From the NCBI GenBank assembly GCA_937995645.1, contig CALKJP010000019.1, positions 1 through 40,944 on the forward strand: 40,944 bases of DNA. Direction: 5' to 3'. The translations under genes and the position numbers were made by a program. Below are positions 1 through 40,944 of this stretch, piece after piece (within the stretch, counting starts at the first letter, position 1; every line of letters begins with the position of its first letter). The notes under the pieces are model-generated. The model saw only the letters and a program-made list of their open reading frames with translations, was not told the DNA's origin and did not search any database. The DNA is from an uncultured Bacteroidia bacterium (GTDB lineage Bacteria; Bacteroidota; Bacteroidia; JACCXN01).

Positions 1-695
1 GGTTTTAATCCTAACTCAATGGCCGAAACTTCATTTTTATATAATAATAAATCGCGTGCAAAAGTTATTGGTACTAATATATACTTAGTATCAAATTCAT
101 ATTGTACAGAAAAAATTCCGGAAGGATAAACAGGCATAACATTAAATGCTTCTTCGGGTCTTGAATGAATATTAGCGGTTCTTTTAGGTACATAAAGATA
201 TAATGGAGTAGCCATATTAAGTAGATTAATATCGAGATTGGCTGCAATGCCATACCCCACTACAGCATAATTTTCTTGTGTATTATTAAACCAAAATGAA
301 CCTTCTGTAAGCATGGTATCTAATCTACTCATGGGAACAAAATTTTCATCTACGCCCTTTATAGTACCTATAAATTGTTTGTCTTTATATTTTATCAAGG
401 CATTTTCTTCTAATACTTCTGTAAAATATGCAACAGCAGGATGTTCTTTTATACTATAAATTTCTTGAGGATTAAAAACTTTTCCTTGAGCAGCTGTAAT
501 TTTTATTTGAGGGTCAAAGGCATTATACATAGAAATTACCAAACCTTCTATACCGTTAAAAACTGAAAGCACTGTAATAAGCGCCATACTACCCACGGCA
601 ACACCAATAATAGCAATACGAGTAATAATGTTTATTACATTATTATTTTTTTTAGCAAAAAGGTAACGTTTGGCGATATATAGTGGAAAGTTCAT
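1..695 (-). CDS. FtsX-family ABC transporter permease, LolC/LolE-like (3' end outside window)
   Basis: Partial gene: about 231 N-terminal residues are present and the reading frame stays open to the window edge. It begins MNFPLYIAKRYLFAKKNNNVIN, the usual short cytoplasmic start of LolC/LolE/MacB-type permeases. A first membrane helix follows at about residues 22-46 (IITRIAIIGVAVGSMALITVL), then a long hydrophilic region that would be the periplasmic domain. The FtsX core and remaining helices would lie past the left edge. The family works with an ATPase to move lipoproteins or other envelope substrates; which substrate cannot be told here. It lies 27 bp downstream of a methyltransferase gene and shares an operon direction with rbfA. 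Confidence 0.85.
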   Translation of the reverse strand, partial: MNFPLYIAKRYLFAKKNNNVINIITRIAIIGVAVGSMALITVLSVFNGIEGLVISMYNAFDPQIKITAAQGKVFNPQEIYSIKEHPAVAYFTEVLEENALIKYKDKQFIGTIKGVDENFVPMSRLDTMLTEGSFWFNNTQENYAVVGYGIAANLDINLLNMATPLYLYVPKRTANIHSRPEEAFNVMPVYPSGIFSVQYEFDTKYILVPITFARDLLLYKNEVSAIELGLK

Positions 696-722
696 GTTTG
701 TTTAATGCACTAAAATAGTACA

Positions 723-1517
723 TTATTTCCATGCTTTTACAATCAGGCCATCTCCTGAGCGGTGTAAACGCATTACATCAAAATAATTTAACACCATACA
801 TACAGGAAATACAAACAGATAGTAAATTGGGATTAATAAGAACAGCCATTTATAAGCATTAAAAATTATCAATGGAATTTTGATGCTTAAATACCATGAA
901 AGTTTACCGGATGGACCATAAGCGTATAATACATTTACGCGCGAGAATCCAACTCGTTTCAGCTTATCTTCAATCTCTTTAGGGGTATAACCGTTTCTAA
1001 CCATGGCATCATCTGAATTTTTCAGTTTATCTTTCCCCAACTTTTCTTTTGGAGTAGATAACAAAAGCATGGATCCCTGTTTTAAAGATCTATAAAAGTT
1101 TGTAAAAACCTGTTCATCTTCTACAATATGCTCCATTACATCAACCGAGAGAATTAAATCGAAGGTGTTTTCTTTTACAAAACTTCTTAAATCGGCTGTT
1201 TTAAAAATTCCGTTTGTCTTTTTAAGTTTTAGAAAAAAGTTGTTGCAATCACTTACTAATTCTTCATTTATATCAACACCTAATACATTCCAGAATTTAT
1301 TACGCGATGTAAGATAATAAGCATACTGACCAAAACCAGAACCCGCATCAAGAATTAATGTTTTGCATTCGCATTTATTTTCCCATCGAATTATTTCTCG
1401 CTTAATATGCCACGAGCGCAATATTAACAAATCAAGAACCTTATAAAACAGGATTCTAAAATAAGGATGTTTATTTATGATATTTTTTAAGCTGTTTTTT
1501 AATTCAGCATACTGCAT
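723..1517 (-). CDS. class I SAM-dependent methyltransferase with C-terminal membrane segment
   Basis: 264 residues. The SAM-binding motif I is LILDAGSGFGQ (about 54-64), with the acidic motif II at VDIN (81-84), DLILSVDVMEH (120-130) and a post-core strand LLLSTPKE (151-158). This is the Methyltransf_11/UbiE-like fold. Residues about 214-244 are strongly hydrophobic and probably form one or two membrane helices, with a short basic tail, so the enzyme is likely tethered to the inner membrane. The substrate is not evident; membrane tethering suggests a lipid or envelope intermediate, which is inference. It sits 7 bp downstream of rbfA and upstream of the LolC/E-like permease. Confidence 0.8.
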   Translation of the reverse strand: MQYAELKNSLKNIINKHPYFRILFYKVLDLLILRSWHIKREIIRWENKCECKTLILDAGSGFGQYAYYLTSRNKFWNVLGVDINEELVSDCNNFFLKLKKTNGIFKTADLRSFVKENTFDLILSVDVMEHIVEDEQVFTNFYRSLKQGSMLLLSTPKEKLGKDKLKNSDDAMVRNGYTPKEIEDKLKRVGFSRVNVLYAYGPSGKLSWYLSIKIPLIIFNAYKWLFLLIPIYYLFVFPVCMVLNYFDVMRLHRSGDGLIVKAWK

Positions 1518-1524
1518 AGCAACA

Positions 1525-1866
1525 CTATTTTTTTAACAGCTCATCTATTTTTGCAGCGTAATCTAAAGAATCATCGAGGTAAAATGCCAGCTCGGGTATT
1601 ATTCGTAATTGTTTGCCAACACGCTCGCCTAATTTATGGCGTGTGTGCAAATAATTTTCGTTGATTGTATCAAATACTTCTAAACGATTCCCTTTGGGAT
1701 GGAAAATACTAATATATACTTTTGCAAACGACAAATCCGGGCTGATTCTAACCACTGTTACAGAAATCATTGCACCCTGATAATTGATAGTGCTCTCTAA
1801 ACGAAAAATTTCGCTTAATTCTTTCTGTAATAATCTTTCAACCTTTAACTGCCTTTTAGAACTCAT
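1525..1866 (-). CDS. rbfA: 30S ribosome-binding factor A
   Basis: 113 residues, the usual length. The N-terminus SSKRQLKVERLLQKELSEIF and the central VVRISPDLSFAKVYISIF are typical of RbfA, a KH-fold protein that binds immature 30S subunits and aids 16S rRNA 5'-end maturation and cold adaptation. The C-terminal part (RHKLGERVGKQLRIIPELAF..DDSLDYAAKIDELL) also matches the family. It is the first gene of a probable three-gene operon with the methyltransferase and the permease. A TACCTTTG promoter element lies 17 bp upstream of the start. Confidence 0.95.
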   Translation of the reverse strand: MSSKRQLKVERLLQKELSEIFRLESTINYQGAMISVTVVRISPDLSFAKVYISIFHPKGNRLEVFDTINENYLHTRHKLGERVGKQLRIIPELAFYLDDSLDYAAKIDELLKK

Positions 1867-1883
1867 GATACATAAAATATGTG

Positions 1884-1891
1884 CAAAGGTA
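1884..1891 (-). promoter_or_regulatory. -7 promoter element TACCTTTG before rbfA
   Basis: Read on the minus strand the bases are TACCTTTG, an exact match to the Bacteroidota -7 consensus TAnnTTTG. A TTG lies 24 bp further upstream (complement of 1916-1918), slightly far for the -33 element. The start codon follows after 17 bp. Confidence 0.5.
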
Positions 1892-1944
1892 GCAATATTG
1901 TAAGATTAAGTAAAACAATTAGTGCTAATTATATGTATGATAGT

Positions 1945-2703
1945 TTATTCGTAGTAATAAACACGAATTATGGCGGCATCCTGAAGAAAATCAATTTTAG
2001 TAATGGAGATGCGGTGTATTTTTAATCCTGTTCTGTTTTTTAAATCGGCTATTAATATATCTCTTTTTTCGGGCTGAATAAGTTCAATATTTTCGTAAGT
2101 AATAAGTTTACTGTACTCACGTTTCATTAAAATATTACCATCTAATGCATACACGCTTAATATAATTACTCCGTATATAGCAGCTTGTTCGTAGTATTCT
2201 AACTTAATGGCTCCTATCAATCCAATTGCAATTACTACAAAAAGATAAGTCATATCTTTTGTAGAAATATCTTCGGTGCGATAACGTAGCATAGAGAAAA
2301 TAGCAAATAAGCCAAAAGCTGCACCCATTGATATTTTTATATGATTGAGCAAATAGGTAAGCAGAAAAACAACCATATTAAAAAGGAAGAAAGTAAACAT
2401 AAAATCTTTGTTACCATAATTGGGCAGATAAATTAATCGAAGAATTACTAATAAAGCCAGAATATTTAATGCCATACTGATGAAAAAATTTTTATCAACT
2501 CGAATATCTTCTTTCATTTCATCTCTCTTCTTCTTTTTCTTCTTATCTTTTTCTGCATCTTTAAATTCTGTATTTTCTTCAAAATAGCTTTCTATAGATG
2601 TATTATCATTTTGTGCTAATAGAAATGAATTTGTGTCTGCTTTAACAGGGCTAAAGAATAAGCCGAGAAGCACTATTAAAATTGAGATTATAAACTTATA
2701 CAT
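1945..2703 (-). CDS. DUF4956 domain membrane protein
   Basis: 252 residues. A signal peptide or first helix (1-22) is followed by a charged linker with a lysine run (about 52-60). Hydrophobic helices then lie at about 74-93, 101-120, 127-140, 153-168 and 173-187, ahead of a soluble C-terminal domain. The segment GAAFGLFAIFSMLRYRT (127-143) is the recognisable DUF4956 signature. The function of this family is not established. It overlaps the upstream VTC-domain gene by 8 bp, so the two are probably co-translated. DUF4956 genes recur beside VTC and CotH genes in other bacteria, and a CotH gene is present here on the divergent side. Confidence 0.85.
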   Translation of the reverse strand: MYKFIISILIVLLGLFFSPVKADTNSFLLAQNDNTSIESYFEENTEFKDAEKDKKKKKKRDEMKEDIRVDKNFFISMALNILALLVILRLIYLPNYGNKDFMFTFFLFNMVVFLLTYLLNHIKISMGAAFGLFAIFSMLRYRTEDISTKDMTYLFVVIAIGLIGAIKLEYYEQAAIYGVIILSVYALDGNILMKREYSKLITYENIELIQPEKRDILIADLKNRTGLKIHRISITKIDFLQDAAIIRVYYYE

Positions 2704-3439
2704 AGAAATTAGTTTTAACGATTTTTCTTATTTTGGGTTTAAATAAATTTTGTTTTACAGGTTTTAAAAGAGCCATTCCCAGACAATATTTACTGATAAA
2801 TCCTTCTTTAATACGCATACTTTTTAAAACACTTTCGGCTTTGGTTACCACCGGCAAATTATCTTGTTTTATTTCAACAATAGCAATATTTTCTAACGTT
2901 CTGGAAACTGTGTTATCAACAAATGTCAAATTTAAGTCAACTGTTACGCGCTCCGGTGCTTCTTTGTTTACTAAAGTTATGCGATAATATTCGATATTTA
3001 ATGAATTAATAAGCGGTTTGGAAGATTTGTAAAATTGACTGATAAAATTTTCTTCATTGGGTGTAATGATGCCCGGTGTTGCAACATCAATTCTTTTTTT
3101 AATGGTACGGCCTTTATTGGTTTTTAATTTTATTTCCAGAAAATGAATTCCGCTTTCGAGATAACTTCTAAAACGAATTTTAAAACGATTAAGTTTTTTA
3201 TTATGATGGGCTTTGTACAAGTCAAAATCTGGTGTATCAAAATAATAGGATTTGTATGCGTTTATTCTAACAGCATTTATCTCAAGCACTCTGTAATAGG
3301 ATTTAATTTCTACTAACCAAGTTTCTAATTGCTTAAGAGTAAGCATAAATTTTTTATCTGTGCGACTGAGCAATTTTACATTGTCCATTTCGCTCAGAGA
3401 GATAGGCTCAAACTGCTGGATGATACGTTGAACTGTCAA
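2696..3439 (-). CDS. VTC-domain polyphosphate polymerase-like protein
   Basis: 247 residues, a stand-alone VTC (CYTH-like tunnel) domain without the SPX domain of yeast Vtc4. The charged residues expected to line the tunnel are present: RTDKKF (26-31), Y-FDTP (66-70), K87-x-R89-x-R91, E102-x-K104, R164 with D168, E189-x-K191 and the closing SKY (216-218). In Vtc4 these bind ATP, the growing polyphosphate chain and metal. The sequence therefore supports an intact polyphosphate polymerase fold, though activity is inferred. There is no signal peptide or membrane helix, so it is probably cytoplasmic, perhaps bound to the co-encoded DUF4956 membrane protein. It overlaps the next upstream gene by 4 bp. 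Confidence 0.88.
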   Translation of the reverse strand: MTVQRIIQQFEPISLSEMDNVKLLSRTDKKFMLTLKQLETWLVEIKSYYRVLEINAVRINAYKSYYFDTPDFDLYKAHHNKKLNRFKIRFRSYLESGIHFLEIKLKTNKGRTIKKRIDVATPGIITPNEENFISQFYKSSKPLINSLNIEYYRITLVNKEAPERVTVDLNLTFVDNTVSRTLENIAIVEIKQDNLPVVTKAESVLKSMRIKEGFISKYCLGMALLKPVKQNLFKPKIRKIVKTNFYV

Positions 3440-4002
3440 GGATAAAATTCGTATTCGTACTTTTTGGTTGAAATTAATTTATTGTCGGCATCGTAGGTTT
3501 TCTTTAATGTTCGTAAGCCTTTTGAATCATAATCGTAAGTTGATTTTTCAATCAGCTTTCCCGATCCATCAAAAACCTGCTCTCCTTTTTTTTCACCCGA
3601 ACCGGTATAAGTATATTTTATTTTTTTAAGTAAATTATTTTTGTTATCATAAATAAGCTCTTCGATTATAAGTTTAGCGGCTCCATATTTATATTTATGA
3701 ATTGTTTTAACTTCTCCGTTTTCGTTGTAAATAGTTTCTGATACAATTTCTCCGGTTTTATTGTACTCAAAATCTTTTTTTCGTTTAATTTTTCCATCGT
3801 TATTTCTAACTTCTTCCGAAAGTATATTTCCGTCTTTATTAAACTCTCGTAATTCTAAAACCGTTGATTTTTCGGTAGAATTATCTACAATAATTTCCTT
3901 ATACGTTTTTATATGATATTTTTTTACATCCTTTTTCTTTTGTGCAAAAATTATTATCGGAATTAAAAGCAAAACAGATACTATGTAAAATATGAGCTTC
4001 AT
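3436..4002 (-). CDS. secreted YD-repeat-like protein, function unknown
   Basis: 188 residues. A signal peptide (1-20) is followed by about seven imperfect repeats of roughly 17-22 residues. Each is built around an aromatic/acidic turn such as YNKTGEIV, YNENGEV, YDNKNNLL, FDGSGKLI, YDSKGLR and YDADNKLI. This resembles YD/RHS-type or antitoxin-like beta-repeat proteins. It is much too short to be an Rhs toxin shell and has no toxin domain. It is translationally linked to its neighbours: a 4-bp overlap downstream with the VTC gene and a 1-bp overlap upstream with the lipoprotein gene. It probably acts in the periplasm or on the surface as a partner of this cluster. I do not recognise a specific family. 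Confidence 0.75.
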   Translation of the reverse strand: MKLIFYIVSVLLLIPIIIFAQKKKDVKKYHIKTYKEIIVDNSTEKSTVLELREFNKDGNILSEEVRNNDGKIKRKKDFEYNKTGEIVSETIYNENGEVKTIHKYKYGAAKLIIEELIYDNKNNLLKKIKYTYTGSGEKKGEQVFDGSGKLIEKSTYDYDSKGLRTLKKTYDADNKLISTKKYEYEFYP

Positions 4003-4730
4003 TAATCGGCTATTATTAAATCAGGAATTTCGTACACTTTATTATTTTCTGTAATATTTACTTCGATGATAACAGGTACTTTGCCGGATGTTTGCATGGT
4101 GGTATCATCTGATAATGCATACACTTTATATTTCCCTTTTCGTAAATTATTTAACTGAAATTCTCCATTTAATCCGGTTCTTATTCGTTTGCTTTCGCCA
4201 ATATCTCTGCCATATACAAAAAAAATATCTTCATCGGGTTTATAGTATTGATCTACAACTACTGTGTAAGATGCAGCATATTTTTTATAAAACAATTTTC
4301 CTTTAATTGATGATGATCCGTTATTATCTGCTTCTTCATAAATGTAAAAATCATCAATTGTTATTTCTTGATTGTTTTTAGCGATTTCAACTTCTTTAAC
4401 AATGGCAATACTATTATCATCCGAAAGTGTTTTAGGGTCTAAACTATAGGCGTAAATTTTATACTTTCCTTTACGTAAATATCTGAATTCAAATTCTCCC
4501 TTAGGTCCTGTACGTATATCATTGTCCGGCATATTTTTATCACCATACACTATGTAAATGCGCTTATCAGCCCCTACATCATCAAAAGCATAAGGAACCT
4601 CTGGCGAATGAAAATTTTTAACATATAAAGTACCTTTAATGGTAGCTCCGCCCCCCTCACCCGGCGCTTTTTTGCAGGAAAAAATTAAAATTGAAATTAG
4701 AAAAAAGAAAATTATTATTAATTTATTCAT
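4002..4730 (-). CDS. lipoprotein with two carboxypeptidase-regulatory-like repeats
   Basis: 242 residues. A lipoprotein signal peptide ends in LIFSC with the lipidated cysteine at 19. Two homologous domains follow at about 29-132 and 140-240. Each starts with an IKG(T/K)L strand, has a TG..GEF element and ends in LRKGKYK(I/V)YA (about 85-94 and 186-195). This is the transthyretin-like beta-sandwich pattern found in CarboxypepD_reg-type domains, which are structural or binding modules. It is the first gene of the lipoprotein / YD-repeat / VTC / DUF4956 operon and is divergent from the CotH gene. It is likely anchored in the outer membrane; the ligand is unknown. Confidence 0.8.
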   Translation of the reverse strand: MNKLIIIFFFLISILIFSCKKAPGEGGGATIKGTLYVKNFHSPEVPYAFDDVGADKRIYIVYGDKNMPDNDIRTGPKGEFEFRYLRKGKYKIYAYSLDPKTLSDDNSIAIVKEVEIAKNNQEITIDDFYIYEEADNNGSSSIKGKLFYKKYAASYTVVVDQYYKPDEDIFFVYGRDIGESKRIRTGLNGEFQLNNLRKGKYKVYALSDDTTMQTSGKVPVIIEVNITENNKVYEIPDLIIAD

Positions 4731-4749
4731 TAATTTATTGTTAATTTAA

Positions 4750-4757
4750 CAAAGATA
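4750..4757 (-). promoter_or_regulatory. -7 promoter element TATCTTTG for the lipoprotein-DUF4956 operon
   Basis: The minus-strand bases TATCTTTG match TAnnTTTG exactly and lie 19 bp upstream of the lipoprotein start. No convincing TTG was found at -33. Confidence 0.5.
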
Positions 4758-4805
4758 AAAAATTAATAAGGCATTAGCTAAACGCTCGACTATTTTGCTA
4801 AAATG

Positions 4806-4836
4806 TTGTTTTTTAGGAGCTTTTGTATTAACTTTA
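4806..4836 (+). promoter_or_regulatory. candidate promoter TTG-N20-TAACTTTA before the CotH gene
   Basis: TTG at 4806-4808 and TAACTTTA at 4829-4836 are separated by 20 bp, the spacing known for Bacteroidota promoters. The last base of the -7 box departs from TAnnTTTG. The start codon lies 45 bp downstream. Confidence 0.4.
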
Positions 4837-4881
4837 TCGTAACATACTCTTATATAAAGAATTTGTTTTATATAATACTTT

Positions 4882-7422
4882 ATGAAAAAAAAACTACTTC
4901 TGCTAATTCTTACAATTAGTCTTTCTTTCTATTATTTAAGTGCTCAGGTTGTTATTAATGAATATTCTTGTTCAAATATAAATACTATTGCCGATAGTTT
5001 TGGAGAGTATGAAGATTGGATTGAATTATACAATTCCGGTTCATCAGCCGTAAATCTGCAGGGATATTACTTGAGTGATAATCAAAACAAGCCAGACAAA
5101 TGGACTTTTCCGAATATAAGTATAAATGCCGGTGGCCGATTAATGGTTTTTTGTTCCGGTCGAAATACGGTTACCGGCTCTGCGGTACATACCAACTTTA
5201 AATTAACGCAAACTAAACCCGAACGCATTATATTCTCAAGCCCTACATTACAGGAATTAGAAAATATTTTGTTAGTTCCAACTCAAAAAAATCATTCACG
5301 CGGGAGAACAAATGATGGCGCAGCAACATGGAGTTTATTTACAACACCTACTCCCAATGCTGCCAATGCTAACCCAAAGCAAGAATACGCTACTAAACCG
5401 GTTTTAAGTGTTCAAGCAGGGTTTTATTCCAGCGCACAAACAGTAAGTATTACAAGTCCTGATGCCAATGTAACCATACGATATACTTTAGACGGAACAG
5501 AACCTACGGCTGCTTCTACTGCATATACTGCGCCTTTAAATATAACGCAAACAACCGTTGTAAAAGCAAAAGCATTTAGTGCTAATCCTGATATACCACC
5601 CAGTTTTACCGAAACTAATACCTATTTTATAAATGTTACGCATTCGTTTGCTGTTGTATCCGTTAGCGGAACAAATTTAAACTTACTCTTTGGCGGCAAT
5701 CAAACAGAAAGGGAAGGCTGGTTTGAATATTTCAATGACAGTTTAATTTTTAAATCGGAAGCATCCGGCATGTTTAACAAACATGGAAATGACTCATGGG
5801 CATATCAGCAAAGAGGAGTTGATTTTGTAGCACGCGATCAGTTTGGTGATAATTATGGCATTTTACATAAACTATTTAAAACCAAAAACAGAAAAGAATT
5901 TCAACGATTAATATTAAAAGCTGCTGCAAACGATAACTATCCTTTTGAAACCGGCGGAGCACATATACGAGATTCGTACGTACATCATTTATCACAAACA
6001 GGAAAATTAAATTTAGATGAACGCAGCTGGGCGCCTGTTATACTATACATGAATGGTCAATACTGGGGGGTTTATGATATTCGCGAAAAAGTAGATGATC
6101 ATGATTTTACAGATCACTACTATAATCAAGGGGAATTTGACTTGCAATTTTTAAAAACATGGGGCGCCACATGGTCGGAATATGGAGGAATCCAAGCTCA
6201 AACAGATTGGAATACATTAAGAAACTTTATTACCTCTAACAACATGGCCATACAAGCAAATTTTGACCATGTGGACAGTTTATACAACTGGAAAAGTTTG
6301 GTAGATTATTTTTGCCTAAATTCTTACGTAGTATGTATGGATTGGCTCAACTGGAATACCGCATGGTGGAGAGGCCTAAATCCTAATGGCGACAAAAAGA
6401 AATGGAGATACGTTTTGTGGGATATGGATGCCACATTTGGTCATTATATAAACTATACAGGAATACCCGACCAATCAGCCAATGCCGACCCTTGTAATGT
6501 TGAAAATTTGCCTAATCCCGGAGGGCAAGGTCATACCCAAATTTTAAACGCATTAATGGCCAATCCAACATTTAAGCAATATTACATTAGCCGATACATC
6601 GATTTAGGGAATACCGTATTTTCCTGCACCAATATGCTAAATTTATTGGATAGCATGATAGCTGTAATTGCTCCGGAAATGCCGGGGCAAATAGCAAAAT
6701 GGGGTGGCAGTATGGCGGGATGGCAAAACAATGTACAACAGTTACGAAATTTTATTCAGCAACGTTGTGTTGCTATTTCGCAAGGGATGAACGATTGTTA
6801 CCAAACCACCGGACCTTATGTAGTAAAATTCAATGTTTCACCACCAAATTCAGGAACTATAAAAATCAACTCCATAACACCAACCAATTATGTATTTACA
6901 GGCAATTATTATGGCAACATTCAAACGCTATTGAGAGCTAATCCTTCTCCGGGGTATATTTTTGACAAATGGTTTATTGCAAACAATTCCATTTTACCCT
7001 CCATTTATGATAGCAGTGCTTATGTTACATTTTCACAAGCAGATAGTGTAGTTGCTATTTTTAAATTAATTCAAACTCCGCAAGACAGCATCCCAACACC
7101 TGACCCTGACACAACAGACACAACGGTAGTAACACCCGGAGGGCCGGGTGCAGGAATTTTTGTACCAAATGCATTTTCTCCCAATGGCGATGGAAATAAT
7201 GATATATTAAAGCTTTATGGTGCAAAAATTCAAAGCATAGAATTTTATGTTTATAACCGATGGGGGCAACGCGTATTTGAATCGAAAGAATTAAGTAAAA
7301 CATGGGATGGAACATTTAACGGAGAATTGTTGAATGCCGGGGTTTATCCTTACCTGCTCAGAGTTGTTTTTGAAAATGGCGATAATCTGGAGAAGCGAGG
7401 TAATATAACATTAGTAAGATAA
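4882..7422 (+). CDS. secreted CotH-kinase family protein with lamin-tail, chitobiase-like and T9SS type B sorting domains
   Basis: 846 residues. Domains in order: signal peptide (1-21); lamin-tail domain (about 22-155, INEYSC..DWIELYN); chitobiase/hexosaminidase C-terminal-like beta domain (about 172-250, TIRYTLDGTEPT); CotH kinase domain (about 260-640) with NGQYWGVYDIREK (391-403) and the acidic motif YVLWDMDATFG (510-520); an InlB B-repeat-like stretch (about 645-728, PSPGYIFDKWF); an acidic Pro/Thr linker; and a CHU_C/gliding-type C-terminal domain (about 758-846, FVPNAFSPNGDGNND and YNRWGQRVFE). The last marks export by type IX secretion. CotH in Bacillus is a protein kinase of spore-coat proteins; whether this protein phosphorylates anything is inference. 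It is divergent from the VTC/DUF4956 operon and 9 bp upstream of porP/sprF. Confidence 0.92.
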   Translation: MKKKLLLLILTISLSFYYLSAQVVINEYSCSNINTIADSFGEYEDWIELYNSGSSAVNLQGYYLSDNQNKPDKWTFPNISINAGGRLMVFCSGRNTVTGSAVHTNFKLTQTKPERIIFSSPTLQELENILLVPTQKNHSRGRTNDGAATWSLFTTPTPNAANANPKQEYATKPVLSVQAGFYSSAQTVSITSPDANVTIRYTLDGTEPTAASTAYTAPLNITQTTVVKAKAFSANPDIPPSFTETNTYFINVTHSFAVVSVSGTNLNLLFGGNQTEREGWFEYFNDSLIFKSEASGMFNKHGNDSWAYQQRGVDFVARDQFGDNYGILHKLFKTKNRKEFQRLILKAAANDNYPFETGGAHIRDSYVHHLSQTGKLNLDERSWAPVILYMNGQYWGVYDIREKVDDHDFTDHYYNQGEFDLQFLKTWGATWSEYGGIQAQTDWNTLRNFITSNNMAIQANFDHVDSLYNWKSLVDYFCLNSYVVCMDWLNWNTAWWRGLNPNGDKKKWRYVLWDMDATFGHYINYTGIPDQSANADPCNVENLPNPGGQGHTQILNALMANPTFKQYYISRYIDLGNTVFSCTNMLNLLDSMIAVIAPEMPGQIAKWGGSMAGWQNNVQQLRNFIQQRCVAISQGMNDCYQTTGPYVVKFNVSPPNSGTIKINSITPTNYVFTGNYYGNIQTLLRANPSPGYIFDKWFIANNSILPSIYDSSAYVTFSQADSVVAIFKLIQTPQDSIPTPDPDTTDTTVVTPGGPGAGIFVPNAFSPNGDGNNDILKLYGAKIQSIEFYVYNRWGQRVFESKELSKTWDGTFNGELLNAGVYPYLLRVVFENGDNLEKRGNITLVR

Positions 7423-7427
7423 GGAGG
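7420..7427 (+). promoter_or_regulatory. perfect Shine-Dalgarno sequence TAAGGAGG for porP/sprF
   Basis: The eight bases include the stop codon of the CotH gene (TAA) and end 4 bp before the ATG of porP/sprF. This full anti-SD complement is uncommon in Bacteroidota, where most genes lack an SD. It suggests coupled or reinitiated translation of the secretion-associated gene after the CotH gene. Confidence 0.7.
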
Positions 7428-7431
7428 AAGA

Positions 7432-8451
7432 ATGAAAAAAATTATCCCACTTATTTTACTTTTCGCACCTGCATTTTCCATTGCGCAGGACATACATTTT
7501 TCGCAATATTACGAAACCCCATTAATAATTAATCCTGCATCTGCCGGATTTTATGACGGCAGACAAAGAGCTGTTTTAAATTATAAAAATCAATGGCAGG
7601 GAATTCCTAATCCATTTGTTACCATGGCAGCATCGTTTGATATGCCATTGTTTGAAAGCAGCAAACGAAATGCGCATTTAGGAATGGGAATTAACGCTTA
7701 CCGCGATCAGGCAGGCGATGCAAAATTGGGAACTACTCAGATAAACCTATCCATTTCAGGAATTGTAAAATTAAATCCGCAAAATAAAATTTCTGTTGGT
7801 ATGCAAGGAGGCGGAGCGCAGCGCTCCGCCAATTTCAGCAATTTGGAATGGGGGAATCAGTTTAATGGAAGCGGGTTTAATACCGGCATTGCTTCAAATG
7901 AAATGAATACACTCAGTTCATTTTTATATGGTGATTTATCAGCCGGTATCTTTTACGAATTTAGTAATACCGAAAATTCATTTGCAGGTAAAGATGTTTT
8001 TAAGTTTAATTTTGGAATATCTGGTTTTCATTTAAATAAACCTGATTTGAATTTTTATAATGGTGCAAGCGACAAATTACATTCTCGATATGTAGTTCAC
8101 TCTTCTTTACGATACGACATTCCTGAAACGCGATTATCTATTGTACCAATGGCCATGTACGCCATGCAAGGGCCATCGAGTGAATTGCTGGCAAGCATGA
8201 TTTTTAGAATCAGCCTTTCAGAGTCTGGGAAAATAACCACCATATTTAAAGAATCTTCTTTATCATTTGGTTGTGGCATAAGAAGCGGAGATGCCATTAT
8301 TCCGCAAGTAATGCTTGAATTTCATGATTATAGTTTTGGCGTTTCTTACGATGTTAAAGCAGGTTCAAAAGCCTATGGTGTTAATGGAGGGCTTGAAGTA
8401 TTTTTACGCTATACCAACTGGAAAGGACCTCTTTATAAAGGAAAAAAATAA
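7432..8451 (+). CDS. PorP/SprF family type IX secretion system outer membrane protein
   Basis: 339 residues. A signal peptide (1-18) is followed by the family's N-terminal signature DIHFSQYYETPLIINPASAGF and a YKNQW motif. Alternating beta strands fill the rest and the protein ends in an aromatic strand (GGLEVFLRY). PorP/SprF proteins are outer-membrane beta-barrels often encoded next to, and needed for surface attachment of, a cognate protein with a type B C-terminal domain. That is the arrangement here: the CotH protein lies directly upstream with a 9-bp gap. A GC-rich perfect hairpin lies inside the reading frame. Confidence 0.93.
   Translation: MKKIIPLILLFAPAFSIAQDIHFSQYYETPLIINPASAGFYDGRQRAVLNYKNQWQGIPNPFVTMAASFDMPLFESSKRNAHLGMGINAYRDQAGDAKLGTTQINLSISGIVKLNPQNKISVGMQGGGAQRSANFSNLEWGNQFNGSGFNTGIASNEMNTLSSFLYGDLSAGIFYEFSNTENSFAGKDVFKFNFGISGFHLNKPDLNFYNGASDKLHSRYVVHSSLRYDIPETRLSIVPMAMYAMQGPSSELLASMIFRISLSESGKITTIFKESSLSFGCGIRSGDAIIPQVMLEFHDYSFGVSYDVKAGSKAYGVNGGLEVFLRYTNWKGPLYKGKK
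7810..7830. repeat. 21-bp GC-rich perfect palindrome inside porP/sprF
   Basis: Arms GGCGGAGCGC and GCGCTCCGCC pair over 10 bp around a single A. All but three or so bases are G or C, against an AT-rich surrounding gene. It is in frame and encodes part of GGGAQRSAN. No second copy was seen in the window. Confidence 0.75.
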
Positions 8452-8533
8452 TCCGTTTAAACAACTTAGATCAATAGAGCGTTATAAATAATGAGCTAAA
8501 ACTCATTCATTCTTCAAATCAAAAAATCATCAA

Positions 8534-9835
8534 TTATTTGATTCCATATTTTTCTTTGTATTTTTCGTAAAGCTGTTTTTGATGATTATCCAAATCCAGT
8601 TTTTTACCGCGAATAAAAGCATACTCCAGATTATTTGATTTCATATCTAAGGCATCACCCGTAGAAACAAAAAGTGTAGCATGTTTGCCCACTTCAATAC
8701 TTCCAACCATAGTGTCAATCCCCAAAATTTTAGCTGCATTTAATGTAATGGAAGCCAAGGCTTCTTCTTTGCTTAAACCATAAGTTACGGCAGTTCCTGC
8801 ATTAAACGGCAGATTGCGTGTACCCATTACTTCCATATCTCCATCGTGATTTAAACAAAATAGCACGCCTGCTTTTTGCAACAAATATGGTAATTGAAAA
8901 GGTAAATCTATCGGGTCATCAGTTCTTTCTGGCAAACTGTGTACGCGATTTAAAATAACAGCTATTTTATTTTCCTTAAGTGCATCGGTAACCAGCCAAG
9001 CATCGGTTCCGCCAACAATTACAACATGCGCAATATCAAATTCTTTTTTAAAATGAATTACTTCTAAAATTTCTTTTGCTGTATTGGCTGAAACGTACAA
9101 TTGCTTGGTTCCGTCAAAAAGACCTTTCATTGCATCGAACTTCAGATTTTTTTCTTTTACCGTTTTAAGTTCTGAATAGGCTTTTGCTTCTTTAAAAAAA
9201 CTTTTGATTTCCTGAACCGCTTTTTCCTGTTCATTATTTTTTTCAGAATGTCCTGGTTCTGCCCACCAGCCGGTATTTCTATACATACGAGGCCAGTTCA
9301 TGTGTATCCCGTCATCTGCTTTTAAGGTAGCGTCTTCCCAATTCCAGCCTTCTAATTCCATTACACTTGAAGTTCCGGAAATAACACCTCCTCTTGGTGT
9401 AATTTGCGCTAAGAGCACTCCGTTAAAACGCAGTGTTGGTGATATTTTAGAATCGGTATTATACGCAATTTGAGTACGAACATTTGGATTATAATTTCCA
9501 ACTTCGGCATAATCTAAGGTAGCTCTTACCGCATCTATTTCGCGTAATCCTAAAGTGGTGTTGGGTGCAATAAACCCTGGATAAATATGTTTTCCTTCTA
9601 AATTGATTACTTCATCAAAACCTGCCGGAGCACTACCTTCTCCAACCGATGTTATAACACCATTTTTAAAACCAACATAAGCATTACTTAACACTTTTCC
9701 ATTACCTACATGAATTGTGGCGTTGGTAAGCAACACTGACTTTTCCTGAATAGATGCAGGCTTTTGAGCAAAAACGTTGATTAAACAAAGTATAAAATAT
9801 AATGTACAAAGGGTAATTATTTTAAAGCTTTTCAT
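8534..9835 (-). CDS. secreted amidohydrolase-like protein lacking the N-terminal HxH
   Basis: About 433 residues from the chosen start. A longer frame opens at 9877, but the ATG at 9835 gives a clean signal peptide (MKSFKIITLCTLYFILCLINVFA), so it is preferred. The composite amidohydrolase layout is clear: an N-terminal beta sandwich (LLTNATIHVGNG) and a C-terminal GSIEVGKHATLFVSTGD strand. However, the metal-binding position after GKHIYPGFI, normally DxHxH, reads APNTTLGLREID. The later part keeps FCLNHDGDMEV. It resembles the N-terminal half of the next, larger protein. It may be a partner subunit or a non-catalytic paralogue; the substrate is unknown. A 157-bp gap separates it from the 1017-residue gene upstream. 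Confidence 0.82.
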   Translation of the reverse strand: MKSFKIITLCTLYFILCLINVFAQKPASIQEKSVLLTNATIHVGNGKVLSNAYVGFKNGVITSVGEGSAPAGFDEVINLEGKHIYPGFIAPNTTLGLREIDAVRATLDYAEVGNYNPNVRTQIAYNTDSKISPTLRFNGVLLAQITPRGGVISGTSSVMELEGWNWEDATLKADDGIHMNWPRMYRNTGWWAEPGHSEKNNEQEKAVQEIKSFFKEAKAYSELKTVKEKNLKFDAMKGLFDGTKQLYVSANTAKEILEVIHFKKEFDIAHVVIVGGTDAWLVTDALKENKIAVILNRVHSLPERTDDPIDLPFQLPYLLQKAGVLFCLNHDGDMEVMGTRNLPFNAGTAVTYGLSKEEALASITLNAAKILGIDTMVGSIEVGKHATLFVSTGDALDMKSNNLEYAFIRGKKLDLDNHQKQLYEKYKEKYGIK

Positions 9836-9890
9836 ATTCATTATTATAAAACTTGATTCTAAAAAAACATATTTCAATTATTATTTTAAA

Positions 9891-9916
9891 CATTAAGAAA
9901 TTAAGATACATTAAGG
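9891..9916. repeat. short AT-rich dispersed repeat, copy 1
   Basis: The motif CATTAAGAAATTAAGA followed by TACATTAAGG resembles the stretch at 15125-15150. It lies between the two amidohydrolase genes. It may be a decayed intergenic repeat; the low complexity makes chance plausible. Confidence 0.3.
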
Positions 9917-9992
9917 TGAAATTTACCAACTACAAACTATTTTCTTTCTTCAAACTAATGGCTTGTGGCTAATCACCAAATCACTAATTGCA

Positions 9993-12900
9993 TTAATGCA
10001 TGTTTTCTTCTTCACTTCCTTCTTCTCCAATAGTATCGCAATGGAAAAATCTGCGTTTTCGCAATTCAGGCTTAATGGTTTTTTCTCCGGCCTTTTTTGC
10101 TTGTATCATTTTTTGAATAATACGGCTTCTCTCCTGCTCTACTAAAATTCTTTGAAGTGCATCTTTTTCTCTGTCGAAATAGCAAACACCATCAACAAAA
10201 GTTTTTTCCACTTTAGCGTAAATTGAAAGTGGATGATCGCTCCATAAAACCACATCAGCATCTTTTCCAACTTTTATACTACCGGTAAATTTGTCTAAGT
10301 GTAATAGTTTTGCTGGATTTAATGTTACCATTCTTAAAGCGTCTTCTTCGCTCATGCCACCATATTTTAAAGATTTTGCAGCTTCTTGATTCAATCTTCT
10401 TCCCATTTCGGCATCATCTGAATTTATTGCTGTTACAATTCCCATTGCATTCATTAGTGAGGCATTGAACGGAATGGCATCGTTTACTTCGAACTTATAC
10501 GCCCACCAATCTGAAAAAGTAGAACCACCTGCACCATGCTTTTTCATTTTATCGGCAACTTTGTATCCTTCTAAAATATGAGTAAAAGTATTTACGGTAA
10601 AGCCCATACTATCACCAACATGCATCAGCATATTTATTTCTGATTGTACGTAAGAATGGCAAGAAATAAAACGCTTTTTTTCTAATATTTCTACTATTGC
10701 CTCCAGCTCTAAATCTCTGCGAGGCGAGGGTTTAGTAGCTTTAATTTTGGCGGGGAGTTTTGCATATTCTTCCATTTCATTTTTGTATTCTTTTGCACGT
10801 GTAAATGCATCATAATACACTTGTTCAACACCCATTCTGGTTTGAGGGAAACGAATGGTTTCTCTGTCGCCCCAATTAGATTGTTTTACATTTTCGCCTA
10901 ATGCAAATTTTATAAAGCCATCTGTATTTTGAATTTTCATTTGCTCGGGTGCTAAGCCCCAACGTAGTTTTATTAATGCTGATTGTCCGCCAATAGCATT
11001 GGCAGAACCATGCAACAATTGTGCAGCAGTTACACCTCCTGATAGCTGGCGATAAATATTTATGTCTTCACTGTTTATTACATCGCTTATTCTCACTTCT
11101 GCACTATTAGATTGAGTTCCTTCGTTTACTCCTCTGCTTATAGCGATATGCGAATGTTCATCAATTATTCCCGGTGTTAAATGTTTTCCAGTAGCATCAA
11201 TTACTTTTGCGCCAATTGTATCTTTTGCATTAAACGTTCCGATAGCCGCTATTTTTCCATTATTGATTAAAACATCGCTTTTAATTATTCCCTGTTCTTC
11301 AAGTGTCCAAACCGTTGCATTTTTAATTAATATTTTTTCAGCTTTTGGTATTTCGGTATTTCCATAAGCCATAAATGGATACAAGATCTGGCCGATTAGT
11401 GTATCTTTTTTGCTCAGCGAATCTTTTTTTGAATCTGTTTTATAATTTGATTTTTTAATTGCCGACCAATTAATCCATGTTCCATTTGAAAGTTGTCCTT
11501 TACCATCCCATATACTGCTTGTATAGGAAATATTTCCACTTAAACGTACAATACCAGAATCATTCATTTCTTTAACAGGAAAAGCAATGGAGATTAAATT
11601 TTCTTTTCTGGAAATAGTTGCATCTTTTTTAAATGTAGTATCGTTGAGTAATTGAACACTCGCTTTTAAAGCATTTTCTTCTCCACTCACTTTTAATACA
11701 TATACATTACCTGTTCCAATATTTACATCATAATCGCCTCTGATATCAAATGTAACAGCAGGCTGAACGATATATTGTTTCCCCTGAATCCAGTTTTCGT
11801 GAATGGTAAATTTATCGGCAAACAATGAATCATTAGAAATAAAAAAGTTTGCAATCATGCCTGGTTTTAATGCACCAATTTTATTTTCCTGTTTTATTAA
11901 TTGAGCAGGTGTGTATGTTAAAGCCTTTAAAATTTCAGCAGAAGAGATGCCTCTTTCATACGCTTTTTTTAAATTATTCAAAAAGGCATTTTTATCATTT
12001 AATCCATAAGCAGTAATTGCAAATGGCACCTGATTTTTTGCAAGGAAATATAAATTAGATGGCGCCATTTCCCAGTGTTTCATTTGCGATAAATCAACCA
12101 TTTGCGCATCAAACGGGTCTTCCACATCATATACATCCGGATATGTTATTGGAACAATTAATGGAGCTCCTGTAGCTTTTATCTCTGCAATTCGTTGATA
12201 TTCATCTCCACCGCCTTTAATGATATATTGCACTTTAAATTCTTCGGCTATTTTATCGGCTCGTAAAATATTCAATTTATCATTGGCTTCAAAAATTTGA
12301 GGAAATTTCTGAATACGATTCCATTCGTCTAATGACAAATTATATTCTTTAATTTTTCCTTTATTCGTCTTATACCAATCTGCATCAATATACGTTTGAC
12401 GTAACAAGGCAATGCTCCCCATCAATGAAGAAGGGAAACTTTGAGTAGAAGAACCCTTATTAAAGGAATAAAATGCCGCAGCTTCTCCTTCTAAAACCAA
12501 TTCATTTTCTAAGCCTTTGCCTAAAGTAACAAATGCCCCTGTTCCTCTTGCAATTCCATCATGCTGATGTGTAAGTACAGTACCAAATCCTATTTTTCTT
12601 AACTCGTCTGCTTTTTGATCGTTTGGCAAAAATAAACCTGATGCTTTAACATCTGCTTTTATCGCCTGATTCCAGCTTACTGCTCCTGTTGATTTTCTTT
12701 CATATTGTGGATTGGGCGACCACTGTGCAGCTTTAACTTCCGGCATACCATAATCGGAATATAAATCAATAAATGAAGGATAAATATATTTTCCTTTTAA
12801 ATCATATACTACTGCACCTTTAGGTATTTGCACTTTAGCGCCTGCTTGTTCTACTTTACCATCACGAATAATTAAAGTAGCATTTTTAACCAATGTTTGA

Positions 12901-13046
12901 TAATCAATAAATATATTGGCATTGGTAAAAGCATAATAAATTTCTTTACGGCTATCTTTTACACCATTTACAGGAAAGGTTTCCTGAGCAAAAACCTTAA
13001 CACCAATTATTAATATTAGGGTTGCTGTTATAAGACATTTATTCAT
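9993..13046 (-). CDS. secreted double-domain amidohydrolase
   Basis: 1017 residues, about twice the usual amidohydrolase length. A signal peptide (1-20) precedes two fused amidohydrolase modules. The first (about 35-425) has SFIDLYSDY where DxHxH belongs and looks metal-free. The second (about 570-960) keeps the full set of metal ligands: H631-x-H633 after TPGIID, H797 (SCHSY), H823 (FTHILEG) and D877 (INSDD). This fits imidazolonepropionase/prolidase-like secreted amidohydrolases. The C-terminal tail (about 960-1017) is basic then acidic. It could hydrolyse cyclic amides or dipeptides in the periplasm; the substrate cannot be read from the sequence. A TACATTTG promoter element lies upstream. 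Confidence 0.88.
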   Translation of the reverse strand: MNKCLITATLILIIGVKVFAQETFPVNGVKDSRKEIYYAFTNANIFIDYQTLVKNATLIIRDGKVEQAGAKVQIPKGAVVYDLKGKYIYPSFIDLYSDYGMPEVKAAQWSPNPQYERKSTGAVSWNQAIKADVKASGLFLPNDQKADELRKIGFGTVLTHQHDGIARGTGAFVTLGKGLENELVLEGEAAAFYSFNKGSSTQSFPSSLMGSIALLRQTYIDADWYKTNKGKIKEYNLSLDEWNRIQKFPQIFEANDKLNILRADKIAEEFKVQYIIKGGGDEYQRIAEIKATGAPLIVPITYPDVYDVEDPFDAQMVDLSQMKHWEMAPSNLYFLAKNQVPFAITAYGLNDKNAFLNNLKKAYERGISSAEILKALTYTPAQLIKQENKIGALKPGMIANFFISNDSLFADKFTIHENWIQGKQYIVQPAVTFDIRGDYDVNIGTGNVYVLKVSGEENALKASVQLLNDTTFKKDATISRKENLISIAFPVKEMNDSGIVRLSGNISYTSSIWDGKGQLSNGTWINWSAIKKSNYKTDSKKDSLSKKDTLIGQILYPFMAYGNTEIPKAEKILIKNATVWTLEEQGIIKSDVLINNGKIAAIGTFNAKDTIGAKVIDATGKHLTPGIIDEHSHIAISRGVNEGTQSNSAEVRISDVINSEDINIYRQLSGGVTAAQLLHGSANAIGGQSALIKLRWGLAPEQMKIQNTDGFIKFALGENVKQSNWGDRETIRFPQTRMGVEQVYYDAFTRAKEYKNEMEEYAKLPAKIKATKPSPRRDLELEAIVEILEKKRFISCHSYVQSEINMLMHVGDSMGFTVNTFTHILEGYKVADKMKKHGAGGSTFSDWWAYKFEVNDAIPFNASLMNAMGIVTAINSDDAEMGRRLNQEAAKSLKYGGMSEEDALRMVTLNPAKLLHLDKFTGSIKVGKDADVVLWSDHPLSIYAKVEKTFVDGVCYFDREKDALQRILVEQERSRIIQKMIQAKKAGEKTIKPELRKRRFFHCDTIGEEGSEEENMH

Positions 13047-13065
13047 AAGCTTACAATACGAAACA

Positions 13066-13073
13066 CAAATGTA
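13066..13073 (-). promoter_or_regulatory. -7 promoter element TACATTTG before the double amidohydrolase
   Basis: The minus-strand match to TAnnTTTG is exact and lies 19 bp upstream of the start codon. It faces the plus-strand promoter at 13119, so this 96-bp gap serves both directions. No TTG at -33 was found. Confidence 0.45.
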
Positions 13074-13118
13074 ATTTTTTTGTTAATAGTTTGAATGATA
13101 ATCTGACATATAAATCTG

Positions 13119-13126
13119 TATCTTTG
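13119..13126 (+). promoter_or_regulatory. -7 promoter element TATCTTTG before the cytochrome b-like gene
   Basis: An exact TAnnTTTG match lies 16 bp upstream of the ATG. A TTTG at 13090-13093 lies 25 bp upstream of it, longer than usual but the only -33 candidate. Confidence 0.5.
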
Positions 13127-13142
13127 TCGAAAAACAAAGTAT

Positions 13143-13601
13143 ATGTACACAGGACTCTTACACTTACATTCATTCCTTAGATGGCTTGCATTAATACTGA
13201 TTATTGCAGCATTTATTCGTTCCTTAACAGGATGGTTAAATAAATCAGAATATTCGCCTCTGGATAATAAATTGAGTTTATTTTCGCTAATTAGCGCACA
13301 TGTACAGTTAATCATTGGGTTTATTTTATATTTTGTTAGTCCAATTGTTAGAGCCGGTTTAGCCGATATTGGAGGTGCAATGAAAGAACCGGTATTGCGT
13401 TTTTGGACAATTGAACACATTTCAGTAATGATTTTTGCTATAGTATTAATTACACTTGGTCGTTCCTTATCAAAGCGCGCAGCTAATGATGCAAATAAAC
13501 ATAAAAAAATTGTACTATATTTTGGCTTAGGATTATTGTTAATTTTAATACGCATTCCATGGCCATTTATGCAAATTGGAGAAGGAAGAGGATGGTTTTA
13601 A
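13143..13601 (+). CDS. four-helix membrane protein, cytochrome b-like
   Basis: 152 residues with four predicted membrane helices (about 10-28, 45-68, 90-108, 120-140). Histidines occur within or at the ends of the helices (LHLHSF near 7-9, SAHVQL near 52, IEHISV near 91), as in small di-heme membrane proteins. That is the basis of the cytochrome b-like call; heme binding is inferred. The next gene encodes a c-type cytochrome and starts within the last 10 bp of this one. Together they could form a membrane electron-transfer pair. Confidence 0.65.
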   Translation: MYTGLLHLHSFLRWLALILIIAAFIRSLTGWLNKSEYSPLDNKLSLFSLISAHVQLIIGFILYFVSPIVRAGLADIGGAMKEPVLRFWTIEHISVMIFAIVLITLGRSLSKRAANDANKHKKIVLYFGLGLLLILIRIPWPFMQIGEGRGWF

Positions 13602-13915
13602 GATTTATTTTACCCCTGTTTTTTTCGGGCATTATTCTTTTATTGGCATGCAGCAATAACCCTACTGCATCTGAAAACATTGCATTATCAGGCACTGATT
13701 TATATTTAAAAAACTGTGCTGTATGTCATGGCAATGATGGTAAAAAAGGATTAAGTGGAGCCAGTGATTTAAGTGCAAGCACTTTAAATTATAGTTCCAT
13801 AGTAGATGTGATTACAAACGGAAGAAAAATAATGCCTCCTTTTAAAGCTTCACTTAAAGCACACGAAATTGAAGCTATAGCCAAACATGTTGAATCGTTG
13901 AAGCAAAGTGAATAA
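13592..13915 (+). CDS. c-type cytochrome lipoprotein
   Basis: 107 residues from the ATG at 13592. An upstream in-frame ATG at 13559 exists, but the chosen start gives a proper lipoprotein signal peptide (MVLRFILPLFFSGIILLLAC) and follows a purine-rich GGAGAAGGAAGAGG. One heme-binding CAVCH motif and a probable axial methionine in KIMPPF identify a class I cytochrome c domain. The protein would be lipid-anchored in the periplasm and is a likely electron partner of the membrane protein encoded directly upstream, with which it overlaps by 10 bp. Its stop overlaps the hflX start by 1 bp. Confidence 0.88.
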   Translation: MVLRFILPLFFSGIILLLACSNNPTASENIALSGTDLYLKNCAVCHGNDGKKGLSGASDLSASTLNYSSIVDVITNGRKIMPPFKASLKAHEIEAIAKHVESLKQSE

Positions 13916-15114
13916 TGGCTACAACCTCGTTTATCGAATCACAAAAAATTGGAAACACAGCAGTTCTTGCCGGATTAATAAATTTTAAGCAAGACGAAGA
14001 AAAGCTGAAAGAATATCTGGACGAGCTGGAGTTTTTAGCTACTACTGCTAATATTACAACCTTAAAGCGTTTTACTCAAAAACTTGAAAAACCGGATGCA
14101 AAAACCTTTTTAGGAAAAGGGAAGCTGGAAGAAATTGCTGCTTACATTAAAGAAAACAATGTTTCAACATTAATATTTGACGATGAACTTTCACCATCGC
14201 AACAAAAAAACATTGAGAAAATAGCAAAGTGTAAAGTTCTTGACCGCACTGCATTAATTCTTGAAATATTTGCAGCACGTGCACAAACAGCTCATGCGAA
14301 AACGCAGGTACAATTAGCCCAATATCAATACTTATTACCACGCCTTACCGGATTATGGACGCACTTAGAGCGGCAGCGTGGTGCAACCGGAACACGTGGT
14401 GGTTCGGGAGAGTTGCAAATTGAAAGCGACCGAAGAATTATTCGCGATAAAATTGCACAGCTAAAAGAAAAGCTGAAAGAAATTGATAAGCAGATGGCAA
14501 CACAACGTAAAAATCGCGGTGAATTGATTCGTGTTTCTTTGGTAGGATATACCAACGTGGGGAAATCTACTATAATGAACATGCTGAGCAAATCGGAAGT
14601 TTTTGCAGAAAATAAATTATTTGCAACGCTTGATACTACTGTAAGAAAAGTGGTAATACAAAATTTGCCTTTCTTACTTTCCGATACGGTTGGTTTTATT
14701 CGCAAGCTGCCAACACAATTAGTAGAATCATTTAAATCAACTTTAGACGAAGTACGTGAAGCCGATATATTAATACATGTTGTTGATATTTCTCATCCTA
14801 ATTTTGAAGAACATATACAAGTGGTGCATGATACCCTTAAAGAAATAAATGCGCTGAATAAACCAATGATATTGGTATTTAATAAAATTGATGCATTTAA
14901 ACACGTGCCAAAAGATGAAGATGATTTAACTCCAAAACATCGTGAAAATTACACCTTAGAGGAACTAAAAAAAAGCTGGATGTCTCGTTTAAATTCTCCG
15001 GTTATTTTTATCTCTGCCCTTCATAAAGAAAACATTGAGGAGATGCGACAAATTTTATACGATTTTATTAAAAATGCACACATACAACGCTATCCTCATC
15101 AGTTGCTTTATTGA
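13915..15114 (+). CDS. hflX: GTPase HflX
   Basis: 399 residues. The N-terminal HflX domain carries TFLGKGKLEEI (64-74) and DDELSPSQQKNIE. A Gly-rich linker RGATGTRGGSGE and a basic coiled coil (about 170-200) follow. The GTPase domain has G1 GYTNVGKS (211-218), G3 DTVGF (257-261) and G4 NKID (323-326). HflX binds the ribosome and splits stalled or heat-damaged 70S particles. It is translationally linked (TAATG) to the cytochrome c gene; nothing in HflX itself suggests a redox role, so this may be just compact packing. Confidence 0.96.
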   Translation: MATTSFIESQKIGNTAVLAGLINFKQDEEKLKEYLDELEFLATTANITTLKRFTQKLEKPDAKTFLGKGKLEEIAAYIKENNVSTLIFDDELSPSQQKNIEKIAKCKVLDRTALILEIFAARAQTAHAKTQVQLAQYQYLLPRLTGLWTHLERQRGATGTRGGSGELQIESDRRIIRDKIAQLKEKLKEIDKQMATQRKNRGELIRVSLVGYTNVGKSTIMNMLSKSEVFAENKLFATLDTTVRKVVIQNLPFLLSDTVGFIRKLPTQLVESFKSTLDEVREADILIHVVDISHPNFEEHIQVVHDTLKEINALNKPMILVFNKIDAFKHVPKDEDDLTPKHRENYTLEELKKSWMSRLNSPVIFISALHKENIEEMRQILYDFIKNAHIQRYPHQLLY

Positions 15115-15124
15115 GTTTTTTAAC

Positions 15125-15150
15125 CATTAGGAATTAAGAGAAATTAAGAA
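15125..15150. repeat. short AT-rich dispersed repeat, copy 2
   Basis: CATTAGGAATTAAGA then GAAATTAAGA aligns with 9891-9916 with a few differences. It lies in the gap between the convergent hflX and mlaF-like genes. It may be chance in AT-rich DNA. Confidence 0.3.
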
Positions 15151-15219
15151 CATCATTTTCACATTTTATTTATTACATAAAGCTAAGGGCAAACTGTCTT
15201 ATGTAAACAAAATTTAAGA

Positions 15220-15978
15220 TTACTTACTAAACGACTCTTTATATCTGCGCATGAAGTTGGATGCAAAAATAAAATCGTTTAATTCTTTATTATCGGTATA
15301 AACAATTTCATTTTTATTCCCTTTCCACCATGCCTTTCCTTGAAATAAGAATAAAATATTTTCTCCAATTTCCATTACAGAATTCATATCGTGTGTAACC
15401 ACAACGGTTGTCATGTTATATTCCTGAGTAATTTCTTTAATAAGAGCATCAATTACAATAGCGGTTTGAGGATCTAAACCGGAGTTTGGCTCATCTACAA
15501 ATAAATATCTTGGATTTAATGCAATAGCTCGAGCTAATCCAACACGTTTTTTCATACCACCACTTATCTCTGCAGGATAACGGTTATTTACGTTTACAAG
15601 ATTAACTCTTTTAAGACAAAAATTTACCCGCTCCAATTTTTCTTCTTCACTCATTTGTGTATATACATCAAGCGGAAATTTTACATTTTCCTCAACTGTC
15701 ATCGAATCAAAAAGCGCATTTCCCTGAAAAAGCATACCAATTTCTTTTCTTACTGATTTTCGCTCATTAAAACTCATGGCAGAAAAATTTCTGCCATCAA
15801 ACATTACTTGCCCTTCATCTACTTCTTCCAAACCCACAATGCATTTTAGTAAAACCGATTTTCCGCAACCGCTTTGACCAATAATTAAATTAGTTTTACC
15901 CTGCTCAAACAAAGCAGAAATATCGGTTAGCACTTGCTTTTCACCAAATGCTTTTGAAATATTTTTAACTTCTATCAT
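15220..15978 (-). CDS. MlaF-like phospholipid transport ATPase
   Basis: 252 residues, a complete ABC ATPase. Walker A GQSGCGKS (34-41), the signature SGGMKKR (139-145), Walker B YLFVDEP (158-164) and the switch histidine VVVTHD (about 192-197) are all present. The GGMKKR form of the signature is typical of MlaF/Ttg2A/Mkl ATPases that drive MCE-type lipid transport. It overlaps the MlaE-like permease gene by 4 bp. No MCE (MlaD) gene is in this window, so that subunit must be encoded elsewhere. The likely role is phospholipid traffic between the inner and outer membranes. Confidence 0.9.
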   Translation of the reverse strand: MIEVKNISKAFGEKQVLTDISALFEQGKTNLIIGQSGCGKSVLLKCIVGLEEVDEGQVMFDGRNFSAMSFNERKSVRKEIGMLFQGNALFDSMTVEENVKFPLDVYTQMSEEEKLERVNFCLKRVNLVNVNNRYPAEISGGMKKRVGLARAIALNPRYLFVDEPNSGLDPQTAIVIDALIKEITQEYNMTTVVVTHDMNSVMEIGENILFLFQGKAWWKGNKNEIVYTDNKELNDFIFASNFMRRYKESFSK

Positions 15979-16727
15979 ATCAAAAGCAACTGAGTGATAA
16001 TGTAATTAAACAATAGGATAAAAATACTGCTTGAAACTACCGCACGCGTACTTGCTTTACCAATTTCTAAAGCTCCACCTCTAACATAATATCCATGAAA
16101 TGCAGAAATAGAGGTAATTAAAAAGGCGAATACCAGAGTTTTAATAAGAGCATACGTTACATCAAAGGGTCTAAACCCGTATTGAATACCATATATAAAT
16201 TGACTGGGTATTACAACTCCTGACAATGATCCAAACAACCATCCCCCAAATAAACCCTGAAACATGCTTATTATTACTAAAAAAGGATTAATAAAAACCG
16301 CTGCACATATTTTTGGTAAAATTAAAAATTGTGCGGAGTTAATTCCCATAATTTCCAATGCATCTATTTGTTCTGAAATACGCATGGTTCCTAATTCAGA
16401 GGCAATATTTGAACCTATTTTTCCAGCAAAAATTAATGCAAGAATTGTGGGAGCAAATTCTAAAATTACCGTTTGACGCGATGCATATCCTACACTATAC
16501 GAAGGAATTAAAGGACTATCTATATTAGCAGCTGTTTGAATGGTAACCACAGCCCCCATAAATACCGAAATAATTGTAACAATACCTAATGAACCAATTC
16601 CAATATTTTCAACCTCTCGAAAAAACAATTGCCTAAACATTTTCCAGCTTTCCGGCCTGCTGAATGTACGATACATCAACAGATAATATTGTCCCATTAT
16701 TTGTATTTGTCTGGTAATTATGCTCAT
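15975..16727 (-). CDS. MlaE-like phospholipid transport permease
   Basis: 250 residues. It has the MlaE-family pattern of an amphipathic N-terminus (FSRPESWKMFRQLFFREVENIG), five hydrophobic segments, and the signature EFAPTILALIFAGKIGSNIASELGTM in the middle (about 90-116). MlaE is the inner membrane channel subunit of lipid ABC transporters. It is the upstream gene of the pair, and the ATPase start lies within its last 4 bp. A weak TAATTTTA sequence 15 bp upstream is the only promoter candidate on this side. Confidence 0.92.
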   Translation of the reverse strand: MSIITRQIQIMGQYYLLMYRTFSRPESWKMFRQLFFREVENIGIGSLGIVTIISVFMGAVVTIQTAANIDSPLIPSYSVGYASRQTVILEFAPTILALIFAGKIGSNIASELGTMRISEQIDALEIMGINSAQFLILPKICAAVFINPFLVIISMFQGLFGGWLFGSLSGVVIPSQFIYGIQYGFRPFDVTYALIKTLVFAFLITSISAFHGYYVRGGALEIGKASTRAVVSSSIFILLFNYIITQLLLI

Positions 16728-16819
16728 GTATAAATTTTTGGATAAAATTACGCATTATTGATAAATTTATTGCTTTATATTTCAACTTCGTAAAATCAAA
16801 TTTTTAATTCTTAAATAGA

Positions 16820-16987
16820 ATGACACCATTCAGTAAACCACTACGTATTCTAATTGTTTTAAGTGTTTGTATAACAATAAGCTCATGCTCATTATTTCGC
16901 AAAAAAAATCGTTGTAATGATTGCCCTAAATGGAGTAAAATAGAATACCATGAAAATGGTATTGTTCAATATAAAGTACGTATTTAA
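16820..16987 (+). CDS. 55-residue Cys-rich lipoprotein, function unknown
   Basis: A short frame starting at ATG gives a lipoprotein signal peptide ending ISSC (lipidated cysteine 23). A basic stretch FRKKNRCNDCPKWSK (26-40) follows, with cysteines 32 and 35 spaced as CxxC, and a short C-terminus. The compact domain, the lipobox and the 12-bp distance to feoA make it a believable gene rather than noise. The basic, Cys-containing motif could bind a metal or form a disulfide, which is inference. It is read in the same direction as feoA-feoB and is probably the first gene of that operon. Confidence 0.65.
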   Translation: MTPFSKPLRILIVLSVCITISSCSLFRKKNRCNDCPKWSKIEYHENGIVQYKVRI

Positions 16988-16999
16988 TTTTGCGCGTGT

Positions 17000-17227
17000 A
17001 TGCCTAAATTAAATACGCTTAGAAATGGACAAAAATCCGTTATTACGGATATTTCAGAAAATGATTTATCGCTAAAACTTCTTGATATGGGTTGTATGCC
17101 GGGAGAAGAAATTATAATGATAGGCCAAGCACCTTTGGGCGACCCAATTATGTTTCAATTAGGCGGCTATTTATTAAGTTTACGAAAAGAAGAAGCAGAA
17201 AACATTCAAGTAGAAATAGTTAATTAA
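17000..17227 (+). CDS. feoA: ferrous iron transport protein A
   Basis: 75 residues, a single SH3-like FeoA domain. The family features are LRNGQKSVITDI at the start, LLDMGCMPGEEI in the middle and LRKEEAENIQVE at the end. FeoA is a small cytoplasmic partner that supports FeoB-dependent Fe(II) uptake. The feoB start codon lies 11 bp after its stop. Confidence 0.95.
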   Translation: MPKLNTLRNGQKSVITDISENDLSLKLLDMGCMPGEEIIMIGQAPLGDPIMFQLGGYLLSLRKEEAENIQVEIVN

Positions 17228-17238
17228 AGCCCAACTCC

Positions 17239-19344
17239 TTGAACGCTGCATCCTCAAAATCGAAAAAGCAATTAAGAAAAATTGCACTGGTTGGAAATCC
17301 CAACAGCGGCAAATCTACCCTTTTTAATTTACTTACAGGATTAAACCAAAAAGTAGGAAATTTTCCGGGTGTTACAGTAGAGAAAAAAACAGGCAAATGC
17401 CAATTAGATAATGAAGAAATAGAAATTATTGATCTACCTGGAACTTACAGCCTGCATCCTAAATCAATAGATGAAGAAGTTACTCTATCGGTAGTTTGCG
17501 ATCCTGCAAATAAATACTATCCGGATATTACAATTATTGTAGCTGATGCATCTAACTTAAAACGTAATTTATTATTATGTACACAAGTTATAGATTTAAA
17601 GCGACCATGTATTTTGGCGCTAAATATGATGGACCTGGTACGTGAAAATAAAATTGAAATAAATACAGCTTTACTTTCTCAAGAATTAGGCATACCGATT
17701 ATTGCCATGAATGCCCGAAATAACGAAGGAATTAAAGAGTTAAAAAATCTATTGAAAGAAAATATTGCTGCTCCTAATAAATGTTTTTTTGATGTTGCAA
17801 CACTAAATATTAATTTTTTACAAGAATTAAAAGGTTTAATTAAGGTTGAAAACAATTATCTGGCACATTTAATTTTTCTACATCACCATGCAATTCCTTC
17901 TATTGAACACAACAACGAAATAACAGAAAGAATTAAACTTGTTAGCAAAAACGAAAAAATAGATAAAGGACGTTTACAAGCACAGGAAACCATTATACGC
18001 TATAAAAACATCAATAGCATAATACAAACATGTGTAGTTGATGAGCGCAAAATAAAAGCTGATAAATTAACTCAAAAACTAGATGCCATTCTTACCCATA
18101 AAGTTTGGGGATTTGCATCATTTTTAGCATTGCTATTTTTAATCTTTCAGTTTATCTTCAGTTTTTCTGCCTATCCAATGGAATGGATTGAACAAGGATT
18201 TGCTTTACTATCCGATGCTGTAAAAAATCATTTTCCAAAAGGAGCAGTTAACGATTTAGTTACCGAAGGCATCATTTCAGGATTAGGCGGCATTTTTGTA
18301 TTCATCCCTCAAATAGCATTTTTATTTGCATTTATTGCTATACTGGAAGATACAGGCTATATGGCACGTGTAAGTTTTATACTCGATCGCATTATGCGCA
18401 AATTCGGATTAAACGGCCGTTCAGTAATTCCACTCATCAGCGGTGCTGCCTGTGCCGTACCAGCGGTAATGTCAACACGCACTATTTCTAACTGGAAAGA
18501 ACGCATTATTACCATTTTAGTAATTCCGCTTATAAGTTGCTCTGCACGTTTGCCGGTTTATACACTCATAATTGCATTGGTAATTCCACAAAAAAAACTG
18601 TGGGGATTAATCAATTATCAGGGATTGGTTTTATTTAGCTTATATTTAATCGGATTTAGCGCAGCAATTTTTTCAGCATACATTTTTAAGATGATTTTAA
18701 AAAGTAAGGAGCGCAGCTACTTTATTATGGAAATGCCGGTTTACAGAGCACCACGCTGGGGAACCGTTGTTTTAACAATGATTGAAAAAATAAAAGTATT
18801 TTTGTTTGATGTCGGTAAAGTTATTATTTCCATTTCCATAGTTCTTTGGGTATTATCCTCCTATGCCCCTGGTAATAGATTTGAAAAAATTGAAAAAAAA
18901 TATGAAAATTCAGATAATGCTGAAAATATAATTGCATCCGAAAAACTCGAAGCATCTTATGCAGGAATATTTGGGAAGGCTATTGAACCCGTTATTAAAC
19001 CTCTCGGTTTCGACTGGAAAATAGGCATTGCATTAATTACCTCTTTTGCAGCAAGAGAAGTTTTTGTGGGTACCATGGCAACTATTTACAGCGTTGGTAC
19101 AGATGATGAAAGTAGCCTAAGACAAAAAATGCAGCAGGATAAAAATCAAAATGGCGAGAAAATTTACACACTTGCCACGGGAGTTTCGCTCTTATTGTTC
19201 TATGTATTTGCCATGCAGTGCATGAGTACTATTGCTGTTGTTTATCGCGAAAGCGGGCATTGGAAATGGCCACTCATACAATTTTTATACATGGGCGCTT
19301 TGGCCTATTTTAGCAGTTTAATAGCCTATCAGTTGTTAGCCTGA
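17239..19344 (+). CDS. feoB: ferrous iron transporter B
   Basis: 701 residues; the start is TTG (17239-17241), which follows feoA closely and leaves a normal N-terminus. The GTPase domain carries G1 GNPNSGKS (19-26), G3 DLPG (65-68) and G4 NMMD (129-132). After a helical insert the membrane part begins near residue 290, with the conserved GRSVIPLISGAACAVPAVMSTRT segment and an FAAREVFVGTMAT motif near the end. FeoB is the inner-membrane Fe(II) transporter. The stop overlaps the following ATG by 1 bp. I saw no clear Fur-type operator upstream. Confidence 0.97.
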   Translation: MNAASSKSKKQLRKIALVGNPNSGKSTLFNLLTGLNQKVGNFPGVTVEKKTGKCQLDNEEIEIIDLPGTYSLHPKSIDEEVTLSVVCDPANKYYPDITIIVADASNLKRNLLLCTQVIDLKRPCILALNMMDLVRENKIEINTALLSQELGIPIIAMNARNNEGIKELKNLLKENIAAPNKCFFDVATLNINFLQELKGLIKVENNYLAHLIFLHHHAIPSIEHNNEITERIKLVSKNEKIDKGRLQAQETIIRYKNINSIIQTCVVDERKIKADKLTQKLDAILTHKVWGFASFLALLFLIFQFIFSFSAYPMEWIEQGFALLSDAVKNHFPKGAVNDLVTEGIISGLGGIFVFIPQIAFLFAFIAILEDTGYMARVSFILDRIMRKFGLNGRSVIPLISGAACAVPAVMSTRTISNWKERIITILVIPLISCSARLPVYTLIIALVIPQKKLWGLINYQGLVLFSLYLIGFSAAIFSAYIFKMILKSKERSYFIMEMPVYRAPRWGTVVLTMIEKIKVFLFDVGKVIISISIVLWVLSSYAPGNRFEKIEKKYENSDNAENIIASEKLEASYAGIFGKAIEPVIKPLGFDWKIGIALITSFAAREVFVGTMATIYSVGTDDESSLRQKMQQDKNQNGEKIYTLATGVSLLLFYVFAMQCMSTIAVVYRESGHWKWPLIQFLYMGALAYFSSLIAYQLLA

Positions 19345-20009
19345 TGCAAAGCCGTTTACTTTTTGAAGAAGATACTATTGCCGAAAATCCTTATTTGGAA
19401 ATTTTAAAAAATCATATTCCGCATAAGGCCTTAAGCTATACCTGCGAATTTTTGCTTTATCATAAAGTTGAATTAAAAATTACCAAAAAACGCAGCTCCA
19501 AATTTGGCGATTACCGAATACCCTTTAAAGGTAAATCGCATATAATTACCATAAATGGCGATTTAAATCCTTTTGCATTTTTAATTACGTTGCTTCATGA
19601 AATGGCACATTTAAGCTGCTTTGTAAAGCATGGTTTTAAGCGTAGTGTTAAGCCGCACGGAAAAGAATGGAAAAACGAATTTAAACATCACATGACACCA
19701 TTTATACAATTAAAACTTTTTCCGCAAGATGTGTTAAAAGCAGTTTTTGATTACATTCAAAACCCTTCGGCATCAAGCTGCTCAGACGAACAGCTAATGC
19801 GTTCGCTAAAAAAATACGACCCCAAAAGCGAATTGGTATTTTTAGAGGAGTTGCCCGAAAATACACTCTTTCGCATTGGCAAAGACCGCATTTTTAAAAA
19901 AGGCCCAAAACAACGCAAACACTACAAATGCCTTTGCCTCAATAATAAAAGAACGTATTTGGTTAGCCCTTTGGCTGAAGTAAAAAAAGTAGAAAATTTT
20001 CCTATTTAA
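19344..20009 (+). CDS. SprT-like zinc metalloprotein
   Basis: 221 residues. The HEMAH motif (85-89, in ITLLHEMAHL) plus a third histidine in KPHGKEWK (about 105) form the SprT/Spartan-type zinc site. A helical tail with basic residues follows. The C-terminal region has a CLCLNNKRTY element but only a few cysteines, fewer than the zinc ribbon of SprT proper. SprT-like domains include proteases that act on DNA-protein crosslinks, but bacterial members are poorly characterised. It overlaps feoB by 1 bp, so it is likely co-expressed with iron uptake. Confidence 0.85.
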   Translation: MQSRLLFEEDTIAENPYLEILKNHIPHKALSYTCEFLLYHKVELKITKKRSSKFGDYRIPFKGKSHIITINGDLNPFAFLITLLHEMAHLSCFVKHGFKRSVKPHGKEWKNEFKHHMTPFIQLKLFPQDVLKAVFDYIQNPSASSCSDEQLMRSLKKYDPKSELVFLEELPENTLFRIGKDRIFKKGPKQRKHYKCLCLNNKRTYLVSPLAEVKKVENFPI

Positions 20010-20053
20010 AAACAATCGAAGCATAGATTTTAGTAACATTACGCTGTTTATCT

Positions 20054-20061
20054 TATTTTTG
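20054..20061 (+). promoter_or_regulatory. -7 promoter element TATTTTTG before the U32 gene
   Basis: An exact TAnnTTTG match lies 19 bp upstream of the ATG. No TTG at the proper -33 spacing; a run of T lies about 23 bp upstream. Confidence 0.45.
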
Positions 20062-20080
20062 TGCTTTAAAATTTAAGCAC

Positions 20081-21334
20081 ATGTCAAGAAAGGGAAAGAT
20101 AGAATTAATGTCGCCTGCCGGCAACTGGGAATCGCTGAGAGCAGCCATTGATGCCGGAGCCGATAGTGTTTATTTTGGAGTAGAGCAGTTAAACATGCGC
20201 GCTCGTGCATCCATCAATTTCACCTTAGAAGATTTAAAAGAAATTGGCGAATTCTGTAATTCAAAAAATATAAGAACCTATCTCACTTTAAATACTATAA
20301 TTTACGACCACGATTTATCCGTTGTAAAAACATTGGTAAATGCTGCTAAAGAAAACGGCATTACTGCTATTATTGCTTCCGATCAAGCTGTAATTGCCTA
20401 TGCACGCTCGCAAAATATGGAAATACATATTTCTACCCAATTAAACGTAACCAATATTGAAACCGTTAAATTTTATTCCCTGTTTGCCGATGTCATTGTA
20501 CTGAGTCGTGAACTAAGTTTAAGTCAAGTAAAAAAAATTACCGAAGCCATAGAAAAAGAACAAATAAAAGGCCCCTCCGGAAATTTAATTGAGATTGAAC
20601 TATTCGGACATGGGGCTTTGTGCATGGCAGTTTCAGGAAAATGTTATCTTTCATTACACTCCAATAATTCATCGGCAAACAGAGGGGCGTGTGTGCAAAA
20701 TTGCCGCAGAACTTACACGGTAATTGATAACGAAACCGGCAATGAATTACTAATTGATAATGAGTACATCATGTCGCCAAAAGATTTGTGTACCATAAAC
20801 TTTTTAGACCAAGTAGCAGATGCCGGAATAAAAGTACTAAAAATTGAAGGACGCGGCAGAGCTCCTGAATATGTAAAAACTGTTACCCAATGCTATCGCG
20901 AAGCGATTGATGCAATTCATGAAGGAACTTACACTCCCGAAAAAGTAAACGAATGGATGGCACGCTTAGAAACCGTATATAATCGCGGATTCTGGAGCGG
21001 ATATTATTTAGGACAAAAACTTGGAGAATGGCATAATGCCAGCGGATCAAAAGCTACACAAAAAAAAGTATATATTGCCAAAGGTGTACATTATTATCCT
21101 AAAACACAAATTGCGGAGTTTGAGGTAGAAGCACAAAAAATAAAAAAGGGAGATAAAATATTAATATCAGGACCAACAACCGGATTAATAGAAAAAGAAC
21201 TAAAAGAATTATTTATAAATGGCGTACCGGGAGAAGAAGCCATAAAAGGCGACCGCATAACCTTTAAAATAGAAGAGCGTATCCGCACATCTGACAAGCT
21301 ATACAAAATAATTCCCAATCCAGATTTGCAATGA
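20081..21334 (+). CDS. U32 family protein, TrhP-like tRNA hydroxylation enzyme
   Basis: 417 residues. The U32 signature E-x-F-x2-G-A-L-C-x4-G-x-C-x-L-S is an exact match (173-191, ELFGHGALCMAVSGKCYLS). Cysteines 181, 188, 204/208 and 237 are placed like the 4Fe-4S ligands of UbiU. The N-terminal TIM-barrel start (ELMSPAGNWESLRAAIDAGADSVYFG) and a C-terminal beta domain fit TrhP (YegQ), which hydroxylates uridine 34 of tRNA, rather than the peptidase the family name suggests. It overlaps a ferredoxin gene by 4 bp, which fits an oxygen- or electron-dependent Fe-S enzyme. The exact tRNA target cannot be told. Confidence 0.88.
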   Translation: MSRKGKIELMSPAGNWESLRAAIDAGADSVYFGVEQLNMRARASINFTLEDLKEIGEFCNSKNIRTYLTLNTIIYDHDLSVVKTLVNAAKENGITAIIASDQAVIAYARSQNMEIHISTQLNVTNIETVKFYSLFADVIVLSRELSLSQVKKITEAIEKEQIKGPSGNLIEIELFGHGALCMAVSGKCYLSLHSNNSSANRGACVQNCRRTYTVIDNETGNELLIDNEYIMSPKDLCTINFLDQVADAGIKVLKIEGRGRAPEYVKTVTQCYREAIDAIHEGTYTPEKVNEWMARLETVYNRGFWSGYYLGQKLGEWHNASGSKATQKKVYIAKGVHYYPKTQIAEFEVEAQKIKKGDKILISGPTTGLIEKELKELFINGVPGEEAIKGDRITFKIEERIRTSDKLYKIIPNPDLQ

Positions 21335-21567
21335 TATCGGTAAGCCTGCAACGCAAAAAATGTATTGGATGTAATTACTGTGCAGAAATTGCACCCGATA
21401 TGTTTCGCATGTCGAAAAAAGACGGCAAAAGCGTATTATTGAACGCAAACGAAAAAGGAGAGTTTTTAAACATTCGACTACCCGATACACAAAGAGATGC
21501 TGCTTTAAAATGCCAGGAAGTTTGCCCTGTTAGCATTATTAAAGTGCATGATTGTAAAAACCCCTAA
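21331..21567 (+). CDS. ferredoxin, single 4Fe-4S cluster
   Basis: 78 residues. Cysteines in CIGCNYC (11-17) and CQEVCP (61-66) give the C-x2-C-x2-C ... C-P pattern of a single-cluster ferredoxin. A further cysteine at 75 is extra. It starts inside the end of the U32 gene (ATGA overlap), so translation is coupled. The likely job is to hand electrons to, or load a cluster in, the neighbouring U32 enzyme; this is inferred from position only. Confidence 0.88.
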   Translation: MISVSLQRKKCIGCNYCAEIAPDMFRMSKKDGKSVLLNANEKGEFLNIRLPDTQRDAALKCQEVCPVSIIKVHDCKNP

Positions 21568-21633
21568 ATTAAAAGCCAAAAACAAACAAGTAATTTCAAT
21601 CTCCAAAAATCATCTTGGCTATCCAATCAAACA

Positions 21634-21710
21634 GGTTATTTGGTTATTGGTTATTTGGTTATTGGTTAATGGTTATTGGTTAATGGTTATTGGCTAATGG
21701 TTATTGGTTA
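21634..21710. repeat. tandem repeat of GGTTATT, about 10.6 copies
   Basis: Units read GGTTATTT, GGTTATT, GGTTATTT, GGTTATT, GGTTAAT, GGTTATT, GGTTAAT, GGTTATT, GGCTAAT, GGTTATT, GGTTA. Two units are 8 bp long, the rest 7, and GGTTATT alternates with GGTTAAT in the second half, so a 14-bp higher-order unit is visible. It lies between genes, so length change would not alter a protein. Confidence 0.9.
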
Positions 21711-21949
21711 GATGAGACTAATAGAATTTGATGGAAATTAAATTGAACAGATAACTTATAACATGAATAAATTGGCCAATTTGCACATTGGCACATCAAT
21801 TCATTTGCCTTCTGCTAACAACCAACTACCCACATACTCCTTACAACTTAAAACTTACGACTTCTACCTTAGTCCTAAAATAATATATCTTAACTTAAAT
21901 CGGCATTAAATCGGGAGTAAAAATTCCTTTTAAAACAGCGCTTTTTTTA

Positions 21950-21957
21950 TACCTTTG
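21950..21957 (+). promoter_or_regulatory. -7 promoter element TACCTTTG before the aminotransferase
   Basis: An exact TAnnTTTG match lies 32 bp upstream of the ATG. Upstream at about -33 there is only a T-rich stretch. Confidence 0.5.
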
Positions 21958-21989
21958 AACGTTTAAAAAATCTACAAATACGAATAAAA

Positions 21990-23273
21990 ATGAGCGAAAC
22001 TGCAACTAAAGTACATCTGCCCGTTTCTCACATGGCAGAAAATCTGATTGGTTCTGAAATTATTAAACTTGCCGGAGAAGTAAACGCAAAAATTAAAGCA
22101 GGAGAAAAAATTTACAATTTTACCATTGGCGATTTTAATCCTAAAATATTCCCTATTCCAGCCGAATTAAAACAGGCAATTATTGATGCGTATTTAAATG
22201 ATGAAACCAACTACCCTGCTGCCGATGGTATGCAGGATTTGCGCGATGCAGTTGCGGCATTTTTAAAACGTACGCAACATTTAGATTATACATCAAACGA
22301 AATTTTAATTGCCGGCGGAGCACGACCTGTTATTTATGCTATTTACAAAGCCATAATTGACCCGGGCGATGGAGTTTTATTCCCTGTTCCATCATGGAAT
22401 AATAACCACTACTGCCATTTATCAGGCGCTAATCCAATTTGTGTAGAAACCAAGCCTGAAAACAATTTTATGCCAACAGCTGATGAAATAAAACCACACC
22501 TTTCCAATACGGTTTTATTAGCATTGTGCTCTCCGTTAAACCCAACAGGTACAACCTTTACAGAAAAAGCCTTACGCGCAATTTGCGAACTGGTAATTGC
22601 TGAAAACAAACGCAGAGGCGAAAACGAGAAACCTGTATATATTTTATACGACCAAATTTATTCTGCACTTACCTATGGCGATATAAAACATTTAGACCCT
22701 GTAAGCCTTTACCCTGAACTAAGAAACTACACCATTTTTGTGGATGGTATTTCCAAATCATTTGCCGCTACCGGTTTACGTGTAGGCTGGACATTTGGCC
22801 CTCAGCGCATCATTGATAAAATGAAAGCTATTTTAAGTCACGTTGGCGCATGGGCGCCAAAAGCAGAACAAATGGCTACTGCCAAATTTTTAAATCAAGA
22901 AGATGTTAGCAATAAATGTCTGGTAGATTTTAAAAAAGAAATCAGTGCGCGTTTAGATGGATTTTACAAAGGCTTTCAAACTTTAAAAAACGAAGGCTTT
23001 AAGGTAGATGCCATTGCTCCGCAAGCAGCTATTTACTTAACCATTCAATTTGATTTAAAAGGTAAAAAAACTACAGAAGAGAAAACATTAGAAACAACTG
23101 CAGATATTACCAAATATATTTTAGATGAGGCAAAAATAGCGGTTGTGCCATTTTATGCATTTGGTGCTTCACACGATTCTACCTGGTTTAGATTATCAGT
23201 AGGAACTGCTAAAATAGAAGATATTGAAGGTGCCATAAACAGCCTGCGAGCAGCATTGAAAAAACTTAGTTAG
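21990..23273 (+). CDS. PLP-dependent class I/II aminotransferase
   Basis: 427 residues of the fold-type I aminotransferase family. Landmarks are SPLNPTG (181-187), YDQIY (220-224) and the PLP lysine in DGISKSFAATGLRVGW (K256). The region FPVPSWNNNHYC (131-142) is the usual substrate-loop part. It resembles aspartate/aromatic aminotransferases; the amino acid preference cannot be read from sequence. It has its own promoter element upstream and a 177-bp gap to the next gene, so it is probably monocistronic. Confidence 0.92.
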   Translation: MSETATKVHLPVSHMAENLIGSEIIKLAGEVNAKIKAGEKIYNFTIGDFNPKIFPIPAELKQAIIDAYLNDETNYPAADGMQDLRDAVAAFLKRTQHLDYTSNEILIAGGARPVIYAIYKAIIDPGDGVLFPVPSWNNNHYCHLSGANPICVETKPENNFMPTADEIKPHLSNTVLLALCSPLNPTGTTFTEKALRAICELVIAENKRRGENEKPVYILYDQIYSALTYGDIKHLDPVSLYPELRNYTIFVDGISKSFAATGLRVGWTFGPQRIIDKMKAILSHVGAWAPKAEQMATAKFLNQEDVSNKCLVDFKKEISARLDGFYKGFQTLKNEGFKVDAIAPQAAIYLTIQFDLKGKKTTEEKTLETTADITKYILDEAKIAVVPFYAFGASHDSTWFRLSVGTAKIEDIEGAINSLRAALKKLS

Positions 23274-23450
23274 ACGTAAGAATTGAGATGTGAGATGTAA
23301 ATGAATTTCTTACATTTATTATATATCGCATTTCAATACTAAATACCAAACAGCATGAAATGAAACATAAAAATTAACACTATACCCACCGAACATGAAT
23401 AAATTTTATGCGAAATTCCATATGGTCTTTAAAAAATCATTTAAATACAT

Positions 23451-24542
23451 ATGAAAAACACCTATGCAGTAATAATGGCAGGGGGCATTGGAAGCCGCTT
23501 TTGGCCAATGAGTCGCACTGCACACCCAAAGCAGTTTTTAGATATACTCGGAACGGGAAGAACATTACTACAACAAACCTACGATAGATTTAACGAAAAA
23601 ATTTGCCCTGCCGAAAACATATTTATCGTTACGCATATTGATTATGTAAAGCTGGTTAAAGAGCAATTACCTTCTTTAAAAGACCACCAGATTTTAGCAG
23701 AACCCATGCGTAAAAATACTGCCCCCTGCGCAGCTTATGCCAGTTATAAAATCGGCAAAATAAATCCAAAGGCTACCATTGTGGTGGCACCATCTGACCA
23801 TCTGATTTTAAAAGAAGATACTTTTGTAAAAGCAATAAAAGCTACAGTAAAAAAAGCGCGCGAAGAAAACTGCTTACTTACATTAGGTATAAAACCAACA
23901 CGCCCCGATACCGGTTATGGCTATATACAGTTTAAAGAAGGCGAAGTATGCAGTTACGATAAACGTATAAAAAAAGTAAAGTCGTTTTTAGAAAAACCGA
24001 ATCATGAAATGGCAAAATTCTTTTTAGAAAGTGGCGATTTTTTATGGAACTCCGGAATTTTTATATGGGATTATTCTTCCATAAAATCAGCATTTGAAAA
24101 ATATTCGCCCGAAATAGCAAACATTTTTGGTGAAGGACAAAACAAACTAAACACACCCGAAGAAGCAGCTTTTGTAGCAAAAGCATACACCCAATGTCCC
24201 AATATATCTATTGACTATGCAATTATGGAAAAAGCGGAAAATGTTTTTGTACGTGCATCTATTCTTGGCTGGTCAGATTTAGGTACTTGGGGATCGTTAT
24301 ATACACACATTCCTAAAGACAATCATGAAAATGCTATTGTTGGCAAAAATGTAATGATGTACGATTCTAAAAATTGTATTGTAAATGTTCCAAAAGATAA
24401 ATTAGTGGTTTTACAGGGATTAGATAATTACATAGTTGTAGAATCAGATGGTATTTTACTGGTATGTAAAAAAGAAGACGAACAACAGATACGCAACTTT
24501 GTAAATGATGTAAAACTTAATAAAGGCGACAAGTTTATATAA
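23451..24542 (+). CDS. mannose-1-phosphate guanylyltransferase
   Basis: 363 residues. The nucleotidyltransferase motif AGGIGSRFWPMSR (10-22) with PKQFL (26-30), the VVAPSDHLI strand and the FLEKPN motif identify a GDP-mannose pyrophosphorylase. No C-terminal isomerase domain is present, so it is the short monofunctional type. It makes GDP-mannose for surface polysaccharide and glycoprotein sugars. It overlaps the acylphosphatase start by 1 bp (TAATG). Confidence 0.93.
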   Translation: MKNTYAVIMAGGIGSRFWPMSRTAHPKQFLDILGTGRTLLQQTYDRFNEKICPAENIFIVTHIDYVKLVKEQLPSLKDHQILAEPMRKNTAPCAAYASYKIGKINPKATIVVAPSDHLILKEDTFVKAIKATVKKAREENCLLTLGIKPTRPDTGYGYIQFKEGEVCSYDKRIKKVKSFLEKPNHEMAKFFLESGDFLWNSGIFIWDYSSIKSAFEKYSPEIANIFGEGQNKLNTPEEAAFVAKAYTQCPNISIDYAIMEKAENVFVRASILGWSDLGTWGSLYTHIPKDNHENAIVGKNVMMYDSKNCIVNVPKDKLVVLQGLDNYIVVESDGILLVCKKEDEQQIRNFVNDVKLNKGDKFI

Positions 24543-24814
24543 TGCAAAAAGCATTTCAAATACAGGTTTTCGGGAAAGTGCAAGGCGTTTATTATCGTCA
24601 GTCAACGCGCGATAAAGCACTTGAGTTAGGATTAAAAGGTACCGTGCAGAATTTAACAGACGGATCTGTAATAATTCATGCCGAAGGCAATGAGGAAAAG
24701 CTAAATGAACTTATTTCGTGGTGTTATAAAGGACCTATAAAGGCCAAAGTAAACGAAGTAAAAGTAACCGAAGCTGAAATAAAAAATTTCAGCTCGTTTG
24801 AAATTATTCGTTAA
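24542..24814 (+). CDS. acylphosphatase
   Basis: 90 residues, the standard length. The catalytic arginine is in [10 protein letters not shown] (R19) and the asparagine in [11 protein letters not shown] (N37). It hydrolyses acyl phosphates such as acetyl phosphate or 1,3-bisphosphoglycerate. It is coupled to the preceding guanylyltransferase gene by a 1-bp overlap, and its 3' end overlaps the convergent next gene by 11 bp. Confidence 0.95.
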
Positions 24815-26834
24815 TCCTCATTTGTTTTAAAACTTCTTCTACATTTTCTACCGGCATTTGGCAGGCATTATTTACACAGTAATACATTATGGTTTTCCCT
24901 TCCTTAATTCGTTCTTTAAACAAAGGCAAATCCGATTCTTTTTCTGTAAATACAACTAACGTATCAGGCAAATAATATTGTTGTAATTGATGATAATATT
25001 CTTTGGCTTTATTGCCGCATATAACAAGCTCTTTTTTAAGATTTAAAATTTGTTGTTGCAACATCATCCAATTAGAATAAGCAGAACCATAACCTTGAAT
25101 AAACTCTTGCATGGCTTTGAGCATTTTTATTGTTTTCTCGTAATAAAAAGTATTATCCATTAATCGGTATAAGCGATATAAAACAGATGCCATTACCGAA
25201 TTTGATGCAGGTGTAACATTATCGGTTAGTTCCATTTTACGGGCTATTAATTGCTCGGCATTATCTGCCGTATAGAAAAACATGCCGCTTTTATCATCAT
25301 AAAAATGCTGAATAGTGTATTTGCTTAATTCAACAGCTTTATCCAAATATTTTTTATCAGCAGTAACTTCAAATAATGAAATTAAGGCATCTGCTAAAAA
25401 AGCATAATCTTCTAAAAAACCATTTGCTCCCAATTTGCCATTTTTGAATGAATGATATAATACACCTTCATTAATCAAATTATCACAAATAAATGTATTT
25501 GCTTTTTTAGCAGCATCTAAAAATCTTTTTTCGTTAAAAATCTTATAGGTGTCAACCAAACCTTTAATCATTAATGCATTCCATGATGCCAGAATTTTAT
25601 CATCCAATAGCGGATAAACTCTTTTTTGGCGTTCTGCCAACAGTTTTTCTTTAATTTTTTCAACTTTAATTTTTAATGTTTTAACATCAATATGGTATTG
25701 CTTGGCAAATTCATCATCTGTAATTTTTCTCAGAGGTATGTAATTTCCGTGTTCCCAATAACCATGTTCATTAAAATTGAAATAGTTTTTTGCCAACTCA
25801 AAATCATCGCCTAAAACTTCTTTTACTTCATTTATTTTCCAGATGTAATATTTACCCTCTTCTCCTTCACTATCTGCATCAATAGCTGAATAAAAAGCCC
25901 CTTCGGGCGAAGTCATTTCACGTTCAATAAAAGTTGCAATAGAATAGGCCGTTTCTTTATATAATTCATTTTTGCTTTTTTGATATGCCAGAGCATATAA
26001 ACTTAAAAGCTGCCCGTTATCGTAGAGCATTTTTTCAAAATGCGGCACTTTCCAAAGCATATCGGTTGAATAGCGCGTAAATCCTCCACCTATCTGATCG
26101 AAAATACCTCCTAATGCCATTTTATCTAATGTAAGAAATACATGTCGAGAAATTTCGGAATCATTTGTCAAATGGGCATATTGCATCAAAAACAAATAAT
26201 TGTTGGGCAATGGAAACTTTGGAGCTTTTTTATGACCTCCCTCTTCATTATCAAAATACAATTTCCATTTTTGAACAGATTTTTCAAGGACTGTTGTATC
26301 GAGTTCTGCATTTGCATTACTCGGCACAACCGTTTCCATTGCTTTAACACCTTGCGTTAACTCATTTGCATACTGATTAACTTTAGCCGGATTTTGACGA
26401 TACAAATTAGAAAGCTGCATTAAAACGCCCGCCCAGTTTTTTGGGGGAAAATAAGTTCCGCCATAAATTGGTCGTCCATCGGGCAATATAAAACAGTTTA
26501 ATGGCCAGCCTCCGCTACCAGTCATAAGCTGAACGGCATCCATATAAATACGGTCAATGTCGGGGCGCTCTTCTCTGTCAACTTTTATGCAGACAAAATT
26601 TTCGTTCATAATAGCAGCTATATCTTCATTTTCGAAACACTCGCGCTCCATTACATGGCACCAGTGGCAGGAAGAATAACCCACACTAATTAATATTAAC
26701 TTGTTTTCTGATTTGGCTTTAAAAAATGCTTCTTCGCCCCATGGATACCATTCAACCGGGTTATGGGCATGCTGTAATAAATACGGACTTGTTTCGTGAA
26801 TTAAACGATTGGTATGTAAATGATGATTTTGCAT
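24804..26834 (-). CDS. thioredoxin-domain protein of the YyaL/SSP411 family
   Basis: 676 residues, typical for the family. The N-terminus [25 protein letters not shown] leads to a thioredoxin-like domain with [12 protein letters not shown] (C56-x-x-C59) and [12 protein letters not shown] large alpha/alpha-toroid, six-hairpin-glycosidase-like domain ([34 protein letters not shown]) fills the rest. The function is not well defined. No signal peptide is visible, so it is probably cytoplasmic. It is divergent from the DoxX/Usp operon, and the first TGAC dyad lies 25 bp upstream of its start. Confidence 0.93.
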
Positions 26835-26859
26835 GGTAATATTAAAAGTAGGTTAAATA

Positions 26860-26871
26860 TGACAAAAGTCA
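26860..26871. promoter_or_regulatory. operator-like dyad 1, TGAC-AAAA-GTCA
   Basis: A perfect inverted repeat, ATGAC-N4-GTCAT if one more base each side is counted. The half-site and N4 spacing match the geometry of CRP/FNR-family sites such as TTGAT-N4-ATCAA. It shares half-sites with the dyad centred 22 bp away. Confidence 0.6.
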
Positions 26872-26881
26872 TGTTTAAATT

Positions 26882-26893
26882 TGACTATCGTCA
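26882..26893. promoter_or_regulatory. operator-like dyad 2, TGAC-TATC-GTCA
   Basis: The same half-sites as dyad 1 with a different spacer. Its centre (26887.5) is about 41-43 bp before the start expected from the TATTTTTG element at 26917-26924, the classic activator position. No TTG at -33 is present, as in activator-dependent promoters. Confidence 0.6.
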
Positions 26894-26916
26894 TAAGTAA
26901 ATTAACAGAGTGTAAA

Positions 26917-26924
26917 TATTTTTG
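26917..26924 (+). promoter_or_regulatory. -7 promoter element TATTTTTG of the DoxX/Usp operon
   Basis: An exact TAnnTTTG match lies 16 bp upstream of the preferred ATG of the DoxX gene. The -33 region contains the second TGAC dyad's downstream flank instead of a TTG. Confidence 0.5.
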
Positions 26925-26940
26925 TTTAAATTTAAACATT

Positions 26941-27366
26941 ATGATGGAATTAGAAGGCACTCATGCGGCATATCTGATAGCTCGATTATTTTTAGGAATA
27001 TTGTTTTTTGTACAAGGATATGACAAAGTTTTTCGAGTAAAAGTACATACCGTTTATTCAACAATGCTACCCTCGTTTAACCGTTTAAACATAAATCCAT
27101 TGCTGGTTAAAATAATGGCTTATGTTACTTCGTATATAGAGTTTATTGGTGGCATAATGTTAATTATTGGATTTTTTACCAAAGCAGCTCTCTTACTTCT
27201 TGGTACAGATTTATTAATTGTAGCTATTGGATTAGGAATGCTTACGCCTATGTGGGACATGCAACATGCTTTTCCCAGATTAATACTGCTGCTGATATTA
27301 TTAATATTGCCTGATTACTGGAATGTATTTTCATTGGATGAATTATTTAAGTTGAATTCAAAATAA
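26941..27366 (+). CDS. DoxX family membrane protein
   Basis: 141 residues from the ATG at 26941 (the frame extends upstream to 26881, but that part runs through the operator and promoter, so the internal start is preferred; ATG at 26944 is equally possible). Four hydrophobic helices are spread along the protein, with YLIARLFLGILFFVQGYDKVF at the start and FIGGIMLIIGFFTKAALLL in the middle, the DoxX pattern. DoxX proteins are inner membrane proteins linked to redox and thiol stress; the exact role is unclear. It is the first gene of the operon and its stop is 5 bp before the first Usp gene. Confidence 0.85.
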   Translation: MMELEGTHAAYLIARLFLGILFFVQGYDKVFRVKVHTVYSTMLPSFNRLNINPLLVKIMAYVTSYIEFIGGIMLIIGFFTKAALLLLGTDLLIVAIGLGMLTPMWDMQHAFPRLILLLILLILPDYWNVFSLDELFKLNSK

Positions 27367-27371
27367 AACAT

Positions 27372-28220
27372 ATGCAAAAAATATTAGTACCTGTTGATTA
27401 TTCTGATGATGCTGCAAATGCAGCTGTGTATGCTTTAGAAATTGCAGCAAAATCTAAATCAGAGATAATATTGCTGCACAGTTACCATGTGCCGGTTGTA
27501 ACTACCGAAGCTCCCGCTCAAACCTATGAAATATTAATTGAAAATATTCAGAAAGATGAAGAAGAAAAAATGAAAATATTTTATGAAAAACTTATTAAAA
27601 GCGGCAACGGACGATTTGAGGGCATAGATATTTCTACAAAAGTTCAACTTGGTTTTGTAATTGAAAGCATTTGCGAAGTGGCAGAAAATGAAAATGTAGG
27701 ATTGATAGTAATGGGAACTCGCGGAGCAAGCGGCATAAAAAAAGCATTAATAGGAAGCAATACCAGCGATGTAATTAAAAGAGGTAAAGTACCCGTATTG
27801 GCTGTTCCGGAAGGAGCAAGCTTTAAAGGTTTAGATAAAATTGTTTTTGCCTGCGACTATCACTTAACAGAAAATGAAAACAGACTATATGTACTTACTG
27901 AGTTAGCTTTACTGTTTAATTCAGAAGTATTAATTTTTAATGTGGTTGACGATCGTGAAAAATTACCTTCATTTGATCATGCATTGCAAGGTTTAAAAAT
28001 TGAAAATATTTTACGTGGAGCAGAACATTCTTATCATTTTGCTGATAAAGACAATCGTGATGTAAGCGAAATTATTGACGATTTTGTAGTAAGTCAAAAA
28101 GCGGACATGCTGGTTACCATTCCTAAACGTTTGGATTTTATAAGCAGTTTATTTCATAAAAGTTTAACCAAAGAAATGGCTTGCCATTCAAAAGTCCCCT
28201 TATTAGCACTACCAGAATAA
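27372..28220 (+). CDS. universal stress protein, two Usp domains
   Basis: 282 residues with two tandem UspA folds (about 1-145 and 150-282). The first opens with KILVPVDYSDDAANAAVYAL and carries the ATP-binding motif G-x2-G-x9-G-S in MGTRGASG..LIGSN. The second opens with KIVFACDY but ends in DMLVTIPKRLDF and has no glycine motif, so it likely does not bind ATP. It is one of three tandem paralogues in the same operon. Confidence 0.93.
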   Translation: MQKILVPVDYSDDAANAAVYALEIAAKSKSEIILLHSYHVPVVTTEAPAQTYEILIENIQKDEEEKMKIFYEKLIKSGNGRFEGIDISTKVQLGFVIESICEVAENENVGLIVMGTRGASGIKKALIGSNTSDVIKRGKVPVLAVPEGASFKGLDKIVFACDYHLTENENRLYVLTELALLFNSEVLIFNVVDDREKLPSFDHALQGLKIENILRGAEHSYHFADKDNRDVSEIIDDFVVSQKADMLVTIPKRLDFISSLFHKSLTKEMACHSKVPLLALPE

Positions 28221-28243
28221 TTATTTTATAAAAAATCAAAAAT

Positions 28244-29089
28244 ATGAGCAACTTAAGTTTTAACATTTTATTACCAACCGATTTTTCAGATTTATCGCTA
28301 AAAGCCTTAAAATACGGTTTAAAATTGAATAAAAAAATAAATGGCGATATAACCTTATTTCATGCTCTGCATTTGCCCGGACTTACCGATAATGTAAAAA
28401 AGAAATTGGAAGATTTACTAAAAAAAGAATCTTTGGAAGAACTCGAAATATTAGAAAAAAAACTACGAGTAGAGAAACTCTTAATTGGTGAAGTAAAAAA
28501 AGCCGTTGAGTTTGGAGTTCCATCTAAAGCTATTTCTGATTATGCAAAAAAGAATGATATTGACCTGATAGTAATGGGCACCAAAGGTGCAGGAAAAATT
28601 TCAAAAACATTATTTGGAAGTAATACCGCACATTTATTAGAAAAAGCCAACACCAGCGTTTGCGTAGTTCCGGAAAAATATCAAATAAAAGATCGTTTTG
28701 TTATAAAACACATGGTTTATGCCAGCGATTTAGTAGATATTGTAAATGAAACAACTCTGATTGCTGCATTTGCACGTATGTTTGATGCAACTATACATGT
28801 AGTACATGTAATGCCGGAAACAGGAAAAATAATTCCTATAAAACCGGAAAAAATTGTTCCAGATTTGCAGAAAAAGTCCAAATACGATAAGATAACTTTT
28901 TATGCAGCAACCAACAATAATTTTCACGAAGAAATTAAAAACTATGCCCAAAAGCATAAAGTTGATTTAATTGCACTGTATATGCATAAACGCAGCTTTT
29001 GGCAAAGTTTATTTCAAACAAGCCATTCAAAAGAATTATCGTATTACACAGATATACCTTTAATGGTATTACCTAAAATGAAGAAATAA
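28244..29089 (+). CDS. universal stress protein, two Usp domains
   Basis: 281 residues, the second of three. The N-terminal domain starts NILLPTDFSDLSLKALKYGL, with the ATP motif in MGTKGAGK..LFGSN. The C-terminal domain starts HMVYASDL, lacks the glycine motif and ends with DLIALYMHKRSFWQ. Its insert of lysine- and glutamate-rich helix (KKKLEDLLKKESLEELEIL) is longer than in the first copy. A 23-bp gap separates it from the preceding gene. Confidence 0.93.
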   Translation: MSNLSFNILLPTDFSDLSLKALKYGLKLNKKINGDITLFHALHLPGLTDNVKKKLEDLLKKESLEELEILEKKLRVEKLLIGEVKKAVEFGVPSKAISDYAKKNDIDLIVMGTKGAGKISKTLFGSNTAHLLEKANTSVCVVPEKYQIKDRFVIKHMVYASDLVDIVNETTLIAAFARMFDATIHVVHVMPETGKIIPIKPEKIVPDLQKKSKYDKITFYAATNNNFHEEIKNYAQKHKVDLIALYMHKRSFWQSLFQTSHSKELSYYTDIPLMVLPKMKK

Positions 29090-29103
29090 TCAACTGAAAA
29101 AGT

Positions 29104-29970
29104 ATGGAAATTAAAAACATTATAGTTCCTTTAGATTTTTCGGAAAATGCCGAAAAAGCATGTATGTATGCTTATACTATGGCGGCAAAGCTAAATGCAA
29201 ACATAATATTGTTAAATGCAATTTTTATCCCTCCTGCAAGCCCCGATTCCCCTTCGTATATATTGCAGGAAGAAACAGAAGTGTTGCGCAATGCAAATTC
29301 AGAAAAACTAAAAGCACAGGCAGAAAGATACAAAACAATATTTCCAACGGTAAAATCATATACGCAAATAAGCATTACAACAGTAGCGCATGCATGCAAA
29401 GAAGTAGCAGAAAAATACAGTAACAGTATGATTGTTATGGGAACCCAAGGCGCAAGCGGAATAAAAAAAGCGCTGCTGGGAAGCAACACGGCTGATGTTG
29501 CAGAAAATTCAAATGTACCTGTATTAGCAATTCCAGGATCTGCCAATGCAACATTGCCCTTGCGTATTATGATTGCCAGTGATTATTTTGATCAGGACAT
29601 AACGGTTACTGAAAAAGTAATTGATTTGGCAAAAAAATTTGATGCCATTGTTTATTTTGTTCACATTGCGGAAGGGGAAGATTTTGAAAAAGAAATTTTA
29701 GAAATGTTTGAAAAGAAAATTCGCGAAAAAATTAATTATCAAGGATTGCATTTCGATCTGGCTTTTGGAAAAAATGTTTTAGATGGAATCGAATCGTATG
29801 TAAATAACAATAACATAGATCTTGTAGTTTCAATTAAAAGAAAAAGAAATCTGTTTCAACGATTTTTCAGCAAAAGCATAACCAAAGAAATGTTGTTTCA
29901 TACAAAAATTCCGGTATTATCTATTCCAATGCCAGATAAAAAACCGGCAAATGAAAGTGATTTATTTTAA
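29104..29970 (+). CDS. universal stress protein, two Usp domains
   Basis: 288 residues, the third copy. The first domain starts NIIVPLDFSENAEKACMYAY and has the intact ATP motif MGTQGASG..LLGSN. The second starts RIMIASDYFDQDI, lacks the motif and ends DLVVSIKRKRNLFQRFFSKS, much like copy 1. It is closer in sequence to copy 1 than to copy 2 in the motif region. It is 14 bp from copy 2 and 23 bp from the small downstream gene. Confidence 0.93.
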   Translation: MEIKNIIVPLDFSENAEKACMYAYTMAAKLNANIILLNAIFIPPASPDSPSYILQEETEVLRNANSEKLKAQAERYKTIFPTVKSYTQISITTVAHACKEVAEKYSNSMIVMGTQGASGIKKALLGSNTADVAENSNVPVLAIPGSANATLPLRIMIASDYFDQDITVTEKVIDLAKKFDAIVYFVHIAEGEDFEKEILEMFEKKIREKINYQGLHFDLAFGKNVLDGIESYVNNNNIDLVVSIKRKRNLFQRFFSKSITKEMLFHTKIPVLSIPMPDKKPANESDLF

Positions 29971-29993
29971 TTAACTTTATAAATTAATATGCT

Positions 29994-30422
29994 ATGGAAC
30001 GTTTATTAGGAATTTGGATTGATTACAGCCAAGCTATCATCGGTGAAATTAAGAAAAACGAAGTTGAACTATCTGTTATTTTATCAGAAATTGATCATCA
30101 ATTACGAATTGAAGGCGAAGGTGCAGACAAAACTCGTTTTACTACACAACATCGTTCAAACAACGAACACCGCATTGAAAATCGCTATCAAGAGCAGGTA
30201 AAAAAATTTATAAAAGCTGTTTATGAAGAAATAAAAGGTGCGGATGCTCTATATATAATTGGTCCTGCAGGGGCTAAAAAAGAACTTGTTAAATTTTATA
30301 CCGAAAACAATAAAAGCGATAACAATATTGTAGGTGTTGAAGCTTGCGATAAGCTTACCGAAAATCAGCTTAAAGCAAAGTTTAAGGAGTTTTTTAGCGA
30401 ATTACTTAAAACAAAAAAATAA
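29994..30422 (+). CDS. small protein resembling domain 2 of eRF1/Pelota
   Basis: 142 residues. The order of elements parallels domain 2 of eRF1: a first strand pair LGIWIDYSQAIIGEIKKNEV, a loop IEGEGADKTRFTTQHRSNNEHR where eRF1 has its GGQ loop, a long helix IENRYQEQVKKFIKAVYEEI, then ADALYIIGPAGAKKELVKFY, matching the 'agLvLaGsad.K..l' strand and helix of eRF1. There is no GGQ, so it should not trigger peptide release. Short bacterial proteins starting 'WIDhreA' are known in this group and are uncharacterised. It is the last gene of the Usp operon, so a stress or ribosome-hibernation role is a reasonable guess only. Confidence 0.55.
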   Translation: MERLLGIWIDYSQAIIGEIKKNEVELSVILSEIDHQLRIEGEGADKTRFTTQHRSNNEHRIENRYQEQVKKFIKAVYEEIKGADALYIIGPAGAKKELVKFYTENNKSDNNIVGVEACDKLTENQLKAKFKEFFSELLKTKK

Positions 30423-30427
30423 AATCG

Positions 30428-30512
30428 CGTCATTACGAGCGAATATAATGAGCGAAGTAATCTCATTAACAAAACAGATTGCTTCGTTCGCAAGAGCTCA
30501 CTCGCAATGACG
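30428..30512. repeat. 85-bp imperfect palindromic repeat element
   Basis: The outer arms CGTCATTACGAGCGA (30428-30442) and the complement of TCACTCGCAATGACG (30498-30512) agree at 13 of 15 positions. The inner arms GAGCGAAGTAATCT (30450-30463) and AGATTGCTTCGTTC (30476-30489) agree at 12 of 14. It would fold into a long interrupted hairpin. The wording (CGTCATTnCGAGC.. GAAGnAATCT) is that of small mobile palindromic repeats found in many bacterial genomes. It lies just after the Usp operon. Confidence 0.75.
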
Positions 30513-30550
30513 AATTAAAACAACAACTTTTTGTCTAAATCACTATAACT

Positions 30551-30579
30551 AAAAAGGGCTGCTAGAGCAGCCCTTTTTT
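30551..30579. terminator. bidirectional rho-independent terminator
   Basis: The stem GGGCTGC / GCAGCCC (30556-30573, loop TAGA) is preceded by a run of A and followed by six T. It would end transcripts of the Usp operon from the left and of the FKBP gene from the right. It is the clearest terminator in the window. Confidence 0.9.
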
Positions 30580-30590
30580 CTAACTTCTTG

Positions 30591-31103
30591 TTAATGATGC
30601 GCTCCTCCTTCACCATGCACATGACCATGAGAAATTTCATCAGCAGTAGCTTCACGAATATTTAATACTGTTCCAACAAATCGCAAATCTTTGTCAGCTA
30701 AGGGGTGATTAAAATCCATGGCAACAAAATCATCATTTACATCAATAACCAAACCTTGCATGCGGTTACCATCTTGGTCAACCATTGGAAGCATATTCCC
30801 GACTTTTACCATTTCAGTATCCAAGTTTCCATCTTCATCTAAAAACGACTGGATAGGAATTCTAACTATATATTCCTGCTGGCTTGGTCCATAAGCCTGA
30901 TCAGTGGGAATACTGAAGTCAAAAGTATCGCCTACTTTTAATCCTTGTAAATTATTTTCAAATGATTCTAATAAACCTCCGCCACCAAAAAGGAATACAA
31001 AAGGTCTGTTTTCTTCGGTTTTTTCAACCAGTGTTTCAGTGCCATTTTCGTTTACGGTTAATTCGTAAGAAACAGACACCACTTTGTTTAATTCGATAAT
31101 CAT
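30591..31103 (-). CDS. FKBP-type peptidyl-prolyl isomerase, SlyD-like
   Basis: 170 residues. The FKBP core is split by an insert-in-flap region: VSYELTVNENGT.., FLFGGGGLLESFENNLQGLKVGD, then DFSIPTDQAYGPSQQEYIVRIP, and DFNHPLADKDLRFVGTVLNI near the end. The tail ISHGHVHGEGGAHH is histidine-rich, as in SlyD proteins that bind nickel. It assists folding in the cytoplasm. A TACCTTTG promoter element lies upstream and a shared terminator follows. Confidence 0.93.
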   Translation of the reverse strand: MIIELNKVVSVSYELTVNENGTETLVEKTEENRPFVFLFGGGGLLESFENNLQGLKVGDTFDFSIPTDQAYGPSQQEYIVRIPIQSFLDEDGNLDTEMVKVGNMLPMVDQDGNRMQGLVIDVNDDFVAMDFNHPLADKDLRFVGTVLNIREATADEISHGHVHGEGGAHH

Positions 31104-31130
31104 AAAAGTGTATTTTTAATTAAATAATTA

Positions 31131-31138
31131 CAAAGGTA
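31131..31138 (-). promoter_or_regulatory. -7 promoter element TACCTTTG before the FKBP gene
   Basis: The minus-strand match to TAnnTTTG is exact and lies 27 bp upstream of the start codon. No TTG lies at the proper -33 spacing. Confidence 0.45.
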
Positions 31139-31160
31139 GCTTTATTATGTGAGTAAAATA

Positions 31161-31730
31161 TTAATTAAACAAAAAATCTGCCACAACTTTTTCTGCTTCT
31201 TTTAAGGCTTTTTCTAAATTATCATTTACTATTTGCACATCAAATTGGCTGGCAGTTTCCAATTCTTGAGCTGCTTTAGCCATTCTGCGGGCTATGCTTT
31301 CCGGGGTTTCGGTATTGCGTTGTTTTAAACGTTCTTCCAAATGTTGGATTGATGGAGGCATTACAAATATGGCCAGCGCTTTATCGCCAAATTTCTTTTT
31401 AAGATTTAATCCCCCAATAACGTCCACATCAAAAATTACATGATGCCCGTTATTCCATATACGTTCTATTTCCGATTTTAATGTTCCGTAAAAATTATCA
31501 GGATATACTTCTTCCCACTCTATAAAGGCGTCTTCCTGTATTTTCTTTTTAAACCCCTCTACTCCTATAAAGTAATAATCTTTTCCATGTGTTTCGCCTT
31601 TTCTGATAGGGCGACTACAGGCAGATACAGAAAACTCCAACTGCGGAAAAACTTTAAGCAAATGATGTACAATGGTGGTTTTACCTGCTCCTGATGGCGC
31701 TGAAAATATAACACATTTCCCTTGCGGCAT
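31161..31730 (-). CDS. gmk: guanylate kinase
   Basis: 189 residues, the usual length. The P-loop SAPSGAGKTT (10-19) is followed by FSVSACSRPIRKGETHGKDY, in which SxCSRPIR replaces the more common SATTRPPR, then VIFDVDVIGG and a RNTETPESIARRM LID helix. It phosphorylates GMP to GDP. It ends the yicC-gmk pair, 2 bp downstream of yicC, and this order is common in bacteria. Confidence 0.96.
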   Translation of the reverse strand: MPQGKCVIFSAPSGAGKTTIVHHLLKVFPQLEFSVSACSRPIRKGETHGKDYYFIGVEGFKKKIQEDAFIEWEEVYPDNFYGTLKSEIERIWNNGHHVIFDVDVIGGLNLKKKFGDKALAIFVMPPSIQHLEERLKQRNTETPESIARRMAKAAQELETASQFDVQIVNDNLEKALKEAEKVVADFLFN

Positions 31731-31732
31731 AA

Positions 31733-32605
31733 TTATAACACGTTTAAACTTTGTTCTTTAATTTTTTCCAGCTCATCTTTCATTTGCACAACAAATTTCT
31801 GAATGGCTGCATCGTTTGCTTTTGAGCCTATAGTATTTATTTCTCTACCTATTTCTTGTGAAATAAACCCTAATTTTCTTCCTTCTGCGTTCGAACTTTT
31901 TAATGTTTCTAAAAAATAATGGCAATGCGAACGTAATCTAACTTTCTCTTCTGTAATGTCTAATTTTTCGATATAGTAAATCAATTCTTGCTCAAAACGA
32001 TTTTTATCTACTGCATCGGTAGGTATTAACTCGTACACATTGTTTTTTATACGTTCACGTATCTGCTGTATGCGAGGTTGTTCCAGCAACTCAATTTCAT
32101 TCAATACAGATAGAATGGTGTTAATTCTATCTGTAAAATCTTTTAATAATACATTTCCTTCATCAGCTCTAAACTGATTAAATGCCATAATTGCTTCATC
32201 TATTTTTTTCATTATATAAGCCCATTCTTCTTCATCCAGTTCATCTCGCTCTTGTTTTAACACATCGGGCATCCGCATAGCTATTGATAATAAATCATTG
32301 GTAACTGAATTTGTTTTTTCTGCTATTTCTTTTAACTGTTGTATATATGCTTCTACAAGTGATTTATTAATAACAGTGGCATTTTCTTCCATTCCGTTTT
32401 CCACATAAATCGACAGGTCTATTCTTCCTCTTTCGGTCGTCTTAGTAATATAAGAGCGTAAATCTAGTTCTTTTGAACGGTAGAGCGATGGCATTTTTAT
32501 ATTCAAATCCATTTGCTTACTATTTAGCGAACGAATTTCAATTGTAATTTTTTTATTTTTCCATTCTCCTGTGGCTTTACCAAAGCCGGTCATTGATTTA
32601 ATCAT
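31733..32605 (-). CDS. YicC family endoribonuclease
   Basis: 290 residues. The N-terminal MIKSMTGFGKATGEW and EIRSLNSKQMDLNIKMP, and the C-terminal LKSSNAEGRKLGFISQEIGREINTIGSKAND motif are diagnostic of the YicC family. E. coli YicC has been reported to act as an endoribonuclease; here that activity is assumed from family. It is 2 bp upstream of gmk and overlaps the EamA transporter gene by 4 bp. Confidence 0.93.
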   Translation of the reverse strand: MIKSMTGFGKATGEWKNKKITIEIRSLNSKQMDLNIKMPSLYRSKELDLRSYITKTTERGRIDLSIYVENGMEENATVINKSLVEAYIQQLKEIAEKTNSVTNDLLSIAMRMPDVLKQERDELDEEEWAYIMKKIDEAIMAFNQFRADEGNVLLKDFTDRINTILSVLNEIELLEQPRIQQIRERIKNNVYELIPTDAVDKNRFEQELIYYIEKLDITEEKVRLRSHCHYFLETLKSSNAEGRKLGFISQEIGREINTIGSKANDAAIQKFVVQMKDELEKIKEQSLNVL

Positions 32606-33501
32606 ATAATTTCTTTTTTATTAGGAATATAGCTTACCAAATAAACCCCTGTAAATATAAGTATCGCAGAAATCACCTTGGCAAAATCTATGACATCTTT
32701 GCCCAAAATTACAGCAATAAAAGCAGCTAATAAAGGTTGAAGATAAATATAAATGCTAACAACCGATGGATTCATATAATGCAAACCATAGGTATTAAGC
32801 AAATAAGCAAAAAAAGTTGTAAATACGATTACATACACCATTTCATAATAAATAACAGTTGGAATATTTTTCCATGAAACAGTTAAAAATTCATTAAATC
32901 CAAATGGTAACACTATTATCAGCCCTAATAAAAAAACCCATTTCATAACTGTTACCGGATGATGTTTAAACATTAATGGCTTTACAATAACCAGATAAAT
33001 GGCATAGGATGCTGCATTTAAAAATATAAAGGTATCTCCTAAAAAGGTATTGTTACCAAAGCCACCCTTTCCTTTTGAAAGCAATAAAAACAAAGCTCCG
33101 CTTATACCTGTGGTAATACCTGCAATTTTTAAAAATGTAATTTTTTCGCGTAATACGATATTGGAAATTATTAATACTAATATAGGGGTTATTACCATTA
33201 AAATACCGGCATTAATAGGTGTTGTACGACTTAATCCTTCAAAAAAGAACAGCTGATTTACTGCTACACCAAATACTGCACAAAGAGTTAATCTTAACCA
33301 ATCTGACTTTTCGATAATTTCATTTTTATAAAAACTTCCTAAAGCCCAAAATAAAAGACAAGCACCAATTACTCGAAGCACAACAAAGCCTGATGGCTGC
33401 AAATGTTGAGGCATAACATCTTTAGCTACCGTATAATTGATACCGTAAATTAAATTAGCTCCCAATAGTGCCAGATGCGCTTTTAACGATTTGCTAATCA
33501 T
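32602..33501 (-). CDS. EamA/DMT family transporter
   Basis: 299 residues with ten hydrophobic helices in two EamA repeats (about 8-137 and 152-292). The second repeat contains YLQPLLAAFIAVILGKDVID, a common motif. These drug/metabolite transporters export varied small molecules; the substrate is not evident. The gene is the first of an operon with yicC and gmk (4-bp overlap). A TATCTTTA element and a run of seven G lie upstream of its start. Confidence 0.88.
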   Translation of the reverse strand: MISKSLKAHLALLGANLIYGINYTVAKDVMPQHLQPSGFVVLRVIGACLLFWALGSFYKNEIIEKSDWLRLTLCAVFGVAVNQLFFFEGLSRTTPINAGILMVITPILVLIISNIVLREKITFLKIAGITTGISGALFLLLSKGKGGFGNNTFLGDTFIFLNAASYAIYLVIVKPLMFKHHPVTVMKWVFLLGLIIVLPFGFNEFLTVSWKNIPTVIYYEMVYVIVFTTFFAYLLNTYGLHYMNPSVVSIYIYLQPLLAAFIAVILGKDVIDFAKVISAILIFTGVYLVSYIPNKKEII

Positions 33502-33513
33502 TTAGTAAAATAA

Positions 33514-33528
33514 GGGGGGGTAAAGATA
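33514..33528 (-). promoter_or_regulatory. TATCTTTA-like -7 element followed by a C7 homopolymer
   Basis: On the minus strand TATCTTTA (33521-33528) is followed at once by seven C (33514-33520), then the start codon 12 bp on. The homopolymer would lie at or near the transcription start. The last base of the -7 box differs from TAnnTTTG, so this is a weak call. Confidence 0.35.
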
Positions 33529-33577
33529 CTTAGCTTTTATATATAAAAAATGTATTTTTAAGGCAAATAAAAATTGG

Positions 33578-34642
33578 ATGAACACCAAATCAAAAGATAT
33601 TCTCAAAATTTTTAATACACGCAGAATTATTCTGGCAATTGTATTAGGCTTAAGTGCTGCATCATACATGCTTTATAAGAACTTCGACAAAAACGCTTTT
33701 CTGAATATACATTGGGGATGGGAAGCCATGTTCTGGCTTTTTATGGCTATATTAATGATGGTGCTGCGCGATTTAGGCTACATTATTCGAATTAGAATTT
33801 TATCCGATAAATTTATAAGCTGGCGACACTCTTTTGATGTAGTCCTGCTTTGGGAATTTGCTTCCAGTATTACACCCTCAGTGGTTGGTGGTTCAGCGGT
33901 TGCCATGTTTATCATAAATAAAGAAGGTATAAATTTAGGTAAAAGCTCTGCTATTGTTTTAATAACTGCACTAATGGACGAATTGTTTTTTGTAATAATG
34001 GTCCCTTTATTATTTATCGTTGTTGGTTCTACCGATTTGTTTCCTCTTAGCTTAAGTATGAATTTAATGGGGATGGAACTGAACACTAAAGGGATGTTCT
34101 TTTTAAGCTACATTATAATATTAATTTACGTTGTGATTATATTTTACGCATTGGTATTTAAACCTCGTGGTTTTAAATGGATTTTACTATGGTTGTTCAA
34201 ACTGCCTTTTTTACGCAAATGGAGAATTAATGCCGCACAAACCGGTCAGGAACTGGTAGATGCATCAAAAGAAATACGTACTAAACCGTTTTCGCACTGG
34301 ATAAAAGCCTTTGTTGCCACATCACTTTCGTGGACAGCACGATACTGGGTGGTTAATTTTTTAATATTGGCTTTTGCTGCAGCTGGCAATGGTTTTTCAT
34401 GGGCTGATAATTTATTGATTTATGCACGCCAGTTAGTAATGTGGATTGTAATGTTAGTAAGCCCTACTCCCGGAGGTAGCGGCATTGCAGAAATTGCATT
34501 TTCCGGATTTTTAAAAGATTTCACTCCTCCAGGGTTAGATGCTGCTTTAGGACTTTTATGGCGATTAATATCTTATTATCCTTATTTATTTATTGGTGCA
34601 ATTATTTTGCCTCGCTGGGTAAAAAGAGTATTTAGCAATTAG
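33578..34642 (+). CDS. UPF0104/YbhN family flippase-like membrane protein
   Basis: 354 residues with about eight hydrophobic helices. The family markers are SITPSVVGGSAVAMFII (about 96-112) and VSPTPGGSGIAEIAF (about 303-317). This is the lysylphosphatidylglycerol synthase transmembrane-like family, proposed to flip lipid-linked substrates. No catalytic LPG synthase domain follows. It faces two glycosyltransferase genes on the other strand and its last 11 bp overlap the end of the GT9 gene. Confidence 0.88.
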   Translation: MNTKSKDILKIFNTRRIILAIVLGLSAASYMLYKNFDKNAFLNIHWGWEAMFWLFMAILMMVLRDLGYIIRIRILSDKFISWRHSFDVVLLWEFASSITPSVVGGSAVAMFIINKEGINLGKSSAIVLITALMDELFFVIMVPLLFIVVGSTDLFPLSLSMNLMGMELNTKGMFFLSYIIILIYVVIIFYALVFKPRGFKWILLWLFKLPFLRKWRINAAQTGQELVDASKEIRTKPFSHWIKAFVATSLSWTARYWVVNFLILAFAAAGNGFSWADNLLIYARQLVMWIVMLVSPTPGGSGIAEIAFSGFLKDFTPPGLDAALGLLWRLISYYPYLFIGAIILPRWVKRVFSN

Positions 34643-35645
34643 CGATTGCTTTTAAATAACAAGCCACTTCATTAGCCTCAATAGCTTTTATACAAGCACA
34701 ATTTTGCAATTTTCTGCAATCATTACAATCCTTGTTCAATACAAACACTTTTGTTTTTTTACCGATAGGGGCCCATCTGCCGGGATGTATCGGACGTATT
34801 GGCGCATAAATTCCCAATGCATGCTTGCCAAGCATAGCAGCTATGTGTAAAGGACCTGTACTTGCTGCCAATAAGCCATCGCAATGGTCTATAAAACTGA
34901 TAAATTCATTTAAATTTAGCTGACCGCTTATATCGTGGACATTACTTTTTTGTGTATTTATTTTACCGGAAAATTTCTTTTTATCATCAGTAGTTCCGCT
35001 AATGAAAATGTTAAACTTCTCTTCCGGTAAAATTTCAATTAACCGATTAAAATTATCGAACCCCCATTCGCGTGCACTTCCCTTTGAACAGGGATGTAGT
35101 ATTAAATTAAATTTATTGTTATCAATTAATTTAAAGGCTTCCGGATAGCTTAGTATTTCTTTTGATTTTATATGAATACAATTTATCAGTTCGTCTATTG
35201 TTGGTAAAAGCTCTATCCCCAAAGGTTTAAGCATTTTTATATTTAGCTGTGCTTCATGTAAATCAGAATTTTTACGAGTATAATTCAATAATTTATTACA
35301 ATAAATTAAATTGTACCATCTTCTGGCAGTAGCAATACGATATTTAATTTTTGCTTTTTTGGCAATAGCTGCAATTTCTTTATTAGGAAAAACATGAATA
35401 ATTACATCGGCATTTAGTTCTTTAAATAATGTTACAACATCATTTTTATTTTTTAATTCATCCCAGCACAAAACATCATCAATATCGGATGAACATCGAA
35501 TAACCGGTTCGGTATATTTTTGAGCTAAAAAAGTAATTTTTGTTTGGGGAAAATAATTTTTTAACACCGCTGCAACAGGTAATGTTAATACCACATCGCC
35601 AATACTATCGGTACGAGAAATAATTATGTGTTTAGGTACAATCAT
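34632..35645 (-). CDS. glycosyltransferase family 9 (heptosyltransferase-like)
   Basis: 337 residues. The GT-B layout is clear: HIIISRTDSIGDVVLTLP at the start and the donor-binding part NLILHPCSKGSAREWG plus ASTGPLHIAAMLGKHALGIY in the second half. This matches lipopolysaccharide heptosyltransferases. The C-terminal 36 residues hold seven cysteines (CNDCRKLQNCACIK..), which is more than expected and may bind metal or form disulfides. It overlaps the GT2 gene by 1 bp, so the two act in the same surface-glycan pathway. Confidence 0.9.
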   Translation of the reverse strand: MIVPKHIIISRTDSIGDVVLTLPVAAVLKNYFPQTKITFLAQKYTEPVIRCSSDIDDVLCWDELKNKNDVVTLFKELNADVIIHVFPNKEIAAIAKKAKIKYRIATARRWYNLIYCNKLLNYTRKNSDLHEAQLNIKMLKPLGIELLPTIDELINCIHIKSKEILSYPEAFKLIDNNKFNLILHPCSKGSAREWGFDNFNRLIEILPEEKFNIFISGTTDDKKKFSGKINTQKSNVHDISGQLNLNEFISFIDHCDGLLAASTGPLHIAAMLGKHALGIYAPIRPIHPGRWAPIGKKTKVFVLNKDCNDCRKLQNCACIKAIEANEVACYLKAIANC

Positions 35646-36391
35646 TATGTGATTGCTTTCAGTTTTTTATACTTCAAATATACCGCTTTTGCTGATAAAA
35701 CAGATATGATAAAACCCGGATAACCATCCATTACGCCTAATTGAAAAAAATACGTTTTAATAAACTTAAATAGCGGACTAAAATACAATTTTATAAAATC
35801 CGCCTTTTTGCCATCTGCTTTCATTTTTTGCGCATGCAAATCAGAATATTTTTCAATACGCTTGCGGTGTTCATCTTCTGTGTAATACGAGTAATGATTA
35901 AGGTTTCCGCTTAACAACTTAACAGACAAACCTTTATCAATCTTTAATTCTTCATGCACAAAATCTCCTTCCCAATATGCTTTTCCTTTTGGAAATAATC
36001 GTACTTTGGTGTCAGGATACCAGCCACAGTGCTTTATCCAAAAACCGCAATAATTAGTTAAACGATTAAATGCGTATGCTCCTTTAAGATTTTCTTTTTC
36101 TTTTAAAATAGCATACGCCAGCTCGTCTGTTATTTCCTCATCTGCATCAAGCGATAATATATAATCATACAAGGCCTGTTTATTGGCGTAATTTTTACTT
36201 TTAGAATATCCTTCCCAAGCTCTTTCTATAAAACGCACTTTAGGATAACGATAACAAATATCAGCTGTTGCATCCTTTGAAAAAGAATCAAGCACAATTA
36301 TTTCATCTGCAACCTTTAATGCCGATTCTATGCAGCGGGCAATATTTTTTTCTTCGTTATACGTTATTATTACTGCCGATATTTTATCCAT
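35645..36391 (-). CDS. glycosyltransferase family 2, WaaE/KdtX-like
   Basis: 248 residues. The GT-A signature ISAVIITYNEEKNIARCI (4-21), DEIIVLDSFSKDAT (29-42) and the DAD metal-binding motif (LDADEEI, 81-87) are followed by a conserved KHCGWYPDTKVRLFPKG segment. It resembles the beta-1,4-glucosyltransferase WaaE group that decorates lipopolysaccharide core. It is the upstream gene of the GT2-GT9 pair. A TAAGTTTG element sits only 5 bp upstream of the start, so the transcript may have almost no leader. Confidence 0.9.
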   Translation of the reverse strand: MDKISAVIITYNEEKNIARCIESALKVADEIIVLDSFSKDATADICYRYPKVRFIERAWEGYSKSKNYANKQALYDYILSLDADEEITDELAYAILKEKENLKGAYAFNRLTNYCGFWIKHCGWYPDTKVRLFPKGKAYWEGDFVHEELKIDKGLSVKLLSGNLNHYSYYTEDEHRKRIEKYSDLHAQKMKADGKKADFIKLYFSPLFKFIKTYFFQLGVMDGYPGFIISVLSAKAVYLKYKKLKAIT

Positions 36392-36395
36392 AATG

Positions 36396-36403
36396 CAAAC
36401 TTA
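36396..36403 (-). promoter_or_regulatory. -7 promoter element TAAGTTTG close to the GT2 start
   Basis: An exact TAnnTTTG on the minus strand, 4-5 bp before the start codon. If used, the transcript would be leaderless or nearly so. Confidence 0.35.
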
Positions 36404-36447
36404 CATAGAATTAATTTTTAATAAATATGCTGCTGTATTTTTATTTA

Positions 36448-36455
36448 TACTTTTG
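36448..36455 (+). promoter_or_regulatory. -7 promoter element TACTTTTG before marC
   Basis: An exact TAnnTTTG match lies 17 bp upstream of the marC-like start codon. No TTG at -33. Confidence 0.45.
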
Positions 36456-36472
36456 CAGCAAAATATAAGGAT

Positions 36473-37114
36473 ATGGACTTTAACTTACAGTTTGCATTAG
36501 TTTGTCTTACCACATTTATCACCATCATTAATCCATTAAGTGTTATGCCGGTTTTTATGACGATGACCTCAACATTAGATGCTCGTCAAAAAAAAAGAGT
36601 TGCTAAAAAAGCCGTTATTACAGCACTATTAACCATGTTGGTTTTTGCTTTTTCAGGGCAAATTATTTTTAAGTTTTTTGCCATAACGGTTGATAGCTTT
36701 AGGATTGTAGGTGGTATCATATTTTTTATGATGGGATGGGACATGCTACAGGCTCGATTAATCCGAACCAAAATGGATAACGAAAGTGTAAGCCAATATG
36801 TAAGTGATATTTCTATTACTCCGCTTGGAATTCCTATGATTTGTGGCCCTGGTGCTATTACTAATTCCATAATTTTAATGGAAGATGCAAAAAATATTTC
36901 TGAAAAAGCTACTCTAATTGCGATAATGATATTTATACTATGGGTAACTTATGTTGTACTTTTAGGTGCCGCTAAAATAACTAAAGTATTAGGAGAAACA
37001 GGTAATAAAGTAATGATGCGTATAATGGGGCTAATTGTTATGGTTATTGCTGTTGAATTTTTCTTTAGTGGCTTAAAACCGATTTTATCGAGCATTATTT
37101 TTAATGTAAACTAA
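36473..37114 (+). CDS. MarC family membrane protein
   Basis: 213 residues with six hydrophobic helices. The conserved FITIINPLSVMPVFMTM (16-32) and ISITPLGIPMICGPGAITNSI (about 114-134) identify the MarC/UPF0056 family. The function is unclear; despite the name, a role in multiple antibiotic resistance is not supported for the family. Its 3' end overlaps the convergent truB gene by 4 bp. Confidence 0.92.
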   Translation: MDFNLQFALVCLTTFITIINPLSVMPVFMTMTSTLDARQKKRVAKKAVITALLTMLVFAFSGQIIFKFFAITVDSFRIVGGIIFFMMGWDMLQARLIRTKMDNESVSQYVSDISITPLGIPMICGPGAITNSIILMEDAKNISEKATLIAIMIFILWVTYVVLLGAAKITKVLGETGNKVMMRIMGLIVMVIAVEFFFSGLKPILSSIIFNVN

Positions 37115-37797
37115 ATGTGATTTTGAATTAAATTGATAATTGATTCAATTGAATGAGCATTATCAACCGAAAAATCACCAATTTTAGTTCTACGCAATGC
37201 TGTTAAATGCCCTCCTGTATTGAGTATTTTACCATAGTCGTATGCTATTGAACGTATGTAGGTCCCTTTACTGCAAATAATTCTAAAATCTATATCCGGC
37301 AAATTGATGTTTATTATATCAAAGGTTTTGATAGTTACTTTACGTGTGGGCATTTTAATATCATCGCCTCTGCGTGCTGCTTCGTAAGCACGTTCTCCTT
37401 CTATTTTTTTAGCTGAAAAGATGGGCGGTTGTTGTAAAATTTCTCCGGTTAAAATTTGTGTTGCTTTTAATAATAATTCCTCGTTCAAATGATTAATCGG
37501 AAATGTTTGATTAATTTCAGTTTCCAAATCATACGAAGGTGTAGTAGCTCCCAATCGAATTGTTCCTGTATATTCTTTTATCTGCGCCTGATAAGTATCT
37601 ATATGTTTAGTTTCTTTTCCTGTACAAATTATTAATAAGCCGGAGGCTAATGGGTCTAAAGTGCCGGCATGACCTACTTTAATTTTTTTAACTCCTAGTT
37701 TTTTGCGAATATGCCAGCGGATATGATCTACAACACGAAAAGATGTCCATCCAAGTGGCTTATCTATCAATAAAACTTCGCCTTTTACAAAATCCAT
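37111..37797 (-). CDS. truB: tRNA pseudouridine(55) synthase
   Basis: 228 residues. It begins GEVLLIDKPLGWTSF, and the catalytic aspartate lies in KVGHAGTLDPLASG (D48). The later GERAYEAARRG and CSKGTYIRSIAYDYG motifs are standard. It converts U55 in the T-loop of tRNAs. The protein is at the short end because it lacks a C-terminal PUA extension. It is the last gene in the order ftsX-DUF3098-uppP-truB on this strand, 47 bp from uppP. Confidence 0.96.
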   Translation of the reverse strand: MDFVKGEVLLIDKPLGWTSFRVVDHIRWHIRKKLGVKKIKVGHAGTLDPLASGLLIICTGKETKHIDTYQAQIKEYTGTIRLGATTPSYDLETEINQTFPINHLNEELLLKATQILTGEILQQPPIFSAKKIEGERAYEAARRGDDIKMPTRKVTIKTFDIININLPDIDFRIICSKGTYIRSIAYDYGKILNTGGHLTALRRTKIGDFSVDNAHSIESIINLIQNHI

Positions 37798-37844
37798 TTA
37801 TTTAATTCTTCGATTTGAAAATATGTAAATGTGTAAAATAAACA

Positions 37845-38630
37845 TTACATTTCTAAGCCAATGGAATAGGCTAAAATAAGAAATAAAACTCCCAAAATAA
37901 TACGATAATAACCAAAATGCTTAAATCCGTATTTGGTTAAAAAAGCAATAAATCCTTTTACTGCAATAATGGCTACAATAAATGCTACCAAAGCTCCTAT
38001 AAATAAAATTGCAATATCGTCTGAATGTATATTGTCTTTTTCCTTTAACAAATCATATCCTGATGCTGCAAACATAGTTGGTATGGCTAATAGAAAACTA
38101 AATTCTGCAGCTTGTTTTCTGTCAAAACCGGATAAAACCCCTCCAAAAATAGTTGCTGCTGCTCTGGAAACTCCCGGTATCATTGAAAGGCATTGAATCA
38201 AACCAATTTTAAATGCTCCGGTGTAAGATATATCTTCAATATCTTTGTATTCTGATTTTTTTTCTTCGCTCCATTTATCAAGCAATACAAGAATAACGCC
38301 TCCAATAATTAGTGAAACACTTACCGTAAAAGGATTAAACAAATAATGTTTAATTGTTTTATAAGCTAAAAAACCTATGATTCCTGTAGGTAAAAATGCA
38401 ACGAAAAGTTTGGTGTAAATATTTATCCCTACGAAAAAACGCTTGATGTAAAGCAGCAAAACCGCCATAATAGCACCAAGTTGAATAACTATTTCAAATG
38501 TTTTGGCAAATTCTTTATCCTGAATATCCATTAATGAATCGGCCAGAATCATGTGCCCGGTAGATGACACGGGTAAAAACTCAGTCAAACCCTCAATAAT
38601 GGCAATAATAACAGCCTGTAAAACGCTCAT
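37845..38630 (-). CDS. uppP: undecaprenyl-diphosphate phosphatase
   Basis: 261 residues. The active-site motifs EGLTEFLPVSSTGH (13-26) and IPGVSRAAATIFGG in the second half define the BacA/UppP family. About eight membrane helices are predicted. It recycles the undecaprenyl carrier used for peptidoglycan and O-antigen building blocks. The product lies in the inner membrane with the active site facing the periplasm. It is 28 bp downstream of the DUF3098 gene. Confidence 0.96.
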   Translation of the reverse strand: MSVLQAVIIAIIEGLTEFLPVSSTGHMILADSLMDIQDKEFAKTFEIVIQLGAIMAVLLLYIKRFFVGINIYTKLFVAFLPTGIIGFLAYKTIKHYLFNPFTVSVSLIIGGVILVLLDKWSEEKKSEYKDIEDISYTGAFKIGLIQCLSMIPGVSRAAATIFGGVLSGFDRKQAAEFSFLLAIPTMFAASGYDLLKEKDNIHSDDIAILFIGALVAFIVAIIAVKGFIAFLTKYGFKHFGYYRIILGVLFLILAYSIGLEM

Positions 38631-38658
38631 TTTTAAGAAAAAATAATCGGCAGAAAAA

Positions 38659-38898
38659 TTACTGCTTGTTTTTTGGAGTATATAAAATGGCTACTACTTC
38701 TATGGCAAAGCCTATAAGAATAACAATTGGCGCTAATGTTAATCTGCGAAAACTGAAAATTTCTTCAGAAAAAACGTTTGGGTCATCAGAGCCTCCGCCA
38801 ACCATTAATAAATAACCAAGGCCTATAACTGCAATACCCACCAACATTATTATAAAGTTGATGCGCTCAAAAGGAAATGATGTTGTAATTTTTGACAT
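38659..38898 (-). CDS. DUF3098 small membrane protein
   Basis: 79 residues with two hydrophobic helices (about 13-31 and 51-71) separated by a short hydrophilic loop (GGGSDDPNVFSEEIFSFRR). It matches the DUF3098 family, which in Bacteroidota lies between ftsX and uppP as it does here. The function is unknown; its position suggests a partner in cell division or envelope assembly. It is 6 bp downstream of ftsX. Confidence 0.85.
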   Translation of the reverse strand: MSKITTSFPFERINFIIMLVGIAVIGLGYLLMVGGGSDDPNVFSEEIFSFRRLTLAPIVILIGFAIEVVAILYTPKNKQ

Positions 38899-38904
38899 AA
38901 TTAT

Positions 38905-39780
38905 TTAGTATAAGTCATCTGTTTTTAATCGTAAATATTTTCTCACTGCCAAGAAGGTAGATAACCACGAAATTAATACTCCCAGCAGTATTACAAAAGC
39001 AAATAGGATAGCGATTAATTGTTCGTCTTGCAAAAATAATAATTCAGGTATTTCACGCTGTGCAATATATAATAATCCAACCAATAAAGCTACTGATATA
39101 ATACCGGCATAAATGCCATGTAAAAGGCCCTTTATAACAAAAGGCCTGCGAATAAAACCTTTGGTAGCTCCTACCAATTGCATACTTTTTATCAAAAAAC
39201 GTTTTGAATATATGGATAGTCGAATGGTATTATTAATTAAAGCAATAGAAATTATCAGCAATAAGGTACTAAAAGCTAACATTACCAAACTGATTTTTTT
39301 TATATTTTCATTTACCATGCTTATAAGTGATTTTTGATAAATCACTTCTTTCACTTTGCTGTTTGATAACAATTCGCGCTCAATCCATGCGATGCTGTCA
39401 TTATTTGCGAAATCTGCTTTTAAACGAACTTCAATAGATGCCAGTAATGGATTATATCCCAAAAATGAAATAAAATCTTCGCCTAAATCATTTTTTAACG
39501 ATTCAGCTGCCTTTTCTTTGGTGATGTATTCGGTAGATTTTACATAGTTAGCAGCATCCAGCGTTTTTTGCAACTGCACAATATCAACCTCTTTTACATT
39601 TTCTTTCAGGATTACTGAAAAACCAATGTTTTCTTTTACATAATCAGATAACTTTTTAGCATGTAAAACAATAAGTCCCAAAGTACCCAGCATAAATAAA
39701 ACCAAACTGATACTGATTACAGTAGAAAAGTAAGATGATTGCGCTCTTCTACGAGTATATTTTTCTGTTCCGCTTGCCAT
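38905..39780 (-). CDS. ftsX: cell division permease FtsX
   Basis: 291 residues. A basic N-terminus (KYTRRRAQSS) leads to a first helix at about 18-40, an extracytoplasmic domain (about 45-160) and three C-terminal helices (about 165-285), with the family's MQLVGATKGFIRRPFVIKG loop. FtsX works with the FtsE ATPase to control peptidoglycan hydrolases in division. No ftsE is adjacent in this window. It heads the operon with DUF3098, uppP and truB and is divergent from leuS. Confidence 0.93.
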   Translation of the reverse strand: MASGTEKYTRRRAQSSYFSTVISISLVLFMLGTLGLIVLHAKKLSDYVKENIGFSVILKENVKEVDIVQLQKTLDAANYVKSTEYITKEKAAESLKNDLGEDFISFLGYNPLLASIEVRLKADFANNDSIAWIERELLSNSKVKEVIYQKSLISMVNENIKKISLVMLAFSTLLLIISIALINNTIRLSIYSKRFLIKSMQLVGATKGFIRRPFVIKGLLHGIYAGIISVALLVGLLYIAQREIPELLFLQDEQLIAILFAFVILLGVLISWLSTFLAVRKYLRLKTDDLY

Positions 39781-39918
39781 TAATTAAATACTAATTTCAA
39801 GCTACTAAGTTAGTAAAAAAATTAGGGCTTAAAATTTTTGTTGATTTATGCTATGTTAAAAAGGTATAACGCGATATTTTGTAACTTCGGCAACTCAAAA
39901 AAAGAATAGCATCGCATT

Positions 39919-40944
39919 ATGGAATACAACTTTAGAGAAATAGAAAAAAAATGGCAACAATATTGGGCAGAAAACAAAACTTACAAAGCTTTAGATAATA
40001 GCAATAAAAATAAATATTATGTGTTGGATATGTTTCCCTACCCTTCGGGTGCGGGCTTGCATGTTGGGCATCCGCTTGGATATATCGCCTCTGATATTAT
40101 AGCGCGTTATAAACGTCATAAAGGTTTTAATGTGCTACACCCAATGGGTTACGATAGCTTTGGTTTACCTGCCGAGCAATACGCCATTCAAACCGGTCAG
40201 CATCCTGCTATTACTACCGAACAAAATATTAAGCGCTATCGCGAACAATTAGATAAAATAGGCTTTTCATTCGATTGGGACAGAGAAGTACGCACCAGCG
40301 ATCCCAACTATTATAAATGGACACAGTGGATTTTTATTCAGCTTTTTAATTCGTGGTATAACCCCGAAACTGACAAAGCAGAAGCCATTGAAACACTTAT
40401 TGAAAAAATAATTAAAAATCCGGCTCATTATAATCTTCAAAAAAACTGGAATGAACTTTCAGAAAAAGAACAATCAGATTTTTTAATGAATTACCGATTA
40501 GCTTATTTAAGCGAGGCTTACGTAAACTGGTGTCCGGCTTTGGGTACTGTATTAGCCAATGACGAAGTAAAAGATGGCGTGAGCGAACGCGGTGGCCATC
40601 CGGTAGAACGTAAATTAATGAAACAATGGAGCCTTCGCATTACGGCTTATGCCGAACGCTTACTAAAAGGCTTAGATACTATCGACTGGAGCGAAAGTAT
40701 AAAAGAAGCACAAAGAAACTGGATTGGGAAATCGGAAGGAACCAGCCTCAAATTTAAAATTAATGGGCATGATGCAGCGGTGGAAGTTTTTACAACAAGA
40801 CCTGACACTATCTTCGGAGTAAGTTATTTAACACTTGCTCCCGAGCATGAATTGGTTGAAAAAATTACCACTTCGGAGCAAAAAGCAAAAGTAGAAGCAT
40901 ACATAACTTATGCTAAAAATCGCAGCGAACGCGAAAGACAGGCC
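39919..40944 (+). CDS. leuS: leucyl-tRNA synthetase (5' part; 3' end outside window)
   Basis: 342 codons are present and the frame runs off the right edge. The HIGH motif is HVGH (48-51) in [15 protein letters not shown]. The following [15 protein letters not shown] and the [14 protein letters not shown] strand are LeuRS-specific. An insert of roughly 40-45 residues (about 153-197) lies before the [10 protein letters not shown] segment, and the cysteines of the usual zinc-binding loop after DEVKDG are absent ([11 protein letters not shown]). The editing (CP1) domain begins near the end of the visible part (TTRPDTIFG). The KMSKS loop would be past the window. It charges tRNA-Leu. Confidence 0.97.

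Follow-up and report, generated by a model that had tools for sequence, protein, structure and literature searches.

A VTC/DUF4956 operon divergent from a gene for a T9SS-targeted CotH protein in an uncultured Bacteroidia bacterium: a candidate envelope module for polyphosphate synthesis and export

In yeast, the VTC complex combines the polymerase Vtc4 with a Vtc1/Vtc3 membrane channel, and it has been inactivated by mutation of R264/R266/E426 (PMC9911596). CotH-PPP-DUF4956(-DUF4832) sets have been noted as accessory genes of Gram-positive Pel loci (PMC7112168), and NELoc-2 of C. perfringens carries VTC and CotH genes (PMC2879425). CotH from Bacillus is a spore-coat kinase (PMC7821199; structure 5jd9). 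A study of the Bacteroidota module was not found in the open-access literature. As the triad of VTC, DUF4956 and CotH has already been published beside Gram-positive Pel loci, the set described here represents a variant of a known module, found in a Gram-negative bacterium and linked to T9SS. It resides in a window of 40,944 nucleotides, the whole stretch analyzed, from an uncultured Bacteroidia bacterium (contig CALKJP010000019.1). With a probability of roughly 0.5, we regard the locus as a representative of an envelope module conserved in Bacteroidia, in which polyphosphate would be made and exported and to which CotH is coupled.

Positions 1945-7422 of the window are occupied by a four-gene minus-strand operon for a lipoprotein, a YD/MORN-like protein, VTC and DUF4956 and by a cotH gene diverging from it; an intergenic region of 151 bp (4731..4881, no strand, defined from the sequence) lies between the two transcription directions. 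Within the operon, genes overlap by 1 bp (YD/lipoprotein), 4 bp (VTC/YD) and 8 bp (DUF4956/VTC), and the VTC reading frame has a TTG start and overlaps the stop of the upstream gene. All features of this arrangement, including the three overlaps, agree with what had been proposed in a sequence-only reading of the stretch. The immediate flanks are ORFs for RbfA, a methyltransferase, PorP and an amidohydrolase-like protein. The Pfam/NCBIfam matches for DUF4956, VTC, CotH, CHU_C and TIGR04131 each exceed the curated cut-off.

The predicted VTC/TTM-fold polyphosphate polymerase (2696..3439, minus strand, 247 aa) matches the family profile PF09359 with 89.7 bits (cut-off 23; 2.8e-25), and a profile search aligns it with yeast Vtc4 (E 2e-14), catalytic residues included. 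Its AF2 model (pLDDT 94.6) finds Vtc4 structure 3g3r as the top Foldseek match (E 9.9e-13, prob 1.00), while single-sequence searches of the PDB with VTC and DUF4956 gave no matches. In the profile alignment to chain E of 8i6v, R89/R91/E189 occupy the positions of Vtc4 R264/R266/E426, and K30, K104, R153, K191 and K217 those of K200, K281, R361, K428 and K458. All eight tunnel residues are invariant among 65 aligned sequences. The earlier statement that the tunnel residues look intact is thus borne out at each of the eight positions checked and by the fold; Vtc4 K455, a lysine of the same tunnel loop, is not kept and corresponds to F214. A Pfam scan detected the VTC domain only and no SPX domain on the polymerase. 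Fold and residues support the Vtc4-like polyphosphate maker suggested before, and on this basis it is probable that the protein synthesizes polyphosphate from ATP. Foldseek with the VTC model also retrieved other TTM relatives, i.e. tripolyphosphate-binding ygiF and AtTTM3, and one may envisage that the TTM protein is a tripolyphosphatase or a ligand sensor and DUF4956 a signaling or assembly membrane protein, with no polymer being formed. The survival of the operon in genomes without VTC (see below) would agree with such a role; yet in both fold and sequence the protein comes closest to the Vtc4 polymerase, whose key residues it retains, and we consider this explanation very unlikely.

DUF4956 (1945..2703, minus strand, 252 aa; PF16316, 2.4e-50; AF2 pLDDT 84) is predicted to consist of an N-terminal signal-like segment, a Lys-rich linker, five membrane helices and a C-terminal alpha/beta domain that would reside in the cytoplasm, the charge pattern pointing at an N-out/C-in orientation. 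Residues R140, R142 and K149 are basic in almost all relatives. Comparison of the model with the PDB by Foldseek yielded no match at E<0.001, and a profile search with DUF4956 did not find a VTC chain. Assignment to a known channel fold was rejected, as Foldseek delivered only weak partial matches in the PDB (MscS, E 0.05). We would put the odds at about even that polyphosphate is translocated across the membrane through DUF4956.

The lipoprotein (4002..4730, minus strand, 242 aa) features the lipobox LIFSC, apparently followed by two copies of a beta-sandwich-like domain of about 110 aa, with weak matches to CarboxypepD_reg, fn3_3 and Y_Y_Y. Its homologues adjoin VTC in 45/78 and 44/79 loci in two surveys, and those of the YD/MORN-like protein (3436..4002, minus strand, 188 aa, signal-like N terminus) do so in 30/78 and 30/79. 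For the latter, the open reading frame stands as first described but the label "YD-repeat protein" is weak: no single stretch matching TIGR01643 passes alone, and RHS/MORN_2 matches occur in a relative. DUF2490, an outer-membrane barrel, is encoded in 50/78 and 64/79 VTC loci, and the usual order in Bacteroidia is CotH-lipoprotein-YD-VTC-DUF4956-DUF2490. The DUF2490 gene, usually located downstream of the operon, is missing beside the window copy. The extended module with its DUF2490 barrel suggests that polyphosphate is exported across the whole envelope and that a surface kinase is coupled to this export. The neighborhood may also be read as a surface-polysaccharide module, in which an exported glycan would be the substrate of CotH, for phosphorylation or some other reaction, and VTC/DUF4956 would not export polyphosphate but control or aid the export of that glycan. 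This would be in line with the position of the same triad next to Pel loci in streptococci, clostridia and bifidobacteria (PMC7112168) and with a second Bacteroidia form, DUF4956-VTC-CotH-Wzy-like-CotH, present in loci L035, L047 and L113, the L035 copy of which is situated near glycosyltransferases and an epimerase. However, the window and most operon-type loci are devoid of a core glycosyltransferase, their conserved neighbors being lipoprotein, YD protein, DUF2490 and CotH, and a glycan-directed function appears possible but rather unlikely to us. A pel-like gene was not found among the annotated neighbors of the window locus, nor is the locus contiguous with pel genes.

The CotH kinase-like protein (4882..7422, plus strand, 846 aa) comprises LTD (PF00932), CHB_HEX (PF13290) and CotH (PF08757, 7.9e-36) domains, a C-terminal CHU_C domain (PF13585, 1.9e-19) and, at the C terminus, the type B sorting domain TIGR04131 (5.5e-15; 55.3 bits, cut-off 35). 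Its profile matches structure 5jd9 (E 1e-44). The WDMD motif is intact, its first aspartate being D514, and both D514 and D487 are invariant in 25 CotH proteins; they are equated with catalytic D228/D251 in B. subtilis CotH numbering, which was deduced from the 23-residue spacing in 5jd9. SprA_N is encoded in the same genome (5e-172), showing that a T9SS is present, and a PorP/SprF family T9SS membrane protein (7432..8451, plus strand; PF11751, 6.5e-39; TIGR03519, 1.1e-50) adjoins CotH. Both the intact WDMD motif and the T9SS type B sorting domain, as claimed in the sequence-only reading, are thereby upheld, and judged from its sequence CotH looks active as a kinase and T9SS-exported.

In most genomes, window-type CotH is stably paired with PorP at a site away from VTC, and PorP/SprF follows CotH in 6/7 of the unlinked orthologues checked and also in L092; the proposal that this subtype is always operonic with VTC was therefore rejected. 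The prevalence of unlinked pairs and the nearest sister VTC operon, L036, which has no adjoining CotH, would be expected if the CotH-PorP pair and the VTC operon had become neighbors in the window by accident. Such a coincidence is highly improbable given that the only VTC and the only CotH found in this genome stand side by side and that the linkage recurs in other families, including L092, where PorP has the same orientation. Linkage of window-type CotH to the VTC/DUF4956 operon was observed in 8 genomes as compared to 0.3 expected.

A phylogenetic profile was established for 295 genomes of the same class, 143 with and 152 without VTC. DUF4956 is present in 142/143 VTC genomes; CotH occurs in 139/143 as opposed to 31/152 without VTC (p 5e-47), and the VTC/CotH association holds within 26 families (CMH p 2e-13), ruling out pure phylogeny as its cause. 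A by-product of T9SS is ruled out likewise, since SprA is found in 47/49 genomes of mixed families lacking both VTC and CotH. VTC and DUF4956 occur together in 74/78 and 78/79 loci of the two surveys, and their pairing extends to Methanoperedens, a planctomycete and an Anaerolineae genome. That VTC, DUF4956 and CotH are recurrent neighbors, previously stated from the sequence, is confirmed by neighborhood counts, profile, within-family test and T9SS control, and co-occurrence is conserved among the 295 genomes. It is far above chance, so that the three probably share a task at the cell surface, and we are confident that the VTC/DUF4956 module is functionally coupled to CotH. Three checked genomes keep lipoprotein-YD-DUF4956-DUF2490 without any VTC, one of them with CotH. 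DUF4956 thus does not always need VTC; VTC-made polyphosphate is not indispensable to the module, and the polymerase and the remainder are separable.

PPK1 is encoded in the window's own genome, in 107/143 VTC genomes compared to 128/152 without VTC (p 0.06, i.e. slightly rarer with VTC) and in all 19 genomes containing DUF4956 without VTC. A replacement of PPK1 by VTC is not supported by the 107 genomes carrying both, and VTC is therefore not simply a housekeeping polymerase. A membrane-anchored VTC that serves phosphate homeostasis or the ordinary storage of polyphosphate inside the cell, with an indirect link to CotH, would match the family's chemistry, polyphosphate synthesis, and the slight rarity of PPK1, but leaves unexplained both the near-obligate co-occurrence with exported CotH and the lipoprotein, YD and DUF2490 partners. 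We regard it as quite unlikely.

In the preferred reading, polyphosphate synthesis and export coupled to CotH, VTC would polymerize polyphosphate from ATP in the cytoplasm and hand the chain to DUF4956 in the inner membrane, where the conserved basic residues lie at the predicted cytoplasmic mouth. DUF4956 would serve as polymerase anchor and exporter, as a counterpart of the yeast Vtc1/3/4 membrane channel. In periplasm and outer membrane, the product may be handled by the lipoprotein and the YD protein, joined in most relatives by the DUF2490 barrel, and CotH proteins, delivered here by T9SS, may act in the same pathway as surface kinases on protein or glycan, their functional coupling being shown statistically. 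It is doubtful whether extracellular CotH kinases draw phosphate or energy from polyphosphate that VTC has made and DUF4956 has exported. If so, polyphosphate-powered surface phosphorylation would be widespread in bacteria and would get around the absence of extracellular ATP.

Across a broad genome sample, three widely distributed families are coupled: a polyphosphate polymerase, DUF4956 and exported kinase-like proteins. This provides DUF4956 with a testable role and sets the context of bacterial VTC apart from that of PPK1. It also prompts one to ask what powers kinases in the ATP-poor extracellular space. With Bacillus CotH, the window protein shares the kinase-like domain by profile and both catalytic aspartates, whereas it has additional LTD, CHB_HEX and T9SS domains and no spore context. 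The Pel-locus accessory set has the three core families in common with the window and NELoc-2 has VTC and CotH; in contrast to both, the window locus is Gram-negative, without Pel genes seen, and includes lipoprotein, YD protein, PorP and a T9SS-sent CotH, with a DUF2490 barrel in its relatives. With the yeast VTC complex, it shares the TTM polymerase fold, the catalytic residues and the pairing of the polymerase with a membrane protein bearing conserved basic residues. Unlike its yeast counterpart, the polymerase is bacterial, lacks SPX and is tied to an exported kinase, and its membrane partner, DUF4956, is a protein of its own that does not match solved VTC chains in fold. Should polyphosphate export hold true, the module would be to bacteria what the vacuolar VTC machine is to yeast.

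A minus-strand operon of lipoprotein (4002-4730), YD/MORN-like (3436-4002), VTC (2696-3439) and DUF4956 (1945-2703) genes is divergent from a plus-strand CotH gene (4882-7422) and, as the sequence-only reading had it, successive genes from lipoprotein to DUF4956 overlap by 1, 4 and 8 bp, an arrangement borne out by ORFs and sequence inspection. A plus-strand PorP/SprF gene begins after CotH at 7432, and RbfA and a methyltransferase are encoded downstream of DUF4956. Pfam/NCBIfam supported PorP/SprF as well as the earlier labels VTC, DUF4956 and CotH, with scores far over the cut-offs; the exception is YD-repeat, a weak assignment. The genome of origin encodes a T9SS (SprA_N, 5e-172) and contains one VTC and one CotH; a further copy of either may have been missed because it is 86% complete. 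The FeoB ferrous iron transporter at 17239-19344 is ordinary and unrelated to the module.

The module is real and conserved. We collected 80 regions around VTC matches from 295 genomes of the same class and recognized VTC in 78, with DUF4956 nearby at 74, DUF2490 at 50, the lipoprotein at 45, CotH at about 33-38, varying with clustering, and YD at 30. A further set, comprising 79 named loci, skewed to relatives of the window VTC and partially overlapping the first, gave counts of 78, 64, 44, 31 and 30. VTC, DUF4956 and CotH are indeed recurrent neighbours. The usual order is CotH-lipoprotein-YD-VTC-DUF4956-DUF2490. DUF2490, which matches its own family and weakly an outer-membrane beta-barrel, does not adjoin the window's operon, and three matches over cut-off lie on other contigs of that genome. 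A second form, DUF4956-VTC-CotH-Wzy-like-CotH, is found at loci L035, L047 and L113, in L035 among glycosyltransferases; there, 4251-7306 encodes an AbiEii-type nucleotidyltransferase and a DUF4143 AAA protein between these and DUF4956-VTC-CotH. In some operons (L039, L058, L063, L108) CotH is immediately preceded by two recurring T9SS-tailed proteins, one of ~335 aa with weak starch-binding matches and an arylsulfotransferase-like one of ~560 aa.

The broad survey likewise agrees with the proposed co-occurrence: DUF4956 is present in 142/143 VTC-positive versus 19/152 VTC-negative genomes, and CotH in 139/143 versus 31/152. Within 26 families of mixed VTC status, CotH present:absent is 95:4 with VTC and 18:49 without (CMH p 2e-13), in a table that may lack a few VTC-negative genomes. 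SprA, a T9SS marker, occurs in 47 of the 49 genomes in these families that are devoid of both VTC and CotH. CotH orthologues of the window's subtype were found in 92 genomes, 88 of which contain DUF4956; eight genomes from six families link them to the VTC/DUF4956 operon, versus 0.3 expected for random placement in 3.4-Mb genomes. At L092, CotH (57% identical), PorP, lipoprotein, VTC and DUF4956 all run in the same direction, and the unlinked copies checked are mostly CotH-PorP pairs.

There are exceptions. L206, L210 and L205 (4770-9730), the last also with CotH, retain lipoprotein-YD-DUF4956-DUF2490, and VTC has no match anywhere in these genomes. L211 (7864-9611) pairs an isolated DUF4956 gene, in divergent orientation, with one for a borderline CotH-family member (26.4 bits against a cut-off of 23.8), and VTC is absent. 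The archaeal Methanoperedens genome (L121) breaks the co-occurrence with a VTC-DUF4956 pair and no CotH match anywhere. PPK1 is present in all 19 DUF4956-positive, VTC-negative genomes (one-sided p 0.03 versus genomes with neither), weakly compatible with another polyphosphate source there.

A profile of 29 VTC relatives matches yeast Vtc4 (3g3q, E 2e-14), and the AF2 model (pLDDT 94.6) finds Vtc4 TTM structures as top matches. In the profile alignment, numbered after full-length chain 8i6v_E, R89/R91/E189 correspond to Vtc4 R264/R266/E426, altered in the catalytically impaired R264A/R266A/E426N form (PMC9911596), and K30, K104, R153, K191 and K217 to K200, K281, R361, K428 and K458. The tunnel residues thus hold at eight positions, but K455, in the same loop, is replaced by F214. 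Residues and fold point to a putative polyphosphate-synthesizing protein.

The DUF4956 model (pLDDT 84), in which a C-terminal alpha/beta domain follows five membrane helices, has no PDB match at E<0.001. Over 68 sequences, net charge is positive in loops 1-2 (+1.7) and 3-4 (+0.9) and after TM5 (+1.2), and neutral or negative in loops 2-3 and 4-5 and on the N-terminal side, favouring a predicted N-out/C-in topology. R140, R142 and K149, basic in essentially all sequences, would face the cytoplasm, and by analogy with basic TM1 residues of Vtc1/3/4 DUF4956 might act as a pore. A signal-like N terminus and a Lys-rich linker precede the first membrane helix in the window protein (1945-2703) and several relatives (L129, L135, L151, L182); this stretch is predicted to be periplasmic and could possibly contact a polyanion.

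The CotH profile matches Bacillus CotH (5jd9, E 1e-44). The reported WDMD motif is intact, and its first D (D514) and D487 are invariant across 25 proteins; the position and spacing of these two aspartates fit those predicted for the B. subtilis CotH residues D228 and D251, numbered from 5jd9 spacing rather than direct alignment. D228Q is catalytically inactive (PMC7821199).

The literature searched holds no description of a Bacteroidota envelope version of this module. Accessory genes of Gram-positive Pel loci include CotH, polyphosphate polymerase and DUF4956 (PMC7112168), and NELoc-2 unites VTC, CotH and a membrane protein annotated as tubulin-like (PMC2879425), which we infer to be DUF4956. 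The Bacteroidota module is a variation of this already known CotH/VTC/DUF4956 association.
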